Both the position numbers and the translations under genes were made by a program. Shown piece by piece: positions 1 to 64,000 of a DNA stretch of 64,000 nucleotides. Numbering within the stretch: the first letter of the stretch is position 1; the number at the start of each line of letters is the position of its first letter. Location of the stretch: assembly GCA_026004735.1 (NCBI GenBank), contig BPJS01000001.1, positions 558,001-622,000 of the forward strand, given 5' to 3'. The notes under the pieces are model-generated. The model was not told where the DNA came from and did no database searches. It saw nothing but the letters and a program-made list of their open reading frames with translations. Origin of the DNA: Isosphaeraceae bacterium (GTDB taxonomy: Bacteria; Planctomycetota; Planctomycetia; Isosphaerales; Isosphaeraceae).

Positions 1-1
1 G

Positions 2-1681
2 GAACAAGGCGGCAAGGCGGTGGCCACGATCGGCACTGCCATCGATCCCAAAGCCCCCGCCGGCTGCACCCCCAACGCCCTGGCCCTCTCGCCCGACGGA
101 TCGATCCTCATGGTGGCCAACGCCAACACCAACGACGTGGCCGTCGTCAACGTCCGCCAGCCTGCCCAGAGCACGCCCCTGGGCTTCATCCCGACCGGCT
201 GGTATCCCACCTGCGTCCGGATTGCCCGCGACGGCCGGACCGTCTGGATCGCCAACGGTAAGGGCCTCTCCTCCTCGCCCAACCGCGAAGGACCTCGCCC
301 CGACGTGCGTCAGGCGCCCTTGCGGCAATACATCGGGAGCCTGTTTCGGGGTTCGCTGTCGATTCTGCCGATGCCAACCCCGGCACGCATGGCCGCCTAC
401 TCTCGGACCGTCTACGAGTGTAGCCCGGTGCGCCGCGGCGACCCGATGGCCGTCGCCGGAGGCGACGCCGCCGGCGACAATCCCATCCCCCGCGCGCTCG
501 ACCAGCCATCGCCGATCAAATACTGCGTCTACATCATCAAGGAAAATCGCACATATGACCAGATATTTGGAGACATTCCCGAGGGCAACGGCGAGCCAGC
601 GCTCTGCCTCTTTCCCGAGCCAGTGACCCCCAACCATCATGCCCTGGCCCGGCAGTTCGTCCTGCTTGATAACTTCTACGTCGAAAGCGAGGTCTCGGCC
701 GACGGCCACGAGTGGACCATGGGCGCCTACGCCACCGACTTCGTCGAGCGGACCTGGCCCTTGGGATATCGCGGCGACCGCCGCGTCCCGTACCCCAGCG
801 AGGGCCGATTCGACATCGCCACGCCCCCCAACGGCTACCTCTGGGACCGCGCCCGGGACAAAGGCGTCAGCTATCGCAGCTACGGCGAGTTTGTCGACAA
901 CGGACCAACCCCCGACGACCCGGCGACCACCCGCGTCGATGCCCTCCAGGGCCACTTCGATCCCCACTTCCGGTCGTTCGACATGTCCTACTCGGACCTC
1001 AAGCGCGCCGACCGGTTCCTGGAGGAACTGAAAGCCTTCGAGGCAGCCGGGGAACTGCCCCGGCTGATCATCCTGCGTCTGCCCAACGACCATACCTCCG
1101 GGACAGCCCCGGGCCAGAAGACACCGACAGCCTTCGTCGCCGAAAACGACCTGGCGCTGGGCCGCGTCGTTGAGGGCTTGTCCCGGTCGCGGTTCTGGCC
1201 CGAGATGGCGATCTTTGTCGTCGAGGACGACGCCCAGAACGGCCCCGATCACGTCGACGCCCATCGGACCGTCGCGCTGGTCATCGGGCCGTATGTCCGC
1301 CGCGGCGTCGTCGACTCGACCCACTACACCACCTCGGGCATGCTCCGCACGATCGAGCTGATCCTCGGCCTGGAGCCGATGAGCCAGTTCGACGCCGCCG
1401 CGACGCCGATGTTCGCGTCGTTCACGGCCCAGCCCGACTTCCGTCCGTATGAGTGCCTGCCCGCGCAGGTCGACTTGGACGCGGTCAATCCTTCTGATGC
1501 GCCCGGCGCCGAGCTTTCCCAGACCTTCGATTTCACGAGGGAAGACCGCGTCGACGACCTGCTCCTCAACGAAGTGATCTGGAAATCCATCCGCGGGGCC
1601 GATTCGCTGATGCCGCCGCCGGTGCGCGCCGCCTTCGTCCTGCCCGGTTCTCCGGGCCAGCGCGACGATGACGACGACTAA
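2..1681 (+). CDS. YncE-like beta-propeller / alkaline phosphatase-family phosphoesterase (5' partial)
   Basis: The reading frame is open back to the window edge, so the N-terminus is missing; the GTG at 20 is probably internal. The visible part starts with the end of a YVTN/YncE-type beta-propeller (NALALSPDG, then VANANTNDVAVVNV). A phosphoesterase domain follows, with KENRTYDQIFGD near residue 173 counted from the GTG, DGHEW near 228, and an EDDAQNGPDHVDAHR metal-site-like segment near 402-416. This matches bifunctional YncE/alkaline phosphatase-superfamily proteins, which are usually exported and 700-900 residues long. It ends in an Asp-rich tail. The substrate cannot be told from sequence. 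The gene converges on the antiporter, leaving 32 bases between stops. Confidence 0.85.
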   Translation, partial: EQGGKAVATIGTAIDPKAPAGCTPNALALSPDGSILMVANANTNDVAVVNVRQPAQSTPLGFIPTGWYPTCVRIARDGRTVWIANGKGLSSSPNREGPRPDVRQAPLRQYIGSLFRGSLSILPMPTPARMAAYSRTVYECSPVRRGDPMAVAGGDAAGDNPIPRALDQPSPIKYCVYIIKENRTYDQIFGDIPEGNGEPALCLFPEPVTPNHHALARQFVLLDNFYVESEVSADGHEWTMGAYATDFVERTWPLGYRGDRRVPYPSEGRFDIATPPNGYLWDRARDKGVSYRSYGEFVDNGPTPDDPATTRVDALQGHFDPHFRSFDMSYSDLKRADRFLEELKAFEAAGELPRLIILRLPNDHTSGTAPGQKTPTAFVAENDLALGRVVEGLSRSRFWPEMAIFVVEDDAQNGPDHVDAHRTVALVIGPYVRRGVVDSTHYTTSGMLRTIELILGLEPMSQFDAAATPMFASFTAQPDFRPYECLPAQVDLDAVNPSDAPGAELSQTFDFTREDRVDDLLLNEVIWKSIRGADSLMPPPVRAAFVLPGSPGQRDDDDD

Positions 1682-1697
1682 GACCCTAGCTCCGCCC

Positions 1698-1710
1698 GTG
1701 GCCCGGCCAC
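1698..1710. terminator. short palindrome between convergent genes
   Basis: GTGGCC-C-GGCCAC lies in the 32-base gap between the stop codons of the phosphoesterase and the antiporter. It could fold as a 5-bp stem with a 3-base loop and serve both strands. There is no T-run on either side, so a terminator role is inferred only from position. Confidence 0.25.
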
Positions 1711-1713
1711 CCC

Positions 1714-2664
1714 TCAGGCCACCCCCGCCATCTCGAGCAGGAAAATCGCAAACAGCACCAGAAACAGCAGGCCTTCCCACCGGCTGATCCGTTTGTCCTG
1801 CGTGAGGACGTAAAACAACAGGGTCGCCGCAGCGACAAACGGCAGCGCAAAGCCGAGCATCCGCGGTGGCACCACCACCCCCCCCACCACCGCCGCGGCG
1901 CCACTGACCGCAAACGCGTTGAAGATACACGACCCCAGGATGTTGCCGACGGCCAGCGCCGCGTGGCTCCGCCGCGCGGCGATCACGCTCACGGCCATCT
2001 CGGGCAGCGTCGTCCCGATCGACAGGATCGTCACCGCGGCCACCGCCGGCGATACGCCTAGCTCCCGCGCCAGTTCGCTCAGAGCATCGACGGTCCGCTC
2101 CCCGGACAGGTAAATGACCAGCCCGGCGGCAATTAGAATCAGGGCGTCGCGGAGCAGGCTACGGGTCGCGCCCGGCAGGGCTTCTTCGTGGGCCCGCTCC
2201 GCCGACGCGGTACGCCCCTCGACGATCAGATAGCCGATATACACCGCGTAGCCGGCCAATAACGCCAGGCCCTCAATCGGCGAGATCCGGCCGTCGGCCA
2301 TCGACGTCCCCAGCGCCAGCGTCGACCCCAAGAGAAAGTTGAGGTCGATGAACAAATACTGCTCGCCGAGCACAATCCGCCCGGCCGGTACAGCCACGCT
2401 CACCAGCCCCAGAATCAGCATCAGATTGGCGGCGTTGGCACCCAGGACATTGCCCGAGACGATCTCCGAGCGGCCGGATCGGACGCTCAGGATCGACGCC
2501 ACCAGCTCGGGCAGCGACGTCCCGATCGCCACGATGAACACACCGACGGCAAACGGCGACATCCCCAGCCGCAGACCGACCCGCTCGGCCGCACTGGTGA
2601 ACAGACGCGCGGCGGTCAGCAGGACCGCCAAACTGGCCGCGAAGATGAACAGCGTCGTGAGCAT
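1714..2664 (-). CDS. calcium/sodium antiporter (CaCA family, YrbG-like)
   Basis: Inner-membrane cation/Ca2+ exchanger of about 316 residues, the usual length for bacterial CaCA proteins. The two signature alpha-repeats are visible: GTSLPELVAS at residues 48-57 and GTTLPEMAVS at 217-226, in inverted halves each followed by hydrophobic helices. A central charged loop (about 150-170) separates the halves. The start was set at the ATG at 2664, which begins directly with the first membrane helix. An in-frame ATG at 2802 would add 46 polar residues and lies upstream of a good promoter at 2676-2704. The gene is divergent from the cbiX-like gene. The transported ion is inferred from the family. Confidence 0.9.
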   Translation of the reverse strand: MLTTLFIFAASLAVLLTAARLFTSAAERVGLRLGMSPFAVGVFIVAIGTSLPELVASILSVRSGRSEIVSGNVLGANAANLMLILGLVSVAVPAGRIVLGEQYLFIDLNFLLGSTLALGTSMADGRISPIEGLALLAGYAVYIGYLIVEGRTASAERAHEEALPGATRSLLRDALILIAAGLVIYLSGERTVDALSELARELGVSPAVAAVTILSIGTTLPEMAVSVIAARRSHAALAVGNILGSCIFNAFAVSGAAAVVGGVVVPPRMLGFALPFVAAATLLFYVLTQDKRISRWEGLLFLVLFAIFLLEMAGVA

Positions 2665-2675
2665 GGTGAGTCGCC

Positions 2676-2704
2676 AGAATAGGGACCAGACCGTCAGCCG
2701 GCAA
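2676..2704 (-). promoter_or_regulatory. sigma-70-like promoter of the antiporter gene
   Basis: On the minus strand TTGCCG (2704-2699), 17 bases, then TATTCT (2681-2676), four of six matches in each hexamer. Transcription would start roughly 5 bases before the ATG at 2664, supporting that start over the upstream ATG at 2802. Confidence 0.4.
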
Positions 2705-2742
2705 CCTCGGACCGCCCCGAATGGAATCGACGGCCGAGTAAA

Positions 2743-3201
2743 ATGCCATTTGTCATGAACGCGCACCGGTCCCGACCCACAGCCGTTCTCCTGATCGCCC
2801 ACGGAAGCCGCCGTCCCGAGGCCAACGCCGACCTGTTCGATCTAGCATCCCGGCTCGAAGCCAGCGGTTCGTATCCGATTGTCGAGCCGTCGTTTCTCGA
2901 ACTGGCCGAGCCGGACATCGCGACCGGCGGCCGCCGTTGCGTCGATCGCGGAGCCGGTCGGGTCCTGATGGTCCCCTACTTCCTCTCGACCGGCGTCCAC
3001 CTCAGCCGCGACCTGACCACCGCGCGGCGCGCGCTGTCCCAGCGCTATCCCGGCGTGCGGTTTACGCTCGGTCCGCCGCTGGGACCGCATCCCCTGCTCG
3101 ATCAGCTCGTGCGGCTGCGGATTGCCGAAACCGCCGAGCAGACCGACGACGAATCCGCCCCGACCGATTCCTCCATTGACGACCCCGACGGCCAGGACTA
3201 G
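2743..3201 (+). CDS. cbiX: CbiX-type sirohydrochlorin chelatase family protein
   Basis: Small single-domain chelatase of the CbiX-S type, about 152 residues. Family members insert Co2+, Ni2+ or Fe2+ into sirohydrochlorin for cobalamin, F430 or sirohaem synthesis. Visible features are the N-terminal AHGSRRPEAN segment with metal-binding His20, the second conserved His86 in LSTGVHLSRD, and the FLELAEPDI segment. An Asp/Thr-rich tail follows the domain. A second ATG at 2755 (MNAHRSRP) is an alternative start, and a TAAAAT sequence at 2739-2744 overlaps the first ATG. No other tetrapyrrole gene is nearby, so the metal is unknown. Confidence 0.8.
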   Translation: MPFVMNAHRSRPTAVLLIAHGSRRPEANADLFDLASRLEASGSYPIVEPSFLELAEPDIATGGRRCVDRGAGRVLMVPYFLSTGVHLSRDLTTARRALSQRYPGVRFTLGPPLGPHPLLDQLVRLRIAETAEQTDDESAPTDSSIDDPDGQD

Positions 3202-3299
3202 ATTCCGCCACCATGCCGGCCCTCAGGAGGAGGACCAGCCCCGCGCGCCCATTCGCAAGCCGCGCGCGTCGCCCTTACGGCGTCAAGGAGTGACCCGAC

Positions 3300-4538
3300 G
3301 TGTCGTCCACGGCCAGCCCCCGGGCGGTGCCCGCCCTCGACCTCAAGGCCCAATACCGGACCATTCAGCCGGAAATCGACGCGGCCATCCGCCGCGTCGT
3401 AGAGAGCCAGTTTTTCTGCCTCGGTCCCGAAGTCGCTGCCCTCGAAGCCGAAATCGCCGCCTACTGCGGCGTCGCCCACGCGGTCGGCTGTTCGTCCGGC
3501 TCCGATGCGCTCTTGCTGGCCCTGATGGCCTGGGACATCGGCCCTGGCGACGAAGTGATCACCACGCCCTACACCTTTTTCGCCACCGCCGGCGCCATCT
3601 GGCGGCTCGGGGCCAGGCCCGTTTTCGTCGACATCGAACCAGACACCTACAACATCGCCCCGGCCCAGGTCGAACGCGCCATCACCCCCCGCACCCGCGC
3701 CATCATCCCCGTACACCTCTACGGCCAGGCCGCCGACATGAACGCCCTCGGCGCGATCGCCCGACGCTATGGACTCAAAGTGCTCGAAGACGCCGCGCAG
3801 GCCATCGGGGCCCGCCACCACGGCCGGCCAGTCGGCTCCCTCGGCGACGCCGCGGCGTTCAGTTTCTACCCCTCGAAAAACCTCGGCGGCTACGGCGACG
3901 GCGGTCTGGTGACCACCCCCGACCCAGCCACCGCCCGCCGGCTGGCCCGGCTCCGCATCCACGGCATGGAACCCCGCTACCATCACCACGAGGTCGGCTA
4001 CAACGCACGGCTCGACGCCCTCCAAGCGGCCGTGCTCCGCGTCAAACTCGGCCATCTGCCGGCCTGGACCGAAGCCCGCCGCCAGGTCGCCGCACGCTAC
4101 CGCGCCCTGTTCCACGCCCACGACCTGACCGACCGCATCGGCCTACCCATCGAACGACCAGAAAATGAGCACGTCTACAATCAATTTGTCATCCGCGTTC
4201 CGGAGACCCTCCGCGACCCGCTCCGGGCACGGCTGACCGAACGTCAGATCGGCTCGGATGTCTACTATCCGATCCCGCTCCACCTCCAATTGTGTTTCCA
4301 GGCGCTGGGACACCGGCCTGGGGATTTTCCGGTCGCCGAGCAGGCAGCCCGGCAGACGATCGCCCTGCCGATCTATCCGGAACTCAGCGAGGAGGCTCAG
4401 GCCTACGTCGTCGCCACGATCGCGGAGTTTTTCGAGGAGGCGGCTCCGGAAACCCGCTCGCCGGCCATACCCCGACCCCACGTTCTGGGCGAGGTTCCCA
4501 GCGGAGCAGCGCCGGCACGCCGCGGCCGCAACAGCTAA
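3300..4538 (+). CDS. DegT/DnrJ/EryC1/StrS aminotransferase family protein
   Basis: PLP-dependent sugar aminotransferase of the DegT/StrS family, about 412 residues (the family is usually 370-400). It starts at GTG 3300, preceded by AAGGAG. Seen in the sequence: the N-terminal substrate-loop start DLKAQY, SSGSDALLLAL, the phosphate-region motif PYTFFATAG at 90-98, EDAAQA with Asp164 and Gln167, and the PLP lysine Lys193 in FYPSKNLGGYGDGG. These enzymes transfer an amino group from glutamate to a keto-sugar nucleotide for surface glycans. No sugar-nucleotide genes lie alongside, so the specific sugar is unknown. The last 25 residues look like a disordered tail. Confidence 0.92.
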   Translation: MSSTASPRAVPALDLKAQYRTIQPEIDAAIRRVVESQFFCLGPEVAALEAEIAAYCGVAHAVGCSSGSDALLLALMAWDIGPGDEVITTPYTFFATAGAIWRLGARPVFVDIEPDTYNIAPAQVERAITPRTRAIIPVHLYGQAADMNALGAIARRYGLKVLEDAAQAIGARHHGRPVGSLGDAAAFSFYPSKNLGGYGDGGLVTTPDPATARRLARLRIHGMEPRYHHHEVGYNARLDALQAAVLRVKLGHLPAWTEARRQVAARYRALFHAHDLTDRIGLPIERPENEHVYNQFVIRVPETLRDPLRARLTERQIGSDVYYPIPLHLQLCFQALGHRPGDFPVAEQAARQTIALPIYPELSEEAQAYVVATIAEFFEEAAPETRSPAIPRPHVLGEVPSGAAPARRGRNS

Positions 4539-4582
4539 GACGTGCGCCTGCTGGTCGGGTTCGCCAGGGTCGAACGAGCCGG

Positions 4583-4609
4583 GGCGGAGCGCCGGGTCAG
4601 CGCTCCGCC
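4583..4609. terminator. strong hairpin between convergent genes
   Basis: A perfect 10-bp inverted repeat (GGCGGAGCGC and GCGCTCCGCC) with a 7-base loop lies between the stop of the DegT gene and the stop of the csrA-like gene, which converge. It lacks a clear T-run. A bidirectional terminator or 3'-end stabiliser is the simplest reading. Confidence 0.5.
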
Positions 4610-4662
4610 TCGGGCGTTCCGTTCTCCTGCACCCGCGGCGGTCGGCCGCAAGCGCCGGACGA

Positions 4663-4905
4663 TCAGGCGGCCGCTTCCGGGCCGCCGTCTTCTCCTCCGG
4701 ACTCCGGCGCCGGCGGTGGGGATGCGACCAGCCGCAACGGTCGTTCCGGGCGCTGAATGTCGAAGTGATGCTCGGGATCGTCGAATGCCAGATTGACCCG
4801 CCCGGGATGTTGTCCCTTGATCCCATAGATCCGGATGCGAAGCAGATCCCCCGAACGGTGCCGAATGTCGAGCCATTCGCCGTCTTTACGCTTCAGAACC
4901 AACAT
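4663..4905 (-). CDS. csrA: CsrA-like carbon storage regulator
   Basis: An 80-residue protein whose first 50 residues resemble the RNA-binding regulator CsrA/RsmA: it opens MLVLKRKDGEWLDI as in CsrA (MLxLxRKxGExxxI), followed by IRIYGIKG and the RVNLAFDDP strand equivalent to CsrA RIGIxAPxx. CsrA dimers bind GGA in mRNA leaders and alter translation or stability. The C-terminal 30 residues (PERPLRLVASPPPAPESGGE) are an acidic, Pro-rich extension absent from E. coli CsrA. A ribosome site AGGAG lies 10 bases before the ATG. It is downstream of, and co-oriented with, the sigma-factor gene, suggesting a shared regulatory unit. Confidence 0.7.
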   Translation of the reverse strand: MLVLKRKDGEWLDIRHRSGDLLRIRIYGIKGQHPGRVNLAFDDPEHHFDIQRPERPLRLVASPPPAPESGGEDGGPEAAA

Positions 4906-5044
4906 CTGCGATCCACTCCTGAATCAAGATTTCAAGAGGTACGAGCCAGGTCGTCGAGCTAAGTCGTCCACACGCCACCGAAAATCAGAGAGGCCCACGC
5001 TGCGTCGCCGCACTCGACATGAACCAGCAGACGGTCCAGGCCGC

Positions 5045-5656
5045 TTAGGCGGCGTAGCCTTCCGCCTGACTCATATCGCGAAGCAGTTCGATCGCCTCAC
5101 GATGAATGGTCGATACTCGGGACTGGGAATATCCCAAAGCGCGGGCCATTTCCGTCTGGGTCCGCTGATGGAAGTAGGTCTGGCGGCAGGCGTAGGCGTG
5201 GCGGCGGGGTAGCTTGGCGAGCCAGTGCTCGACCAGCTCGCGCCGTTCGAACTCGGCGCCGACGGCTTCGGGGACGGCGACGCCAATCAACCGGCCCCGG
5301 TAGGTCGGGCATCCTTCCCCGGCCAGCACCTCGCCATGAGACGGTACGAAGGTGAGGAACCGCTGGTCGTGGTCGATCAGCTCACGGCGCAGGTCCCGCA
5401 GCGCCCCGTCGATCCGAAGCCGGGCGAACGTGGCGAAGTGAACGCCCCGCCCACGATCAAACGAGTTGGCCGCCTCGACCAGCGCCAGAGCGGCCACGCT
5501 CTCAAACTCATCGCGCTCGCCCGGCCACTGCCGCTTATAGGGCCGGGCCAACGCACGCGCCAGGGGGAGATACCGCGTGACCAGCTCCTGCCGATCAGGC
5601 GGTAGCGGCGCTCGGCCCCGGCGAGGCCGACAGTCCGATTTCATCGTCATCATCAA
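5045..5656 (-). CDS. sigma-70 family RNA polymerase sigma factor (FliA/SigF-like)
   Basis: A 203-residue alternative sigma factor. Residues about 25-95 fit region 2 (RYLPLARALARPYK, then ESVAALALVEAANSFD and FATFARLRIDGALRDLRR). Residues about 145-195 fit a region 4 helix-turn-helix (TQTEMARALGYSQSRVSTIHREAIELLRD). The region-2 wording FATFARLRIDGALRDLRR is typical of the FliA/SigB/SigF group. Region 3 is short or divergent. A ribosome site AAAGGGG precedes tandem ATGs. It follows a coiled-coil gene and precedes csrA on the same strand, an arrangement reminiscent of flagellar regulatory genes, although no flagellar structural gene is in the window. Confidence 0.85.
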   Translation of the reverse strand: MMMTMKSDCRPRRGRAPLPPDRQELVTRYLPLARALARPYKRQWPGERDEFESVAALALVEAANSFDRGRGVHFATFARLRIDGALRDLRRELIDHDQRFLTFVPSHGEVLAGEGCPTYRGRLIGVAVPEAVGAEFERRELVEHWLAKLPRRHAYACRQTYFHQRTQTEMARALGYSQSRVSTIHREAIELLRDMSQAEGYAA

Positions 5657-5800
5657 CCCCTTTCCAACCGACGCAGCCGCGCCGGGATCAGGTCAACCCC
5701 CCCCACATCCCGCGGGCACCGGCCCGGCCCCGGAACCCCGCCCGGATCCGATCCCACCCCGCATCCCACCAACCACATCCTCAATCCAGACGGCTCCGGC

Positions 5801-5845
5801 CGGACGGTGCGGAGGCCCCACGCTCAGAACCTCCGCACCAGTCCG
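5801..5845. terminator. long hairpin between the coiled-coil and sigma-factor genes
   Basis: A 10-bp perfect stem (GGTGCGGAGG at 5806-5815 with CCTCCGCACC at 5830-5839, 14-base loop) is extended by a further 5 bp (CGGAC and GTCCG) across one bulged A at 5840. It starts 15 bases after the stop of the coiled-coil gene and lies about 145 bases before the sigma-factor start on the minus strand. It has no T-run. It may be a terminator, an attenuator, or a structured leader of the sigma factor mRNA. Confidence 0.5.
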
Positions 5846-5859
5846 ACCCACCTAGCCGT

Positions 5860-6270
5860 TCAACTGGCAGCGCGGTCGTCGCGCTGAATCCGGCTGCGTC
5901 CCAACAGCTCGTAGGCAAGCTCCCGATTGGCTCGCAAATGAGCCAGCACCGCCCGATGCTGAGCCCTGAGCTGCGAGAGCCGCGCCCAGGCCAGCCCCCG
6001 ATGAGCATCCTCGCGGCGCCAATACTCCATCGCCGTGGCAATTTGCGACCGCAACAGCCGCTGCCGCTCCAGCAGTTGCTCATTCTCGCGGTGCAAGACA
6101 ATCATCCGACCCAACTGGATCAGCAACGGCGACCATTCCACCGACGGATCCGACCGACCCTGGTCCGACCCGCCTAACTTCCCGGATCCGCCCCCCTCCC
6201 TCGGCAATCCGGAATCAACCGGCTCAGACCGCTGACCCGCTCCTTCATCCTGATACCCTGGAAGGCTCAT
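5860..6270 (-). CDS. hypothetical coiled-coil protein
   Basis: A 136-residue protein I do not recognise. The first 45 residues are polar and Gly/Ser/Asp-rich; the remainder is almost entirely helical and charged (LHRENEQLLERQRLLRSQI, then LSQLRAQHRAVLAHLRANRE), which predicts a helical hairpin or coiled coil. No signal peptide or membrane segment is visible. It precedes a FliA-like sigma factor and a CsrA-like gene on the same strand and has its own promoter (6385-6412). FlgN-type chaperones have comparable size and helix content and live in such neighbourhoods, but no diagnostic motif supports that, so it is only a possibility. Confidence 0.6.
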   Translation of the reverse strand: MSLPGYQDEGAGQRSEPVDSGLPREGGGSGKLGGSDQGRSDPSVEWSPLLIQLGRMIVLHRENEQLLERQRLLRSQIATAMEYWRREDAHRGLAWARLSQLRAQHRAVLAHLRANRELAYELLGRSRIQRDDRAAS

Positions 6271-6580
6271 CGTGGTGCGAGTCCTGTTGGCTAGAACGAC
6301 CGACGGCGACAGCGGCCACCGTGCCTGCGTTCCCGGTTATGCCACTCATGCATCCGTTGATGGTACTGCCCCCGCCATAAGTAGAAGATAATTCCCGGTT
6401 GCGGGATGTCAAGGACGTAAATGCTTTTTATGGCAAGTTTTATGTCGATAAATACCGCTAAAGTCTGCCCAATCGGCAATCTTTGCGCCATCGTTGTCCC
6501 GTATGCGGGACTCCGGCGGCCGCCGCGTCGGGCCGCCCGGTTCGGAGGCGGCAGGGCGTCGGGCTGGAGGAGCTGAGAAC
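6271..6580. other. 310-base divergent intergenic region
   Basis: It separates the coiled-coil gene (minus) from mutY (plus). It holds an A+T-rich core at about 6370-6475, which stands out in this GC-rich window: a promoter for the minus-strand gene (6385-6412) and two TTTTATG direct repeats 12 bp apart (6426-6432 and 6438-6444), a possible protein-binding site. I see no credible gene in it. Confidence 0.5.
6385..6412 (-). promoter_or_regulatory. promoter with an internal palindrome, upstream of the coiled-coil gene
   Basis: On the minus strand a perfect -35 TTGACA (6412-6407) is followed by 16 bases and TATCTT (6390-6385). The spacer holds the inverted repeat TCCCG-CAAC-CGGGA (6406-6393), placed where a repressor would block polymerase. 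The transcript would have a leader of roughly 110 bases before the ATG at 6270. The operator role is inferred. Confidence 0.5.
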
Positions 6581-7730
6581 ATGGGCCGGACCCGAGCCAC
6601 CGCGACCTGTGAACCGATCGACGCCGATCCGTCCTGGGTCGCAACCGTGCGGACGCGGTTGCCCGACTGGTACGACCAGGGGCACCGGGAGCTGCCCTGG
6701 CGGCGCGATCGCGACCCGTATCGGGTTCTGGTCTCCGAGCTGATGCTCGTTCAGACGACCGTGGCGGCGGTGATCCCGTACTTCGAGCGGTTTGTGGCCC
6801 GGTTTCCGACGGTCCAGGTCCTGGCCGCAGCCTCTGAGGCCGAGGTGCTCAAGCTATGGGAGGGCCTGGGCTATTATCGGCGAGCGCGCCAGCTTCACGC
6901 CGCCGCGCAGCAGATCGTCGAGCGGCACGGTGGGCAGGTGCCGGCCGATCCGGCTGCCTTGCGTCGATTGCCCGGGGTCGGGCCCTACATTGCCGGCGCG
7001 GTCGCCTCGCTGGCCTTCGATCGTCCCGAGCCGATCGTGGAAGCCAACACCCAGCGGGTTCTGGCGCGGTTGATCGGCTGGCGCAAACCGCTCGGCGCGA
7101 GGGCGACCCGGGCTCGGCTCTGGGAGGCGGCCGGGCGGCTGGTACCCCCCGACCGGTGCCGGTCGGTTCAATCAAGCGTTGATGGAGTTGGGCGCCGTCG
7201 TCTGCACGGCTCGGTCGCCGGCCTGCCTGATCTGTCCGCTGGCTGGCGTCTGCCAGGCGCGGCGTTGGGGGTTGGTCGATTCCATCCCGGTGCCCGCGGC
7301 CCGGCCGGCGGTGCTGGAGGTGGCCGAGGTCGGCCTAGTGGTCGTGCGGGGCAGTCGCTGGCTGCTGCTGCGACGCGGCCCCGGCCGGCTCTGGGAGGGG
7401 TTCTGGGAATTGCCGATTCTGCATCGAGCCGGGGCCGACCCGGCCGGGCGCGGTGTGGGCGGCGGTGCCGATCCGGAGCGTTGGGCCGATGGCTTCGCCG
7501 CGTTGACGGGTGTCCGCGTCGACGTCGGGCCGGAGATCGCGACCACGCGTTACAGCGTGACCCGGCACCGTGTGACCCTGACGGTGCGGGCCGGGCGGTT
7601 TCTGCGGGGGCGACCGCGTCCCGGTCCCGCCCACGACGCCGCGGCCTGGGTCGAGCCGGCGCAGTTCGATTCGATGGTCCTGGCCGCGGCCATGCGGCGC
7701 CTGATCCAGCGACTGCTCGCCCGACGTTGA
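6581..7730 (+). pseudogene. mutY: A/G-specific adenine DNA glycosylase MutY, interrupted by one frameshift
   Basis: Removes adenine mispaired with 8-oxoguanine. It starts at ATG 6581 behind GGAGGAG. The first frame carries SELMLVQTTV with catalytic Glu53 and the helix-hairpin-helix LPGVGPYIAGA (130-140). At the C6 run 7145-7150 (residue about 188) the frame shifts; removing one C restores VPPTGAGRFNQALMELGA, after which the second frame carries the complete 4Fe-4S ligand set C-x6-C-x2-C-x5-C and a MutT-like C-terminal domain (LLLRRGPGRLWEGFWELP) to the stop at 7730. Full length would be about 382 residues, normal for MutY. The catalytic Asp position reads Glu154 (IVEANTQRV). Sequencing error or true inactivation cannot be separated here. 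Confidence 0.88.
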
Positions 7731-7748
7731 CCCGCTGAATCGGATCGG

Positions 7749-7778
7749 TTGAGCCGCCAAGCCCAGAGTGGATAGGAT
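7749..7778 (+). promoter_or_regulatory. possible promoter of the DCC / HTTM pair
   Basis: TTGAGC (7749-7754), an 18-base spacer and TAGGAT (7773-7778), about 65 bases before the ATG at 7845. Four of six consensus matches in each box; moderate support only. Confidence 0.35.
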
Positions 7779-7844
7779 AAAGACGTCTATCCCCACGCCA
7801 AGCCGTGCGAGCGGTCCTCGGGGCACGACTTAGGAGGCGCGTCG

Positions 7845-8294
7845 ATGGCATCGGGCATGGCTGAGCCGACGATCGATCCGGCTTCTGAGCCCCAGCCTCT
7901 TGACCAGCCGATCGTCTTTTACGACGGCGCGTGTGGGTTGTGCGATCGGTTTGTCCAATTTGTGCTGCGACACGATCGGGACGGCCGGTTTCGGTTCGCG
8001 CCGCTTCAGGGCGAGACATTCGCGGCCTACCGGCCGCGGGTCGACGCGGCCGATTTGAGCACGATGGTTTTGGTTGACGAGGCCGGGTTGCACACCCGCT
8101 CGACCGCGGCGCTGCGCGTCGTGCGGAGCCTGGGCGGTCTCTGGGGACCGATCGGCCGGCTCGGGCTGCTGCTGCCCAGGCCGTTGCGTGACCTGGGCTA
8201 TCGGGCCGTGGCGCGGGTCCGGCATCGGCTCTTCCCGCCGCCGTCGTCGTGTCGTCGCCCCGATCCGGCCCATCGGCCGCGGTTTCTCCCCTAA
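7845..8294 (+). CDS. DCC family thiol-disulfide oxidoreductase-like protein (DUF393)
   Basis: A 149-residue protein of the DCC/DUF393 family. The defining motif is present: IVFYDGACGLCDRFVQFV, a thioredoxin-like CxxC following a beta strand, then RHDRDGRFRFAPLQGE, and VLVDEAGLHTRSTAALRVV in the second half. Members are small proteins with a presumed redox site whose partners are largely unknown. It has no signal peptide. The next gene, 30 bases downstream, encodes an HTTM-type membrane protein, and DCC and HTTM domains are frequently adjacent or fused in bacteria. The C-terminus is basic and Pro-rich. Biochemical role is not established for the family. Confidence 0.85.
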   Translation: MASGMAEPTIDPASEPQPLDQPIVFYDGACGLCDRFVQFVLRHDRDGRFRFAPLQGETFAAYRPRVDAADLSTMVLVDEAGLHTRSTAALRVVRSLGGLWGPIGRLGLLLPRPLRDLGYRAVARVRHRLFPPPSSCRRPDPAHRPRFLP

Positions 8295-8324
8295 GCTGTC
8301 GATCACGCCCACGAGACGACCCCG

Positions 8325-9809
8325 ATGAGCCGGTCGACGCCGACGAATCCGCCCAACCGGTCCGCCGTCGCCCGTACCGACGGCCCAGGCTTCGGACTGT
8401 TCGAAATCTTCGCCTTTCAGTGGGGCGTGGCCTTGGTCGCCCACACGGCCAAGGGCGGGGATCTGCCGCTGGTCAAGCCCCACGAACTGGCCGTGACGCT
8501 GTCCGGCATCTGGCTGATGCTGGGGCCAGGGTCGGTCGGCCGGCTGGTCTTGGCGTCGGTCGTGGCGCTGGTGGCCGTGGCGATCGAGCTGCCGTTTGTG
8601 ACCAATCACTGGATGTTTATGACGTTCACCCATATCGCGATTCTCGCCGCGATGGGTGTGGCGCGGCTCACGCGGGGAGGGGTCGACCGTCAGGAATTCT
8701 TCCAGATTCTGCGGCCGGCGCTGGCCGTCGGGATGATCCTGCTCTACGCCCTGGTGACGCTCTGCAAGCTCAACGGAGATTTCCTCTCGCCGGAAAAAAG
8801 CTCTGCGGCGGAGATGTACAGTTGGCTGACCAACAAGATCCCCGGCCTGGCCGACACAACCGGTTTGCGCCTGTTGATCATCTGGTCGACCCTGGCCATT
8901 GAAGGGGGTTTGCCGATCCTGCTGGCCATACCGGCGACCCGGCATTGGGCGCTGCTGATCGGCTGGGCGTTCCACCTGATTTTGGGGTTCAACGGCTTCT
9001 ACGATTTCTCGGCGCTGGTTCTGGCCGGGTACGTCGCGTTTTTGCCGGACGATTTCGCGGTCCGACTGCACCGCGGCCTGGCCCGTCGGCCGGCCCTGCA
9101 GCGGCTCGGGGACGCGCTGGCGCGGTTGGCCCGCCACCGGCTCACCTTCCCAATCTTGGCCATTGTGGCGCTGACGCCCGTGGGGCTCAATCTCGCAGGG
9201 CTGGTCCGCGAGCCAGTGCTGGTGCGGGTCACGATCCTGGCGGTGCGGATGCTCTGGGTCATTCAGGCCGTCGCCGCGCTGCTGCTCTATCTGATCGCTG
9301 TCGGCGAGGAACCGGCAACCTCCGAACCCGAGCCGGAGCAGATGGCCCGAACGCGGTTCGGCCAAGGGCTGGCCCGGGCCGTGGCCATGCTGTTGCCGGT
9401 CCTGACGCTCTTCAACGGCCTGTGCCCGTACCTCGGGCTCAAGACCGAGAGCGCCTTCACGATGTTCAGCAATCTTCAAACCGAAGGCGATTACTGGAAT
9501 CATCTCTTTTTGCCCCGCGCCATGCGGATTTTTCCGATGCAGGACGATCTGGTGACGATCATCGATTGCCCGGATCCCGAGATCCGAGCGCGGGCCGAGG
9601 CGGGCAACCGCTGGGTCGAGTTTGAGTTCCGAGATTTGATGTCCCGGCATCCGGACTGGTCGGTCGTCTACGAGCATCGAGGGGTTCGCCGCGAGGTCCC
9701 ACGGGTGGGCGATGATCCCGAGTTGTCGCGTCCGACGAATCCGATCTTGCGGAAGCTAGTGCGTTTTCGGGAGGTTGTGCCGCCCGAGCGAAACTATCTG
9801 CGCCATTGA
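8325..9809 (+). CDS. HTTM / vitamin K-dependent gamma-carboxylase-like membrane protein
   Basis: A 494-residue integral membrane protein with around ten hydrophobic segments. The HTTM-like core includes THIAILAAMGVARL, LLYALVTLCKLNGDFLSPEKSSA, and the second half IEGGLPILLAIPATRHWALL with WAFHLILGFNGFYDFSALVL. Conserved His and Lys residues in these segments (THIA, CKLNGDF, FHLILG) resemble those of HTTM proteins, relatives of vitamin K-dependent gamma-carboxylase. A soluble C-terminal stretch of about 100 residues ends the protein. It follows the DCC gene by 30 bases, so the two are probably co-transcribed. The substrate is unknown, and no carboxylation target is apparent nearby. Confidence 0.75.
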   Translation: MSRSTPTNPPNRSAVARTDGPGFGLFEIFAFQWGVALVAHTAKGGDLPLVKPHELAVTLSGIWLMLGPGSVGRLVLASVVALVAVAIELPFVTNHWMFMTFTHIAILAAMGVARLTRGGVDRQEFFQILRPALAVGMILLYALVTLCKLNGDFLSPEKSSAAEMYSWLTNKIPGLADTTGLRLLIIWSTLAIEGGLPILLAIPATRHWALLIGWAFHLILGFNGFYDFSALVLAGYVAFLPDDFAVRLHRGLARRPALQRLGDALARLARHRLTFPILAIVALTPVGLNLAGLVREPVLVRVTILAVRMLWVIQAVAALLLYLIAVGEEPATSEPEPEQMARTRFGQGLARAVAMLLPVLTLFNGLCPYLGLKTESAFTMFSNLQTEGDYWNHLFLPRAMRIFPMQDDLVTIIDCPDPEIRARAEAGNRWVEFEFRDLMSRHPDWSVVYEHRGVRREVPRVGDDPELSRPTNPILRKLVRFREVVPPERNYLRH

Positions 9810-9832
9810 GGCGTTGCGGTGCGTGGGTCTGC

Positions 9833-9861
9833 TTGCCTCGATGCCAATTGCGCTCTAGAAT
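9833..9861 (+). promoter_or_regulatory. sigma-70-like promoter upstream of clpX
   Basis: TTGCCT (9833-9838), exactly 17 bases, then TAGAAT (9856-9861). The transcript would have a leader of about 230 bases before clpX; the leader contains several short GC hairpins but no riboswitch class I recognise. Confidence 0.5.
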
Positions 9862-10100
9862 GGCGACAACCTTGGGTGAGCGAACGGGCCTCGTATTGCC
9901 CGGGGGGTGAGGCAACCTGGCGTTAGGTCCATACTCGGGCCGGGCATCCGCCCGGTGTTGGACCGAGCGTCGGGGGCGCGTGGGTTCGCACGGTTCGTCC
10001 GACGATCCACAGGCGATCTCGAGTCCGACAGGTCCGGCGGCGACGGATGAGCCGTCCGTCGGGGAAGCGACGTCGGGCCTCTCAACGATGAGGGATGGGC

Positions 10101-11510
<1,410 letters not shown>

Positions 11511-11711
11511 GCCGTCGGTACGCTTTTGGGGGTGACCTTGCCGGCCAGCGCAGACGGTGCGTCGGCGGATGCCGGGGTCGAGCCGGCGCTGGTCGCCGTC
11601 TTTGACTGAGTGGATCACGGACCCGCAGATCGACCTGGCGGGTTTGCGGCTGAGCGGGCAGTGGCGGGCGCGATGGGGTGTGGGTCAAGCGTCCGGACTG
11701 GTTGGGCCGAA

Positions 11712-12824
11712 TCAGACGGCCAGCCGCCGCAGCACCTCGATCCCCCGCTCCAGGGTCCGGTCGTCGACGGCGTACGAGATGCGGAAGTGGGTATCGCGTT
11801 GGCTGAAAACGGAGCCTGGGATGATCAGCAGGTTGTGACGGACCGCCTCGGCGGCAAACGCACTCGCGTCGGGAAACCGCGGGGGGACCTTGGGGAAAGC
11901 GTAGAAGGCGCCGGTTGGGCGTTCCAGCTCGTAGAGATCGCCGATTCCGGCGATGAGCCGTTCCCGGGTGCGGCGATATCGCTCGTTCTGGGTCTGGGTA
12001 TCGTGGTCGAGCGCCTCGATGACGGCGTGCTGGAGCGGCGTCGGCGCGCAGATGAAGCTAAACTGCTGCAATTTGGCCATTTCCTGAATCAAGGCGGCCG
12101 GGCCGTGGGCGAATCCCAGCCGCCAGCCGGTCATGCCGTAGGTCTTGCTGAAGCCGTCGACGACCAGGACTTCGTCGTTCCACCGAGCCGGGGACGGAAC
12201 CGGCTGCTGGTCTGAGAAGGCATGGTAGACCTCGTCGCTGATCAGGAGCAGTCCCCGGTCGCGGCACAGTCGCGCCAGGCCGGCCATCTCGGCCTCGCTG
12301 GCGACGCGACCGGTCGGATTGTTGGGGCTGTTGACCAGGACGCACTTGGTGCGGGGGGTGATCGCGGCGGCGACCCGATCGAGGGGAATCCGGAAGTCGG
12401 GGTAGGTGTCGATCAGGATGGGCACTCCGCCGGCCATCGCCACCAGGTTGTTGTACATGACGAAGTAAGGGTCGAAGAGGATCACCTCATCACCGGGGTC
12501 GACCGTAGCGCAGATGCCGAGCAGCAGCCCCCCCGAGGTGCCCGCCGTGATCAGCACCCGGCGGTCGGCATGGCCCAACTCGGCATCGACCCGCTGCTGA
12601 ATCCGCTCGCGCAGCTCGGGTACGCCGGTGGTCAGGCTGTAGGCGTTGTGGCCAGCGGCGATCGCGTCGAAGGCAGCGCGCTTGACCGGTTCGGGCACGT
12701 CGAAGTCGGGCAGGCCGATCGAGAGGTTGATTGGGTCGGTCATCGACTTGGAGAGATCGAACGCCTTGCGGATGCCCGAGGCTTCGATCCGGCTCATCCG
12801 TTGGGCGATCCAGGCGGGTCTCAC
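11712..12824 (-). CDS. class I/II pyridoxal-phosphate aminotransferase
   Basis: A 370-residue fold-type I aminotransferase of the aspartate-aminotransferase group. Visible: AGTSGGLLLGI around the PLP phosphate site, NSPNNPTG at 165-172, SDEVYHAF from 196, and the Schiff-base Lys227 in GFSKTYGMTGWRLGF. Substrate specificity (aspartate, aromatic, kynurenine or other) cannot be read from these motifs. The start at GTG 12824 keeps the MSRIEASGIRKAFDL N-terminal arm; ATG 12797 is an alternative. A GTCCG-7-CGGAC inverted repeat lies at 12876-12892 upstream, a possible operator. The gene is convergent with clpX, and the 200-base gap between them holds no gene I can support. Confidence 0.92.
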   Translation of the reverse strand: MRPAWIAQRMSRIEASGIRKAFDLSKSMTDPINLSIGLPDFDVPEPVKRAAFDAIAAGHNAYSLTTGVPELRERIQQRVDAELGHADRRVLITAGTSGGLLLGICATVDPGDEVILFDPYFVMYNNLVAMAGGVPILIDTYPDFRIPLDRVAAAITPRTKCVLVNSPNNPTGRVASEAEMAGLARLCRDRGLLLISDEVYHAFSDQQPVPSPARWNDEVLVVDGFSKTYGMTGWRLGFAHGPAALIQEMAKLQQFSFICAPTPLQHAVIEALDHDTQTQNERYRRTRERLIAGIGDLYELERPTGAFYAFPKVPPRFPDASAFAAEAVRHNLLIIPGSVFSQRDTHFRISYAVDDRTLERGIEVLRRLAV

Positions 12825-13007
12825 GACGGCTGACTCCGAGGCGGGTTCGACCGGGTTGCGGGCGGTCAGGCGCTTGTCCGATTATTCCGGACCGGGGCCA
12901 CCGTGGCCTAGAGCGCGGCCTGCGCCCTCTGGAATTGGCGCTCGATCTTCTGGCATGCTCATCTTCTGGCAAGCCTGGACCACAAGCGTCGGGTGGCTGC
13001 TCCTGCC

Positions 13008-13550
13008 ATGCATCAGATCTTCCTGGCTTTGGCCGTCGCGGACCTGACGTTGATCCTGATCAGTTACGGCCTGGGCTGGTTTGTGCCGACGGGGCAGGGG
13101 GGGCTGGTCCGCGACATTCACTTCCTGGTCGGCCTGTTGACGATGCTGGCGACGCTGATGGTCCACGGGGTGGTTTACACCTACTTTATCGGGACCGGGA
13201 AGTGGGTCGCCGAAGTGACCCGCGTCTATCGGCTTCCCGAGTGGATGGAGGCGGAGGCGAAGCGTAATAAGCGTCGGGCCATGCCGTTTGTCACGTGGGG
13301 GATGCTGGCGATGGGGGCGACCGTCTGGCTCGGCGCGGCGGCCGACACGATGCGGGGCTTTGGCGGAACTTGGCATTTCCTGGCCGCCTCCTTCACGCTG
13401 GGCTTCACGCTGGGCGCCTTTGCGCTTGAGTATCGGGCGATCGTGGGCCAGATGCGGTTGCTGGCCGAAGTCAAGATCCGGGCGGACGAAGGCCGGCGGC
13501 GGACGCTGGAATCCGCGGAGGGCGCCCCCGCGGCGCACGCGGCGCCGTGA
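13008..13550 (+). CDS. hypothetical membrane protein with four predicted helices
   Basis: A 180-residue protein I cannot assign. Hydrophobic segments lie near the N-terminus (IFLALAVADLTLILISYGLG), then FLVGLLTMLATLMVHGVVYTYFI, then FVTWGMLAMGATVWLGAAAD and FLAASFTLGFTLGAFALEY, with a soluble basic C-terminal helix. Isolated His and Tyr residues inside helices (HFLVGLL, MVHGVVYTYF, WHFLA) would be compatible with haem or quinone contact, but this is speculative. The start is ATG 13008; an in-frame GTG lies at 12993. The stop overlaps the start of the MFS gene (GTGA at 13547-13550), indicating translational coupling. Confidence 0.65.
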   Translation: MHQIFLALAVADLTLILISYGLGWFVPTGQGGLVRDIHFLVGLLTMLATLMVHGVVYTYFIGTGKWVAEVTRVYRLPEWMEAEAKRNKRRAMPFVTWGMLAMGATVWLGAAADTMRGFGGTWHFLAASFTLGFTLGAFALEYRAIVGQMRLLAEVKIRADEGRRRTLESAEGAPAAHAAP

Positions 13551-14776
13551 TCCGTCCGCCCCTGCCGCCGCTGGCGATCGTCCTGCTGGTTGTCCTGATC
13601 GACTTGATCGGCTTCACGCTGGTCATGCCGCTCTTGCCGAGGTACGCCACCCAGTACGGCTACAGCGACCTCCAGATCGGCCTCCTGCTGGCCGCCTTTC
13701 CAATGTGCCAGCTCGTCGCCGGTCCGTTTCTGGGCCGTTGGAGCGACCGCGCGGGCCGTCGGCCCGTGCTGGCGATCAGCCAGTTCGGCACCGCCGTCTC
13801 CTTTTTGATTCTCGGGCTGGCGACCGATTACCGCGTGTTGCTGCTGGCCCGGATGCTCGATGGCGCTTCGGGCGGCAATTTCCTCGTGGCCCAGGCCTAT
13901 GTGGCCGACATCACGCCTCCGCGCGACCGGGCCAAGAACCTCGGCCTGATCGGCGCCGTCTTTGGCGTCGGGTTTGTGCTCGGTCCCCTCTTGAGCGGCC
14001 TGCTGCTGAAGCTGCCGGTCGCGCCCGAGTGGCGGCTCCGCGTCCCGTTCCTGGTGGCCGCTGCCTTCTCGACCCTGGCCTGGGTGCTGGTCTGGCTCTG
14101 GCTGCCCGAGAGTCTGCCGGCCGGAGCGTCCCCACGCTCTGCCGCGCGGGTGCTGAGCTGGCGGGGCGTGACCGACATCCTGACCCACCCCACCTGGGGC
14201 CTGCTGGTCCTGGTCGGATCGCTAACGACGCTCGCCTTCGCCGCCCTCGAAGGCACCTTTAGCCTCTTCCTCGGCCAGCGGTTCGGCTGGGACGCCGACA
14301 CGGCCGCCTTCGCCTTCGCGTTCTTGGGCCTGGCCTCGGCGGCGGTGCAGGGGGGGTTGATCCGCGCCTTGCTGCCCCGGTTCGGCGAACCTCGTCTGGT
14401 CCTCGTCGGCTTGAGCAGCCTGAGCATCGGCCTGGTCGGGATGGCAATCGCCACCGCCGTACCGCCGCTGTTGGGGGCGGGGCTTCTGATCGCCCTGGGA
14501 ACGGGGCTGGCCAATCCGTCGATCGTGGGCCTGCTCTCCCGCCTGACTCCCGAGACCGAGCAGGGCGCCGTCTTTGGCGTGCTCGCATCGGCACAAACCC
14601 TCGCACGAATGATCAACTACGTCACGGCCAACCGGTTGCTCGGCGGCGTCGGTCCGGCCGCGCCGTACTGGGAGGGCGCGGCGGTGGCCGCTCTGGCGTT
14701 GCTGGTCGCCACGGCGGCGGTCCGACGCGCCGCCAGCGACCTGAAGGCTCTTCACCAGCCGGCCCATGCCGCCTAG
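13547..14776 (+). CDS. MFS transporter (TetA-like drug/H+ antiporter group)
   Basis: A 409-residue, twelve-helix major facilitator. The loop 2-3 signature is visible as GPFLGRWSDRAGRRPVL, helix 4 has ARMLDGASGGNF, and helix 5 has GAVFGVGFVLGPLLSGLL, the antiporter-type motif C. This pattern is closest to TetA/Bcr-like proton-coupled efflux proteins; the substrate is unknown. It starts at GTG 13547 overlapping the TGA of the preceding membrane-protein gene. The stop shares a CTAG palindrome with the stop of the convergent glycosyltransferase (14773-14776), so there is no intergenic space for a separate terminator. Confidence 0.9.
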   Translation: MIRPPLPPLAIVLLVVLIDLIGFTLVMPLLPRYATQYGYSDLQIGLLLAAFPMCQLVAGPFLGRWSDRAGRRPVLAISQFGTAVSFLILGLATDYRVLLLARMLDGASGGNFLVAQAYVADITPPRDRAKNLGLIGAVFGVGFVLGPLLSGLLLKLPVAPEWRLRVPFLVAAAFSTLAWVLVWLWLPESLPAGASPRSAARVLSWRGVTDILTHPTWGLLVLVGSLTTLAFAALEGTFSLFLGQRFGWDADTAAFAFAFLGLASAAVQGGLIRALLPRFGEPRLVLVGLSSLSIGLVGMAIATAVPPLLGAGLLIALGTGLANPSIVGLLSRLTPETEQGAVFGVLASAQTLARMINYVTANRLLGGVGPAAPYWEGAAVAALALLVATAAVRRAASDLKALHQPAHAA

Positions 14777-17121
14777 CGGCCCGGCAGGTCGCGGTCGAGA
14801 TACCCGCCGATCGTCGCCGGGTCGGTGTAGCCGTAACGGGTCAGGACCCGGCGCACCGCCTCGGGACGCCGGATCAGAATCTCGACGGCCTCGATCAACG
14901 CCTCAGGCCGCTGCCGGAGCAGCCGCTCCGAGAACGGGCCGCCCCGGTCATAGCGGGTCACAATCGCGGCCAGCCGGTCCACCTCGGGATCGCCCGAAGC
15001 GACTCGCGGCGACTTGCCCCCGCGGACATGCTCGATCAACCCCCGCGCCGCCCGTCGCAAACCGTCCGGGTCAGCAGCCGCCCAGGCCAGCGTCGGCTCA
15101 TGCACGCCCAGACTCGCCGGCCGTGTCAACCCCACCCCCCAGAACCGCGACAACCACGGCGCATACGCCCGCACCCAGCCCGGCACCTCCGGGTCGGGCG
15201 GCGGCTCGCCCGCATCATCGGTGAGCAACTGCAACGCGACGCTCAGGGCCGCCGCCCGAGGATCGGCGACCGTCACGACCCGCAACCCATCCAACTGGGC
15301 CGGCGTCGAGGCATACCAGGGTTTCAGCGCGAAGAGCAGCCGGGTATTGGCCGTCGCCTTGGAGTCGTGGGTCAAGAGCCAGAGAAACGGGTAGTCATCG
15401 TCGGGCGCGCCCAGCCGCACATCGCCCCGGAGTACGCCCAGTGCCTGAAGCTCCTGAAACGTCGACGGACTCGACAGGCTATTCGGAAACGCCACATGCG
15501 CACCTCGCGGCAGCCGCTCATTCAGCTCAGCAATCACCTGCGGCGTAAACGCGTCGTACCAGTACGTCAGCTCAAAGCCGGCGGACCACGCGCCTCGTGG
15601 TCCACGGATCAATTCATTATAATAAGACAACTCATAGGGATGAATCCGCACCAGAGCGAGGGCTGCTGGAGCGAGCGTCGCCAACGCCACCACTGCCCGC
15701 GCCGCTGTGGGACGGACCCGTGCCAACCGCGCCATCAGGTCGGCCGCCGCAACCACCCCCCAGCCGCAAAACGCCGCTAGAAAGGCAAATGTCGGCAGAA
15801 ACAGCCGCACTCCGTCATGAGCCGGTGTCGGAAACATCCGAAGAATCGGCAAGGTCATCAGGTGGATCAGCAGGTAGGCCGGAAGCCGATCCTTCTGGAA
15901 CCATTGCCGCACGCCCCAGACCAGACCCACAGCCGCTGCGGCCAGCAGCGTCGCCGGAACCGTGATCGCCATCAGCACGAAGGCGTTTTCCCACGGAAGG
16001 CTGAATTCATAGAGCTGGCCGAAATAGAGGATCTGGATGTCGGGCAGCGCGCCGCGGCGGCTTGCGTTGAGCGCGGCGTAGTGCGCCAAGCGGGGGATCG
16101 TTTCGTTCCACCAGGCCGGATTGCCTAGCCAGGCTAGCAGCGGCGGCCAGGCGAACAGCGCCCCGAGCGTCTCGACGACCGGCCGATCCCCGCCCCAAAG
16201 CGGATGACGCGGCCAGATCCGCGCCGCCGCGCGCCTGAGCAGCCACCAGAACCAGGGCAGGGCCAACACCCAACCCGGCAGCCAGCTCTTCGGTTTATGA
16301 ATGAACAAATTGGTATATGCCGGCGGAGGCAAGACCTCGATCAGCCGCCGAATCTCCAGGGCCGTCATAGCGAGCACGGCGAGCATCGGCAGCAGCGTCA
16401 GCCCGCCATCCAGCAAGGCCAGACCACGCCGCCGGTCCAGCGGCGGTCGGAGCGCGGCGACTGCCAGACACAGCCCGAGCGGCACGATGACTCCGACGGT
16501 CGCCATTTTCACCAGAAACGCAAGCCCAAGCAGTCCACCGACCGCGATCCGCCACCGCTGCCCGCCCGGCTCGAGTGCCTTCCAGAACGCCAGCGCCGTC
16601 GCCACCCAGATCAACAGGCCCGGAATGTCGGTGTCGATCAAATGGGCCTGTCCGTACAGCCGGGGCATCAGCAACAGCGACAGCCCGGCCGTGCCCCCCA
16701 CCCAACGCCCGTACCGCCCCGTCAAAAACGTGTGTAGAAGCGCGATCGTCGCGGCGAATTCGAGCACCGTCGCAATCCGCCGCGCGACGATCTCGTTCAC
16801 CCATCGGTTCAAAAGCCCATAGGTGGCCAGATTGGCCTGACCGGCCAGCGGCGGATGGAAATTGATGCCGTGCCGGGCGTAGGGCCAGTAGTAGAGCAGC
16901 GCATCGGCATCGAGCAGCCGCTCCAGGTCGGACCACGACCGCGCCTCCGCCAGCCGCTCCCACCACTGGATCGAAAGCTGCTGGCTGTAGGTATAGGCTG
17001 GCTCGTCGTAGGTCAGACCAAAGTCGGCGGTGGTCGGGACGAGCAACAGCACCGCCACCAGAAAGGAAACCGCAAACTCGGCCCAGGGCCGCCACCGCGG
17101 GCAGCCGGTCCCGACGCTCAT
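14773..17121 (-). CDS. large GT39/ArnT-like membrane glycosyltransferase
   Basis: A 782-residue polytopic protein of the PMT/ArnT superfamily (GT-C fold). The first loop has the acidic motif TYDEPAYTYSQQ expected for metal and lipid-phosphate sugar binding, followed by a HGINFHPPLAGQ segment and many hydrophobic helices. The C-terminal 250 residues are soluble, with KPWYASTPAQLDG and a helical tail. Such enzymes move a sugar from a polyprenyl phosphate donor to proteins or lipids on the outer face of the membrane. It overlaps the stop of the upstream paralogue by ATGA (17118-17121), so the two are co-translated. Acceptor unknown. Confidence 0.8.
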   Translation of the reverse strand: MSVGTGCPRWRPWAEFAVSFLVAVLLLVPTTADFGLTYDEPAYTYSQQLSIQWWERLAEARSWSDLERLLDADALLYYWPYARHGINFHPPLAGQANLATYGLLNRWVNEIVARRIATVLEFAATIALLHTFLTGRYGRWVGGTAGLSLLLMPRLYGQAHLIDTDIPGLLIWVATALAFWKALEPGGQRWRIAVGGLLGLAFLVKMATVGVIVPLGLCLAVAALRPPLDRRRGLALLDGGLTLLPMLAVLAMTALEIRRLIEVLPPPAYTNLFIHKPKSWLPGWVLALPWFWWLLRRAAARIWPRHPLWGGDRPVVETLGALFAWPPLLAWLGNPAWWNETIPRLAHYAALNASRRGALPDIQILYFGQLYEFSLPWENAFVLMAITVPATLLAAAAVGLVWGVRQWFQKDRLPAYLLIHLMTLPILRMFPTPAHDGVRLFLPTFAFLAAFCGWGVVAAADLMARLARVRPTAARAVVALATLAPAALALVRIHPYELSYYNELIRGPRGAWSAGFELTYWYDAFTPQVIAELNERLPRGAHVAFPNSLSSPSTFQELQALGVLRGDVRLGAPDDDYPFLWLLTHDSKATANTRLLFALKPWYASTPAQLDGLRVVTVADPRAAALSVALQLLTDDAGEPPPDPEVPGWVRAYAPWLSRFWGVGLTRPASLGVHEPTLAWAAADPDGLRRAARGLIEHVRGGKSPRVASGDPEVDRLAAIVTRYDRGGPFSERLLRQRPEALIEAVEILIRRPEAVRRVLTRYGYTDPATIGGYLDRDLPGR

Positions 17122-18803
17122 AATCCTGACCCTTCGTCGGCCGGGAACGCCCAGATCAACGGCACCCCAAGAACACGCACCAGGACCGTGCCTTCACGGT
17201 TTCCCTGCCGCCGCACCAGCTCCCGCACCGCTGGCGCCATCGAGCCCGGCCGATTCTGAACGACCGCCACGGCCGGAGGCTCGCCCCGACCCATATACAC
17301 CGGCGCCCGCAGCAACCCCGCTTCGTTGTAATACCAGGCCACCGGGTTCGCCACGAACAAGACGCTCCGCCCGGGTTCCACCCGCTCGTCGAGTCGTCGA
17401 AACGCTTCGGGGGTCAGGGCATCCCAATAGTAGGTCGGCTCCATCCCTAGCGCCGTCGCCCCAGGAAGACCCCCGACGACCGGACTGTAATACGACAGCG
17501 GAACCGGCATCATCACCGCCACGCTCAGTGCCGCTTCGGCCAGGCTCAGCCCCGCCGCCCACCCCGCCAGGCGCCCCCTCAGCGACGCCACCCCCAGCCC
17601 CGACAACACCGCCAGCGGTCCCAACGCCGCCGCCAGTTGGCGAACCCCATCATGGCCCGGCGTGTGGGGCAGGGCACGCACCACCAGCAACGTCGCCGCG
17701 CTTAGGACCAGCAACAGCCCCACCGGCTCGCTCCGGATCTGCCGCACCGCCGCCAGTCCACCGCCAAGGGCCAGAATCAGAAACCCGACCGGCGTTGTCA
17801 TCACCACCCAGACTACCGTGTTGTACCAGGGTAACGATCCCGTCGGCGTCTCGTAGATCGTTCCTAGAAACTGCGTGCGAATCGGAATTGTCTCGGAACG
17901 GCTCAGGTTCGACTGCAAGAACCGAACCAGGCCGACCACCGGTTCGCCCCAGAAGGGCGGATTGACCGCCCAAAACACCGGCACCGCCACCAGGCCCGCC
18001 GCCAGCAACCAACCCAACGCCGGGCCATCCCGCCGCACCAAGGCCCAGACCGCCAGCGGCACCGGCAACAGCCACCCCGTCAGCTTGGTCGCTGCGGCAC
18101 AGCCCAGGACCACCCCCAGCCCAATCACGCCCGCCAGCCGCCGCCTCCGGCTCGCCGCTTCGACCGTCTCGGCAAACCCGAGCGTCCCAAGCAGCCACAG
18201 ACTGGCCAGCAGGCCGTCGTAGGTGGCGTAGTGCCCCAACGCGAACAGGTGGGGATGAAGCACCCAGGCGGACGCGGCCACCAGCCCCGCCTTCCAACCC
18301 CACCGCTTTGCCCCAAACCAGCCCGCGACCCCCGCCGCCAGACTAAACGCCAGCATCGTCCCCAGCCGCGCTCGGGCCAGATCGCCAGCCCACGGCATCA
18401 ACCCGTCCCCCACCAGTGCCACCAGCGCATAAAACGCCGGATGACCGTGTGGCTCCTCGCGCGCAAACGGCCAGAACCAGGACACCACCTGCGGGTCGAA
18501 CAGCTCGCCCAGCGTGTCGATCTCCGCTGCCGAGGGCCGGCGCCTCCGATCCTCCAACGGCCGCAGCCGCCACCGATCCCACTGCGCGGCAAAGCCGCTC
18601 GGGTCCCGGACCGCCTCGAGCCAGGCATGAACCCGATCTAGCCGCGCCAGCGTGTACGCTTCGTCCCAGACTAGAGCCAGCCTCGGCTCGGTCCCCACCA
18701 TCACGATCAAGGCGATCAGGCCTGCCCCCAAGCCAAGGACCACGGCTCGGCGGTGCTGGCCGGGGGAGTCGGCGGCAGGCGTGGCAGCCAGCGCGGACAT
18801 CAA
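17118..18803 (-). CDS. GT39/ArnT-like membrane glycosyltransferase
   Basis: A 561-residue polytopic GT-C fold protein. An N-terminal helix precedes the catalytic-loop acidic motif VWDEAYTLARLDRV, then EEPHGHPAFYALVALVGD (the HP motif typical of PMT-like enzymes), and at least nine further hydrophobic segments. It sits immediately upstream of the 782-residue paralogue and shares ATGA with it. Both have the same order of motifs but different lengths, so they are probably an old duplication with separate substrates. ATG codons at 18803 and 18800 are equivalent. The donor is presumably a polyprenyl-linked sugar, by family. Confidence 0.8.
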   Translation of the reverse strand: MMSALAATPAADSPGQHRRAVVLGLGAGLIALIVMVGTEPRLALVWDEAYTLARLDRVHAWLEAVRDPSGFAAQWDRWRLRPLEDRRRRPSAAEIDTLGELFDPQVVSWFWPFAREEPHGHPAFYALVALVGDGLMPWAGDLARARLGTMLAFSLAAGVAGWFGAKRWGWKAGLVAASAWVLHPHLFALGHYATYDGLLASLWLLGTLGFAETVEAASRRRRLAGVIGLGVVLGCAAATKLTGWLLPVPLAVWALVRRDGPALGWLLAAGLVAVPVFWAVNPPFWGEPVVGLVRFLQSNLSRSETIPIRTQFLGTIYETPTGSLPWYNTVVWVVMTTPVGFLILALGGGLAAVRQIRSEPVGLLLVLSAATLLVVRALPHTPGHDGVRQLAAALGPLAVLSGLGVASLRGRLAGWAAGLSLAEAALSVAVMMPVPLSYYSPVVGGLPGATALGMEPTYYWDALTPEAFRRLDERVEPGRSVLFVANPVAWYYNEAGLLRAPVYMGRGEPPAVAVVQNRPGSMAPAVRELVRRQGNREGTVLVRVLGVPLIWAFPADEGSGL

Positions 18804-18888
18804 GACCCGTACACTCCCAAACCGTCACCTACGCCCGCAACCCCTTCGCCGACTGCCCAGGCGACCACGTCCAATCCCGACCGGGCGA

Positions 18889-19398
18889 TCAGGCGCCCGC
18901 CGCCACCAGGTCCGGGACCGAGCCGACCCGAAGCGGATCCGGGTGGATCGAACGCACCAACGCGACTTCGTTGCAGGTCGGAAACAGCGGACACCGCACA
19001 CACTCATTCCAGATCTTGTGCGGAAGCTCGGCCTTGTCGACCCGGCGGTACCCCGCCTTCTCGAAAAACTCCGGCACGTAGGTCAGCGTGAAGACCGTGG
19101 CGATCTCCAGCTCACGCGCTGCCGCCCAACAGGCATCGACCAACTGGCGTCCCACCCCCCGCCCCTGGGCCGACTCAGCCACCGCCAGACACTTCAGCTC
19201 GGCCAGATCTTCCCAAAACACATGAATCGCCGCGCAGCCGATCACCTCGCCACGCTCGTCCTCGGCCACCACAAACTCGCGGATCGACTCATACAGCTCG
19301 CCCAGCGACCGGCGGATCATCAGCTTACGATCCGCAAATGTCCGAATCAGGTCGCAAATGGCGGGAACGTCTCCAACCCGAGCAGGGCGAATCTTCAA
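18889..19398 (-). CDS. GNAT N-acetyltransferase, ArgA-like (N-acetylglutamate synthase-related)
   Basis: About 169 residues, a single GNAT domain. It begins MKIRPARVGDVPAICDLI; the acetyl-CoA loop is ESAQGRGVGRQLV, with LKCLAVAE before it. The end holds IWNECVRCPLFPTC, a Cys-rich segment found in stand-alone ArgA-type acetyltransferases that make N-acetylglutamate for arginine synthesis. I set the start at TTG 19398, preceded by GGAGG at 8 bases; the longer ATG at 19488 falls between the -10 box and the transcription start of the promoter at 19491-19519, so it should not be translated. No other arg genes are nearby. Confidence 0.82.
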   Translation of the reverse strand: MKIRPARVGDVPAICDLIRTFADRKLMIRRSLGELYESIREFVVAEDERGEVIGCAAIHVFWEDLAELKCLAVAESAQGRGVGRQLVDACWAAARELEIATVFTLTYVPEFFEKAGYRRVDKAELPHKIWNECVRCPLFPTCNEVALVRSIHPDPLRVGSVPDLVAAGA

Positions 19399-19490
19399 TC
19401 CAGGAGCCTCCACACCCGGGCCGTTTTCGCCCGGGTCAAAAGAGAACGAACCTCCCAAGCACCACGCCAGAAGCCGAACTCGAATCACTT

Positions 19491-19519
19491 ATTCTAGGTT
19501 CTGCTAGGCCGTTATCCAA
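19491..19519 (-). promoter_or_regulatory. promoter of the ArgA-like gene
   Basis: On the minus strand TTGGAT (19519-19514), 17 bases, then TAGAAT (19496-19491). The predicted start of transcription is near 19484, leaving a leader of about 85 bases before the TTG at 19398. Confidence 0.5.
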
Positions 19520-19538
19520 TCCCAGTTTGTTCCTGGGA
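19520..19538. promoter_or_regulatory. inverted repeat abutting the -35 box
   Basis: TCCCAG-TTTGTTC-CTGGGA, 6 bp arms with a 7-base loop, directly next to the -35 hexamer at 19514-19519. It could be an operator for the acetyltransferase promoter or the terminator of the upstream phosphatase gene, whose stop is 158 bases away. An arginine-responsive site would be logical, but this is not an ARG-box match. Confidence 0.35.
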
Positions 19539-19696
19539 ATGGTCAAAACGCCGCTCCCGCCAGGTTGTGACAGACGGCCTGGGAAAAAGCGGAAGGCCGG
19601 ACCGGCTGCCCCATGGCCCGTGCCCTCCAGATTGATCGCGCGGCGCTGGAAGCCCTCCCGGCGGTTTATCGAGCCTGTGCCGGCCCTGCGGCCGCA

Positions 19697-20341
19697 TCAA
19701 CGAAGCGAGGCCGATGCCTCGGAAGCCACCTGCGCTTCCGGAGTGCCCTGGCCCCGCCGGGGCAGCACCCGCTCCCGATAGAACCGAGCCATCGACCGAT
19801 AGTCAGGCCCCTTGTCCACCTCACGCAGACCAAACGTCCGGGCGATCTCGTCGGTGGCCTGCTCCAGTGTCCAGCCGCAGTAGAGCATTCGGTAGGCCAT
19901 CTGGACCATCGACGCCCGGTTGATCCCATGGTGGCAGTGGAAGTAGACCGGCTGGTTGGCTGGGTCGGCCACTGCGGCCGCCGCCGCCTCCAGCTTGTCC
20001 ATCAGCGATTCCGCATCCACGAGACTGCGGTCGTCGACGATCGGAATATGAAGCCAGCGCACGCCGAGTTCGTCGGCCAACGCTTTTTCTCGAATGGCCA
20101 GCGGATGCGTCGGCCGATGAGCCAGCGCGACCACCGTCTTGATCCGATGATCGCGGATCAGACCGCGCATCGGCCAATCCTGCTGCCAGGCGCCCCGGTA
20201 AATCCGGCCCGGCTCGACCACCGCGAATTTGTCGGGCCAGATGTAGTCGTGGCCGTGCCGCCAGGCCTGCTGGCACGCCAGCGCCACGGCCGCAACGATC
20301 AGAATCCGGCGAATCCAACGATTGCGTACAAATCTGGCCAT
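19697..20341 (-). CDS. membrane-anchored dual-specificity/tyrosine phosphatase-like protein
   Basis: A 214-residue protein with a basic N-terminus and one hydrophobic helix (about residues 12-25, ILIVAAVALAC) followed by a phosphatase domain outside or facing the periplasm. The active-site loop is FHCHHGINRAS with nucleophile Cys136 and Arg142 (C-x5-R); Asp103/Asp104 in IVDDRSL are in place for the general acid. It resembles the bacterial dual-specificity phosphatases with the GRIYRGA segment near residue 45-51. The C-terminal 20 residues are Gly/Ala/Ser-rich. Substrate unknown. It is upstream of the ArgA-like gene on the same strand but probably a separate unit. Confidence 0.85.
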   Translation of the reverse strand: MARFVRNRWIRRILIVAAVALACQQAWRHGHDYIWPDKFAVVEPGRIYRGAWQQDWPMRGLIRDHRIKTVVALAHRPTHPLAIREKALADELGVRWLHIPIVDDRSLVDAESLMDKLEAAAAAVADPANQPVYFHCHHGINRASMVQMAYRMLYCGWTLEQATDEIARTFGLREVDKGPDYRSMARFYRERVLPRRGQGTPEAQVASEASASLR

Positions 20342-20591
20342 GCGGGCTCTCGCGGACGGAACGGCGCCGCCTTGGGTTTGGAGGGTGGGCGGCCGAGCGG
20401 CGGGACTCTAGCACCGCGCCGGGCACCGCACAAGGGCGCCCGGTCTCCTCCTCTCTCATACGCATCGGCCCGGAAGCCGGGTCGACTTGGGATTTCAGAA
20501 ACTCGGGGTCGTCAAAGTCGACGCAATCGCTACGATGCCGCCCGGACGGCTCCGAATCGCCTCGGAGGCAGTCCGAGGTTCGATCCCCTCG

Positions 20592-22172
20592 ATGTCGACG
20601 CGGCACGCCCTGTTCGCCCTGGTCATTCTTGGCTCGATCCTGCGGCTGGCGCTGGCCGCCGGGTTCGACCTAGGCCATGACGAGGCCTACCACCTGCTTT
20701 ACACCCGCCGCCCGGATTGGAGCTATGTCGATCATCCGCCAGCCGTCGCCGTGCTGGCGCAGCTCGGACGGTGGCTCTTCGAGCCGTGGTTGGGGGGCCG
20801 GCTTGGGCCGCGGTTGCCGTTTGTACTGCTCTTTGCGGTCTCGACGCTCCTGATGGCCCGCCTGGCCGCCCGGGTCTATGACGCTCGGGCTGGTCTGGCC
20901 GCTGCCTTTTGCCTCAACGCCGCGGGCTACTTCGGGCTGGCGGCGTCGAGCTTTATCTTGCCCGACGGCCCGTTGCTCTTCTTCTGGCTGCTGGCCCTCG
21001 ATGCCTACCTGACGGCCGTCGGCTCCGACGCCGCGCGGGACGGTCGGCTGGCGCCCTGGGTCGCCCTCGGTCTGGCGATCGGCGGCGCGTTGCTCAGCAA
21101 ATACCACGGCCTGCTTCTGCCGGTGGGCCTTGGCCTCCACTTGGTCACCGAGCCGACGACCCGCGGCTGGCTCCGCCGGCCCGGGCCGTACCTGGCGCTG
21201 GCGGTGGCCGGGATCGTTTTTGCGCCGGTCGTCGGCTGGAACGCCGCCCGTGGTTGGGTCTCGTTTGTCTATCAAGGTGGCCGTGCCGTGCCAGCCTCGT
21301 GGTGGCCGCGGCCCGACCGGTTTGCGATCGCGCTGGTGGGCCAGATCGTCTACACGCTGCCCTGGGTCTGGCTGGCTCTGGTCACCACGCTCGGCGGCCG
21401 ATCTGGCTCGGTTGGCGAGCGTTTCTTCCGCGTGCAGGCAGTCGTGCCGCTCTTGGTGTTCGGCCTGGTCGCCGCCTGGCAGCCGACGCTGCCTCACTGG
21501 GGCCTGATTGGACTGGTCCCGCTGATGGCGCCGGCCGGCCAGCGATGGGTGCTTGACCTTCAGACGCGACCGACGCCAGCGCGGCGCCGAGTGATCCTCT
21601 GGGCGGCGGTGCCTGTCCTGGCCGGAGCGTTGATCGTTGCCCACCAGCGCCTCGGCGTAATCCCGGCTGGTCTGCTAGCGCGGCTCGGTCTGGCACCCGC
21701 GGCCGACCCGACTCTCGAACCCTACGGCTGGGATCAAATCGCGCAAGCCCTGCGCCGGCTTGGCGCCGGCCAGTCACACAATTCGTACGTCTTCACCAGC
21801 CAGTGGTATCAGAGCGGCCAACTGGCCGCTGCGCTGGGTCCCGACGTGCCCGTGCTCTGCTACAGCGCTCGCAAGCCGGTCAGCTTCGCGACCTGGAGCG
21901 AGCCGGCGTCCTGGGTGGGCTGGGATGGGCTGCTTGTGGTCGTCGATCCGCGATCGACCGAGCCGGCGGCCTTCGAACCCTGGTTCGAGCGGATCGAGCC
22001 GCTAGGCACCGTGGCCGTCACACGGGGCGGCAGCGTCGTGCGGACCGCGCGGCTCTACCGCTGCGTCCGCCAGGTTCGCCCGTTTCCGTTCGCACAAGCC
22101 GAACTGTGGAGCACAGCGCATGACAACACCCCGGGCCGCCTCGCGGGTCACGATCCGAGGACGCTAAAATGA
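20592..22172 (+). CDS. GT39/ArnT-like membrane glycosyltransferase
   Basis: About 526 residues when begun at ATG 20592 (MSTRHALFALVILG), the start that places the first membrane helix at the N-terminus; in-frame ATGs at 20487 and 20535 add polar residues and have no better ribosome site. The catalytic loop has FDLGHDEAYHLLYTRRPDW and SYVDHPPAVAVLAQ, the acidic motif and HPP motif of ArnT/PMT GT-C enzymes. About ten hydrophobic segments and a soluble C-terminal domain (SQWYQSGQLAAALG) follow. It is the third such enzyme in 8 kb and overlaps the diadenylate-cyclase-like gene by ATGA (22169-22172). Confidence 0.85.
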   Translation: MSTRHALFALVILGSILRLALAAGFDLGHDEAYHLLYTRRPDWSYVDHPPAVAVLAQLGRWLFEPWLGGRLGPRLPFVLLFAVSTLLMARLAARVYDARAGLAAAFCLNAAGYFGLAASSFILPDGPLLFFWLLALDAYLTAVGSDAARDGRLAPWVALGLAIGGALLSKYHGLLLPVGLGLHLVTEPTTRGWLRRPGPYLALAVAGIVFAPVVGWNAARGWVSFVYQGGRAVPASWWPRPDRFAIALVGQIVYTLPWVWLALVTTLGGRSGSVGERFFRVQAVVPLLVFGLVAAWQPTLPHWGLIGLVPLMAPAGQRWVLDLQTRPTPARRRVILWAAVPVLAGALIVAHQRLGVIPAGLLARLGLAPAADPTLEPYGWDQIAQALRRLGAGQSHNSYVFTSQWYQSGQLAAALGPDVPVLCYSARKPVSFATWSEPASWVGWDGLLVVVDPRSTEPAAFEPWFERIEPLGTVAVTRGGSVVRTARLYRCVRQVRPFPFAQAELWSTAHDNTPGRLAGHDPRTLK

Positions 22173-23635
22173 CAGCCACACTTCCCCCGCATCCGGCCCC
22201 CGCATCCGACGGCCCATCACGCCGGCCAGGAGAGCACGTTGTGGCGACCGCCGACCGTCCCAGGCCGCCGTCGTCTCGCGTCGTTGGGCTCTACCAATTG
22301 CTGATGCGCCGGTATCTCGAACACTTCTTCCCGGATGCCACGATCGAACCGGCCAGCGACCGGAGCTTCATCGAACTCGAGCAGCCAGGCCGGCGGTCCA
22401 TCTTCCGCGTCCAGGACGACCCGGTCGGCATCGGCCTCGAAATCGAGTTGTTTCGCACGCGCTACCTGATGATGCCGGGCAGCCCCAGCCCGTTTCTGCC
22501 CAGCGAGCGGCGGCTGGTCCGCTCGATCCTTCGCGTGCTCGAACGGCGCTACTCGGCCATTTACGACGTCCACTCGGCCGAACTCGCCCCCGTCTTGCAG
22601 TCGGAGGCCGAGGATCAGATCGTCGCCGAATATCTCGCCACGCCCCACCCCCATCGTTTGCCGATTGCCCTCGAGGCCCTCCGCGGCGCGGCGCTTTCGA
22701 CCTTTGAAAACCGCCGGGTTTCCACCGGCGCCTTGCTGCTCGGGACGCCCCGCGACCCGGCCCATCCCGAGCGGATCAATCCCCCCGGCGCGCCCAGCTA
22801 CGGAATTCGCCTCTCGGCCATCAAGAGCTTCCATCGCATCTGCGACGGCCTGCGCACGGTCTACATCGTCGATCAGGCCGGCGATATCGCCTGGCCGGTC
22901 GACATCGCACGCTGGGCCGAGGCGGTGCAGGGCGCCGATCCGCTGCCGGTCCCATGCCCACGCGCTTACGTCCCCCACGCCCGCGCCACCCGCTCCGGCG
23001 ACCACGTCGTCGTCTTGCTCACCCCCGCCCAGCAGATCAAGGTCTTCGCCCACGGCCGGCTCCGCTTCACCTACGGCGACGCCCGCTGGCGGTTGCTCGA
23101 CATCCCCAGCAAGTTCGACGCCTGGCGCCAGGCCGTCGGCACCACCGAGCCCCGCAACCTCGCCGACCGTATCTTCCGCGCTGCCCTCAACCTCGCCGAA
23201 GACCGCCACGGTGCCCTCTTCGTCCTGCTCCGCGAACCCGAACGCAGCCTCAACCTGCTCGTCGCCCCCGGCGACCAGATCCTCGCCGAAATCGCTGCCG
23301 ACGACCCGCTCGACCCCGAAAACCTCTCCCCGCGACTGGCCAAGCGCTCCCTCCACCATCTGGCCCGCGGCCAGACGATCGCCGACCTCGACGACGCCGT
23401 GCTCGAAGCCTTTGCCGGAATCGACGGTGCGGTCGTCACCGATCACCGCGGCCGCCTCCTCTCCTTCGGTGCCATCCTCCGCCTGACACCCGAAACGATG
23501 AGCGCCCGCCGCGCCGTCGAAGGCGCACGCACCACCGCCGCACTCGCCGCCAGCCACCACGGTCCCGTGCTCAAGGTCAGCGAGGACGGCGTCCTGACCA
23601 TGTTCCTGGCCGGCCGCCGCGTCTGGGAACTGTGA
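22169..23635 (+). CDS. protein with a diadenylate-cyclase-like (DAC/DisA_N) C-terminal domain, active site degenerate
   Basis: A 488-residue soluble protein. The last 150 residues align by eye with the DAC domain of DisA/CdaA: GALFVLLREPE (first strand), IDGAVVTDHRGRLLSFGAIL with the DGA motif near residues 419-421, then EGARTTAALAASHHGPVLKVSEDG (near 451-474) corresponding to GTRHRxA...VSE, and LTMFLAGRRVWEL at the end. The RHR of active cyclases is RTT here. The N-terminal 300 residues resemble no domain I can name firmly; DACNV-type sensor domains are a candidate. The gene is translationally coupled to the upstream glycosyltransferase. It may be an inactive sensor or an enzyme of altered specificity. 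Confidence 0.7.
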   Translation: MTATLPPHPAPASDGPSRRPGEHVVATADRPRPPSSRVVGLYQLLMRRYLEHFFPDATIEPASDRSFIELEQPGRRSIFRVQDDPVGIGLEIELFRTRYLMMPGSPSPFLPSERRLVRSILRVLERRYSAIYDVHSAELAPVLQSEAEDQIVAEYLATPHPHRLPIALEALRGAALSTFENRRVSTGALLLGTPRDPAHPERINPPGAPSYGIRLSAIKSFHRICDGLRTVYIVDQAGDIAWPVDIARWAEAVQGADPLPVPCPRAYVPHARATRSGDHVVVLLTPAQQIKVFAHGRLRFTYGDARWRLLDIPSKFDAWRQAVGTTEPRNLADRIFRAALNLAEDRHGALFVLLREPERSLNLLVAPGDQILAEIAADDPLDPENLSPRLAKRSLHHLARGQTIADLDDAVLEAFAGIDGAVVTDHRGRLLSFGAILRLTPETMSARRAVEGARTTAALAASHHGPVLKVSEDGVLTMFLAGRRVWEL

Positions 23636-23912
23636 ACGCCCCGCCCAGCCCCTGCGCCTGCGCCTACCTTTCTCTTGCAGGACTAAGCTGGCTCGGCCAC
23701 TCGCTTGGATGCGCCATCTCCCGGTCTGGCATGCCTCCCGGCTCCTGCCGTTCCACGCCTCGGCAGCCCTGCGAAGCGAAACGACCGATCGGCGCACTCC
23801 GACTTCGAATCCCAACGCGCCAAGATGGCTGCTTGTGTCCGGTTGGCCGACTTTCAGGCCGCGGCTCCGCGACCCAGCGAGCGCCCGAGCCGAACGGAGC
23901 GTCTCCGCCGGC

Positions 23913-24968
23913 TCAGAACCGGTCCATCAGTGCCGAGAGGACTTCTGGCCCTGGCCGCAGGGCCGCGTCGTCGAGAAAGGCGAGCGGCGTTTCGACCAGG
24001 TGTTGTTGCTCGACGTAGTCCGGACGGTCCGGATCGGCGTAGATCAGGCCGGTCACAAACTCGTCGTTGGCATGGCTCTCCCACAGCAGCCGCACCGCGC
24101 CGGCGCGGTCGCGGACGTCATGCTCCTCGTGGTGCAGCGCGCGGAGCGTGATGATCGAGCCGTCGTGGAGCGTGACCTGCCGCGACTGGCCCGGCTCCTG
24201 CTCGATGGCGATTTCCTCGCGGCGCTCGATCAGCCCAATCTCGTGGAGCGGCTCCTCGTGCTCCTTGGCCCAATCCCAGCTCTTGGTCGAGCCGACAAAG
24301 TCGTTGAACGTCACGCACGGGCTGATAATGTCCAGCAGCGCCAGGCCGCGATGGTGCAGGGCGGCTTTCAAGAGCGGCACCAACTGCTTCCGGTCGCCGG
24401 CAAACGACCGCGCCACAAAGGTCGCCCCCGCGGCAATCGCTTCCAGGCACAGATCAAAGGGCGGCGTCGGGTTGGTCTCGCCACCGGGCCGCCGCAAGGG
24501 GGCGTTCAGGTCGGCCGTCGCCGAAAACTGACCCTTGGTCAATCCGTAGCAGCCGTTGTTTTCGACCAGATAGACGATCGGCACGTTGCGGCGACAGGCG
24601 TGCTTGAACTGGCCCAGACCGATGTTTGCCGTGTCGCCATCGCCGCTGATACCCAGGATCGTCAGCCACCGGTTGGCCAGCGCGGCCCCCGTCGCTACCG
24701 ACGGCATCCGCCCATGCAGACTGTTGAACCCGTGGCTGTACTGGAGAAAGTACGCCGGCGTCTTGCTCGAACAGCCGATCCCGCTGATCTTGACCGTCCG
24801 GTAGGGATTCAGCCCGACCTGCTTGCAGGCATCGATCAGCGCGCTGGTGATGCTGTTGTGGCCGCAGCCCTTGCAGAGCGTCGAGGCCGAACCCTGATAG
24901 GCTAACACCGGCAACGCAAACGGCTCGCGCCCCGGTTCCCGCACCATAACCGTCGCTTCGGCAGCCAT
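23913..24968 (-). CDS. korB: 2-oxoacid:ferredoxin oxidoreductase subunit beta
   Basis: The TPP-binding subunit, about 351 residues from ATG 24968 (GTG 25031 would add 21). Visible: CKGCGHNSITSAL near the N-terminus, GIGCSSKTP, the TPP-Mg motif GDGDTANIGLGQ and NNGCYGLTKGQFSATA. These are features of 2-oxoglutarate (KorB) rather than pyruvate oxidoreductases, and the alpha subunit is adjacent upstream, so 2-oxoglutarate is the likely substrate. The enzyme oxidatively decarboxylates the oxoacid to acyl-CoA with ferredoxin as acceptor. The C-terminal 60 residues beyond the domain (PDRPDYVEQQHLVETPLAFL) are also common in the family. Confidence 0.93.
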   Translation of the reverse strand: MAAEATVMVREPGREPFALPVLAYQGSASTLCKGCGHNSITSALIDACKQVGLNPYRTVKISGIGCSSKTPAYFLQYSHGFNSLHGRMPSVATGAALANRWLTILGISGDGDTANIGLGQFKHACRRNVPIVYLVENNGCYGLTKGQFSATADLNAPLRRPGGETNPTPPFDLCLEAIAAGATFVARSFAGDRKQLVPLLKAALHHRGLALLDIISPCVTFNDFVGSTKSWDWAKEHEEPLHEIGLIERREEIAIEQEPGQSRQVTLHDGSIITLRALHHEEHDVRDRAGAVRLLWESHANDEFVTGLIYADPDRPDYVEQQHLVETPLAFLDDAALRPGPEVLSALMDRF

Positions 24969-25087
24969 CGAAAGAGTCCCGGACGAAGTGAGGTGTTTCG
25001 ACCAGAAAACCGATCTCGAAGGAGAGATCACTAGCCAGAGATCCGCCAGCCGCCAAACCGTCTCAAGAAACGCCCGGTCCGGCCGCC

Positions 25088-27085
25088 CTACTCCGCACTC
25101 GGGCCGGTCGGCGCGCCGGGCGCACCGGCCGCGCCTTGGGGGACGCTCGTGCCTCCCACGCCCATCGCTCCGTGGTCGCCTGCGTGCAGCGCCGAGTCGG
25201 GCGTCAGGTCGGAGATCAGCGGCCGCTCCCGATCCAGGATCGGCCGCGCGATCGCCGAGGCCGGGATCGGTGTTCCGTCGTAGTGCAAAACGGGAATCAG
25301 CCGCGGAATCAGATGGCCTTCCAGCGTCCCATGAAGCAGAAAGCCTACCTGTCCGTCTCGGTTCTGCTCGACGACGTAGACCCGCTCGTGCCGGCCTACG
25401 AAGCCCGCCACGGCTTCATCCACCGGCAGCGCCAGGATCCGGCAATAGTCGGTCTCGACGCCCGCCTCGCGGAGCTGATCGCGGGCCTCGACCACCGCCC
25501 AATGGCTCGTTCCGTAGGCAATAATCCCGACCGCGTGGCCCGCCTCCTCGATCACCGGCTTCGGCAGCCGGCCCCGCGCCGTCTCCAGCTTCCGCGCCAG
25601 CCGGTCGATGTTGCGCTTCCAATCGTCGGGCCGCTCGCTGTAGCCCGACTTCTCGTTGTGGCCCGTGCCCCGCGTGAAATAAGCCGCCAGCGGATGCTCC
25701 GTGCCCGGCAGCGTCCGATAGCAGACGCCATCCCCGTCGACATCCTTGTACCGCTCGAACGCCCCCAACCGCTCCAGATCGGCTGCGCTGAGCACCTTGC
25801 CTCGACTCAGCGGACGGCTCGGATACGCAAACCGCGGACTCATCCACAAATTCATCCCCAGGTCGAGATCGGTCGCCACGAAGACCGGCGTCTGAAACTC
25901 CTGCGCCAGATCAAGCGCCTCGATCGTCATCTCGAAGCATTCGGCCACCGAGCCGGGGATCAACACCACGTGGCGGCAATCTCCGTGGCCGAGCAGGTGC
26001 AGTTTGAGGATATCGCCCTGGTTGGTTCGCGTCGGCAAGCCCGTGCTCGGCCCCATGCGTTCGACGTCGATGATGACGACCGGAATCTCGGCGAAGTAAG
26101 CCAGCCCCACGAACTCGGCCATCAACGAGATCCCCGGGCCGCTGGTCGCCGTGATGGCGCGCGCTCCGGCCCAGCCGGCGCCGACCGCCATCCCGATCGC
26201 CGCCAGCTCGTCCTCGGCTTGCACGATCGCGAACGTCGCCTTGCCATCCGCGCTGAGCCGATGATCCTTGAGCAGATCCTCGGCATACTCAGCCAGGCTG
26301 CTCGAAGGCGTGATCGGATACCAGGTCAGCACACTCGCCCCGCCAAACAAAACACCCAGAGCGCAGGCCTGGTTGCCCTCGATCAGGATCGTTCCGGCGG
26401 TCTGATCCTGCCGCTCGACCCGAACCGGTAGCGGCGGCAAATGTTCCTCGGCCCAGGCAAAGCCCGCTTCGGCCGCCCGGATGTTCGGCTCGGCGGCCTT
26501 CGCCTTACGGCCCGGAAACTGACGCCGAATCGCCCCCCGAACCTCCTCCAACCCGATTCCGCAAGCCGATGCCACCACCCCCACATACACCATGTTGACA
26601 ACCTTGCGCAGCTTGTCCCGATACGACGGATCGCCGGCTACCGGCGGATAGGCCTCTTCGGCCAGCCGCGCACACGGCACCGCGAACAGGTCGACGTCGT
26701 CGCGCAGACCAGCCAGCGGCGTCTTGAGATCGTCTCGGTGAAACACAACGCACCCTGGCCGGGCCGACCTCAGATCGTCGGCCGCCGTCTGGTCGTTCAT
26801 CAGGACCAGCACATCCGGATCGTCGCGGAAGCCCACATAACCCCGCCGGCTGGCCCGCACCAGAAACCAGGTCGGCAACCCCTCAATGTTCGACGGAAAG
26901 ATATTCTTGGCCGCCGCGGGGATCCCCATCGCGTGCAAGGCCCGAACCAACACCAGATTGGCCGACTGGCTGCCCGAGCCATTGACCGTGGCAACCCGGA
27001 TCGCCAGATCATCCAATATCGGACGACTGGGCGGAGACGGCCGACGCGCACCCGCGCGCGGCTCGGCGATCGGTGCGGACGCCAT
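25088..27085 (-). CDS. korA: 2-oxoacid:ferredoxin oxidoreductase subunit alpha (gamma-alpha fusion)
   Basis: About 665 residues from ATG 27085; a GTG at 27223 would add 46 unconserved residues. It fuses an N-terminal gamma domain (VNGSGSQSANLVLVRALHAMGI, VMNDQ-type segment VLMNDQTAADDL) to the pyrimidine-binding alpha domain (EGNQACALGVLFGG, TATSGPGISLMAEFVGLA, PTRTNQGDILKLHLLGHGD) and a C-terminal transketolase-like domain (VEARDQLREAGVETDYCRILALP). This is the usual KorA arrangement. The beta gene follows 119 bases downstream on the same strand. The last 35 residues are a low-complexity Gly/Ala/Pro tail. Works in the cytoplasm on 2-oxoglutarate, inferred from the pair. Confidence 0.93.
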   Translation of the reverse strand: MASAPIAEPRAGARRPSPPSRPILDDLAIRVATVNGSGSQSANLVLVRALHAMGIPAAAKNIFPSNIEGLPTWFLVRASRRGYVGFRDDPDVLVLMNDQTAADDLRSARPGCVVFHRDDLKTPLAGLRDDVDLFAVPCARLAEEAYPPVAGDPSYRDKLRKVVNMVYVGVVASACGIGLEEVRGAIRRQFPGRKAKAAEPNIRAAEAGFAWAEEHLPPLPVRVERQDQTAGTILIEGNQACALGVLFGGASVLTWYPITPSSSLAEYAEDLLKDHRLSADGKATFAIVQAEDELAAIGMAVGAGWAGARAITATSGPGISLMAEFVGLAYFAEIPVVIIDVERMGPSTGLPTRTNQGDILKLHLLGHGDCRHVVLIPGSVAECFEMTIEALDLAQEFQTPVFVATDLDLGMNLWMSPRFAYPSRPLSRGKVLSAADLERLGAFERYKDVDGDGVCYRTLPGTEHPLAAYFTRGTGHNEKSGYSERPDDWKRNIDRLARKLETARGRLPKPVIEEAGHAVGIIAYGTSHWAVVEARDQLREAGVETDYCRILALPVDEAVAGFVGRHERVYVVEQNRDGQVGFLLHGTLEGHLIPRLIPVLHYDGTPIPASAIARPILDRERPLISDLTPDSALHAGDHGAMGVGGTSVPQGAAGAPGAPTGPSAE

Positions 27086-27287
27086 AATGCTTTCTGGCCT
27101 CGTCAGGGAGAGTGACGTCGGCCGGGCCTGCCCATGGCCTCGCTTGCCGGCGGCCGATCCCAACTCGTCCACCGTACCCCACGCGCCCGGCTTCGACGGA
27201 TACCCGTTCGGCCATGCGACCATGACCTATTTCAAGTCGAACACATCCTCCCCCCCCGTGCAACTTCGTGCATAATCTCACAATCCC

Positions 27288-28280
27288 GTGCCGACCTCAC
27301 GCGACACCCCCTCCGGTTCACCGCTGGCGGACGCCTGGTTCCTGACCGGCCAGACCGCATCCGGAAAGTCGGCCATCGCCCTAGCCCTGGCCCGCCGGCT
27401 CCCGGTCGAGATCCTGGCCCTCGACTCCATGACCCTCTACCGGGGCATGGACATCGGCACCGCCAAGCCCTCGCCGGCCGACCGCGCCGCCGTGCCCCAC
27501 CACCTCATCGACCTGCTCGACCCCTGGCAAGCGGCCAGTGTCGGCCAATATCGGGCCTGGGCCTTGGCTGCCGTCGCCGAGATCCGCGCACGGGGCAAGA
27601 TCCCCCTGTTCGTCGGTGGAACGCCGCTTTACCTCAAGGCTCTGCTCCGCGGCCTGTTCGAGGGTCCACCGGCCGATGCGGCCCTCCGCGCCGCCCTCGA
27701 AGCCGAGGCCCAGGTCGGCGGCAACGCCGCGCTCCACGCCCGACTGGCGGCCATCGACCCACCCACCGCCGCCCGCCTTCACCCCAATGACCGCCGCCGG
27801 ATCATCCGCGCCCTCGAAGTCCACACGCTTACAGGCCGCCGCCTCAGCGACCTGCAACGCGAGCACGACCAGCCCGCCACCGGCGCGCGCGTCCTCGCCC
27901 TGGTCCGCCACCGCACCGACCTGGCCGCCCGCATCGACCGCCGCGTCGACGCCATGTTCGCTGCCGGCCTGATCGACGAGGTCCGCCAGCTTCAGGCCAG
28001 CCCGCGACCCATCCACCGCGTCCCCGCCCAGGCGGTCGGCTACGCCGAAGTGATCGACCACCTCGCCGGACGCCTCACCCTCCCGCAGGCCCTCGAACGG
28101 ACCCGGCTCCGCACCCGCCAATTCGCCCGCCGCCAGTCCACCTGGTTCCGCGGACTGGCCGAGGTCCAACTCTGGCCGCTTGAGCCGGACACATCCACCG
28201 AGGCGACCGCCGACGCCCTCGCACACTGGTTCTCCTGCGACGTCCCCGGCCGCCGCCCGCCTTCGTTTCCCGTTCCTTAG
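27288..28280 (+). CDS. miaA: tRNA dimethylallyltransferase MiaA
   Basis: Adds the dimethylallyl group to A37 of tRNAs reading UNN codons. 330 residues, slightly longer than E. coli MiaA. P-loop GQTASGKSA at 21-29, DSMTLYRGMDIGTAKPS (the DSxxxYxxxxIGTAKP motif), PHHLIDLLDP, GGTPLYLKALLRGLF, and the C-terminal AVGYAEVIDHL plus TRQFARRQSTWFRG are all present. The start is GTG 27288; a CATAAT box at 27271-27276 would give an almost leaderless transcript. purU begins 29 bases after the stop, so the two probably form one unit; divergent to korAB. Confidence 0.96.
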   Translation: MPTSRDTPSGSPLADAWFLTGQTASGKSAIALALARRLPVEILALDSMTLYRGMDIGTAKPSPADRAAVPHHLIDLLDPWQAASVGQYRAWALAAVAEIRARGKIPLFVGGTPLYLKALLRGLFEGPPADAALRAALEAEAQVGGNAALHARLAAIDPPTAARLHPNDRRRIIRALEVHTLTGRRLSDLQREHDQPATGARVLALVRHRTDLAARIDRRVDAMFAAGLIDEVRQLQASPRPIHRVPAQAVGYAEVIDHLAGRLTLPQALERTRLRTRQFARRQSTWFRGLAEVQLWPLEPDTSTEATADALAHWFSCDVPGRRPPSFPVP

Positions 28281-28309
28281 CACCCTGACCCCAGCGCTGG
28301 AGCCTCCTC

Positions 28310-29173
<864 letters not shown>

Positions 29174-29263
29174 AACCGAACGTATGGCTACGATCCTTTC
29201 TTCCTGGCTGGCGGTTCCGCCACCTGTCCGCGCTTCCTCAAGTCTCTGAAGCCCGAACTTCCC

Positions 29264-30409
29264 ATGCGCGCCCGCACCCCGTGGGCTGCCCTTGCCGTCG
29301 CCCTCGGGGCCAGCACCACGCTCGCGGCGGCGACCCAGGACCCCGGCGCTCTCTCACCGCGGCCCGTCCCCTGGACGAGCTCGCGCATGGTCGGTGAGCC
29401 CAACCCGCCCCCGCCTTACGTCGCGACGCCGGCGTACCCCTGGCTCACGTTCCAGCGGCCCGTCCTCGTCGCCGCCATCCCCGGCACCGACCGCCTGATC
29501 GTCCTCGAAGTCGGGGGCCGCGTCGTGCGGCTACGTCTACCACGGCGATCGACTCCCCGACCTGAAGGGCGCCTCCATCTACGGCGACTGCCAGACCGGG
29601 ACGATCTGGGCCCTCCGCTACGACCGCGCAGCCCTCCGCGTCACCGATCACCGCATGCTGGCCCACACGCCTCTGTAGCTTGTCTCCTTCGGCCTCGACG
29701 TCGTCGAAGCCTGCATCGCCTCGATGGGGCAGAGGGTGCAGGCTCCCAGTTCCCCGCCCACCAACTCTCGTCTGAACGATTCCTCCGTCGCTCTGGCACT
29801 GGCCCGAGCGATCGACCGCGGCGTTGTCGCTCCCGACGCCCGTGCCCGCCTGCTCGCCGCCGTCAACGACGACCCGCGCCCCGAGGTCCGCGACCTCTTC
29901 GAACGCTTCCGCCCGACGTCGGAACGCGCCGCCACCCTGGGCGGCTCGTTCGACCCGTCGGTCGTCCTCCGCCTCGCCGGCGACCCCGACCGCGGCCGCC
30001 TGTTCCGCGAGAACTCCGCAATTCCGTGCCGCTCGTGCCAAGCGGTCGAGGGCTTCGGTCAGCCGTTCAGGCCCGACCTCGCCAAACCCGCCGCGACGTA
30101 CGACCGCCGCACGCTGCTCGAACATATTCTGAAGCCATCACTCTCGATCGACGAGCCATACCGCGCCCATGTCGTCGAGACGACCGAGGCTGCCTCCTCG
30201 TCGCCCTGCGTGTGGAGCGCACGAACGAGGCGATCACCCCGCGCGACACGAAGAACGAGCTCGTCCGCGTCCCGCTCGCCGAGGTCGAGCAATCCGCCCG
30301 AAGCCGCACGTCGCTGATGCCCGAGGGCCTCCTCGCTGGCCTCACCCCCACCAGTCGGCGGACCTGCTGGCCTCTCTGCAAGCGTCGGGACCAGGATGTT
30401 GAGCGATAG
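29264..30409 (+). pseudogene. decayed PVC-type haem-binding / PQQ-dehydrogenase-like protein
   Basis: Pieces of one protein family appear in order but in changing frames. Frame 1 from ATG 29264 gives a signal peptide and a propeller start (FQRPVLVAAIPGTDRLIVLE). A second frame from about 29527 gives GYVYHGDRLPDLKGASIYGD to a stop near 29677. A third (29724 on) gives GDPDRGRLFRENSAIPCRSCQ and PDLAKPAATYDRRTLLEHIL, equivalent to the CxxCH haem domain but with Gln in place of the haem-ligating His. The original frame then resumes (ITPRDTKNELVRVPLAEVE, SLMPEGLLAGLT), and the last bit (HPHQSADLLASLQ) is in another. Intact relatives are near 1000 residues, so internal sequence is also deleted. Confidence 0.8.
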
Positions 30410-30457
30410 CACCATAAGGCACATCCAGGCTCGCCACGAGGAGACAGAAAACGGCTC

Positions 30458-30486
30458 TTGACAGTGGTTACGACGCCCGTCACCAT
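30458..30486 (+). promoter_or_regulatory. possible promoter upstream of the 346-residue exported protein
   Basis: A perfect TTGACA at 30458-30463, 17 bases, then CACCAT at 30481-30486, only three of six matches in the -10 box. It lies 36 bases before the ATG at 30522 and just after the pseudogene. Confidence 0.3.
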
Positions 30487-30521
30487 GAAGTTAGCTTCCA
30501 ATTCTCCCTTCTAGGTAGGCC

Positions 30522-31562
30522 ATGAAAACGCGATCGAGGTTCACTCGCCCCCCAACCTGGGTCGCCTCTTCGTTCGCCCTGGCGTGGTGGCTCACATCCC
30601 AGCCGGCACTGGCACAAACAGTCGACCGTGATGCCCTGCGGTCGGAGCTGAAGCTGCTCTGGGATTCCCTGAGCAGCCTGGAGTTCCATTGCGAGGACGT
30701 TTCCCTGGCGGCGGACGGTGAGATCGACCGAAGCGTCGGCTCGAACCACTTCGATTTCGCTTGGACCTCCGCAGGCAACCGGTCCCTCAAGATCTGGGCG
30801 GTGAAGCCATCGAACGAGATGAAGCTGATTGGCTGGGAGACTCGGGATAGTCATCGTTCCTACTCAATCAACACGTTTCATGACGATTTGGAGGCGATCA
30901 GTCAGGTCTTCATCGATGCCCTCCCGCCCCCCGGAGATCCCGACCGAGGCGCCACCGTCAGCCCGCTTTGGATGCTGATGCCCCAGGGAATCCCCCTCTA
31001 TCAGCACCTCGATCGTGGACCATCGGTCAAACTCGAATTGGTAAACGGTAAGTGCGTCGTCGAACTGACTGGAAAACGCAACATCCGCCTCACCCTCGAC
31101 CCGGAACACGATTGGCTCGCGTCCAGGGTCGAGTTCGCGAGCGGGTCGTCCCTCACCGTGAGGCGGTTCGGCAGGGACAATGGCCGATGGTTCCCCGTGG
31201 AGATTCTTCTGGACGATCCCAATGCCGAGCAATATCCGCAGTCCCTTTCTCTCGTGACAGAACTCCGAATCAACCGCCCCATCGCACCATCGAAGCTAAC
31301 CCTCCCGGAATTGCCCGATGGCGTCTACGTAGAGGATCGCATAGCCGGCCACTCCGCATTCCGAGGCGGGGCCGAGGCCCGCGAGCGTTTGGAATCCCGA
31401 CACACCGCACCCGTGCGAACCGACGTGCGGTCCGAGAGGCCGGTCGTGGCGGCGAGTAGTCCATCGGGCCTGCCCTGGCCGGGAATCGTGGCGTCGGTCT
31501 CTCTCGCCCTGATCGGTGCCGGTGGTCTTCTCGCCTGGAGGCGATCGGCCTCAGATCGTTGA
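30522..31562 (+). CDS. hypothetical exported protein with C-terminal membrane anchor
   Basis: A 346-residue protein with a Sec-type signal peptide (cleavage after about residue 31, QPALAQT), a long beta-rich middle region and a single C-terminal hydrophobic helix (IVASVSLALIGAGGLLAW) followed by RRSASDR, so it is probably anchored facing the periplasm. The start RSELKLLWDSLSSLEFHCEDVS, strands such as VKLELVNGKCVVELTG and LTLDPEHDWLASRVEF, and DNGRWFPVEI are reminiscent of LolA/LppX-like half-barrel proteins, which is a structural guess. It begins a run of co-oriented exported proteins to 36234. Specific function unknown. Confidence 0.7.
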   Translation: MKTRSRFTRPPTWVASSFALAWWLTSQPALAQTVDRDALRSELKLLWDSLSSLEFHCEDVSLAADGEIDRSVGSNHFDFAWTSAGNRSLKIWAVKPSNEMKLIGWETRDSHRSYSINTFHDDLEAISQVFIDALPPPGDPDRGATVSPLWMLMPQGIPLYQHLDRGPSVKLELVNGKCVVELTGKRNIRLTLDPEHDWLASRVEFASGSSLTVRRFGRDNGRWFPVEILLDDPNAEQYPQSLSLVTELRINRPIAPSKLTLPELPDGVYVEDRIAGHSAFRGGAEARERLESRHTAPVRTDVRSERPVVAASSPSGLPWPGIVASVSLALIGAGGLLAWRRSASDR

Positions 31563-31608
31563 AGCAACGAGGCGGCCGGATACACGCACTCACCGAGGTG
31601 CTCATCAT

Positions 31609-31983
31609 ATGTGCTCGAACCATCGCCGGCCGACCTGGTTGTGCGGCGCGAGTGTGGCCGCGCTGGTCGCAAGCGTCGTCGTGCTGTGGCTCACACTCGC
31701 GAACGCCGCCCTCGCGGGCCCCCAACCCAATCACAATCGGTGTGAAGCGGATAGCGTCTCCAGTCCATGCCCCGGAGATGGCCTCGGGGAGTGCGTCAAT
31801 ATCAATTACTACTGCTTCAGGTGGCTATCGCATCGACCCCAGTGGTGCGTTCCGATGACCAGTTTCAATTGCCTATGGCTCTGGGAAGTGAACTGTGGCG
31901 TCAAGATGCGATGCGACACACATACTCCATTCCAGCCCGAGCATAACTGTACCGAGACCGTTGACAGGTGCATCGGCGGCTAA
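31609..31983 (+). CDS. small cysteine-rich exported protein
   Basis: A 124-residue protein from ATG 31609 (GAGGTG about 9 bases upstream). A signal peptide or anchor spans residues about 12-36 (GASVAALVASVVVLWLTLAN to ALAG). The mature part is 88 residues with ten cysteines (45, 54, 62, 69, 80, 88, 96, 102, 114, 121), enough for five disulfides, and several Trp. I recognise no family. A longer in-frame ATG at 31516 overlaps the preceding gene and would bury the signal peptide, so it was not used. It sits between the LolA-like protein and the DUF1559 gene. Confidence 0.65.
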   Translation: MCSNHRRPTWLCGASVAALVASVVVLWLTLANAALAGPQPNHNRCEADSVSSPCPGDGLGECVNINYYCFRWLSHRPQWCVPMTSFNCLWLWEVNCGVKMRCDTHTPFQPEHNCTETVDRCIGG

Positions 31984-32043
31984 TAGGTCCCTGGACGTCA
32001 GCGAAGGCCCTCAACGCGCGTATGCCCGCGTGAGATCCTGCAA

Positions 32044-33099
32044 ATGAAACTCGATGTGATCCGGAACTCGCATCTTGGCGTGCTTCGTGATCGCGGCGGG
32101 GTCACGATCATCGAGTTGATTGTCTCCCTCGGTGTGATTGGTCTCTTGCTGGCCCTGCTCCTGCCTGCCGTCCAGCAGGCGCGCGAGGCCGCGCGGCGGG
32201 CGCGTTGCTTGAGCAATCTGCATCAGGTCGGGCTCGCCACCCAGAGCTACGTCGCCCAGCACGGCGTCTTCCCGGCCAACTGGGGCCTGCCCGACTTCTA
32301 TTTCGACGGCCCCGGCCCGCTCCGCGGTGACATGAAGGAGTATTCTGTCTTCACCCTGCTGCTGCCGCATCTCGACGAGCCAGCGCTGTTCCAGGCCATC
32401 AATTTCAACCTCGGCATCACGGACCCATATTGGAGGCCCGGTCGGTTCGGCCGCTCGGGGCTGGAGGCGAATGCCACGGTTATGTCGGCGACCCTCGGCG
32501 TCCTCCTCTGCCCCAGCGACCCGGCCCCTCTCGCGCGACGCACGGGCAGTTCGAACTACCGCGCGAACAACGGGACCGATCGCTCGTATATCTCCCGCGA
32601 CGGGCCGTTCCTGAGCACAGGGGGCCGACCCGTCCGCCCCGCGTCGATCCGCGACGGCCTGAGCCACACCGTCGCGTTCTCGGAAAAGCTCCGCGCCCGG
32701 CCCGACCGTGGCCGGCTCGACCCCCGCGTTCACATGCTCCTCGCCGACCTGGGGCCGGGCGACTCCAACGACCAATGGCTCGCCGAGTGTGCGAATCAAC
32801 CCGCCGAGACCGCCCGCTACCGGGCGGGCGCCGGTCTCACCTGGTTCATCTCCAGCCTGGCGCAAACGAACTACAACCACCTCCAGGAGCCGAACAGCCC
32901 GATCCCCGATTGCGTCCCTGGCGGGGGATTGGCCACGCCGTTCGGTCTGTTCGGGGCGCGGAGCAACCACCCCGGCGGCGTCCACGCGGCCATGTGCGAC
33001 GGCTCGGCGCGATTTGTCGCCCAGACGATCGGCCGCCCGGTCTGGCGGGCCCTCGGGTCGCGCGACGGCGGAGAGGCGATCAACGACGGTTCTTATTGA
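32044..33099 (+). CDS. DUF1559 domain-containing prepilin-like protein
   Basis: A 351-residue member of the large planctomycete DUF1559 family. It has a type IV pilin-like N-terminus: GVTIIELIVSLGVIGLLLALLLP, a prepilin-peptidase site followed by the hydrophobic helix, then PAVQQAREAARRARCLSNLHQ, the family hallmark. The large globular part ends with SNHPGGVHAAMCDGSARFV, the conserved C-terminal motif. Members are exported, surface or pseudopilus-like proteins of unknown role, present in tens to hundreds of copies in planctomycete genomes. Start at ATG 32044. The following gene is 30 bases downstream, a DUF1573 protein, so they probably share a transcript. Confidence 0.95.
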   Translation: MKLDVIRNSHLGVLRDRGGVTIIELIVSLGVIGLLLALLLPAVQQAREAARRARCLSNLHQVGLATQSYVAQHGVFPANWGLPDFYFDGPGPLRGDMKEYSVFTLLLPHLDEPALFQAINFNLGITDPYWRPGRFGRSGLEANATVMSATLGVLLCPSDPAPLARRTGSSNYRANNGTDRSYISRDGPFLSTGGRPVRPASIRDGLSHTVAFSEKLRARPDRGRLDPRVHMLLADLGPGDSNDQWLAECANQPAETARYRAGAGLTWFISSLAQTNYNHLQEPNSPIPDCVPGGGLATPFGLFGARSNHPGGVHAAMCDGSARFVAQTIGRPVWRALGSRDGGEAINDGSY

Positions 33100-33129
33100 C
33101 CAACTCATCGCCCCCCTCGAGGAGGGATC

Positions 33130-34197
33130 ATGCGCATCATGGTCGCGCCAGGCCGAGCTCGGCTCGCGATCGGCCTTCTCGCCGTCGCGTCGCTCGGTGC
33201 GGTCTACGTCGCCATCCAGCCCCCACCCGCACCCCGCGCCTTGGTGCTAACGCCGGCCCAGCGAATTGTCGCCGAGCCGGGAATCCAGAAGGTCGAGGTC
33301 TCCTACCGGATCGCGAACCGAGGGGGACGCGACCTCACGATTCATCGCACAAGGTCCTCCTGCGGCTGTACGGTCGCCTCGGTCGAGCCCCGCGTGATCC
33401 CGCCGGGAGGCAAGGGTGTCGTCACCCTCCGCGCGACGCCGCCCGCGGCCGGCGAACGGCCCGTCTCCGTGGTCCTGGAGACGAACTCGGTCCCGGACCC
33501 GGAGGTCCATCTGGAACTCACCCTCGTCGGAAAGCGGGAGCCGCCGTTCGTAGTCGAAGGCTCCGAGGTTGTCCAGTTCGGTCCCATCTTGGAGGAGCGG
33601 GTCGAGGCCGTCGTCTGGATCACCTCCCATGAGCACCAGGGATCCAGGCCCTGGCTCGATTCGGCGAGATCGGACATGCCCGATCTGAGACTCGAGGGCG
33701 GGTTGGTCGAGGAGGGGCCACGCCTGGGCGACGTCATCATCCGGCGCTATCGCTATACGGCCGAGTTGACGGCGACGGGTCGCGCCCCGGGGCCGATCCG
33801 CGGTGAGCTCATCCTCTCGGGTGTCGGGCGCGACAAGGAGGTGAGGCTCCCGGTTACGGCGACGATCCGCCCGCCCGTCGTCGCCTCACCAGCTGCCCTG
33901 ATGGCCACTGTGATCTCCGGCGAATCCATGCCGCGATTCACTCTGCTGCTTTCGCCGGGGCGACCCGGCTTCGAACTCGAGGCTGAGCCCTGCCCCGAGA
34001 ACGACCCGTCGATCCGCGTCGAGCCTAGGGGCGCCGCGGGTGGCGGCCTGGTCTTCGACATCACCGCCGCCGATCACCTACGACTCCCCGTCGAGACCTC
34101 GCTCGTGATGACAACCAATCATCCCGAATGTCCAACCGTCCGCGTCCCGGTCATCATTCGTGCCGCGCAGACCTCGCTCGCCGATCGCATCCCTTGA
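33130..34197 (+). CDS. DUF1573 domain-containing exported protein
   Basis: A 355-residue protein with an N-terminal signal anchor (LAIGLLAVASLGAVYVAIQ) and a DUF1573 Ig-like domain: the segment VSYRIANRGGRDLTIHRTRSS leads into SCGCT, where Cys78 and Cys80 are the family's conserved pair. A second beta-sandwich region (RGELILSGVGRDKEVRLPVTA) and a third follow. DUF1573 domains occur in exported planctomycete and Bacteroidetes proteins; their function is unknown, though the CGC motif suggests metal or disulfide chemistry. Probably co-transcribed with the DUF1559 gene. Confidence 0.85.
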   Translation: MRIMVAPGRARLAIGLLAVASLGAVYVAIQPPPAPRALVLTPAQRIVAEPGIQKVEVSYRIANRGGRDLTIHRTRSSCGCTVASVEPRVIPPGGKGVVTLRATPPAAGERPVSVVLETNSVPDPEVHLELTLVGKREPPFVVEGSEVVQFGPILEERVEAVVWITSHEHQGSRPWLDSARSDMPDLRLEGGLVEEGPRLGDVIIRRYRYTAELTATGRAPGPIRGELILSGVGRDKEVRLPVTATIRPPVVASPAALMATVISGESMPRFTLLLSPGRPGFELEAEPCPENDPSIRVEPRGAAGGGLVFDITAADHLRLPVETSLVMTTNHPECPTVRVPVIIRAAQTSLADRIP

Positions 34198-34266
34198 TCA
34201 GCGTCCGGCGGCCCTGGGAACACGAGGCAGCCCTTGGGCGACGTCGCAAGAATCTGCCCTTCCCCA

Positions 34267-34283
34267 AACCGACCTAATCGGTT
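34267..34283. terminator. small hairpin after the DUF1573 gene
   Basis: AACCGA-CCTAA-TCGGTT, 6 bp with a 5-base loop, 70 bases after the DUF1573 stop and 130 before the next start. No T-run; weak candidate. Confidence 0.25.
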
Positions 34284-34413
34284 ACCCAAGGGCCGCAAGT
34301 CCTAGCCACCGCGGTGCGCTGTCCTCGCGGTCCCAGCCTCGACGCACGTCCGAGGCTTCTCCGCACCGTCGGCCGGAGCCACGGAGCCGTTCCCAGGGAG
34401 GGGGCGTTTCCTC

Positions 34414-36234
34414 ATGAGCCTGCGATCACTCATCGGCCGTTTGCTCGTGCTGGCCAGCCTTGCCACGCCGGCCTGGAGTCAAGATCCAGCGCCCCAAGCT
34501 GGCCCAGACAACGGAGCCGACGCCGTTCCGCTCCCGTTCGACGATGCTCCCAGCCTTTCCGCCGAAACCACTCCCAGCCCACCCCCTCAATCCGCGCCGG
34601 CCGACCCCTTCGACGACCTCCCCCCTGAGGCCCCGCGCGACGAGCAGATTCTTCGGGTCCAGATCCCCGGCCAGCCTCGCGCTGCGTCGCCTGCGCCTGA
34701 GGCTCCCGAGATCCTCCGCGCCGCTGCCCAGGCTCCGACGCCACCCCTCCAATCCACGCCCGCGAATCTGACCGCCGCCGATCCGACCGTACTTCCCCCG
34801 GAACGACTTACCACCGGCCCCACCACCGCCGGCATCACGGTCGAGGTCCGCGCCCCCGAAGTCGCCAACGTTCACCTCGATACGCCGTTCCACGTCATCA
34901 TCCGCAACAACGGCCCCACCGATGCCGCGGGTGTCCTGGTCCGCTACCCGCTTCCGGCCGACCTCGACTTCGTCGACGCCGAACCGGCCCCCACCCGCGC
35001 CGACGACGGCGTCTACACCTGGGTTCTGAACCCCCTGCCGGTCGGCTCCGAGCGAACCATCAAGGTTCAGGTCCACCCGCGTGCCAAGAAAACCTTCGAT
35101 CACGCCGTCACCGTCAGCCTTCTGACCGGCGGCCGTGCCCGGACGATCGTCCGCCAGCCCCAGCTCAAGGTGGAAATCCGCGCCGATAAGCCGAAACCGC
35201 TCAAGGGGACGCCCGTCGTCTTCGACATCGTCGTCACCAACGTCGGCGACCTGCCTGCCCGCGACGTGACCGTCCAGGCGCGGCTCTCCCCAGGCTTCAG
35301 CCACCCCCGCGGCACCGACCTGATCCTACCGCTCAAAGACGAGCTCGGCATCGCCTCGATCGCCCCCGGCGACACCGTCCCCCTCAAACTCGAGGTCGAA
35401 ACGACCGGCATGGGCCTGCAAACCTGTGACATCACCGCCACTAGCCCCGACCAGCCCGAGGAAGCCACCGCCCACGGCGAAGTGGAAGTGGTCCACCCAG
35501 ACCTGGTCCTCAGCCTCGAAGGGCCGACCGAACGCTACCCCGACAATGTGGCCACCTACAAGCTGACCGTCACCAACAACGGGACTGCGCCGGCACGCCA
35601 AGTCGTCGTCGCCGCCCAAGTGCCCACCGGCGCCCGGCCCGAGGCCGTCAACCCTCGCGCCACCTGGGCCAAGGACGTCCGCACCTTCTACTGGCGACTC
35701 AACGAACTGCCGCCCAAAGCCACCGAGGTCTTTACGGTCCAGGCACGCATGGGCGGAATCGGCCTGCTGACGCTCCGCGCCGGCGTCAAGGCCGAGGGGA
35801 TCCCGCCCGTCAGTCGCTCCCACAACACCGAAATCCGCGGCATCTCCAAACTTTCGCTGGTCGTCAACGAACCCCGCGGCGTTCTCGACGAAGGCGAAGA
35901 ATCGGTCTACGAGATCCGCATCCGCAACGACGGCACCGCCGACGCCACCCGCGTCCAGGTCCGCGCCCAGATCTCCGACAACCTGCAGATCCTCAGCCTC
36001 ACCGGGGCCGATGCCCGAACCCCTCAATCGCCTCCCGCCGACCCCACCACCGCCGTCTTCCCCTTGATCGACCGACTCCCCCAGGGTGGCGAAGTCACCA
36101 TGAGCTTCCGGGTCAAAGCCGTTCGCCCGGGCAACGGCACCTGCGAGGTCAGCGTCCTCGACGACGAAATCCAGATCCCAATCCGCCAGTCAATGATCAC
36201 CCGCGTTACCCCGGCCTCCGGACCAACCAACTGA
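34414..36234 (+). CDS. exported DUF11-like repeat protein
   Basis: A 606-residue protein with a signal peptide (residues 1 to about 22, ending LATPAWS), a Pro-rich disordered stretch to about 120, and four Ig-like repeats of the DUF11/CARDB kind. Each repeat has the pattern VIIRNNGPTDAAGVLVRYPL, VVTNVGDLPARDVTVQA, LTVTNNGTAPARQVVVAA or IRIRNDGTADATRVQVRA. Such domains are adhesin-like extracellular modules. Start ATG 34414 behind GGAGG. The last repeat is followed by about 70 residues (DDEIQIPIRQSM) with no anchor. Probably surface-associated or periplasmic; partner unknown. Confidence 0.85.
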   Translation: MSLRSLIGRLLVLASLATPAWSQDPAPQAGPDNGADAVPLPFDDAPSLSAETTPSPPPQSAPADPFDDLPPEAPRDEQILRVQIPGQPRAASPAPEAPEILRAAAQAPTPPLQSTPANLTAADPTVLPPERLTTGPTTAGITVEVRAPEVANVHLDTPFHVIIRNNGPTDAAGVLVRYPLPADLDFVDAEPAPTRADDGVYTWVLNPLPVGSERTIKVQVHPRAKKTFDHAVTVSLLTGGRARTIVRQPQLKVEIRADKPKPLKGTPVVFDIVVTNVGDLPARDVTVQARLSPGFSHPRGTDLILPLKDELGIASIAPGDTVPLKLEVETTGMGLQTCDITATSPDQPEEATAHGEVEVVHPDLVLSLEGPTERYPDNVATYKLTVTNNGTAPARQVVVAAQVPTGARPEAVNPRATWAKDVRTFYWRLNELPPKATEVFTVQARMGGIGLLTLRAGVKAEGIPPVSRSHNTEIRGISKLSLVVNEPRGVLDEGEESVYEIRIRNDGTADATRVQVRAQISDNLQILSLTGADARTPQSPPADPTTAVFPLIDRLPQGGEVTMSFRVKAVRPGNGTCEVSVLDDEIQIPIRQSMITRVTPASGPTN

Positions 36235-36281
36235 TCGACACTCCGACCTCCAAACGACCATACTACGGGGAGCCGAGTCTC

Positions 36282-36413
36282 ATGAACCTGGGCCGTCCGC
36301 TGCCCGCCCCCGCGGGCACCTCGCGCGACGTCCCGCCCCCCGGCCTGGCCTCCACCGGTCGACGGCCCCGACGCCTTCCCGTCGCCGCCCGCCGCCGCCG
36401 CAAGCGCCCATGA
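36282..36413 (+). CDS. possible 43-residue basic protein coupled to truB
   Basis: An ATG at 36282 preceded by GGGGAG at about 9 bases opens a 43-codon frame ending in a TGA that overlaps the truB ATG (ATGA at 36410-36413). The protein is strongly basic at the end (GRRPRRLPVAARRRRKRP) and Pro-rich before that. Third codon positions are nearly all G or C, as in neighbouring genes. It could be a nucleic-acid- or ribosome-binding micro-protein or simply a leader frame that sets truB translation. I recognise no family. Confidence 0.4.
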   Translation: MNLGRPLPAPAGTSRDVPPPGLASTGRRPRRLPVAARRRRKRP

Positions 36414-37357
36414 CCCCGCCGGTTCCCACCTCGCCGATCGACTCCGCCGCCGGCATCCTGGCCGTCGATAAACCAGTCGGCCCCACCTCCCGGGCCGTCC
36501 TGGACCGAATCGGTCGGCTCCTGCCCCGCGGCACCCGCTTCGGCCACGCTGGCACCCTCGACCCGGCCGCTTCCGGTCTGCTGATCGTCTGCCTCGGCTC
36601 CGCCACCCGCCTGATCCGCCTGCTCCACGCCGCCGGCAAGTCCTATCAGGCGACCGTCCGCCTTGGCGCCACCTCCAACACCCTCGACGCCGACGGCATC
36701 ATCTCCGAAACACCCGACGCCACCGCCCCAACTCTCGAAACCATCCAAGCCGCCCTGGTTCCCTTGACCGGCCGCGTTCGCCAGATTCCCCCGGCTTTCT
36801 CGGCCCTGAAGGTCGGCGGCCAGCGTGCCTACGACCTGGCCCGTCGCGGCGTCTCCTTCGAGCTTCAAGCCCGGGAGGTTCAGATCGACCGGATTGCGGT
36901 TCTTTCCTACGCCTGGCCGCTGCTGGAGCTTGAAATCGACTGCGGTTCTGGTACGTACATCCGTTCAATCGCCCGCGACCTGGGTGAGGCTGTGGCCACC
37001 GGCGGTCTGCTTCAGAGCCTCCGACGCACCCGCGTCGGCCGCTTGACCCTGGCCGACGCCGTCCCCTTGGACGAGCTGACTCCGGAATCCCTGCCCAGCC
37101 AAATCCGCCCGGCCCGCGACGCCGTCGCCCACCTGGGCCAGATCGCTCTGAAGCCGGCCCAACTCGCTCTGATCCGTCATGGTCGGCCGCTCGATACCCG
37201 CCGCGTCGCCGGCCTCGACCCGGCCTGGGACGGCGCCGAGATCGCTCTGCTCGACCCCGCGGGCGGACTGGCCGCCATCGGCCGCGTCGAACTGGCTTCG
37301 TCACGGCTCGCACCCACCTGCGTCCTTCCGCTGTCTGCGTCGGGCGATTTGAAGTAA
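36410..37357 (+). CDS. truB: tRNA pseudouridine(55) synthase TruB
   Basis: Converts U55 in the T-loop of tRNAs to pseudouridine. 315 residues, the normal length. Catalytic Asp51 lies in GHAGTLDPAASGLLIV; GILAVDKPVGPTS near the N-terminus, ATSNTLDADG, QIPPAFSALKVGGQRAYDLAR and CGSGTYIRSIARDLG are all typical. Downstream are the LRRTRVGRLTLADA and C-terminal PUA-like segments. It starts at ATG 36410 within an ATGA overlap of a possible small gene. In many bacteria truB neighbours rbfA and infB; none is present here. Confidence 0.96.
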   Translation: MTPPVPTSPIDSAAGILAVDKPVGPTSRAVLDRIGRLLPRGTRFGHAGTLDPAASGLLIVCLGSATRLIRLLHAAGKSYQATVRLGATSNTLDADGIISETPDATAPTLETIQAALVPLTGRVRQIPPAFSALKVGGQRAYDLARRGVSFELQAREVQIDRIAVLSYAWPLLELEIDCGSGTYIRSIARDLGEAVATGGLLQSLRRTRVGRLTLADAVPLDELTPESLPSQIRPARDAVAHLGQIALKPAQLALIRHGRPLDTRRVAGLDPAWDGAEIALLDPAGGLAAIGRVELASSRLAPTCVLPLSASGDLK

Positions 37358-37377
37358 GCCCGGCCGCCCCCTACAAT
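37349..37377 (+). promoter_or_regulatory. sigma-70-like promoter of hflX
   Basis: TTGAAG at 37349-37354 overlaps the last codons and stop of truB; 17 bases later is TACAAT (37372-37377). The hflX TTG start is 52 bases beyond the -10 box. Confidence 0.5.
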
Positions 37378-37429
37378 CCATTCGGAGTGTTTTGTTTCGA
37401 CCCGGCTGGCTGAGAGGGCCACCCACGCC

Positions 37430-38746
37430 TTGACCCACTTCACCGTTAACGACTCGATCAAGCGCCGCGAGCGTGCGATCCTCGTCGGCGTCCTCAATCC
37501 CGAAACTCCCGAAACTCTAGCAGCCGACGATCCCCTCGATGAACTGAGGGGCCTGGCCAAGACGGCTGGCCTGGTTGTCGTTGGCTCCCTGATCCAAAAG
37601 CGGCAACGCCCGGACGTGGCCACGTACATCGGCTCCGGCAAGGTCGAGGAGCTGAAGCAAAAGGTCGAGGTCAACTCGGCCGATGTCGTCGTTTTCGACA
37701 ACGACCTGGCTCCCTCGCAGACCCGCAACCTGGAGAAGGCCCTCGGCGTGAAGGTGATCGACCGCACTGAGGTCATCCTCGACATCTTCGCAACCCGCGC
37801 ACGCACGCACGAGGCCCACCTCCAGGTCGAGCTGGCCCAGCTCGAGTATGCGTTGCCGCGGCTGAAACGGATGTGGACCCACCTGTCCCGATACAAGGGT
37901 GGCATCGGCGTTCGCGGGCCGGGTGAAAAGCAGCTCGAGGAGGACCGCCGTCTGGTCGAACACCGCATCCGCGACCTTAAGCAGAAGCTCGCCAAGATCC
38001 AGGCCCGCAAGGAACGGGAGGTCGCCAGCCGCGGCGACGTCGCCACTGTCTCGCTGGTCGGTTACACCAACGCCGGCAAGAGCACGCTGATGAATGCGCT
38101 GACCGACGCCGGTGTCGAGGCCGAGGATAAGCTGTTCGCCACGCTCGACACCCGCACGCGGCGTTGGCATTTTCGCGGCGGCGGCCAGGTCTTGCTCTCC
38201 GACACGGTCGGCTTTATCCGCAACCTGCCGCATACACTGGTCGCCTCGTTCAAAGCGACGCTGGAGGAAACCCGCCGCGCCGATCTGCTGCTTCACGTTG
38301 TCGATGCGTCGGACCCGGAGGCCGAGCATCAGGTCGAGGCGGTCGAGGCCGTGCTGGCCGAACTCGGTCTGGCCGAGCGTCCGGTGCTGCTCGTGCTCAA
38401 CAAGGCGGACCGCGTGACCGATCGCTCGGTCCTGGACGTGCTCTCGGCGCGTGCCGGTCAATCAATCGTGATCAGCGCCGCCACCGGCCAGGGTCTGAAC
38501 GCGCTCGAAGCCAAGGTCCGCGCCCTGCTGGCAGAGGGCGATACGGAGATCGAGGTCTGCCTGCCGGTGACCGACGGTCGGTTGCTGGCCTTCCTCCGGC
38601 AGCACGCCGCGATCCGAGATGAGGCAACCGACGAGACCCAGCTTCGCGTCCGCTGCCGGATCGCGCGCCGCCACCTGGCCGCTCTAGCGGAGCAGGGGGC
38701 GTTGATTCAGTCGGACGCGACGGCGGCGGTGGCGGCCTCTGCTTGA
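37430..38746 (+). CDS. hflX: GTPase HflX
   Basis: Ribosome-splitting GTPase used in stress and antibiotic recovery. 438 residues. The N-terminal HflX domain shows ETLAADDPLDELRGLAKTAG and YIGSGKVEELKQKVE; a long coiled stretch (IRDLKQKLAKIQARKEREV) leads to the G domain with P-loop GYTNAGKSTLMNAL (about residues 210-223), DTVGFIRNLPH and LLVLNKADRV. A C-terminal stretch has LPVTDGRLLAFLRQH. Start TTG 37430; no ATG fits. Its 3' end overlaps a gene on the other strand by 40 bases. Confidence 0.95.
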   Translation: MTHFTVNDSIKRRERAILVGVLNPETPETLAADDPLDELRGLAKTAGLVVVGSLIQKRQRPDVATYIGSGKVEELKQKVEVNSADVVVFDNDLAPSQTRNLEKALGVKVIDRTEVILDIFATRARTHEAHLQVELAQLEYALPRLKRMWTHLSRYKGGIGVRGPGEKQLEEDRRLVEHRIRDLKQKLAKIQARKEREVASRGDVATVSLVGYTNAGKSTLMNALTDAGVEAEDKLFATLDTRTRRWHFRGGGQVLLSDTVGFIRNLPHTLVASFKATLEETRRADLLLHVVDASDPEAEHQVEAVEAVLAELGLAERPVLLVLNKADRVTDRSVLDVLSARAGQSIVISAATGQGLNALEAKVRALLAEGDTEIEVCLPVTDGRLLAFLRQHAAIRDEATDETQLRVRCRIARRHLAALAEQGALIQSDATAAVAASA

Positions 38747-38892
38747 GAGACCCGGGCCTTGTGCGGCTGAGGTGGCCGGCGCCCGGACGTCCAGGCCATC
38801 CAGGCGAGGCCGCCGAGCCAGAGGGTGTAGAGAACGAGGCTGGCCAGAAACCAGCGCCGTCGGTCATGGTCGTCACCGGGCTGGCGGCTCAC
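38707..38892 (-). CDS. small single-span membrane protein
   Basis: A 61-residue protein from GTG 38892, one base after the stop of the Minf_1886 gene, so probably co-translated. One hydrophobic helix (WFLASLVLYTLWLGGLAWMAW, residues about 14-34) lies between a charged N-terminus and a Pro/Ala-rich tail. Its last 40 bases overlap the 3' end of hflX on the opposite strand. I recognise no family. Composition and packing favour a real gene, but the overlap is a caution. Confidence 0.5.
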   Translation of the reverse strand: MSRQPGDDHDRRRWFLASLVLYTLWLGGLAWMAWTSGRRPPQPHKARVSQAEAATAAVASD

Positions 38893-38893
38893 G

Positions 38894-39298
38894 TCAGAGA
38901 TCCCCTGCTGGATCGTTCGGGAAGCGGTAGTCGGTCCCGAATGCCTCGTTGAAGTCGAAGACGTTATCGAAATCGGCGCGCGAATCCCGTTCCGTCTTGG
39001 TCAGGTCTCCCGAAGCGATCAGGGCGTAGACGATCTCGCCCAGATCGGAGGTCGAGCCGACGCCCCAGAGCCGGAGCAAATACAAGGCGAGCAGACCGTA
39101 GCGTTCGCGCATCAGGTCGCGAGCGGCCAGACAGAGCTGGCGTCCCGTGACATGCCGAGGGCGGCTGGTTCGACCCCGCCGCGAGCGCGCGGCGGACCGG
39201 GCCGCGCGGTCCAGCGCTTCAAGCACCAGAGCGTAGGCCTCGACGGTGTAACGCGGGTCGCGGGCTAAGATCTGGGTGATCGCCCGGCTCGGACTCAT
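38894..39298 (-). CDS. Minf_1886 family protein
   Basis: A 134-residue protein matching the Minf_1886 family by its ordered blocks: ILARDPRYTVEAYALVLEALD near the N-terminus, RHVTGRQLCLAARDLMRE in the middle, YLLRLWGVGSTSDLGEIVYALI, and the C-terminal TERDSRADFDNVFDFNEAFG. The family is widespread in Planctomycetota and Verrucomicrobiota with no known function. The start ATG 39298 (MSPSRAI) begins just before the first conserved block; an in-frame GTG at 39496 would overlap the Trm112 start region and is unlikely. A TACAAT box lies upstream at 39352-39347 on this strand. Confidence 0.85.
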   Translation of the reverse strand: MSPSRAITQILARDPRYTVEAYALVLEALDRAARSAARSRRGRTSRPRHVTGRQLCLAARDLMRERYGLLALYLLRLWGVGSTSDLGEIVYALIASGDLTKTERDSRADFDNVFDFNEAFGTDYRFPNDPAGDL

Positions 39299-39379
39299 GG
39301 GTGTGCCTGCCCCGTTACCGCTCAGTCGCGAGGGTCGTGAGTCCTCATTGTACAGGTTGATCCCGCCCAAGTCGCGGCG

Positions 39380-39408
39380 TTGTGCCGTCGGGGGCAGGGG
39401 CTTATGAT
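39380..39408 (+). promoter_or_regulatory. promoter of the Trm112-like gene
   Basis: TTGTGC at 39380-39385, 17 bases, then TATGAT at 39403-39408, 72 bases before the ATG at 39480. The -10 box matches five of six; the -35 box only three. Confidence 0.4.
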
Positions 39409-39479
39409 CGGGTCGAGAGACACGGAGGACACGCCGTGCCCTGGCCCGCCGACGCGGCCTTTGGAGCAAGGATTTCCCC

Positions 39480-39764
39480 ATGAGCAATCCGACCACGCCG
39501 GAGCCGAGCCACGATCCCAGCGTCTCGGCTGGCTCGTCCGGGCGTTCGCCGATCGAGGATCTTCTGGACCGACTGGTGTGCCCGATGGCTCATGCGCCGC
39601 TCCGCCGCGAGGGCGAGTGGCTGGTTTGCACCCGTTGCGGGCCTCGCTTTGCCATCGTCGACGACATCCCCAACATGATCATCGAAGAGGCAACGCTGCC
39701 GGAAGGCTGCGCTGACCTGCGCCGGCTTCCCTGTGTGCTGGCCGGCGATGCGCGGCTGGATTGA
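39480..39764 (+). CDS. Trm112 family protein
   Basis: A 94-residue protein carrying a Trm112/YcaR-type zinc-ribbon-like domain after a 28-residue polar N-terminus: LVCPMAHAPLRREGEWLVC, TRCGPRFAIVDDIPNMIIEEA. The second half (IVDDIPNMI) is the family hallmark. Of the two usual CxxC pairs, the second (CTRC) is present but the first reads CPMA, so only three ligands remain. Trm112 proteins in eukaryotes and archaea activate methyltransferases; bacterial members have no agreed role. A short extra tail (LRRLPCVLAGDARLD) follows. Divergent from Minf_1886. Confidence 0.85.
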   Translation: MSNPTTPEPSHDPSVSAGSSGRSPIEDLLDRLVCPMAHAPLRREGEWLVCTRCGPRFAIVDDIPNMIIEEATLPEGCADLRRLPCVLAGDARLD

Positions 39765-39776
39765 GCATTCCGGCGC

Positions 39777-39959
39777 TCAATCGAGCCGCGAGCCGTGGGT
39801 CTCGAGCCAGGTTCGCAACGCCTGAGCCTCGGACGCGTCGAGGATCGACAACTCGCGGCCGCTGTCCAGGATCAGGCGGAGTCCGAGTTCCTCCTGGTCG
39901 ACCACCGCCGCCAGCCGGTCGGCATTGAGGGTGAGATTCCCGATCTGAATCAGGGTCAT
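39777..39959 (-). CDS. small hypothetical protein
   Basis: A 60-residue protein from ATG 39959 (MTLIQIGNLTLNADRLAAVV); an ATG at 39977 adds six residues. The beginning looks like two short strands followed by helix SEAQALRTWLETHG at the end. I recognise no family. It is on the same strand as, and 78 bases downstream of, the last phage-like gene, so it may belong to that island or be an independent host gene. It converges with the Trm112 gene, 12 bases apart. Confidence 0.5.
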   Translation of the reverse strand: MTLIQIGNLTLNADRLAAVVDQEELGLRLILDSGRELSILDASEAQALRTWLETHGSRLD

Positions 39960-40037
39960 GCTCGGCTCCAGGGGCAACGTGCCGATGGATCTGGCCTGGG
40001 ACTCTGGACATCGGCCACCTAGGGTGTTGGCCGCGTT

Positions 40038-40571
40038 TTACCCGCCGAGAAGCGGCAGGCTTCGATCGACGAGGTAGGCGATCCGGCCGTCGAGCGTCAG
40101 CCGGATCCCTCCGGCTTTCGGGTCGTGGATCCAGGTGCCTTTGGTGACGCGCGATCGGCCGGCCTCAACCAGGCCGGTTAGGTGGGTCGTTTCGAGCAGA
40201 TTCTGAACCTGGGTCCCGAGGTGGTCGAGTCGCTCGTAGGCTTTGGCCAGTTCGTGCAGGTTCAAGACCAGGCTGACGGTGAACTCGAGGGTTCGTGTCG
40301 CCAGCCGGCCGCGTGGGTCGGGCTGTTCGCTCCAGGACCCCGGAATCAAGCTGGCGTAAGGACGACCAGGGGGCAGAGGTCCTGGCAACTTGGGATAGGG
40401 AAAGTCCACTCGCTCGAAGAGCCGTGCGGATCGAAGCTGCGCGACCAACGCCTCGTAGACCCGGCGATCGCTCAACTGTGCCGAAGAAGCCCCGGCATCG
40501 CGGCGGTTCTGGAACGCGCCGAAATAGCTGGCCGCGAAATAATGCGGCGCGAAGTAAGTGGAGAGGGACAT
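40038..40571 (-). CDS. phage tail-terminator/completion-like protein
   Basis: A 177-residue protein and the last gene of the phage-like operon. The first 20 residues repeat aromatic pairs (YFAPHYFAASYFGAF), a pattern seen at the start of various small phage structural proteins. The rest (RRVYEALVAQLRSARLFERVDF, then EFTVSLVLNLHELAKAYERLDHLGTQVQNLL) resembles the alpha/beta layout of tail-terminator proteins, which cap the tail or join it to the head. I cannot prove the family from sequence; position and length fit. It ends with WIHDPKAGGIRLTLDGRIAYLV, beta-rich. Confidence 0.5.
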   Translation of the reverse strand: MSLSTYFAPHYFAASYFGAFQNRRDAGASSAQLSDRRVYEALVAQLRSARLFERVDFPYPKLPGPLPPGRPYASLIPGSWSEQPDPRGRLATRTLEFTVSLVLNLHELAKAYERLDHLGTQVQNLLETTHLTGLVEAGRSRVTKGTWIHDPKAGGIRLTLDGRIAYLVDRSLPLLGG

Positions 40572-40589
40572 ACTGGTTCGGCTCCGCGC

Positions 40590-41396
40590 TCAGGTCGGGA
40601 GGACGAGGGTGACGATCGGGCGATTGCCTTCGGCGTCGGTCACTGCTGTGATACGGGTCGTCGTCGAGTTGGCTCCCAGGAACGTGATCGTTCCGGTTCC
40701 GGCGCCACTGACGACGCCGCCGAGAGCCGCCAGCATCGGAGCCAGCGCTTGGCGGGCGTTGATCCCCGGTTCGACCTCGATCGAGTCGAGTCCGCTCGGA
40801 GCGAGTCGATAGTCGGACTTGTCCAGGTTGCTGCCGACGGTCACCGGGTTGACGACGCTCGAGACCGGGCCGCCGTCGAACGTCGAGCGGCTGGAGATCG
40901 TCGCATCGACCAGGCCCAGACGAGCCCCGGCCGTGTTCAGGCCGTAACTGCCCGGCAGATCGACCGCCCAGGGGTCGAAGCCGCCATTGACGGCATACGG
41001 ATTCCAGACTGTCAGCGGAATCAGGGCATCGCAGTCCATCGCATTGGGTGGCCCAAAGATCGAGATCAGCAGACTCCGCGCGCTAGGAACGGCGAAGCGT
41101 GCGTCGGGCAGATGGATCTCGTAGACCCCACGGTGATTGGTTGGATCGACCTCCTGGAATCGACACGACCCGGCCGAAGGTGCCTGGTACTGACCAAGCG
41201 TGGCGATCGGCTCGATCGTCGAGTTGGCCGAACGGTACACTGTCGGCGTCGATTCGGTGTCGGCAATAGTGGCGATGACCAGCCCGGTGGTCGAGGGCGT
41301 CAAACCAGTCAACCCGCCTCCGTCGTCGCGCGTCTTGTCCAAGATCTTGACCCGAAGCACCACACCCGTCTGACCGTTCTGAAAGCTGATCAACAT
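40590..41396 (-). CDS. phage structural protein, beta-rich (tail fibre or baseplate-like)
   Basis: A 268-residue protein from ATG 41396, 10 bases after the tailspike stop. The first 110 residues form Ig-like strands (QNGQTGVVLRVKILDKTRDD, TTGLVIATIADTESTPTVYR, then RFQEVDPTNHRGVYEIHLPD), reminiscent of BppU-like N-terminal domains of baseplate upper proteins. The middle holds a W-P-Y stretch (VWNPYAVNGGFDPWAVDLPG), and the end is Gly/Thr-rich beta structure (GTGTITFLGANSTTTRITAV). Role inferred from position between the tailspike and the tail-terminator-like gene. An alternative GTG start lies at 41441. Confidence 0.55.
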   Translation of the reverse strand: MLISFQNGQTGVVLRVKILDKTRDDGGGLTGLTPSTTGLVIATIADTESTPTVYRSANSTIEPIATLGQYQAPSAGSCRFQEVDPTNHRGVYEIHLPDARFAVPSARSLLISIFGPPNAMDCDALIPLTVWNPYAVNGGFDPWAVDLPGSYGLNTAGARLGLVDATISSRSTFDGGPVSSVVNPVTVGSNLDKSDYRLAPSGLDSIEVEPGINARQALAPMLAALGGVVSGAGTGTITFLGANSTTTRITAVTDAEGNRPIVTLVLPT

Positions 41397-41406
41397 CGGA
41401 GGAACC

Positions 41407-44097
41407 CTAGAGCGAGGTAGAACCCGCGGGAAAACCGCCACGCAAGGCCCGGCGAATCAGCTCGCGTGGACGAACGCGACGCACCACAACCACATCCTGC
41501 CACGCAACCGGAGTTCCCGATCGCCTGAGGCTCAGGCGAACGGTCCCGGCGCGCGTGGGGGTGTACGTGAACGAACGCGGCTCCGCGGTTTCCGCCCAGG
41601 AGAGTTGAGTCGGAATCAGAATTCCTCCACCGCTACCATCCGATAGCTCGATCGATTCCGAAGCGGGCGCCGATGGCGTCACCGTGAACGCCAAGGTTTC
41701 GCCGACCCGCCCGACCGTTGGCCCGGAGAGCTGATAGCTGACTGAACTGGTCTCGCGATAGTCGCTTGGTCCGTAGAAGCCAAATGGGGAGCCGTCGATG
41801 GCCGGCAAGTTAGTCGGTGTGTACGCTGCTGCGAAGGCCGCGTAGGCCCGCTCGGCCCGGATCCAATCGGGCCACTGGTTCGGACCCCGGGTCCGGATCG
41901 CCTGATAGAAGCCCGCCTCGTCGGCGGCGACTCCTTCGGCCATGGCGTAGTCAGCCAGACCGTAGTTTGCGGCGACGAAGGTGGGAACCGCCGGATCGAT
42001 GTAGAGGCTGTCGACATCCTGCCCCAGATTCTGCCAGGCCTGGAAGCTGATCGCGCCCGGCTGAAGCTTGCTGAACGTGATCGGCGTGCCCGGCTGGGGG
42101 TGAGAGTGAACATTCTGACGCGACGTCAGCCATGAGAGGTCGGTCCCCTCAAGCTGGGGCAGCTTCAGAATGAGTGTCTGATTGTTTTCGGGGTCGCGGC
42201 GGTCGCCGACCAGGATATTCTTCTCCAGTAGTGCCGAGACCCCCGGGCGGGCTCCCTCCAACTGGATCCCGCGTCCATGGTCGTAGGAAAGGTTGTGGCG
42301 CATCACTGCATAATCCAGCGCGCGATACTCCACCCTCGAGATGTCGAAATTGGCCGCGAACCCGATCGGCGCGGTGGCGTTGTGGTGCGCGCTGATGCAA
42401 AACTCAAGAACCTCCGAGTGCGGAGTTTCGGAGAATCCAACCTCCAGCCGTGGCCCATGGCCACGTGCGCCGATCGTCAGGTCTTCGCCGTGCAAGGTGA
42501 CGCATTTGCGAATGTATCCGCCGCGCATGTGGAAGTGGCCGGCCACGGCATTGCGCGCGTAGATGTTGTAGGCCATCACGCCGCCGCTGCGTAGCTGCGA
42601 GCCGTGGCTGCCCCCGCGCAGCAGCCAGCTTCCCCACATGATCGACTCGAGCGCTCCGTTCTGGATGTAGACGTTGTGACTGTAAAGGTTCCTGACTCCT
42701 TCCGAGCCTATGTAGCCGTTTCGATCGAACGCCGTTTCGCTGTAGAGCACCCGGTCCGTATCGTGCGCATGCGCGCCTTGGACGCGGGCGCTGCGACCCT
42801 CGGCGTCCGACGTGTGGCAGTTGAAGACCGAGCAGCGATGGATCATCACGGCGCCGATCCGATACCCGGTGTCGCCGTTGGTCGCGATCGTCGAGTCGTC
42901 CATCAGGCAGTCCGACACCATCAGGCAGTCGGCCCCGGTGTTGCACCAGATCTTTCCATCGAGGACATGGAGCCGGCGAACCAGAATCGTCCCGGCGTTG
43001 AACGTCATTCCGGTGTGAAGGCCGACGAAGTCCCGCTTCTGGAGAGTGGAAAAGACCAACAGCGGTCGAACGCCCGGATCGGGTGCACCGGTGCCATAGT
43101 CGTGCCAGTAGTCTTCGAAGATTAGCGGCGTATCGCGGCTACCGGCGATCCCCCATTTCTGCGTGAGCGGCGTCACGACGTCGAACCGATCGCCGCGTAG
43201 CAGCCGCACTCGAGACCCCGAACTGTTCGGCAAAATCGCCATGGCGCCGTTCAGGGTCGCCTTGGGCTGTTCGAGAGTTCCCGGGTTCGCGTCGGAGCCA
43301 CGACTGCTGGATACGTAGACGACCCGGGCGTTGGCGGAGAGCTGAAACCGGTCCGTGGTGAACCCGTCCGACTCCACGACCGATGTGTTCTCCACGATGC
43401 CCGCCGTGACCGCACCACTGAGGTTCCCCCGATCGTCGCGGATCAAACCCTCCGGCGCAGTGACCGTCAGGCCGGTCTCCTGATAGATCACTCGACTGCT
43501 CTCTGGGATGAGCCAATACGTCATCCAGGAACGAGCCGTTCCGGGAACTTCGAGCGGATCGGCGAACGACAGGGAAGTCACGGTGAATGAAGTGGTTCCT
43601 GAGGGAATATCGCGCGCGATCAAGCGAAGGTCGTCCGGCTGAGCGCCTGGCGGGGTCATGTAGAGCCGTCCGGTCAATCCTGCCGGCACGGCAAAGGGAA
43701 AGATCACGCGGACTTCCCGTTCCGTCGCCGTGATTTTGAGGGCTGTACCCGAGTTGACGCTCGTAAACTCCCCCGAGATGCATCCGACCCAAACCGCGTT
43801 CCCATTCGCGTCCACATACGTGAGCCGCAGAAAGTAGTCCCCGATGGGAATCGTGCTGGCGGCGTTGGATCGCACCTGGAGGCTGCACGGTGGCATGTTG
43901 AAGTTGACCGACGTCGCCCCCAGGAACTCACACTCTGCCACCCCCTTCGAGATCACCAGTCTCTGTCCGGCCATGTGGCCGGGCATCCAGTCCGGGAAGG
44001 AACCTCCGCCGGGAAGGTCCGGCAACGTCGTGTACCGCACCCGCAGCACCCGGCCGTCCATCAAGACCGTGGCTTCGCTGAACGGAAGAATCGCCAT
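41407..44097 (-). CDS. right-handed parallel beta-helix tailspike-like protein
   Basis: An 896-residue protein from ATG 44097 (an in-frame start at 44157 adds 20 residues). The N-terminal 250 residues are beta-sandwich-like (TIPIGDYFLRLTYVDANGNAV). The centre begins ARVVYVSSSRGSDANPGTLE, the usual opening of right-handed beta-helix polysaccharide-degrading domains (xxVxPxGsDxnxGT), and continues with ladder-like repeats rich in H, N, V and G (MIHRCSVFNCHTSD, LYSHNVYIQNGALESI). The end has an Ig-like domain (FTVTPSAPASESIELSDGSG) and a basic tail. Tailspikes bind and often cleave surface glycans. Catalytic residues cannot be placed here. Confidence 0.7.
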   Translation of the reverse strand: MAILPFSEATVLMDGRVLRVRYTTLPDLPGGGSFPDWMPGHMAGQRLVISKGVAECEFLGATSVNFNMPPCSLQVRSNAASTIPIGDYFLRLTYVDANGNAVWVGCISGEFTSVNSGTALKITATEREVRVIFPFAVPAGLTGRLYMTPPGAQPDDLRLIARDIPSGTTSFTVTSLSFADPLEVPGTARSWMTYWLIPESSRVIYQETGLTVTAPEGLIRDDRGNLSGAVTAGIVENTSVVESDGFTTDRFQLSANARVVYVSSSRGSDANPGTLEQPKATLNGAMAILPNSSGSRVRLLRGDRFDVVTPLTQKWGIAGSRDTPLIFEDYWHDYGTGAPDPGVRPLLVFSTLQKRDFVGLHTGMTFNAGTILVRRLHVLDGKIWCNTGADCLMVSDCLMDDSTIATNGDTGYRIGAVMIHRCSVFNCHTSDAEGRSARVQGAHAHDTDRVLYSETAFDRNGYIGSEGVRNLYSHNVYIQNGALESIMWGSWLLRGGSHGSQLRSGGVMAYNIYARNAVAGHFHMRGGYIRKCVTLHGEDLTIGARGHGPRLEVGFSETPHSEVLEFCISAHHNATAPIGFAANFDISRVEYRALDYAVMRHNLSYDHGRGIQLEGARPGVSALLEKNILVGDRRDPENNQTLILKLPQLEGTDLSWLTSRQNVHSHPQPGTPITFSKLQPGAISFQAWQNLGQDVDSLYIDPAVPTFVAANYGLADYAMAEGVAADEAGFYQAIRTRGPNQWPDWIRAERAYAAFAAAYTPTNLPAIDGSPFGFYGPSDYRETSSVSYQLSGPTVGRVGETLAFTVTPSAPASESIELSDGSGGGILIPTQLSWAETAEPRSFTYTPTRAGTVRLSLRRSGTPVAWQDVVVVRRVRPRELIRRALRGGFPAGSTSL

Positions 44098-44184
44098 GGT
44101 TGCCTCAGTCTGAAGGATCTCGGAGGCCCCAGTCTGCTGGGGCCGGCCCGAGACCACAACCGCTCGTCGAGTCCTCAGGCCCGG

Positions 44185-44991
44185 TCAACCGGCCCGCCGG
44201 AGACCGGGAAACCACCGCACCACGTTGCGAGGGGCTGGTGGTGGCGGCGGTGGAGGTGCCGGCACCCCAAGAGCGCCGGCATACACGACCCGCCGCGGAG
44301 AGTTGCCGCGGATTGCCCCAAATCGTCCCGACCAGACGTCATTGAGCAGATCCACCATGACGCCCTCGGCCAGAACACCATCGAAAACCATCGCCGCCCC
44401 GATCCGTCCGACCCACGGATTGGCGGGTTGACCGTTGTTGTCATAAGCACCGATCCAGAGCGGCTCCGTGCCCGGTACATGGATCACCGGTGAGAGAACC
44501 GTCTGTACCGAAAGCCCCGACGCTCCCAGCGCATAGAACGTCGCTCCTTGTCCATTGGTAAAGCTGACCCCCACGGCCACGTACTGGCCGATCGGCAACG
44601 GGAGCGACGTACTCAGGTTGGACGACATCACCCGCAACGCGAGGTTGCCCGTCGTGTTCCGGAAGAATTGCCAGCCGTTCAGGCCAACCCGCTTGCCGAC
44701 TAGCGTCCGCGCTGTCCCACTGTCCACGGCTTGCGCGAGGGCGACGACGCTCACATTTTCGGGACCGAGGTACGCTCCAAACAAAACTCCACTGGCCACG
44801 GCCAGCGGGAAGTCCAGCTCCGGACCCCATGGTCCTGAAGCCCAGGACGTCCCGCCCACAAAACCGCCCGACCAGCCGCGGGGATCGGCGACCGTCACGC
44901 CGGCCCCCTCGTTGAGCGGCGCATAGAGCCGACACTTGGATGGCATCCGGACAGGCCGTGACACGGCCCGCAGCGGCTTGATGAGAGGCAT
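44185..44991 (-). CDS. LamG/concanavalin-A-like domain phage protein
   Basis: A 268-residue protein from ATG 44991 (MPLIKPLRAVSRPVRMPSK). The core has LYAPLNEGAGVTVADPRG and DVWSGRFGAIRGN flanking WIGAYDNNGQPANPWVGRIGAAMVFDGVLAEG, which is the strand pattern of LamG/laminin-type jelly-roll domains (the W-x-G-R-I-x-x-x-x-V-F-D block). It closes with a Pro-rich linker (PAPPPPPPPAPRNVVRWFPG) and a short basic tail. Such domains in phage particles bind glycans or decorate capsids. It lies between the small beta protein (8 bases) and the tailspike (87 bases). Confidence 0.65.
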   Translation of the reverse strand: MPLIKPLRAVSRPVRMPSKCRLYAPLNEGAGVTVADPRGWSGGFVGGTSWASGPWGPELDFPLAVASGVLFGAYLGPENVSVVALAQAVDSGTARTLVGKRVGLNGWQFFRNTTGNLALRVMSSNLSTSLPLPIGQYVAVGVSFTNGQGATFYALGASGLSVQTVLSPVIHVPGTEPLWIGAYDNNGQPANPWVGRIGAAMVFDGVLAEGVMVDLLNDVWSGRFGAIRGNSPRRVVYAGALGVPAPPPPPPPAPRNVVRWFPGLRRAG

Positions 44992-44998
44992 CGCAGTT

Positions 44999-45361
44999 TT
45001 ACCCGATCGAAGTGAGCTCGTGGCCGACCGCTTCCACGGTGACCGGCTGCGCCGTGTTGCCCGTGAAGACGACCCGAATCGCCAGGATTGGCGCCGGAAT
45101 CTCAACGCAGAAGTCGTACACCCCGCTGGCGGCGGTCCCGGCACTGAAGCGGGTGACATCACGCCATGTCACCTGATCCACGCTGGCCTGCACCACCATG
45201 TCACATCCGACCGTCGGACCCGTCGTTCCATTCGTCACCCGCGCCTGGATCACCGCTCCCAAGGCGGTTGCGAGATTCCAGGTTCCGCTGGTGGTCGTTG
45301 CTCCCGCCGCGTTTGTGACCGCCGCCACAAGCGTCCGCGCCGTTTTGGTCGCCATCGCCAT
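44999..45361 (-). CDS. small beta-rich phage protein
   Basis: A 120-residue protein with no recognised family. It is Ala/Thr/Val-rich and reads as a beta sandwich: VIQARVTNGTTGPTVGCDMV, VQASVDQVTWRDVTRFSAG, then FCVEIPAPILAIRVVFTGN and VTVEAVGHEL. The layout with W in VTWRDVTRF resembles carbohydrate-binding or head-decoration domains. Two ATGs (45361 and 45355) are possible starts. It is followed by the LamG-like gene after 8 bases, so the two may form a surface complex. Confidence 0.5.
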   Translation of the reverse strand: MAMATKTARTLVAAVTNAAGATTTSGTWNLATALGAVIQARVTNGTTGPTVGCDMVVQASVDQVTWRDVTRFSAGTAASGVYDFCVEIPAPILAIRVVFTGNTAQPVTVEAVGHELTSIG

Positions 45362-45404
45362 AGGTTAGCCCCCGAGACCGAACACCCATTCGTTCTCCGC
45401 ACTC

Positions 45405-46067
45405 TCACCGGCTCAACCGCGTTCCGGAACGGCTCACTCGTTCCGAGCCGGCACGACCCATCGCCACCATCCGCGCCAAGCGGTCTTCCACTTCGACCCG
45501 AAACTGCTCGGCCCGCGCGGTCATCAAGTCGCCTGACGCTTGAGACACCGCCGCCTGGTAGGTGGCGCGCAACAGCTCGGCCACCGTCAGGTCGCGAAGC
45601 CGGACGATCGATCCGGCATCATGCCCGATCGAGCCATCTGCCCAGAGCAGACCCAGTCTTCCAGCCACTTCCCGGCTGGCACGCTCGAGTCGTGGACCCA
45701 GATCGGCGACCAGGAACTCAACCCCGGTGGCTCCCCCCGGCGGCCCCGGCGGTTGGCCAACCCTCGCCGGTTCACCGGGACGCCTCAGCTCCATCGCTCC
45801 ACCCGCCACCGAGACGACAATCAGTAGCTCACCCGGATACGACGAACCATTCGCCGCCTGGCGAACCCGCACCAGGTGCCCCGGCCTGACCCCCTGAGCT
45901 TCAAAATCCACGAGCGTCGACCGAAGCGTCCACCGCGACCCCGCCAGAAATCCACCATCGGGGCCCGTCGCGAGCGGCGGCTCAAGTTCCAGCAAGGCCG
46001 CATAGTCGGCCGGGGCGCGCAGGGCGACGTCCTCTTCCGTCGCATAAAAGCTTTGCACCACACTCAT
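45405..46067 (-). CDS. phage head-tail connector-like protein
   Basis: A 220-residue protein from ATG 46067 (MSVVQSFYATEEDVALRAPADYA); an in-frame GTG at 46109 adds 14 residues. The opening YATEEDVALRAPADYAALLE resembles the start of head-tail adaptor proteins. A beta-rich centre (RWTLRSTLVDFEAQGVRPGHLVRV, ELLIVVSVAGGAMELRRPG) and a helical C-terminus (LRDLTVAELLRATYQAAVSQASGD then AEQFRVEVEDRLARMVAMG) follow. Located directly downstream of the major capsid gene, where connector genes usually lie. Family assignment is tentative. Confidence 0.5.
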   Translation of the reverse strand: MSVVQSFYATEEDVALRAPADYAALLELEPPLATGPDGGFLAGSRWTLRSTLVDFEAQGVRPGHLVRVRQAANGSSYPGELLIVVSVAGGAMELRRPGEPARVGQPPGPPGGATGVEFLVADLGPRLERASREVAGRLGLLWADGSIGHDAGSIVRLRDLTVAELLRATYQAAVSQASGDLMTARAEQFRVEVEDRLARMVAMGRAGSERVSRSGTRLSR

Positions 46068-46142
46068 CGGATCTGATCCCCGTCGAGTCCGTCGGTCGGC
46101 GTGGACCACGCCGACCGACGGTGTGCCGGTTGCTGGCTCGGA

Positions 46143-47282
46143 TCACGCCGCGAACGCCGTAATCCCCTCGACCCAGGCGTGGTGCGCTTCGTTCTCGACC
46201 TCGATCGCACCCTCGGCCACCCAATCGCCCTCGATCGCGTCGCCCCGCGAGCCACGCGGATTCCAGAACTCGTTGCGCTTCATCCGCAACCGCACTTCCG
46301 ACGAGGTCAGCGCAATCGCTGTCGAGGGCTTGAGCAGCGGAGCCTCGATCAACGAGATCCCGCCCAGGAACGGAGCCTCGAACACATCGATCGGCGTCCC
46401 GAAGATGTTCGAACCCGCGTCAATCCGCTGCGCTGCGTGTCCCCAGATCGCCAGCCCCGTCATGAAGTTCGAGGCCACGATCAGCACGTCGGGGTCGCCG
46501 CCAGCCCGCCGGCACCGCTCCAGCGTGTCTCGAATCAGATCCGACGGCTTGTACGCTCCGGCGTTCACGGGCGCGGTCGTCCGATTGGTCGTCAACAACG
46601 CCCGCAACCCCTTTTGCTTGGGACGGTTGGCCACCTCTGGCGCTTCGCCCAAACCGTAGTACGAGGTGTACTCCATGTCATCCATCAGATTCTGCAGCGC
46701 CTCCATCCGAACCTGATCCAGCGGCGTGTGCAGACCCAGCGACGCCTGGTAACCGGCCGTCGCTTGCAGCGCGCCGCCCACCTGGACCGGATGCTGCCAG
46801 GTCTGGCAATACTGGAGCGTTCCCGTTGGTCGGGCCGCCACGCCGAGTTGATCCACCTCCGACCCGCTCCGGCTGTTGCCAATCAAGGTCAACACGTCAT
46901 CACTCGCTGCGGCTGCCGGGGTCGTCCCCTCCACACCTCGCCGCACGGTGATCACGTGCGTCATCGGGTTCGGAGGCAAAACCAACTCCACCCGCTCGCC
47001 CGACGGCAGCTCCAGCACGTCGCCGTTCATCAACGCGCTGGCATCGGTCAAGGTCAGCGTCGTGTCCCCCGCGGTCGCCGCGGCCGCGAGCGTGCAACGA
47101 CGGCTCCGATACGCGCGGTTGACCATGCTGAACGTCGTCGACGCGACGGGCAGCCGGGGCACCCGCGTCACCAGCGGACACCGATTCACAAACCAGTTGA
47201 TCGCCACCACATGAATGTCATTGCGGATCTGGGCCAGGTTGTCAGCCGTGCCCTGGATCCCCTGCAAATATGCGTTTGGCAT
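46143..47282 (-). CDS. major capsid protein, SU10/DUF5309-like
   Basis: A 379-residue protein from ATG 47282 behind GGAGAG; an ATG at 47351 is an unlikely alternative. It opens MPNAYLQGIQGTADNLAQIRNDI and contains AAAATAGDTTLTLTDASALM with GDVLELPSGERVEL, TVRRGVEGTTPAAA, and the C-terminal LIVASNFMTGLAIWGH and RMKRNEFWNPRGSRGDAIEG. This pattern fits the SU10/DUF5309 group of HK97-fold capsid proteins, in which a small GDxL beta domain is inserted near residue 80-130. No protease cleavage site can be told. The scaffold-like gene lies 140 bases upstream. Confidence 0.7.
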   Translation of the reverse strand: MPNAYLQGIQGTADNLAQIRNDIHVVAINWFVNRCPLVTRVPRLPVASTTFSMVNRAYRSRRCTLAAAATAGDTTLTLTDASALMNGDVLELPSGERVELVLPPNPMTHVITVRRGVEGTTPAAAASDDVLTLIGNSRSGSEVDQLGVAARPTGTLQYCQTWQHPVQVGGALQATAGYQASLGLHTPLDQVRMEALQNLMDDMEYTSYYGLGEAPEVANRPKQKGLRALLTTNRTTAPVNAGAYKPSDLIRDTLERCRRAGGDPDVLIVASNFMTGLAIWGHAAQRIDAGSNIFGTPIDVFEAPFLGGISLIEAPLLKPSTAIALTSSEVRLRMKRNEFWNPRGSRGDAIEGDWVAEGAIEVENEAHHAWVEGITAFAA

Positions 47283-47422
47283 AGACTCACTCTCCGTCGA
47301 TCGACGTACTCGGTCTTCATCGCTTGCTCCTTCCCCGATCGTGGGGATCATCCCACCTCGAATTCCTTCCGCGGGCCGCGTGCCTCGCGGCGCCTCTCCG
47401 GGATGACCTCACCTGGTTCGGC

Positions 47423-48028
47423 TCACCGCGTTCGCCGCCCCGAGAGGCCAATCGCCGCCCATCCCTCCGGCTGCGACCCCAACGCCTCGCGCCACCTCCT
47501 CACCAAAGACTCGCCTAGCGTCTCCGCAGGACGGCCCGCCACCGGCCGCGCGTCGTTCTGAGCCCCAACCGCTCCTGAGCCACCCCTCGACCGGGCCGGC
47601 CGGAAATGCGCATATTCCGCACTCGCCAGCCGTTCCTCGACCGCCCGATTCAGCGCCTTTCCATCACGGCTCACGACCCGATACGCACCCTGGTCCTCGA
47701 CCACATCGAACTCATCCCGCCACAACTTCAACAACTGGCTCGCCGCTCCAGGCACCAACTCCCGCCCCGAAAGCGCGACCGCCAACTCCCGCTCGAGCAA
47801 AACCTGCCGAAAAATCCGCTCACGCTCAGCGAGCAATTGCTCCCGCTCTGCAACCAGCCGCGCCAGCTCGACCTCCCGCTCCGGCGCCCGATCCTTCGAT
47901 CGGTCATTCTCTTGTTGATCCGCTCCCACCCGCCCGGAAGTCTGTGCTTCCCCTAACTCCGGCCGGACCACCTCAGCCTCGCCTCCCTCTCCACCGCTCG
48001 CATCCCGTAGACAACGCGGCAGGCTCAT
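47423..48028 (-). CDS. scaffold-like coiled-coil phage protein
   Basis: A 201-residue protein starting at ATG 48028 behind GGAGGTGA, close to a perfect ribosome site. It has a polar, charged start, then a long coiled coil (EREVELARLVAEREQLLAERE to LLERELAVALSGRE), a short folded part (LLKLWRDEFDVVEDQGAYRVV) and a C-terminal region with Arg-rich stretches. Helical, charged and immediately upstream of the capsid gene is typical of phage scaffolding proteins, but scaffold sequences are not conserved enough for more than a positional call. Confidence 0.6.
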   Translation of the reverse strand: MSLPRCLRDASGGEGGEAEVVRPELGEAQTSGRVGADQQENDRSKDRAPEREVELARLVAEREQLLAERERIFRQVLLERELAVALSGRELVPGAASQLLKLWRDEFDVVEDQGAYRVVSRDGKALNRAVEERLASAEYAHFRPARSRGGSGAVGAQNDARPVAGRPAETLGESLVRRWREALGSQPEGWAAIGLSGRRTR

Positions 48029-48046
48029 CGTTCATTCACCTCCCCG

Positions 48047-48202
48047 TTACCGACTCCGCCACCATTGACACGCATCCTCGGCAACTCCCAGCAGCAGCGG
48101 CAGAGCCACCGCCCATCCCACCAACAGGAGGACAACCATCGCCCCGACCGCTGCCACGACCGCCCCTGAATCGACAACCAGCTCGCCCGCCGCCCCGCTC
48201 AT
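48047..48202 (-). CDS. 51-residue single-span membrane peptide in the phage operon
   Basis: An ATG at 48202 follows GGAGGG by 6 bases and opens 51 codons to a TAA at 48047. The product has a polar start (MSGAAGELVVDSG), one long hydrophobic stretch (AVVAAVGAMVVLLLVGWAV then LPLLLGVAE) and a short charged end (CQWWRSR). It sits between the portal stop (14 bases) and the scaffold start (18 bases) with no room for anything else, so packing, ribosome site and hydrophobicity all support it. Holin-like size, but position inside the head genes is unusual. It is otherwise unassigned. Confidence 0.6.
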   Translation of the reverse strand: MSGAAGELVVDSGAVVAAVGAMVVLLLVGWAVALPLLLGVAEDACQWWRSR

Positions 48203-48216
48203 GACTCACCCTCCAC

Positions 48217-49761
48217 CTACAAGCCGGCTCGACGCGCCACGTAGGACTCGATCTCGGCGTCGCACCGCGCGTAATTCGCATCGCTTAAGCCGGGCAGACA
48301 CAACCGCATCAGGCGCATCAGCAGCAAACCCTCCGTAATCGGCAGCTCACCGGCCCGCGCCGCGACCGCTTGAAAATCCGATGCCGCCTGGGCTACATCC
48401 GAGACCGTGTACAGGTCAAATTCGCTCGGATAGACGATCTCAAACGGCTCCTCGTTGTCCCGAGTCCATTCCCCATCACTCACGACAAGCAGGACCATCC
48501 GCGCGGCTTCGGTCTCCGCCCGCGCCAGCGTCCGCGCGATCTTCGAGAGCCGGTTATTCCCATCCGCATGATCGATCATCTTGGCCAGGCCCGACTGGTA
48601 CGGAGCTCCTTCCACCCCAGACGGACGCACCAGCGCCGAGTCCCGATCCACATCCCCGCGCAGATCCTGCTTGTTCCGCCGCAGCGACTCGGCTCCTTCT
48701 TTGGGAAACGCAACCACGTCGAATCCTTCGTACGTGGCCGTCCCCCCCTGCACGTTCTTCTTCTTGGGCAGCAACCAGCTCGGCCCGATCGGAATCGTTC
48801 CGTCCGGCTGAATAAAGTCCTCCGGTCCCTGCAACAACGGATGCGCCTGCGTCGTATCCGACAGAATCAATTCCGAGTCGCGGTTGTAATACTCACGCTG
48901 ACGCTCCGCGATCCCCTCATAGCGCGATTGACCCACGTTCCGACACCGCGGCTTACGCGCGTCAAACACCCGAACGATCGGAACCCGCCGAAACCCATGA
49001 CTCCCAGAGGCCAGCCGCTCGCCTTCCGCGTCCAGTAGCGTCCATCCTTCCTCCGTCCAATGCCGATATCGCTCCTCCGTACCCGTCGGCGTCTCAACCA
49101 CCTCCCGCACCAAGCACTCCGCATACCGTCGCCCGGTCTGGTCCAACCGCCACCAAACCAGGTTCTCCGGGAGAATGTGGCTCGCAACGCAACGCCCCAG
49201 CCCCAACCGCGCCACATCCGCCCGCGTCGCGATCGTTTCTCCCTCCGGAGCCGGCGGATGATCAAAACACAGGTCAATCTGCCCCAGAACCAGCAACAGC
49301 GGCGCGATCGTCTCCGACATCCAGGCATCGATGGTCGTCCCGCAGCCATCCACATCCGCCCACCACGATTCCAAAACCGCCGGACCCTTCCGCCGAACCT
49401 CACGCGCATAAATCCGCGACAAATGCGTCTCCACCGCCTCCGCCACAAACGTCGGCACCGGCGTACGCGCTCGCCTCAGCTCGTAGTCGTCGTCCGTCGC
49501 ATACGCCGCCGGCTCCATTCCCGGCCCGGAAAACGGATGACCCGCCACCCCTCCCATCGGCTCCCGCGGATCCGGATACTCACGCTTGTGCCGCACCAGG
49601 TTGCGGATCGGCAAGCCCCGCCGATCCACTCCGTAGACCGCTTCCCGATACCGCTCGCCACCCTCGTACGAGTCGAGCAACCACCGCCAGCGCAAGTGAT
49701 GCTCACGCCACTCCGGATGACGTCGACGGACCAGCTCGTAATGTGCGTTCTTCGTACGCAT
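48217..49761 (-). CDS. phage portal-like protein (DUF4055-like)
   Basis: A 514-residue protein from ATG 49761, just after the terminase stop (49764). The opening (YELVRRRHPEWREHHLRWRWLLDSYEGGERYREAVY) and the ELRRARTPVPTFVAEAVETHLSRIY segment are the layout of portal proteins of the DUF4055 kind; ETIAPLLLVLGQIDLCFDHPP and GIAERQREYYNRDSELILSDT follow, and the second half ends in a helical region (TLARAETEAARMVLLVVSDG). Portals form the twelve-fold DNA entry ring. Length and position (terminase, portal, scaffold, capsid) agree with this. Membership is not certain. Confidence 0.65.
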   Translation of the reverse strand: MRTKNAHYELVRRRHPEWREHHLRWRWLLDSYEGGERYREAVYGVDRRGLPIRNLVRHKREYPDPREPMGGVAGHPFSGPGMEPAAYATDDDYELRRARTPVPTFVAEAVETHLSRIYAREVRRKGPAVLESWWADVDGCGTTIDAWMSETIAPLLLVLGQIDLCFDHPPAPEGETIATRADVARLGLGRCVASHILPENLVWWRLDQTGRRYAECLVREVVETPTGTEERYRHWTEEGWTLLDAEGERLASGSHGFRRVPIVRVFDARKPRCRNVGQSRYEGIAERQREYYNRDSELILSDTTQAHPLLQGPEDFIQPDGTIPIGPSWLLPKKKNVQGGTATYEGFDVVAFPKEGAESLRRNKQDLRGDVDRDSALVRPSGVEGAPYQSGLAKMIDHADGNNRLSKIARTLARAETEAARMVLLVVSDGEWTRDNEEPFEIVYPSEFDLYTVSDVAQAASDFQAVAARAGELPITEGLLLMRLMRLCLPGLSDANYARCDAEIESYVARRAGL

Positions 49762-49763
49762 CG

Positions 49764-51320
49764 TCAAAACACCTGCCGTGCCGGAATTCGCGGAAGTCGA
49801 TCCGAGGGACGACGGCCCTCCGGGTACACCGCCCTCAAACCACCCCGCAACGCATCCACCAGGTCTTCATGGGGATGCTGCGGGTCCTCGGGATAGTCCT
49901 GCCACTGACCACCGCGACGTGCACGCCGATAATGCGCAAGCGCGTTCAACAACGACGTACAACGCGGATGGATCCTCAACCGTGCCGTTCCATCCGCCGG
50001 TTGAATCAACGACTCCAACAACGCCAACCCGTCCGCCACTGACCCGCGCGGCCACGCCCTCAGCATCCGCAAGCCCGCACGCTCGTATTCCCCGAGCACC
50101 GTCGGGCCGATCGACGTCCGCGCCCCACCCGCCGGGTCCACCCACACCGCATCCACCCGCCCCCCGCTCAGCCGCGCGGACAACTCCACCAGTGCCAGCG
50201 CGTTCTGTTCCGCCGATACGTTCTCCGCCAGGTAGTCACCGATGACATGCACCCGTTCCCCCTCACCCGGATAATCGCGTCCCCGTCCCCCAACGATCTG
50301 AAAAAAAACCGCTCCCGTGAACACGCCAGGATCAATCGCAAGCTGGACCGAAAATCGCGGATCGTACTCCGCCCCTTCATCGACAACCCGCTCCGCCCGA
50401 AATTCGGCAAACCACAGCCCTTCCGCGCGCGGACCTCGGCTCAAATAATCCGCCTCGAACGTCCGGCGACTCGTCGCCCGCAACTTCTGGATCAACGCAT
50501 CGATCGCATAATGCCCATTCGATCGCTTCGCCTTGGGACGGCCCAGCGGATCTTCCGATCGGTCCTCGTGACACCACGGCATCAACGGACACTCCGGACA
50601 CCGCTCCAGCTCCGGCCCACTTCGCTCCTCCGGACACCGCTCGAGAACCTCAAAGATGCAAAACGAGTAATACGGCAGCTCGCCCCCACACGCGCGCTCC
50701 ACCAGCGCACTCATCGGTCCACCCACCCGATGCCACGTCGAGGTCATCACCACCGATGCGGGCTCACCCCGCACATTCATGCACATCCCCATCGCTGCCT
50801 CGCGCAGCTCTGGGTCGATCTCATCCACTTCGTCCAGCTTCAGGCACGGTACATGCGGCCCCCGAACGCTCGTACTCGACGCCGCCAGAATCTTGACCTC
50901 CGACCCATTTCGATACCGCGCTCCATCACGGAGCAGCTTCTCAAACACCGACTCCTGCTGGCCCATCCTCGCCAATTCGCGTAACGCCAGATAAACCTGC
51001 ATCGACTGCGCTCGGCTCCCGCCCAGGATTCGCGTCGCCAGCCCCTCCGTACAACGACTTCGTAAATGCGTATCCAACGCCGAAAGAAACGACTTCCCGC
51101 CTCCTCGCGGACCATGGATCAACACCAGGCTAGGCCGCCCTAGAAAAATATCCTGGAAAAACTCCCACGGCGGCGTATGGCCCCGGCACACCCGAGCCGT
51201 TGCGAGCGTGATCTCCAGCTCGTGCCGAATCGTATGCAGAAGCTGCCGCGCCGTGCGTGGCCGATGCCTCCCCTCTCCCCACTCTCGCCCGTGCTTCTGC
51301 CGCGATCGAAACGACGCCAT
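49764..51320 (-). CDS. phage terminase large subunit
   Basis: The DNA-packaging motor, 518 residues from ATG 51320 (GTG 51329 is possible). ATPase domain: Walker A IHGPRGGGKSF near residues 68-78, Walker B CLKLDEVDE near 159-167, coupling motif VVMTSTWH near 190-197. Nuclease domain: QLAIDPGVFTG with the first acidic residue, and YPEDPQHPHEDLVDALRGG at the end. Between them is a Cys-rich insertion with Cys229, 241, 244 and 250 (C-x11-C-x2-C-x5-C), possibly metal-binding. The protein matches large terminases in layout; no small terminase gene is recognisable next to it. Confidence 0.8.
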   Translation of the reverse strand: MASFRSRQKHGREWGEGRHRPRTARQLLHTIRHELEITLATARVCRGHTPPWEFFQDIFLGRPSLVLIHGPRGGGKSFLSALDTHLRSRCTEGLATRILGGSRAQSMQVYLALRELARMGQQESVFEKLLRDGARYRNGSEVKILAASSTSVRGPHVPCLKLDEVDEIDPELREAAMGMCMNVRGEPASVVMTSTWHRVGGPMSALVERACGGELPYYSFCIFEVLERCPEERSGPELERCPECPLMPWCHEDRSEDPLGRPKAKRSNGHYAIDALIQKLRATSRRTFEADYLSRGPRAEGLWFAEFRAERVVDEGAEYDPRFSVQLAIDPGVFTGAVFFQIVGGRGRDYPGEGERVHVIGDYLAENVSAEQNALALVELSARLSGGRVDAVWVDPAGGARTSIGPTVLGEYERAGLRMLRAWPRGSVADGLALLESLIQPADGTARLRIHPRCTSLLNALAHYRRARRGGQWQDYPEDPQHPHEDLVDALRGGLRAVYPEGRRPSDRLPRIPARQVF

Positions 51321-52015
51321 GCGGTTCACCCACCCAACCCACGACGACCCCCCACCAACTTCACCGGTCCGCCCGCTCGGATCCCCCCTCCTCGAGGCTC
51401 CACGGTTCGTTCACCCTCCTCCGCTCCACAACCTGAACAATCCCCCGCCCCGTTCCGACGTATTAGTCCATCCATCCCATTTGCCTTCCGGTTTCGGTCC
51501 CGTCTGCGGCTCCCACACGTTTTGCCCCTCATGCCGACACTGACCAGTCCGCCCAATCGACCCTTCAATCCCAAGCCGCGCGCCAGCTTCGTCGCACGAC
51601 GTCCTGAAGAGCCTCCAGCGACTCCCCGAGGTACTCCAACAGCGTCCCACCGGGATCGGCCTTCGACCCCAGCCGTGGCTCGACGCCCCGGCCACTTATC
51701 CAACCCACCCCATGCTAATCGCTCTATCGTGTGCGGATGGCGACCCTCTGTTGCCAAATCCCGATATGAGTCGGCGATTCAGAGTTCATAACACGCCGTG
51801 CCACTTCGGACCCAGAGCTGCCAAGCACTCTTTCCTGCTTAGACCCCCCCTCTCAGCGCCAAGACATTCCGCCGCCGTCGCAGCGAACGCACTCACTCAA
51901 CCCAACGCGATCGCCCCATCACCCCTCGGCGAGCGGTCCCCAGCCCATGTCGGGCAGCACATGATGTCCGAGGCCAGCATCGCCTTGGCTCCGGCCACTT
52001 AGGCCGGTCCGTCCC
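51321..52015. other. gap upstream of the terminase; unconvincing short frames only
   Basis: This is where a small terminase or regulator would be expected. On the minus strand a 47-codon frame (GTG 51708 to TGA 51565) has host-like third-position G+C and ends TLLEYLGESLEALQDVVRRS, and a longer 94-codon frame ends at 51411 (CRHEGQNVWEPQTGPKPEGK). Neither has a good ribosome site or a match I know. A frame ending at 51326 overlaps the terminase GTG by GTGA but has poor codon composition. The region may hold the degraded remains of a gene. No clear promoter was found for the phage operon. Confidence 0.4.
51991..52007. terminator. hairpin after egtD
   Basis: CCGGCC-ACTTA-GGCCGG, 6 bp with a 5-base loop, starting 9 bases after the egtD stop on the minus strand. 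No T-run, so termination is inferred from position. Confidence 0.4.
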
Positions 52016-53053
52016 TCACACCCGGCGCCACATCTGCACCCGATACCACCCAGCCTCGTCGGTCCAGGCCAACTCCTCGACAAATCCTGACCCAGCCGCC
52101 AACTCTTGCAGTTCCGTGATTGTATATTTATGCGAATTCTCTGTATGGATTGTCTCTCCTTCGCTAAACGCGGCCACCATGCCCAGTTTGTCGATCCGGA
52201 CCTGCTGCTCGTGCCGGCTCACCAGGTGCATCTCAACCCGGCTCCGCGCCGCATCGTAGTGGGCTCGATGGATAAAGGATCCTACATCAAACCGGCCGCC
52301 CAGCTCTCGATTGATCCGCAACAGCAGATTCTTGTTGAACTGAGCCGTCAGACCGCTTGCGTCGTTATACGCCGCCTCCAGAATCGCCGCATCCTTCACC
52401 AGGTCGGTACCCAACAACAGCCGATCACCCGCATGACTGGCGTCGTGTATGTGACGTAATAACGCGATTGCCGAGTCCCGCTCATAATTCCCCAGGCTCG
52501 AACCCAGAAAGAGAAACAAGCGCGGACACTCGCGCCGCTTCCTGAGCAGATCGAGCGCCGCTCGATAATCCCCCACCAGCGCCGTCACGCGTAGTCCGGC
52601 TAGCGCATCGGTAAGAGCCTCCGCCGCCACCTTCAGCAACGGTCCCGATACATCGATCGGCATATACTCAATCGTTCCAAAACGAGCGCAGGCGGCCTCC
52701 AAAAGCCATCTCGTCTTCCGCGAACTTCCACTGCCAAGTTCGACAATCACCGGCGTTGTTCCAAACCGTTCCACCATCTCGCGCCGATTCGTCCTCAACA
52801 GACGCTCTTCGATCCGCGTCAAATAGTATTCGGGCAGATCGCAGATCCGCTCAAACAGACGCGACCCTGCCGTGTCGTAGAAATACCGGCAGGGCAACCA
52901 CTTCGGCATCGAACCCAACCCAATCCGGACCGCCTCGGCAAAGCAATCATCGGTCTGCCCGCCCACCACCTCAACGAGCCGTACGCGCTCCGCTCGTCGA
53001 TCTGCGTCAATACCCAACCCTCGTCCGGTACCGACCGCCTCCCCATCTCTCAT
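52016..53053 (-). CDS. egtD: L-histidine N-alpha-methyltransferase EgtD
   Basis: Trimethylates histidine to hercynine, the first step in ergothioneine synthesis. About 345 residues from ATG 53053 behind GGAGA (GTG 53056 adds one). Motifs seen: KWLPCRYFYDTAGSRLFERI and PEYYLTRIEERLL at the start, VIVELGSGSSRKTRWLLEA for SAM binding, MPIDVSGPLL, FLFLGSSLGNYERD, LGTDLVKDAAILEAAYND, then FIHRAHYDAARSRVEMHL and TENSHKYTITEL. All are typical for the DUF2260/EgtD family. No egtB, egtC or egtE is adjacent, so later steps, if present, are elsewhere. Confidence 0.93.
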   Translation of the reverse strand: MRDGEAVGTGRGLGIDADRRAERVRLVEVVGGQTDDCFAEAVRIGLGSMPKWLPCRYFYDTAGSRLFERICDLPEYYLTRIEERLLRTNRREMVERFGTTPVIVELGSGSSRKTRWLLEAACARFGTIEYMPIDVSGPLLKVAAEALTDALAGLRVTALVGDYRAALDLLRKRRECPRLFLFLGSSLGNYERDSAIALLRHIHDASHAGDRLLLGTDLVKDAAILEAAYNDASGLTAQFNKNLLLRINRELGGRFDVGSFIHRAHYDAARSRVEMHLVSRHEQQVRIDKLGMVAAFSEGETIHTENSHKYTITELQELAAGSGFVEELAWTDEAGWYRVQMWRRV

Positions 53054-53104
53054 CACGGCTCTCCGGACCGGACACCAAACCGCTCGTTCAAGGACGATCC
53101 GACA

Positions 53105-53133
53105 TCGATACCCGTGTCGATCGATCCTGCCAA
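53105..53133 (-). promoter_or_regulatory. possible promoter of egtD
   Basis: On the minus strand TTGGCA (53133-53128), 17 bases, then TATCGA (53110-53105), about 50 bases before the ATG at 53053. The -35 box matches five of six, the -10 only three. Confidence 0.3.
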
Positions 53134-53156
53134 AAAAATCTCATCACGTCATCGTG
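53132..53156 (-). terminator. hairpin plus T-run after the phosphofructokinase gene
   Basis: On the minus strand CACGATGACGTG (4-bp stem, 4-base loop, 53156-53145) is followed by six bases and seven T residues (53138-53132), beginning 10 bases after the pfk stop. The T-run is the clearest in the window, but the stem is short. It overlaps the -35 box of the possible egtD promoter. Confidence 0.4.
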
Positions 53157-53166
53157 TAGGCAGACC

Positions 53167-54539
53167 TCAGGCGACCGGCAAGCCGGATCCATCGAGCCGC
53201 CGGATCCGTTTCGCAATATCGACATTCACCGAATAATACGGCCGCGTCAAATGCCCCGTATCAAACAGGCCGCGAATCGACTCTGTATCATCGGCCCCCA
53301 ACGCATTCTCGAAAATGCTGTGCAAATACTCGACTCCCAGTGCCGACGGCTGATACCGCTCCGCATCGTAAAACGTCGGTGACATCGGCCGTGCATGAAT
53401 CTTACCCCACCGATCGAGGAGCTGATTCGACGGAATCTCGTCCAGCGCAAAGCCCCGATCGCAATACTGAAGCGTCGCCACACAGTCATAGTACCCCTGG
53501 GCCAGAAGCTCGACAGCCTTTCCGCCCAGTTGCGACGCATAAAACCGATCAAACTGAATCGGTCGACCACCCCGCTGCGTGTGTCCCACCTTGCGAACAA
53601 AAATCGCCGCATCGGCCGAGTCGTTCCGCCGACTTCTTCGGAAGTACTCATCCCCAATCCGATCCGCCAACAACCGCTTCACCGCCTCCGCCGCTCCCGT
53701 ATACACCACATTTCCCGCCGGATCCGTACTCGCCTTGACATCCCCCAGGACGTGGCCGAACGTGTCCACCAATCCCTCGGACACGACGATCACCGCATGC
53801 TTCTGTGTATCCAGCAACCCCTGAACCCGCTCCGCCAGCCGATCCGGATCAAACGGCACCTCCGGCGGCAAGATCACGTCCGGCTGGCCATACGCGGTCC
53901 CCAAGGCGATCATCCCGCAATCCCGGCCCATGACCTCCACGATCGCGATCCGACGATGACTTTCCGCCGTCGTCCGAATCCGCTGGACCCCGTACGCCGA
54001 TACATAGACCGCCGTCGCATACCCCGGCGTGACGTAGTTGATCATCTCTTCGAGCGCAAAGGCTCGAGCCGGCCGCTTCCAATACACATACCCCCGCCCT
54101 CCATCCACCTCTCGGCGCTCATACTCGTTCGGTTCCTCGCGGTAGTTCAATCCCAGGTCGTTGTCGATCGTCTTCGGAGCCAACACCACCGGCAACGACT
54201 GCGACAACGCCTGCATCCCATTGAGCGTCCCATCGCCCCCGATACAGACCAACCCTTCAATCCCCAGCCGCCCCAGACGATCCACCACCTGCGCGCGTCC
54301 AGGTACGTCCGCGAGGCTCCCAGAATCGTCCCTCCCCGCGTCGGATCCAGTTCCGGGATTGCCTGAAACAACGGATTCAAATGCACGTGCGGCACGGTCG
54401 GGTTCAGCAGCCCGTTGAATCCCTTGATGATTCCGAACACCTCGATTCGTAGCTGGTTGGCCCGCTCGACCGCACCCAGAATCGTCGCATTCAGGGCCGG
54501 CGTGTCTCCTCCCGCAGTCAAGATGCCAATCCGCTTCAT
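53167..54539 (-). pseudogene. pfkA: 6-phosphofructokinase, interrupted by one frameshift
   Basis: Glycolytic enzyme of the PFK-A superfamily. The first frame, from ATG 54539, gives MKRIGILTAGGDTPALNATI to GGTILGASRTYLDA; near the GCGCGC at 54291-54297 the frame changes, and the second continues QVVDRLGRLGIEGLVCIGGD, then GTLNGMQAL and PKTIDNDLGLNYRE to the end of the protein. Dropping one GC pair, or adding one base, restores about 457 residues. The GGDG (Gly at the 104 position) with PKTIDND (Lys at 124) combination is that of ATP-using, not pyrophosphate-using, long PFKs by analogy. The start overlaps the S4 gene stop by ATGA. Error versus true loss is undecided. Confidence 0.85.
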
Positions 54540-54793
54540 GGCGACGCACCCTCCCGGCCCGTCTCTGAGCTCTGTTGACGAGTCTCCCTCAAGCGTATTG
54601 ACCCCTGGCCCTCTACGCTCACGATATCCCCGGCCGTCAGTTGGCGTCGCTTCCGCGTCTCGACCACTCCGTTCACCTTCACCAGCCCGTCGGCGATCAG
54701 TTGCTTGGCTTGACCGCCCGACTCCGCCAGCAGTGCTAGCTTCAAGATCTGCGTCAGATTGATGCCTTCCACCCCAATCTCCATCTCCCGCAT
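54536..54793 (-). CDS. S4-domain RNA-binding protein (YbcJ-like)
   Basis: An 85-residue protein from ATG 54793 behind GGGAGGG. The S4 fold is visible as INLTQILKLALLAESGGQAKQLI followed by ADGLVKVNGVVETRKRRQLTAGD and IVSVEGQGSI. YbcJ/RlmN-associated small S4 proteins bind structured RNA, probably rRNA. The Arg/Gln/Ser-rich tail (RETRQQSSETGREGASP) is extra. An upstream ATG at 54886 adds 31 residues, lacks similarity, and overlaps the preceding 40-codon frame. The stop overlaps the pfk start by ATGA, so the pair is co-translated. Confidence 0.8.
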   Translation of the reverse strand: MREMEIGVEGINLTQILKLALLAESGGQAKQLIADGLVKVNGVVETRKRRQLTAGDIVSVEGQGSIRLRETRQQSSETGREGASP

Positions 54794-54872
54794 CGGCCTG
54801 CCCTCCCCGTCCGTCTCTCCTCGACCTCTCTCTCCGGTGCCGCCGACATGATTCCCACCCGTTGCGTGGAGC

Positions 54873-54995
54873 TTAATCGCGGTCATACCTGCTCACGACG
54901 CCGACCTCTTTGGCATCGCCGACCGATCGCCACAGGTCGAAAGCGCGATCCCACTGCTCGGTGATCAACCCCGACAGCTTTTTGCCCGGTGCCAT
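54873..54995 (-). CDS. possible 40-residue protein upstream of the S4 gene
   Basis: An ATG at 54995 with TAGGGA five bases upstream opens 40 codons to a TAA at 54873: it starts MAPGKKLSGLITEQWDRAFD and ends LWRSVGDAKEVGVVSRYDRD, a balanced composition with one predicted amphipathic helix. Third positions are mostly G or C as in neighbouring genes. It lies in the 217-base gap between the RmlD-like gene and the S4 gene, same strand. No family recognised. Confidence 0.5.
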   Translation of the reverse strand: MAPGKKLSGLITEQWDRAFDLWRSVGDAKEVGVVSRYDRD

Positions 54996-55010
54996 TTTTC
55001 CCTACTGATT

Positions 55011-55910
55011 TCAGCAGCCGATCGGGTCGCGTGCTCGCCCACGGCGGACCTGCTCGACAAAATCCGCCATGCCCGCCGCCAGCCCCCGCATCATTCCAGG
55101 CAACAACCCTTCGAGTTTCTCGGATCGCAAACCGCCACGCAGCGGCCGCGGCGCGCCTTGCCCCAACTCCGCCGTCGGCACGCCGACAACCAGCGACTCA
55201 TCAAACCCAAGAGCGCGTGCAACCCCACGGCCAAACCCAACCCGGTCCACATGCTCGGGACCGGCGACATGCACCAGCCCGCTCTCCCCCCTCTCCACCA
55301 GCCGAATCGTGGCTTCGGCTACATCCGGGCCATAGCTCGGATTGGCCCACTGGTCGCTGGGCACCCTCAGGATCTTCCCTTCCCGCAACGCTCGAACCAC
55401 TTGATACGCAAAATTCTTCCCCTGCCACTCCGGACCATAAACCCAGCACGTCCGCACGATCAAAACCCGATCTCCCAACTCTTCGGTCAGCAACCGTTCC
55501 GCCTCAAGCTTCGCACGCCCATACTCATTCAACGGCCCGACCGCATCCCCCTCGCCGTAAGGCCCCCGAGCGCCATCGAACACATAATCGGTCGAAAACG
55601 TGACAAACCGCCCACCACTCGCAAGCGTCGCTCGGGCCAACGTGAGCGGTTCCAGACAGTTCGCCGCACGCGCCTTGGCCGGGTCACGCTCGCATCCATC
55701 GACCCACGTAAACCCAGCCGGATAAAACACAACGTCAGCGCCGCGCTGGCGGACCCAGTTCGCCGCCTCCGGGTCACCGGCATTCAGCCGCTCAAGCCCC
55801 GGTTGAGCAACCGTCGCATAGGTCCCCACCACATCATGGCCGCGTTCGGCCAGATGACGCATCAACCAGCCACCGATCTGCCCCGATGCGCCGATCACGA
55901 CCGCTCGCAC
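55011..55910 (-). CDS. RmlD-like NAD(P)-dependent sugar reductase (SDR family)
   Basis: A 299-residue extended short-chain dehydrogenase beginning at GTG 55910, one base after the pyrophosphatase stop. The Rossmann motif is VIGASGQIGGWLMRHLAERG; FSTDYVFDGARGPYGEGDAV, NEYGRAKLEAERLL and RTCWVYGPEWQGKNF are the dTDP-4-dehydrorhamnose reductase landmarks, with catalytic Tyr and Lys in YGRAK. The expected reaction reduces a 4-keto-sugar nucleotide. No other rml genes are present, so the substrate is uncertain. A longer start at 55958 would overlap the pyrophosphatase and is unlikely. Confidence 0.88.
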   Translation of the reverse strand: MRAVVIGASGQIGGWLMRHLAERGHDVVGTYATVAQPGLERLNAGDPEAANWVRQRGADVVFYPAGFTWVDGCERDPAKARAANCLEPLTLARATLASGGRFVTFSTDYVFDGARGPYGEGDAVGPLNEYGRAKLEAERLLTEELGDRVLIVRTCWVYGPEWQGKNFAYQVVRALREGKILRVPSDQWANPSYGPDVAEATIRLVERGESGLVHVAGPEHVDRVGFGRGVARALGFDESLVVGVPTAELGQGAPRPLRGGLRSEKLEGLLPGMMRGLAAGMADFVEQVRRGRARDPIGC

Positions 55911-55911
55911 G

Positions 55912-56454
55912 TCAGTCAAACCCCTTGCGCCGTTTCTGGCTGTACCGCTCGAGCGCATCTTCGATCACCGGTAACGACTCCCCCGCCGACTGGATCTCAT
56001 CCACCTCCACCGACTTCCCCTCCAACAGCTTGTAGTCCTGAAAAAACCGCCGCAACATCATCAGTCGGTGCGGAGGCAACTCGCTCGCGTCCTGAAACCC
56101 ATTAAATTCCGGATCGTCCACCGCCACCGCCAGCACCTTATGATCCTTCTTGCCTCCGTCGATCATCGTCATCAGACCAATCGCCCGCGCATTGACCAAC
56201 GTCAGCGGCGCTAGCGCCTCCTGGCACAACACCAGGACATCCAGCGGATCATCGTCCTCGGCAAACGTCTGCGGGATAAATCCATAATTCGCCGGATAAT
56301 AAACCGCCGAATAGAGCACTCGGTCCAACCGCAGCAATCCCGTCCGCTTGTCCAACTCGTACTTGACGCTCGATCCCATCGGGATCTCGACCACCGCCCG
56401 AAAAAACTGAGGCAGGTGCTCTCCCGGTGTCACATCATGCCAGGGATGAATCAT
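55912..56454 (-). CDS. ppa: inorganic pyrophosphatase (family I)
   Basis: Hydrolyses pyrophosphate to phosphate, driving biosynthesis. 180 residues, the normal bacterial size. Active-site features: VEIPMGSSVKYELDKRTG (conserved Lys and Glu), ANYGFIPQTFAEDDDPLDVLVL (Tyr and the DxxDPxD metal cluster), MTMIDGGKKDHKVLAVAVDDPEFN and the C-terminal FFQDYKLLEG. The start is ATG 56454. The SDR gene begins one base after its stop. It is divergent from the amidase gene. Confidence 0.96.
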   Translation of the reverse strand: MIHPWHDVTPGEHLPQFFRAVVEIPMGSSVKYELDKRTGLLRLDRVLYSAVYYPANYGFIPQTFAEDDDPLDVLVLCQEALAPLTLVNARAIGLMTMIDGGKKDHKVLAVAVDDPEFNGFQDASELPPHRLMMLRRFFQDYKLLEGKSVEVDEIQSAGESLPVIEDALERYSQKRRKGFD

Positions 56455-56701
56455 AATCCGCCAACCCGTCTCCTCGAGCCTCGCTCCCCGCCCCTTGCCA
56501 CTTCCCCCATTCTAACAAGCCGCGGCGAACGACCCCCATCCCTTGCCAACCCAGCCGGTCCACCGACTCCGAAAGATCTTCCCGCCTTCGCCGTTCCGTC
56601 TCGATCGGCTCCCGCCGTATCATCCGATCGGACTCACCTCGATTCGGCCCACTCCCGAATTCCCCCCAACGCTCCTTGCCAAAATCAATCCCCAGACAAC
56701 C

Positions 56702-58057
56702 ATGCACGTCCAGCCTTGGTCGACCCTCACGGCCCCGATTCCCCTCTCCGCGATCACCGACGACCTGGCCGCCGGTCGGCTCACCAGCTCGGAGCTTGTC
56801 GATCGCTGCCTCGCGACCATTGCCCAACATGATCCGACACTCCACGCCTGGGTCCTCGTCGACGAGCTTCGCGCCCGCCAACTCGCCGCCGCCTCCGATT
56901 CCCGCCGCGCCTCCGGCTCTCCCCTGAGTCCTCTTGATGGAATCCCCTTCGGCGTCAAAGACATCATCGACGTCGCCCATCTCCCCACCTCCGCCGGTTC
57001 CCCACGGCTCGCCACCGACCCGGCCTCTCGCGACGCCGATCTCGTCGCCTCCTTACGCCAGGCCGGACTGATCCCGCTCGGCAAGACCACCACCACCGCC
57101 TACGCCTGGATCGACCCACCACCGACCCTCAACCCCTGGAACCCCCACCACACCCCGGGCGGCTCCTCCTCCGGTTCCGCCGCCGCCGTCGCCGCGGGCA
57201 TGGTCCCGGCAGCTCTTGGCTCCCAGACCGGCGGCTCGATCATCCGCCCCGCCGCCTACTGCGGCGTCTGCGGTCTCAAACCCACCTATCAGCTCCTTCC
57301 CTCCCGAGGCATCCTGCCCCTCGCTCCCTCCCTCGACCACCCAGGACTGATCGCCCCCACAATCGCCGACCTCCAGCTCCTTTGGTCCCTCCTCCAGCCC
57401 AACCGGACCCCCTCGCTCACCCCTCCCCTCCGCTTCGCACGACTCCGTTACGGATTCGACGACATGTGCCAGCCCGTTGCGATCCACGCCCTCGACCACT
57501 TCGTCCACCTCCTCTCCACCCACGGAGCCAGCCTCTGTGAAGTTGACCCTCTAGCCTCTCTCAGCCAGATCCGAGCCAACCACCGGCTCATCCTGGCCGT
57601 CGAAGCCGCCCGAATCCACAACCAGCGCCAACGCCAAGACCCCGACGCCTACCTTCCGCTCATCTCACGGCTCATCGACGAGGGCCGGACCATCGCCCAC
57701 TCGGACTACGCCGCTGCCCTCGACCACCTGGCCCAGGCCCGCGCCTCAGCGTCCTCGCTCTTCAAAACCGCCGACGTCCTGATCACACCGGCCGCACCTG
57801 GCCCCGCCCCCGACCGCTCCACGACCGGCGACCCTATCCTCAATAGCCCCTGGAGCTACCTCGGACTGCCCACCGTCTGCCTGCCGATTGCCCGATCACT
57901 CGACGGCCTCCCGCTCGCCGCTCAACTGATCGGTCCGCCCCACTCCGAACCCACACTCCTGGCCATCGCCTGCTGGTGCCAGCGCCTTCGAACCGATGTC
58001 CCCACCCTCGAAGGCGACCGTCTCGCCTCACCTGGCCCACCCACTCCACCCCCCTGA
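56702..58057 (+). CDS. amidase-signature family protein
   Basis: A 451-residue amidase from ATG 56702; an in-frame ATG at 56543 adds a Pro-rich N-terminus without conservation. The Ser-cisSer-Lys triad is visible: Lys in PFGVKDIIDV (about 87), the Gly/Ser-rich loop PGGSSSGSAAAVAAG (about 153-167) with cis-Ser, and nucleophile Ser in GSQTGGSIIRPAAYCG (about 181). The family includes GatA, but no gatB or gatC neighbours are present, and the C-terminus (LAAQLIGPPHSEP) ends as in general amidases. The substrate is unknown. Divergent from the pyrophosphatase. Confidence 0.88.
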   Translation: MHVQPWSTLTAPIPLSAITDDLAAGRLTSSELVDRCLATIAQHDPTLHAWVLVDELRARQLAAASDSRRASGSPLSPLDGIPFGVKDIIDVAHLPTSAGSPRLATDPASRDADLVASLRQAGLIPLGKTTTTAYAWIDPPPTLNPWNPHHTPGGSSSGSAAAVAAGMVPAALGSQTGGSIIRPAAYCGVCGLKPTYQLLPSRGILPLAPSLDHPGLIAPTIADLQLLWSLLQPNRTPSLTPPLRFARLRYGFDDMCQPVAIHALDHFVHLLSTHGASLCEVDPLASLSQIRANHRLILAVEAARIHNQRQRQDPDAYLPLISRLIDEGRTIAHSDYAAALDHLAQARASASSLFKTADVLITPAAPGPAPDRSTTGDPILNSPWSYLGLPTVCLPIARSLDGLPLAAQLIGPPHSEPTLLAIACWCQRLRTDVPTLEGDRLASPGPPTPPP

Positions 58058-58127
58058 TCCAATACCACGACTTCCTGTTTTTTCGACGCACCGGGCCCTG
58101 CTCTGAGCGCACGGGTACCGGTTTCGC

Positions 58128-58150
58128 CCAAGGCGTTACGTTTCCCTTGG
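58128..58150. terminator. hairpin between convergent genes
   Basis: CCAAGG, an 11-base loop, CCTTGG, in the 290-base gap between the stop of the amidase gene and the stop of the YceI gene, which converge. No T-run follows on either strand. The rest of the gap holds nothing I can support. Confidence 0.3.
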
Positions 58151-58347
58151 CTGCAATCGTTTAGAAGGAGGCCCGCCGGTAGCGGTTCAACCCGATCGAC
58201 CCGCCACCTCCCATGGGATCACGCCGCCACGCCAGCAATCGCAAGAATCCCCCGCTCATCCAATATCCCTTCTCTCACGGGGCAGGATTCCAGATCGCTT
58301 CACGTTCACGGCAACAACTCCAAAATGCGTCCCACGACCCCAACCAC

Positions 58348-59100
58348 TCACCCCGAGCCTTCTCCGCGAACGTTCAGCTTCACCAGAACCTCGTGCCGGA
58401 TCACACCACCCGGCCCCGTGAAGGTCATCCCAAACTCTTCCTTGTTGAGAACGAACTCACTGGTCAGCGTCACGCGATTTCCTGAGATCTCCACGGTCGC
58501 CGGGATCGAGATTGATCGTGTGACCCCGTGCAGCGTCAGATTACCAGTCAGCGTATGGGTCGCCCCGTTCTCCCCGCCCGGCACGATCTCCGTCGTCTCA
58601 AACCGCGCCGTCGGGTATGTGTCCACCTCAAAAAAGTCTTGATTTTTAAGATGCGCTGTCAGCTTCTCGTCATCGCTCCAGATCGACCGTGTGTCGATCT
58701 CGGCGGTGACTCTCTCGAGCGTCGGTTCGCCCGAGTTGCCCCCTAGCACAAACGATCCCGAAAACGTCCGAAAACCTCCTTCGTGCGATCCCCCAATCTT
58801 CTTCGACCCCACAAATCCAATGGTCGATCCATTCTCACTCGAAAACGGCACAACCAGCCCCGTCTGCGCGCGATCCACCGCGGCGGCCTCTGCCTCCGAC
58901 TCCGAACCCAGCGCCCCGGCCGCTGACGCATCGCTCCGACTCTCCTCGGCCTTCGACGCCTCCCGCCCGCCCTGAGCCGCCCCGCCCGCCGCTGGCCCCG
59001 TCTTCGCGACCGGCTTATTCACCGTCGGATCTTCGCCACAACCGACCGCCCACCCCAAAACCAGCATCCCCGCGATCCCAATCCCCAGTCGCCTGCTCAT
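58348..59100 (-). CDS. YceI-family lipoprotein
   Basis: A 250-residue exported lipoprotein from ATG 59100 behind GGGAGG. Signal segment MSRRLGIGIAGMLVLGWAVG ends in the lipobox AVGC. A long Ala/Gly/Ser/Glu-rich linker (to about 85) leads to the YceI lipocalin-like domain: IGFVGSKKIGGSHEGGFRTFS, GSFVLGGNSGEPTLERVTAE, IDTRSIWSDDEKLTAHLKN and QDFFEVDTYPTARFETTEIV, HTLTGNLTLHGVTRSISIPA and the end LNKEEFGMTFTGPGG. YceI proteins bind polyisoprenoid or other hydrophobic ligands in the periplasm. Anchoring to a membrane is predicted. Confidence 0.93.
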   Translation of the reverse strand: MSRRLGIGIAGMLVLGWAVGCGEDPTVNKPVAKTGPAAGGAAQGGREASKAEESRSDASAAGALGSESEAEAAAVDRAQTGLVVPFSSENGSTIGFVGSKKIGGSHEGGFRTFSGSFVLGGNSGEPTLERVTAEIDTRSIWSDDEKLTAHLKNQDFFEVDTYPTARFETTEIVPGGENGATHTLTGNLTLHGVTRSISIPATVEISGNRVTLTSEFVLNKEEFGMTFTGPGGVIRHEVLVKLNVRGEGSG

Positions 59101-59209
59101 CTTGCAACCTCCCGGTGGGCTCGGTCCTGGCTCAACACTCCAAACGCCCCAGCCACCACAGCTCGAAGCGTTCCAACTCGTCCCCGCGTCCAACTCCGCC
59201 TGCCTTGTC

Positions 59210-60070
59210 TCAGGAGCTCCGCCTCACGCCATGACGATTATCGCTCGCCCGAGGCTTGGGGGCCTCCTCAACCGCCCGCGGCTCATTCCCAAACCGCGTC
59301 ACCACATAGGTCCCGCTTTTCGGGTTCCGCTCAATGTCGACAATCGCATGATTGTCCGCATCCTCCAGCAAATGACTAAAACTGCGATATCCATAATAAC
59401 TTTCATCAAACGATGGCTTCTTTCGCTTGATCGTCTCCTTGATCAAAGACGCGTGCAACACTTCATGATTTTCGCGGCGCAGTCCGCTCAGGGCATCGAT
59501 CAAGAGAGCAAAAGCCTCCCGCTTCCGATCATTCAACTCCGGAAGCATCGCGCCGATGCGAGTTACCAACTGCTGTTCGACCGCCTCCTGCCGCTCCAAA
59601 TCCTCGTAATAAATAAATTCATCACAATTATCTCTCAGCAAGTCCGATGTCGATCCCTTCATCCCCAAGCCCAGCACATGCTTCCCATTCTCCTTCAGCT
59701 TGGAAACCAGCGGCGAAAAATCGCTATCCCCGGACACGATGGCGAACGTGTCCACATGCGGTTTCGACCACGCGAGGTCCATCGCGTCGACCACAAGCCG
59801 AATATCTGCCGAATTCTTCCCCGTCTGGCTCCGCTTCGGAATCTCGATCAGCTCAATCCCGGCCTCATGAAACGGCGCTGTATACGCCGGATAACGACTC
59901 CAGTCTGCATACGCCTTCTTGACAATCACCTTCCCCTTCTCAACCAGCCGTTCCAACACCTTCTCAATGTCAAACCGTACCTTGCGCTGCACATGGGCGC
60001 TATCGCCCATCGCCAGGTTTTCCAGATCGATAAAAACCGCCAGGTTCCGCTCGCGCTCGCTCTTGGACAT
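59210..60070 (-). CDS. NYN-domain protein with C-terminal OST-HTH/LOTUS-like region
   Basis: A 286-residue protein from ATG 60070. The N-terminal NYN (PIN-like ribonuclease) domain shows NLAVFIDLENLAM, SADIRLVVDAMDLAW, FAIVSGDSDFSPLVSKLKEN and GKHVLGLGMKGSTSDLLRDN, which keep the acidic residues that bind metal. The second half (LLIDALSGLRRENHEVLHAS, SYYGYRSFSHLLEDADNHAI) resembles an OST-HTH/LOTUS RNA-binding domain. Family members (LabA/DUF88) are predicted RNases. The target RNA is unknown. No operon partner is evident. Confidence 0.88.
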   Translation of the reverse strand: MSKSERERNLAVFIDLENLAMGDSAHVQRKVRFDIEKVLERLVEKGKVIVKKAYADWSRYPAYTAPFHEAGIELIEIPKRSQTGKNSADIRLVVDAMDLAWSKPHVDTFAIVSGDSDFSPLVSKLKENGKHVLGLGMKGSTSDLLRDNCDEFIYYEDLERQEAVEQQLVTRIGAMLPELNDRKREAFALLIDALSGLRRENHEVLHASLIKETIKRKKPSFDESYYGYRSFSHLLEDADNHAIVDIERNPKSGTYVVTRFGNEPRAVEEAPKPRASDNRHGVRRSS

Positions 60071-60871
60071 CCCGCCACCCACCCAACCTGCGAACACCCA
60101 AACCTCCCAGGCCCACCCTCAGGATCCTAACCAACCCGGCGCCGATAGACGAGTCCACCGGCCCCCAACCTGTCCCTGACTCAGCGCCACCCCACCCAAA
60201 CCCGCTAATTCACCCCCCAACCTGCTCAGGCCAGCCGGGACCACCAATCACAATCTCCCCACATCATGTTGGACGGAAGAGCAGCGAGACTCCGTGTTTC
60301 CCTCCACACCCTACCCAACCAACCGATCGCGCGCAACGGCCATCCACCCACTGACCGACCGCCTCGTCCGAAGCCGCAGCCGCCTGGCGCCGCTTGACTA
60401 CGCCCTTGGACCCACACCGCACTGTTCAACCGTTCCATGAGGCCCGCTGCCGCACATCCGATCAGCGCCGTCCTTGGCCACTCCCCCCCGAAACCGCGAC
60501 GTTCAAACGTCCTCTCCAGCATGGGCCCACCCCCCCTGACCACCGCAACGACACACCCATCCCCATCCGTCTCACGGACTCTTCCCCGCCAAAGATGGCC
60601 GATGCGTGAGGTCGAGCCGATCGGCCTGATTAATGCATCTTGAGATAAACGCATAACCTTTACGCAGAAGGCCGACTTGGCCACTCCGCGAGGCCGACGT
60701 ACCTGACCCCAGGCGGTCGTCTCCCTGGTTCAGAGCAAGACTCGGACCTCTCCCACAACCTTAACCGACCTCAAACACAGACCAGCCACGCCAAACCATC
60801 TTGAGAGAAGACCATCCCCACCGCTATAACCCCTCAGACGTAGGATTCACCTCCAGCGAGGGATCCACACC
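60071..60871. other. 800-base divergent intergenic region
   Basis: It lies between the NYN gene (minus) and the TPR gene (plus). The bulk is C-rich on the plus strand with no gene I can support: a 152-codon minus-strand frame (60226-60684) has poor composition and no ribosome site. An A+T-rich patch at about 60632-60665 includes ATCTTGAGATAAACGCATAACC, and the sequence ATCTTGAGA recurs at 60798-60806 in the promoter of the TPR gene. These could be regulatory repeats. Nothing else stands out. Confidence 0.4.
60801..60830 (+). promoter_or_regulatory. sigma-70-like promoter of the TPR gene
   Basis: TTGAGA (60801-60806), 18 bases, then TATAAC (60825-60830), each five of six consensus matches, the best pair in the window. 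Transcription would begin about 35 bases before the ATG at 60872, which has GAGGGA 8 bases upstream. Confidence 0.55.
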
Positions 60872-63800
60872 ATGCCGCGGCGCCCATTCCGTGGACTCCT
60901 GCCGATCGGCCAGATGCTCCAACTCAGCCCTCCCTCCTCGCACACTCTGCTTGCCCTGGTGCTGCTGAGGCCCGCACTGCCCGTCCAGCAGCCTCCTGCA
61001 CCTCCCCCGCGCGCGACTTCCTCCCTGAACTTCGCCACCGCTCTGCTCGACGAACGGCGCTACGAGTTGGCCGCCGAAGAATTTCAACGCATCCTCGCCG
61101 CCGACCCGACTCCCCAAATCCGCGCCGACGCACTCTACGGCCTCGCCCGTGCCCAACTTTTCCTCCGCCAGTACTCCTCCGCCCGCGACACCTTCCAGCA
61201 ATTTCTCGACACCGCCCCCAACCACCCCCAGGCCGACGCCGCACGCTTCCGCCTCGCCGAAGCCACCTTCCTGGCCGGCTCACACTCCGCTGCCGAACCG
61301 CTCCTGCTCCGCTTCCTCGAACAGGCACCCAACCATATCCACGCCCAACCCGCCTGGCTCTACCTCGGCGACATCCACTCCGCCCGTGCCGACCTCCCCG
61401 CCGCACGCGACGCTTACAACAAAGCCCTCACCCTGAACCCCGACGGTCCCCTCGCCCACCGCGCTCGCTTCCAACTGGCCCGCACCCTCGCCGACCTCAA
61501 GGAAACGGACCGCGCCCTCGACCTCTTCGAACAACTCGCCCGCGACGCCACCGGCGACCTCGCCCACCGCGCCCAGATCCAAGCCGGCGTCGTCCAACTG
61601 AGGGCCGGCCGCTACGAGCAGGCCCTGAAGACCTTCTCTCAACTCGAAGCCCAGCAGCCAGCCAACCCCCCCGGTGAACTCCGAATCCGACGCGCCGAGG
61701 CCCTCGCCGGCCTCCATCGCTTCGAGGAAGCCGAGGCCCTGCTCCGACCCCTCATCTCCGCGACCGACCTCCCTGCCGACCTCTCCGCCCAGGCCGCCTA
61801 CTCCCTCGGGCAAATCCAGTTCGATCGGGGCCAGACCGACGCCGCTCTGGCCACCTGGGACGCCGCCCTCCAGCGCCCCGACTCGTCCCTGACTCCCTTG
61901 CTGCTCTTCCGCTCCGCCGAAGCCCTCGCCAGCCTCGGCCGCAACGCCGATGCTCGCGCCCGCTTCCTCCAACTCGTCGAACGCACCCCCACCGACCCCT
62001 GGGCCGATCGCGCTCTGCTCCACGCCGCCCGCCTCGCCCTCGACGCCAAGGACTACCCCGCCGCACTCAACCTCGCCAACTCGCTCATCGACCGCTTCCC
62101 CAACAGCAGCCTCCACGCCGACGCTCGACTCATCGCCGCCCGCGCCGAACAAAATCGCGGCAACGCCGAAGCCGCGATCCGCCTCTACAGAACCCTCCTC
62201 GACCAGGATCACCCCTCACCCTTCACCCGCCAAACCGCTCTCTATTACCTCAACCAGGCATACCTCGACACTGGCCAAAACGACCGCGCCGCCGAAACCC
62301 TCGCCCAACTCTCCGACACGCCCCTGGCCGCCAACGCCCGCTTCCGCCTCGCCCAGGACCACGTCCAGGCCGGGCGCTACGCCGACGCCATCCCCCTCCT
62401 CCAAGCCTTCCTCGACCAACTCCCCCAAAGCCCCCTCGCTCCCGCCGCCCTCGCTCTGCTCGCCCTCTCCCACCACGAACTCAGCCACGACTCAGACGCC
62501 CTCTCCGCCCTCCGCAAACTCGCCCAGGACTGGCCCGACCACGACGAAACCACCCGCGCCCATATCCGCCTCGGTGAGGCTGCCCTCCACGCCAACCGCC
62601 TCGACCAGGCGATCGAACTGCTCCAGGTCGCCGCCAACCGCCCCCCATCTCCCCTCACCGCCCGCGCTCGCTCTTCGCTCGGATGGGCCTTCTACAACGC
62701 TGCACGCTACACCGAAGCCGCCTCCGCCTTCGCCTCCGTCCCCGAGGCCGACCCCAAATCCGACCTCGCCCCCGAAGCCGCCCTCATGCACGCCAGCGCT
62801 CTCCAGCAAGCCGGCCAGACCGACCAAGCCCTCACCCTCTACCAGTCCATCCCTCAGTCCTTCCCAACCTCCCCCGCCGCCACTGCCGCCACCCTCGCCC
62901 GGGCTCGCCTGCTCGCACGCTCCGGCCAGCACCACGACGCAGTCGATGCCTTCACCACCCTGCTCAACCAGCCCAACCTCGCGATCCCGCCCGACGACCT
63001 GCTCCGCGAACTCGCCGCCGCTCAACTCGCCGCCGACCAGACCGACCAGGCCGCCGCCTCTCTTCGCCAACTCCTCGACCAACACCCCCAAAGCCCCCAC
63101 GCCGCCTGGGCACGCCTCGAACTGGCCGAAATCGCCTTCCGCGACCAACGACTTGACGACGCTGCCTCGCTCCTCCAACCCCTCACCACCGACCCGCCTC
63201 CCCCCGATTCCGACCCCTCTCTCATCGCCCACGCCCTCTTCCGCGCCGCCCGCATCGCCCTCGACCGCGGCCAGACCGAATCGGCGATCTCCCTGCTCAA
63301 CCGCCTCATCGACTCCACCTCCGACGCAAACCTCCGCGACCAAGCCCGCTTCTGGCGCGCCGAGGCCCACCTCCTCGCCAACAACCCCCGCGCCGCCGAA
63401 CCCGAATTCGCCGCCCTCGCCTCATCCTCCTCTCCTCTCGACACCAACTCCTGGCGCTCCACCGCTCGGCTCCGACACGTCCAATGCCTGCTCGAACTCC
63501 GCCGCTGGGCCGACGTCCTCACCGAGGCCGACTCCTTCCTCGCCGACCATCCCCCCTCACCCCTCGCCGCCGAACTCCACCTCGCACGCGGCCGCGCCCT
63601 CCAGTCCCAAGCCCTCCCACGCTTCGACGACGCACGGTCAGCCTACCAGGCCGCCATCGACTCCAGCCCCGGCTCCGAAACCGCCGCCCGCGCCCAGTTC
63701 CTCCGCGGCGAAACCTTCCTCCACGAGAAAAACCTCCGGGCCGCCCTCCGCGAATTCCATCAAGTCGAACTCCTTTACCCCTTCCCCACCTGGCAGGCCC

Positions 63801-63958
63801 CAGCCCTGCTCCAATCCGGCAAAACCTACGAAGCCCTCGGCCAGCCCGACCAGGCCATTGCTTCCTACGCCAAACTCATCGACTCCTTTCCCGATAGCCC
63901 CTTCACGCCCGAAGCCCGCAATCGGCTCAACTCGCTCCAGACTTCTCAAACACCCTAA
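60872..63958 (+). CDS. large tetratricopeptide-repeat protein
   Basis: A 1028-residue protein with an N-terminal hydrophobic stretch (SHTLLALVLLRPALPVQQPP, about residues 24-43) that may be a signal sequence. From about residue 50 to the end are repeated helix pairs of the TPR/YbgF kind: FATALLDERRYELAAEEFQR, ALYGLARAQLFLRQYSSARD, FRLAEATFLAGSHSAAEPLL, LGDIHSARADLPAARDAYNK and many more, about 25 repeats. The last repeats (LLQSGKTYEALGQPDQAIAS) end near the stop. Such proteins are scaffolds for protein complexes in the periplasm or at the outer membrane. No catalytic domain is seen. Partner unknown. Confidence 0.85.
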   Translation: MPRRPFRGLLPIGQMLQLSPPSSHTLLALVLLRPALPVQQPPAPPPRATSSLNFATALLDERRYELAAEEFQRILAADPTPQIRADALYGLARAQLFLRQYSSARDTFQQFLDTAPNHPQADAARFRLAEATFLAGSHSAAEPLLLRFLEQAPNHIHAQPAWLYLGDIHSARADLPAARDAYNKALTLNPDGPLAHRARFQLARTLADLKETDRALDLFEQLARDATGDLAHRAQIQAGVVQLRAGRYEQALKTFSQLEAQQPANPPGELRIRRAEALAGLHRFEEAEALLRPLISATDLPADLSAQAAYSLGQIQFDRGQTDAALATWDAALQRPDSSLTPLLLFRSAEALASLGRNADARARFLQLVERTPTDPWADRALLHAARLALDAKDYPAALNLANSLIDRFPNSSLHADARLIAARAEQNRGNAEAAIRLYRTLLDQDHPSPFTRQTALYYLNQAYLDTGQNDRAAETLAQLSDTPLAANARFRLAQDHVQAGRYADAIPLLQAFLDQLPQSPLAPAALALLALSHHELSHDSDALSALRKLAQDWPDHDETTRAHIRLGEAALHANRLDQAIELLQVAANRPPSPLTARARSSLGWAFYNAARYTEAASAFASVPEADPKSDLAPEAALMHASALQQAGQTDQALTLYQSIPQSFPTSPAATAATLARARLLARSGQHHDAVDAFTTLLNQPNLAIPPDDLLRELAAAQLAADQTDQAAASLRQLLDQHPQSPHAAWARLELAEIAFRDQRLDDAASLLQPLTTDPPPPDSDPSLIAHALFRAARIALDRGQTESAISLLNRLIDSTSDANLRDQARFWRAEAHLLANNPRAAEPEFAALASSSSPLDTNSWRSTARLRHVQCLLELRRWADVLTEADSFLADHPPSPLAAELHLARGRALQSQALPRFDDARSAYQAAIDSSPGSETAARAQFLRGETFLHEKNLRAALREFHQVELLYPFPTWQAPALLQSGKTYEALGQPDQAIASYAKLIDSFPDSPFTPEARNRLNSLQTSQTP

Positions 63959-64000
63959 ATCCGTGGTTCCTTCGTTTCCCTACCCGCCCAAAAAATCGCC

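Follow-up and report, generated by a model that had tools for sequence, protein, structure and literature searches.

What does a protein do that ends in a diadenylate cyclase (DAC) domain with an altered RHR motif, and whose gene overlaps that of a membrane glycosyltransferase? The question is raised by a locus in a window of 64,000 nucleotides (the whole stretch of DNA that was analysed) from an Isosphaeraceae bacterium whose genome consists of one contig of 4.82 Mb. As modelled, the product, here called the tandem-DAC protein, is composed of an N-terminal module, a degenerate DAC fold (DAC1, residues 157-326) and a DAC domain that lacks the RHR histidine (DAC2, residues 327-488). A Pfam scan of the protein found DAC as the sole domain, a PDB search with the single sequence returned nothing meaningful, and neither this protein nor the upstream glycosyltransferase matched the PADLOC anti-phage library. 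The start codon is uncertain, as a Shine-Dalgarno-like sequence precedes both ATG 22169 and GTG 22241. Conservation begins only near residue 34, several family members start shortly before a conserved VGLYQ, and the AlphaFold2 confidence is below 50 for almost every one of residues 1-31. A start at the GTG would place a gap of 68 bp after the glycosyltransferase gene.

Table 1. Features of the tandem-DAC locus (positions in the window).
Feature	Position	Strand	Basis or remark
PMT_2-family membrane glycosyltransferase, upstream	20487..22172	+	Pfam PF13231, E 1.6e-23; start not certain; partnership not conserved
ATGA overlap of glycosyltransferase stop and tandem-DAC gene	22169..22172	+	Unique to the source locus among loci examined
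Tandem-DAC protein gene	22169..23635	+	488 aa from ATG 22169; 464 aa with GTG 22241 as start; group A orthologues 52-64% identity
Alternative start	22228..22243	+	AGGAG 22228-22232, 8 nt, then GTG 22241; read from the sequence
N-terminal module, residues 34-156	22268..22636	+	AlphaFold2 model mostly confident; weak GAF-like resemblance, VIA Z 4.5
DAC1, degenerate DACNK-like DAC fold (predicted), residues 157-326	22637..23146	+	Folded alone; Foldseek, VIA; weak DACNK matches in relatives
Asp226-Gly227 of DAC1, putatively at the DGA position	22844..22849	+	61/61 members
DAC2, His-less DAC domain, residues 327-488	23147..23632	+	Pfam match, VIA, hhalign
DGA motif, residues 419-421	23423..23431	+	Asp and Gly 60/60 members, Ala 59/60
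GARTTAA, residues 452-458, replacing GTRHRAA	23522..23542	+	Arg454 58/58; residue 455 Thr 56, Ser 2; hhalign
VSEDG, residues 470-474, replacing VSEETG	23576..23590	+	Ser471, Asp473 and Gly474 57/57, Glu472 55/57

The C-terminal 150 or so residues had been read from the sequence as a DAC fold, and both structural and profile comparisons bear this out. The AlphaFold2 model of the full-length protein (39-row alignment; pLDDT 84.8, pTM 0.84) is matched by VIA, mostly over residues 316-488, to the solved DAC structures of DisA, CdaA, CdaS and CdaM with Z values of 11.4-14.0. These matches mostly span 123-132 aligned residues (177 for 2fb5); the top 40 entries are all DACs, and the next, an unrelated entry, has a Z of 4.5. 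When a profile of 43 relatives was compared by hhalign with 20 canonical planctomycete DACs, the match had a probability of 95% and an E of 3e-8, and it paired DGA with DGA, GARTTAA with GTRHRAA, and VSE-DG with VSEETG. The Pfam DAC profile (PF02457, curated cut-off 27 bits) matches residues 338-480 of the protein with 25.9 bits (E 7.8e-6); in a six-frame search of the genome the gene scores 28.2 bits, and orthologues reach 30.7 bits. By the model and the profile comparison, residues 327-488 are a DAC domain. The earlier note had staked this claim on the structure of residues 340-488 not turning out to be an unrelated fold; the DAC fold of the model and the hhalign match to canonical DACs leave the claim unrefuted.

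The DGA motif is in place, as had been noted. The RHR motif, described as lost, is lost in part: RTT at residues 454-456 retains the first Arg, which is invariant, and it is the His and the second Arg that are replaced in all members. The (V/I)SEE motif of active cyclases holds phosphate and metal; within VSEDG, the Ser and first Glu of VSEETG are retained, the second Glu has become Asp, and the motif is one residue shorter. The ATP/metal site of Listeria CdaA is formed by the side chains Leu31, Asp71, Thr102, Arg103, His104, Ser122 and Glu124, of which His104 binds phosphate and Glu124 binds metal (PMC7288161). Their equivalents in DAC2 are Leu350, Asp419, Ala453, Arg454, Thr455, Ser471 and Asp473. 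The ATP contacts retained are Leu350, Asp419, Gly452, Arg454, Ser471 and Glu472; only Thr102 (Ala here) and His104 (Thr here) are changed, and the metal-binding Glu124 corresponds to the invariant Asp473. An Ala before the Arg is also present in a DacZ_P protein of the same genome (GARHEAA). The second Arg of RHR is absent from the CdaA contact list (PMC7288161) and is likewise missing from the genome's own DacZ_P proteins, so that within the motif only the His position departs from all canonical DACs aligned. It is predicted with confidence that the ATP pocket of DAC2 is mostly intact. This agrees with the original reading, in which the domain derives from a DAC, binds a nucleotide and has an intact DGA but an altered RHR; we infer that DAC2 binds an adenine nucleotide with a metal.

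Among 59 related genomes, 34 have relatives, all within the same family, and when 84,980 species genomes were scanned, relatives came up in Isosphaeraceae, in unclassified planctomycete bins and in Acidobacteriota (Vicinamibacterales among them). In the tree, the orthologues form group A (25 rows), paralogues from Isosphaeraceae form group B (17), and a third block consists of Acidobacteriota sequences (19); the source genome carries the A copy only. The His is lacking from 58/58 members, which come from both phyla, and its loss is therefore fixed. Decay to a pseudogene was considered and ruled out, as the motif does not vary among about 60 members of the two phyla. The proteins form a conserved family, apparently an unstudied one.

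More distant relatives, similar in the last part of the middle domain and in the DAC, were found in other Planctomycetota (L079 with GARTTAA, L077 with GARRASA) and on an Agrobacterium vitis plasmid. The A. vitis protein (L194:2386-3666; NZ_AP023285.1 12390-13670) has 426 residues, is annotated as hypothetical, retains DGA and has GGRTAAA. On one side its gene is flanked by a gene with a Cap15 cyclic-dinucleotide-receptor domain (PF18153), on the other by a CBASS type II-like set of Mov34/JAB, ThiF/E2, DncV-like CD-NTase and patatin. A search for Cap15 in six planctomycete genomes, in which the controls were silent, gave no match, and A. vitis is a single case. In two planctomycetes of the same class, a DAC-like protein (L197:8614-9882 and L198:9142-10344) is encoded directly downstream of a lactate-permease-like gene; the L197 protein has GARTTAA, and its gene overlaps that of the permease-like protein.

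The 300-residue N-terminal part had been considered unlike DisA or CdaA, a description that fails for residues 157-326. In the AlphaFold2 model, residues 163-303 and residues 331-487 show the same succession of secondary-structure elements. Modelled alone with 44 relatives, residues 157-326 give a pLDDT of 90.2 and a pTM of 0.87. Of the Foldseek matches listed for this lone model, 50/50 are DAC structures (probability 0.98-1.00, best E 1.8e-4), and the top 40 VIA entries are all DACs with Z values of 7.2-9.5, the next entry having 2.8. The models lead to the confident prediction of a second DAC fold, a degenerate one, in the middle domain. The tandem is not demonstrable from sequence alone: hhalign gives a probability of 2.3% for DAC1 versus DAC2 and of 0.3% for DAC1 versus canonical DACs. 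A short hhalign match between DAC1 and DAC2, VYIVDQAGDIAWPVDI to AVVTDHRGRLLSFGAIL, lies in the register expected from the fold. Motifs in DAC1 were placed by element order and ungapped spacing, not by superposed coordinates; on this basis Asp226-Gly227 would correspond to DGA, and residue 285, mostly Ser/Thr, would take the position of the phosphate-binding Ser. DAC1 has no recognisable GxRHRxA or SEE motif, which fits a non-catalytic partner.

Below the curated threshold, DAC1 resembles DACNK (PF21753), a "probable sensor domain" in Pfam, which has weak matches, collinear in the examples inspected, to the DAC1 of 11/44 relatives (best E 3.7e-4); the middle domain is therefore perhaps a diverged DACNK. 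DACNK did not match the tandem-DAC protein of the source genome, and the relatives listed score 11.6-12.6 bits for a cut-off of 27. A search of 99 genomes of the phylum with the DACNK profile gave no match, but the controls were silent too. The Pfam name of DACNK gives no fold, whereas DAC1 has a DAC fold in the model. Homology of DAC1 to DACNH was also considered, and hhalign gave no support for it.

How might such a protein work? The reading that we place first, at a little short of an even chance, is that it is a cytoplasmic nucleotide-binding signalling protein with two DAC folds, in which binding by DAC2 and pairing with DAC1 would make a sensor. DAC2 would bind ATP or c-di-AMP with a metal via Leu350, Asp419, Arg454, Ser471 and Glu472/Asp473; because the phosphate-binding His is missing, it would not synthesise c-di-AMP in the ordinary way. 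Canonical DACs require two domains face to face (PMC8573169; PMC6368335); in the characterised DACs considered here, oligomerisation brings these copies together. DAC1 may stand in for the second protomer of such a pair, so that the nucleotide state would be read as a conformational change of the DAC1-DAC2 pair. The c-di-AMP itself would be supplied by DacZ-like enzymes of the same cell. The earlier note had proposed looking for a canonical DAC elsewhere in the genome, and two DacZ-like cyclases with the His were found (DacZ_P plus DAC, 86 and 76 bits). The genome also encodes a protein that carries 7TM-7TMR_HD, a domain of PgpH phosphodiesterases, as well as DHHA1 proteins and one TrkA_C protein. 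With two His-bearing DACs and a PgpH-like protein, a c-di-AMP pool independent of the tandem-DAC protein is plausible.

Several lines of evidence favour a sensor: the fixed loss of the phosphate-binding residue, the predicted DAC fold of both halves together with the ATP contacts kept in DAC2, the lack of recognisable GxRHRxA and SEE motifs in DAC1, and the cyclases and PgpH-like protein encoded elsewhere in the genome. In M. tuberculosis DacA, the change of RHR to AAA abolishes both ATP binding and activity (PMC3328451). This result supports a DAC2 that does not catalyse, but the loss of ATP binding in the triple mutant also argues that the DAC2 pocket could be weak. A further point against the sensor comes from Leptospira CdaA, in which Ala at the equivalent of either Asp419 or Arg454 abolishes activity, and Ala at the equivalent of Ser471 lowers it (PMC12974146). 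Both Asp419 and Arg454 are invariant in the family, and a pure sensor might let the Asp drift.

That same invariance speaks for the second reading, an unorthodox but active cyclase, which we regard as a serious possibility, though with clearly less than an even chance. Here a DAC2 homodimer placed face to face, or DAC2 with DAC1, would make c-di-AMP or another dinucleotide, with Thr455 serving in place of the His. Asp419, Arg454, Ser471 and the acidic pair Glu472-Asp473 are essentially invariant, and the second RHR Arg is neither a listed CdaA contact nor kept in the DacZ_P proteins of the same genome (RHW, RHE), which leaves the His as the one motif position that differs from every canonical DAC aligned. 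The phosphate-binding role of His104 in CdaA and the inactive M. tuberculosis mutant count against this reading, as does the fact that two His-bearing DACs already serve the cell. To our knowledge, no DAC without the His has been assayed, which also weighs against a cyclase. The evidence for sensor and cyclase is nearly balanced, because the loss of the His favours the former and the invariant Asp and Arg favour the latter. If DAC1 and DAC2 paired face to face within the chain, with two different nucleotide pockets, the protein could also be a single-chain synthase for a mixed or otherwise new dinucleotide signal, or else its dedicated receptor. The invariant Asp-Gly of DAC1 and the mostly Ser/Thr residue at its phosphate-Ser position make a second pocket conceivable, but we consider such a synthase or receptor improbable.

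A structural or protein-interaction module that retained the DAC fold but has no nucleotide-dependent role is likewise unlikely. The lost His, the heavily altered DAC1 and the lack of a conserved partner gene pointing to a signalling output would all fit such a module, but conservation is highest at the positions that contact ATP and metal in canonical DACs, a pattern that a structural role leaves unexplained.

The neighbourhood bears on the partner question. The ATGA overlap described before is present, formed by the stop of the open reading frame 20487-22172 and the start of 22169-23635, and from it control of surface glycosylation had been proposed. Enough upstream sequence is available for 23 group A loci: 11 have the glycosyltransferase gene ahead of the DAC gene on the same strand, and 12 lack it; outside the source locus, the gap to the DAC gene ranges from 22 to 1466 bp (start codons uncertain). 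The group B and Acidobacteriota loci have other neighbours and no glycosyltransferase. Since the partnership is not conserved at orthologous loci, the proposed control is not supported, and the glycosyltransferase was rejected as the main functional clue. That the protein is a dedicated regulator of the adjoining glycosyltransferase, placing surface glycosylation under a nucleotide signal, is thus very improbable, despite the overlap at the source locus and the upstream gene at nearly half of the orthologous ones.

A tyrosine/dual-specificity phosphatase-like gene (19697-20341, minus strand), divergent from the glycosyltransferase gene, is the more constant upstream neighbour, with 17 group A loci; at several of the 12 loci without a glycosyltransferase, a divergent tyrosine-phosphatase-like gene adjoins. 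Downstream on the minus strand lies a 2-oxoacid:ferredoxin oxidoreductase (23913-27223; beta subunit 23913-25031, fused gamma-alpha 25088-27223), whose genes are syntenic beside group A genes in many relatives. Two more PMT-family glycosyltransferase-like membrane proteins are encoded in a row at 14773-18803 (minus strand), of which 17118-18803 is syntenic in relatives. Gene order around the family gene is conserved in Acidobacteriota, where an NAD-dependent-epimerase-like gene of about 300 aa usually follows 9-73 bp downstream on the same strand (L127-L137, L142, L146, L147, L150).

The tandem-DAC protein has a known fold and belongs to a known superfamily, of which it is a variant with two DAC folds in a row and a fixed motif without the His. 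A search of the accessible literature did not find tandem DAC folds with such a motif, and part of this may be on record in a survey. Two DAC folds per chain in two phyla would offer a natural test of the role of the RHR His, and the family could show how DAC-derived sensors or mixed-substrate cyclases arise. Judging from DAC1, one or more of the domain types classed as a "probable sensor domain" beside a DAC may be a worn DAC copy.

Compared with canonical DACs (PF02457; DisA, CdaA, CdaS, DacZ), the tandem-DAC protein shares the fold, DGA, the first Arg of RHR, the GAL motif and VSE. It differs in the replacement of the RHR His by Thr and of the second Arg by Thr/Leu, in SEDG for SEET, and in the extra predicted DAC fold in the chain. 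In DisA, the DAC is followed by a linker and HhH, whereas DAC2 stands at the extreme C-terminus; in CdaA, three transmembrane helices precede the DAC, whereas the N-terminal part here is modelled as soluble alpha/beta domains. The DACNG-DACNH-DAC proteins of Planctomycetota resemble the tandem-DAC protein in having a long N-terminal part followed by a DAC without the His (GARYNSA or GARFNSA in L082, L084, L085 and L087), but their N-terminal parts belong to other Pfam families, and DACNH has no detectable sequence relation to DAC1. Judged by these motifs, loss of the His recurs in DACs fused to putative sensor domains. The DacZ_P-DAC cyclases of the source genome itself (L001, L002) share with the tandem-DAC protein the DAC, GAR or GTR, and a replaced second RHR Arg, but they retain the His and have a single DAC behind a different N-terminal domain.

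Follow-up and report, generated by a model that had tools for sequence, protein, structure and literature searches.

Phage-type head genes lie between housekeeping genes in the chromosome of an Isosphaeraceae bacterium (Planctomycetota), and no tail tube or hub genes accompany them. This raises the question of what benefit a host may draw from a virion head and its packaging motor without a tail. The window analysed here is a stretch of 64,000 nucleotides (GenBank assembly GCA_026004735.1, contig BPJS01000001.1, positions 558,001 to 622,000), to which all coordinates refer. A preliminary description had seen in it either a remnant prophage or a domesticated particle system. Gene transfer agents (GTAs) are viriforms of caudoviricete origin, endogenised often at several loci and co-diversifying with their hosts; by definition they also package random host DNA, belong to an element that exceeds the capacity of the capsid, and deliver DNA to cells (PMC9662315). 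Capsid-forming PICIs (cf-PICIs) have been described with capsid, portal, connectors and terminase and no tail (PMC10690885). GTAs are established in few lineages only, and none from planctomycetes was found in the literature searched, most subscription journals being outside its coverage. With a probability of roughly 0.72, we consider the island to hold the head and neck genes of a virion gene set that is endogenised and passed on vertically in the Isosphaeraceae, a GTA-like domesticated element.

Results

Gene content of the island

Ten long open reading frames (ORFs) occupy positions 40038-51329, every one of them intact and on the minus strand. The terminase large subunit (TerL; 49764..51329, 521 aa) matches phrog_2 (E 2e-12) and combines an ATPase with a C-terminal nuclease; its motifs comprise Walker A (GPRGGGKS), Walker B (LKLDEVDEID), MTSTWHR and three nuclease Asp motifs. 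Alignment with homologues places Walker A within the first 109 residues of the ORF, which extends to 51329. All of these motifs, MTSTWHR among them, are kept in nearly all copies of the family, and for the Walker motifs and the nuclease Asp residues this includes every tail-less copy. The Pfam model Terminase_6N found no match in the bacterium's own genome despite the presence of this terminase, which the model evidently misses. Adjacent to TerL lies the portal gene (48217..49761, 514 aa; phrog_145, E 2e-35), 58-71% identical to most family homologues. It is followed by a 51-aa protein with a single transmembrane (TM) segment (48047..48202, minus strand), which the preliminary description had not listed and whose position between portal and scaffold is conserved, and by the scaffold itself (47423..48028; 182-201 aa depending on the start; phrog_206, E 1e-4), likewise conserved in position. 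The major capsid protein (46143..47282, 379 aa) belongs to the SU10 type, as proposed earlier (Pfam SU10_MCP, PF17236, E 1e-34). Family models thus identify terminase, portal, scaffold and capsid, and the island is real and intact.

The 220-aa protein encoded next (45405..46067) matched no family model; it is named connector or adaptor-like from its position, directly after the capsid in most loci of the family. A 120-aa protein (44999..45361) is recognised as an ORF only and has no assigned role. The following 268-aa protein (44185..44991) had been called LamG-like, a label which neither Pfam nor any convincing PDB sequence match supports. Fam18 (40590..41396), also of 268 aa, has a conserved C-terminal part of about 110 aa, 56-65% identical to its counterparts at the same position in g7, g11, g15, g16, g18 and g21 (genera are numbered, the window genus being g1). 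The last gene (40038..40571, 177 aa) found no family-model match. Its product is homologous to the terminators of the family, and the best named PDB matches of its AlphaFold2 model (pLDDT 82.6) in Foldseek are p142 of phage T5, gpU of lambda and the RcGTA terminator. We therefore predict a tail terminator of the long-tail type, and the tail-terminator-like character first read from the sequence is confirmed by fold.

The island contains no integrase, replication or lysis gene. A TerS-like HTH gene was not found upstream of the window terminase, though relatives have one: small HTH proteins of 51-86 aa, candidates for TerS or a regulator, stand just before the terminase in several genera (L048, L050, L051, L052, L054, L041, L224). 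Searches with NCBIfam and PADLOC gave nothing useful.

Spike-like gene and small membrane peptide

A spike-like protein of 916 aa with a probable beta-helix middle is encoded at 41407..44157 (minus strand). The notion of a tailspike is plausible insofar as a low-confidence model shows strand repeats and the positional counterpart at locus L058 matches Pect-lyase_RHGA_epim, a pectate-lyase-like beta-helix family, above cut-off; that model of the window protein, at pLDDT 53, is too poor for naming a fold. Tailed relatives, too, carry spike genes between connector and terminator, an interval that head-fibre genes could fit equally well. An orphan spike paralogue occurs among housekeeping genes elsewhere in the same genome (G000:C1:1872173-1874384; L266, L269); one frameshift puts its N-terminal and main parts into different frames, whereas the island copy is intact.

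Counterparts of the TM peptide (39-53 aa, motif xxP[LIM]xxG[LFY]) occupy the same position in eight other genera of the slot lineage, weakly so in g18, and are kept in tailed and tail-less genera alike. Its dN/dS within g20 (Tautonia) is high for such a short gene. A pinholin-like role or that of a membrane anchor would be a guess.

Chromosomal slot

The slot is edged by a Trm112-like host gene (39480..39764, plus strand; PF03966) and by egtD (52016..53056, minus strand; PF10017, E 3e-105). Beyond these, TruB and HflX accompany Trm112 on one side, and PFK, S4 and an inorganic pyrophosphatase follow EgtD on the other, so that the housekeeping flanks noted at the outset are borne out by Pfam on both sides. 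Neither tRNA nor Rfam RNA was found at the island, nor were att-type direct repeats at its boundaries. Its mean GC3 of 0.755 falls inside the range of the adjoining host genes (mean 0.806, minimum 0.675), which answers the call for a comparison of composition with the host.

The order terminase-portal-scaffold-capsid-connector is conserved across the loci of the family. The slot between trm112/g38894 and egtD/PFK holds the cluster in g1, g5, g7, g11, g15, g16, g20 and g21, that is in at least eight genera, a count which includes halves split between contigs and some genera showing one edge only. Trm112 stands at the same edge in g5, g7, g11, g16, g20 and g21, egtD with PFK in g20 and g21. The look at related genomes that had been suggested thus finds the same locus occupied well beyond this strain. 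Other positions occur as well: the cluster adjoins uvrA (fam28) in the Paludisphaera-like g17 and lies near dnaN/gyrB in g18, these gene identities being read from sequence. Apparent empty sites are seen in two g19 genomes, where egtD stands beside the fam61/g38894 genes, and in g14, where one gene separates PFK from trm112; the island is missing from both.

Distribution of the cluster

The capsid was detected in 32 of 45 Isosphaeraceae genomes (21/26 of good quality; 16/21 genera), nearly always as a single open copy. Relatives' genes were called with a simple codon-score caller, and several genomes are fragmentary. Among 398 genomes of the class the capsid profile was positive in 27, all Isosphaeraceae; the remaining class, sampled with about 360 genomes, yielded none. 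Against 50,697 phage records the capsid had no match and the portal a single weak one (23% identity). Named carriers are Tautonia sociabilis, Paludisphaera soli and Aquisphaera insulae, beside metagenome-assembled genomes (MAGs) of the family. Since 13 of the 45 genomes, some of them incomplete, are without the capsid, the element is dispensable. The host genus nearest to the window by rpoB (g3, genome G004) has no copy in the slot and a divergent one elsewhere.

Several relatives depart from this pattern. Divergent second head clusters lie beside the main copy at L033 (G029), L040 (G030) and L062 (G026), and are probably related true prophages. The terminase at L039 (G013) lacks the ATPase motif sequences of the family while its C-terminal part aligns; its ATPase part has apparently been replaced or fused. 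In g6 a tail hub occurs without a detectable SU10-type capsid (L190 in G009, L087 in G008), in G009 together with other tail-module genes, possibly through a head swap or as a separate phage.

Co-descent with the host and selection

A tree of terminase, portal and capsid from 29 genomes shares 19 of its 26 splits with the tree of rpoB, the single marker that stands for the host phylogeny; the maximum in 2000 permutations was 4. A Mantel test between both gives r = 0.47, where permutations reach 0.24 at most. Within the tail-less g20 the dN/dS (NG86) of terminase, portal and capsid amounts to 0.06-0.2, within g18 to 0.06-0.11. Between the window and its relatives it is 0.13-0.26 for the same three genes, values that are rough for such distant pairs, whose synonymous sites approach saturation. 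Looser constraint is seen in connector, scaffold and terminator (0.1-0.56). The capsid and terminase, for which this check had been proposed, are well below 1, and the ratios indicate strong purifying selection on capsid, portal and terminase. Vertical inheritance and domestication are thus supported jointly by the shared slot, the congruence with rpoB and purifying selection.

Tail and lysis modules of relatives

In g5 (L175), g7 (L173), g11 (L058), g15 (L174) and g21 the same slot contains a long-tail module. It sits between terminator and trm112 and comprises genes for a tube-like protein, for several small ones and for a hub-like protein of 700 aa; "tube" and "hub" are names inferred from size, order and the look of the sequence, as no family model names either. 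The hub-like protein is present in 25 of the 45 genomes and missing in g1, g16, g18 and g20. Profile searches with positive controls in g7 and g11 found nothing at E<=1 for hub, tube or the papain/C39-like peptidase in the genomes of these four genera. For the window the searches covered the whole 4.82-Mb single-contig genome. The lack of a tail tube read from the island alone therefore extends to the entire genome, and the search for lysis genes elsewhere in it, recommended earlier, recovered no peptidase of the relatives' type.

Where lysis-type genes exist, their placement varies. In Paludisphaera-type genomes the peptidase and a small TM protein adjoin the terminase, and in g5, g9, g11 and g21 a peptidase/holin-like module resides at a separate conserved locus. 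This second host locus (L185, L186, L187, L188) encodes a holin-like TM protein, fam11 and the peptidase, which is papain/C39-like with an invariant Cys and His (QxGDC...WGHC...SWG). In g19 (L189) the module is kept in a genome without capsid.

The smallest set is found in g20: terminase, portal, a 39-aa TM peptide, scaffold, capsid, f6 (in 2/4 genomes as called), connector and terminator, with no spike, tail or known lysis gene. Because relatives carry tube and hub in the same slot and the terminator is of the long-tail type, we interpret the tail-less state as loss. Parsimony requires at least two changes of tail state on the rpoB tree and three on the head tree; a single clade of tail-less heads is neither demonstrated nor rejected (AU p 0.25). 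The short-tailed particle first envisaged does not agree with such a terminator and such neighbours, and on these grounds podovirus-like ancestry was rejected; the genes point to a long-tailed ancestor with tube, hub and terminator. In the window, a GTA-like element that occurs across the family is reduced to its head and neck.

Discussion

Relation to known systems

With GTAs (RcGTA, BaGTA and BhGTA, all viriforms) the island shares head and packaging genes of caudoviricete origin that have become a fixed, vertically inherited part of the chromosome, several loci in relatives, and the absence of replication and integration genes. Family models and Foldseek attest the caudoviricete derivation of the particle proteins, endogenisation is full (the second peptidase locus existing in relatives, not in the window genome), and descent is vertical (19/26 splits with rpoB). 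It differs from GTAs in its SU10-type capsid and, in the window, by the lack of tube and hub genes and of any recognisable lysis gene. We write "GTA-like" and not "GTA" because these are sequence features of a family-wide element known here from its genes alone. The window version may plausibly act as GTAs do, although one that has neither tube nor hub and no known lysis gene would be out of the ordinary. No relation to the Rhodogtaviriformidae (RcGTA type) was found: the capsid there is of the HK97 type, here SU10_MCP only, and the island holds no RcGTA-type family match. SU10-like phages have the PF17236 capsid family in common with it, but none of the phage records matches the island capsid.

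Proposed function

Most likely the product would be a tailless (or tail-borrowing) DNA-carrying capsid which serves the host and not a virus. In our best guess, cells would build DNA-filled, capped heads with polysaccharide-binding spikes. A procapsid would form on the portal from scaffold and capsid; the terminase would pump in host DNA without a recognisable TerS-like specificity gene; connector and terminator would cap the neck; spike proteins would coat the particle and bind surface polysaccharide; and export could proceed via the 51-aa TM peptide or when a cell occasionally dies. RcGTA carries head spikes (PMC7296036) and binds extracellular polysaccharide (PMC10218006). DNA might leave the particle by tailless delivery or through borrowed tails, or the particle might have a non-transfer role; GTA delivery of the ordinary kind is unexplained in the window, which has neither tube nor hub and no recognisable lysis gene. 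The window genome does encode ComEC, a DNA-uptake protein which GTA recipients in Rhodobacter need. More tentatively, a family-wide domesticated system may on at least two occasions have discarded tail and known lysis genes, leaving a minimal head as a tailless DNA-packaging compartment in the service of the cell.

Alternative explanations

A capsid domesticated for a role other than transfer, be it an intracellular container for DNA or protein, a released decoy or a lethal or altruistic factor, seems to us somewhat unlikely. It would suit Tautonia, where a set without spike, tail and known lysis gene is nevertheless under purifying selection. However, the conserved ATPase and nuclease sites of the terminase imply DNA packaging and not an empty shell, and the cluster has no gene for a cargo enzyme. 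The same features separate it from encapsulins, likewise virus-derived shells kept by cells: the island retains portal and scaffold genes as well as a terminase whose catalytic sites are conserved, and has no cargo gene.

We regard as unlikely a cf-PICI-like satellite which would form its own heads and depend on a helper phage for tails, with the terminator as the docking point. In gene content the island agrees with the published description of cf-PICIs, which make heads, a packaging motor and a neck but no tail (PMC10690885), and the divergent second head clusters of G026, G029 and G030, related tailed elements and likely true prophages, are a possible source of help. Yet the island is immobile: it has no integrase, regulator or replication module, its locus is fixed over genera and its tree strictly vertical, and the window genome has no homologue of the known tube or hub proteins that could be borrowed.

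Partial gene sets are usual for prophage remnants, and the missing tail, lysis and regulation genes could be read as decay, with leftover genes surviving by chance. We think this distinctly improbable in view of the slot shared by eight genera, the congruent trees, the absence of att repeats, integrase, integration scars and decayed frames, and dN/dS ratios that stayed far below 1 once the tail was lost. That related phages integrated repeatedly and independently at a preferred site, as related elements at uvrA (Paludisphaera-type) and dnaN/gyrB (g18) might suggest, is hardly credible at a site without integrase or tRNA and with a head phylogeny tracking that of the host within and between genera. 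The selective retention postulated in the preliminary description holds up on its main points: shared locus, low dN/dS, no att repeats, and nothing like the relatives' lysis genes elsewhere in the genome.

Significance

The GTA-like reading suggests a domesticated gene-transfer-like particle in Planctomycetota, and a selected cluster of the SU10 type would represent an independent domestication. The cluster spans most genera of the Isosphaeraceae, with culturable carriers in Tautonia, Paludisphaera and Aquisphaera. Isosphaeraceae-type clusters are also found in two public MAG records (L205, L208) titled 'Candidatus Kuenenia stuttgartiensis'; these look mislabelled, their genomes being placed in the Isosphaeraceae.
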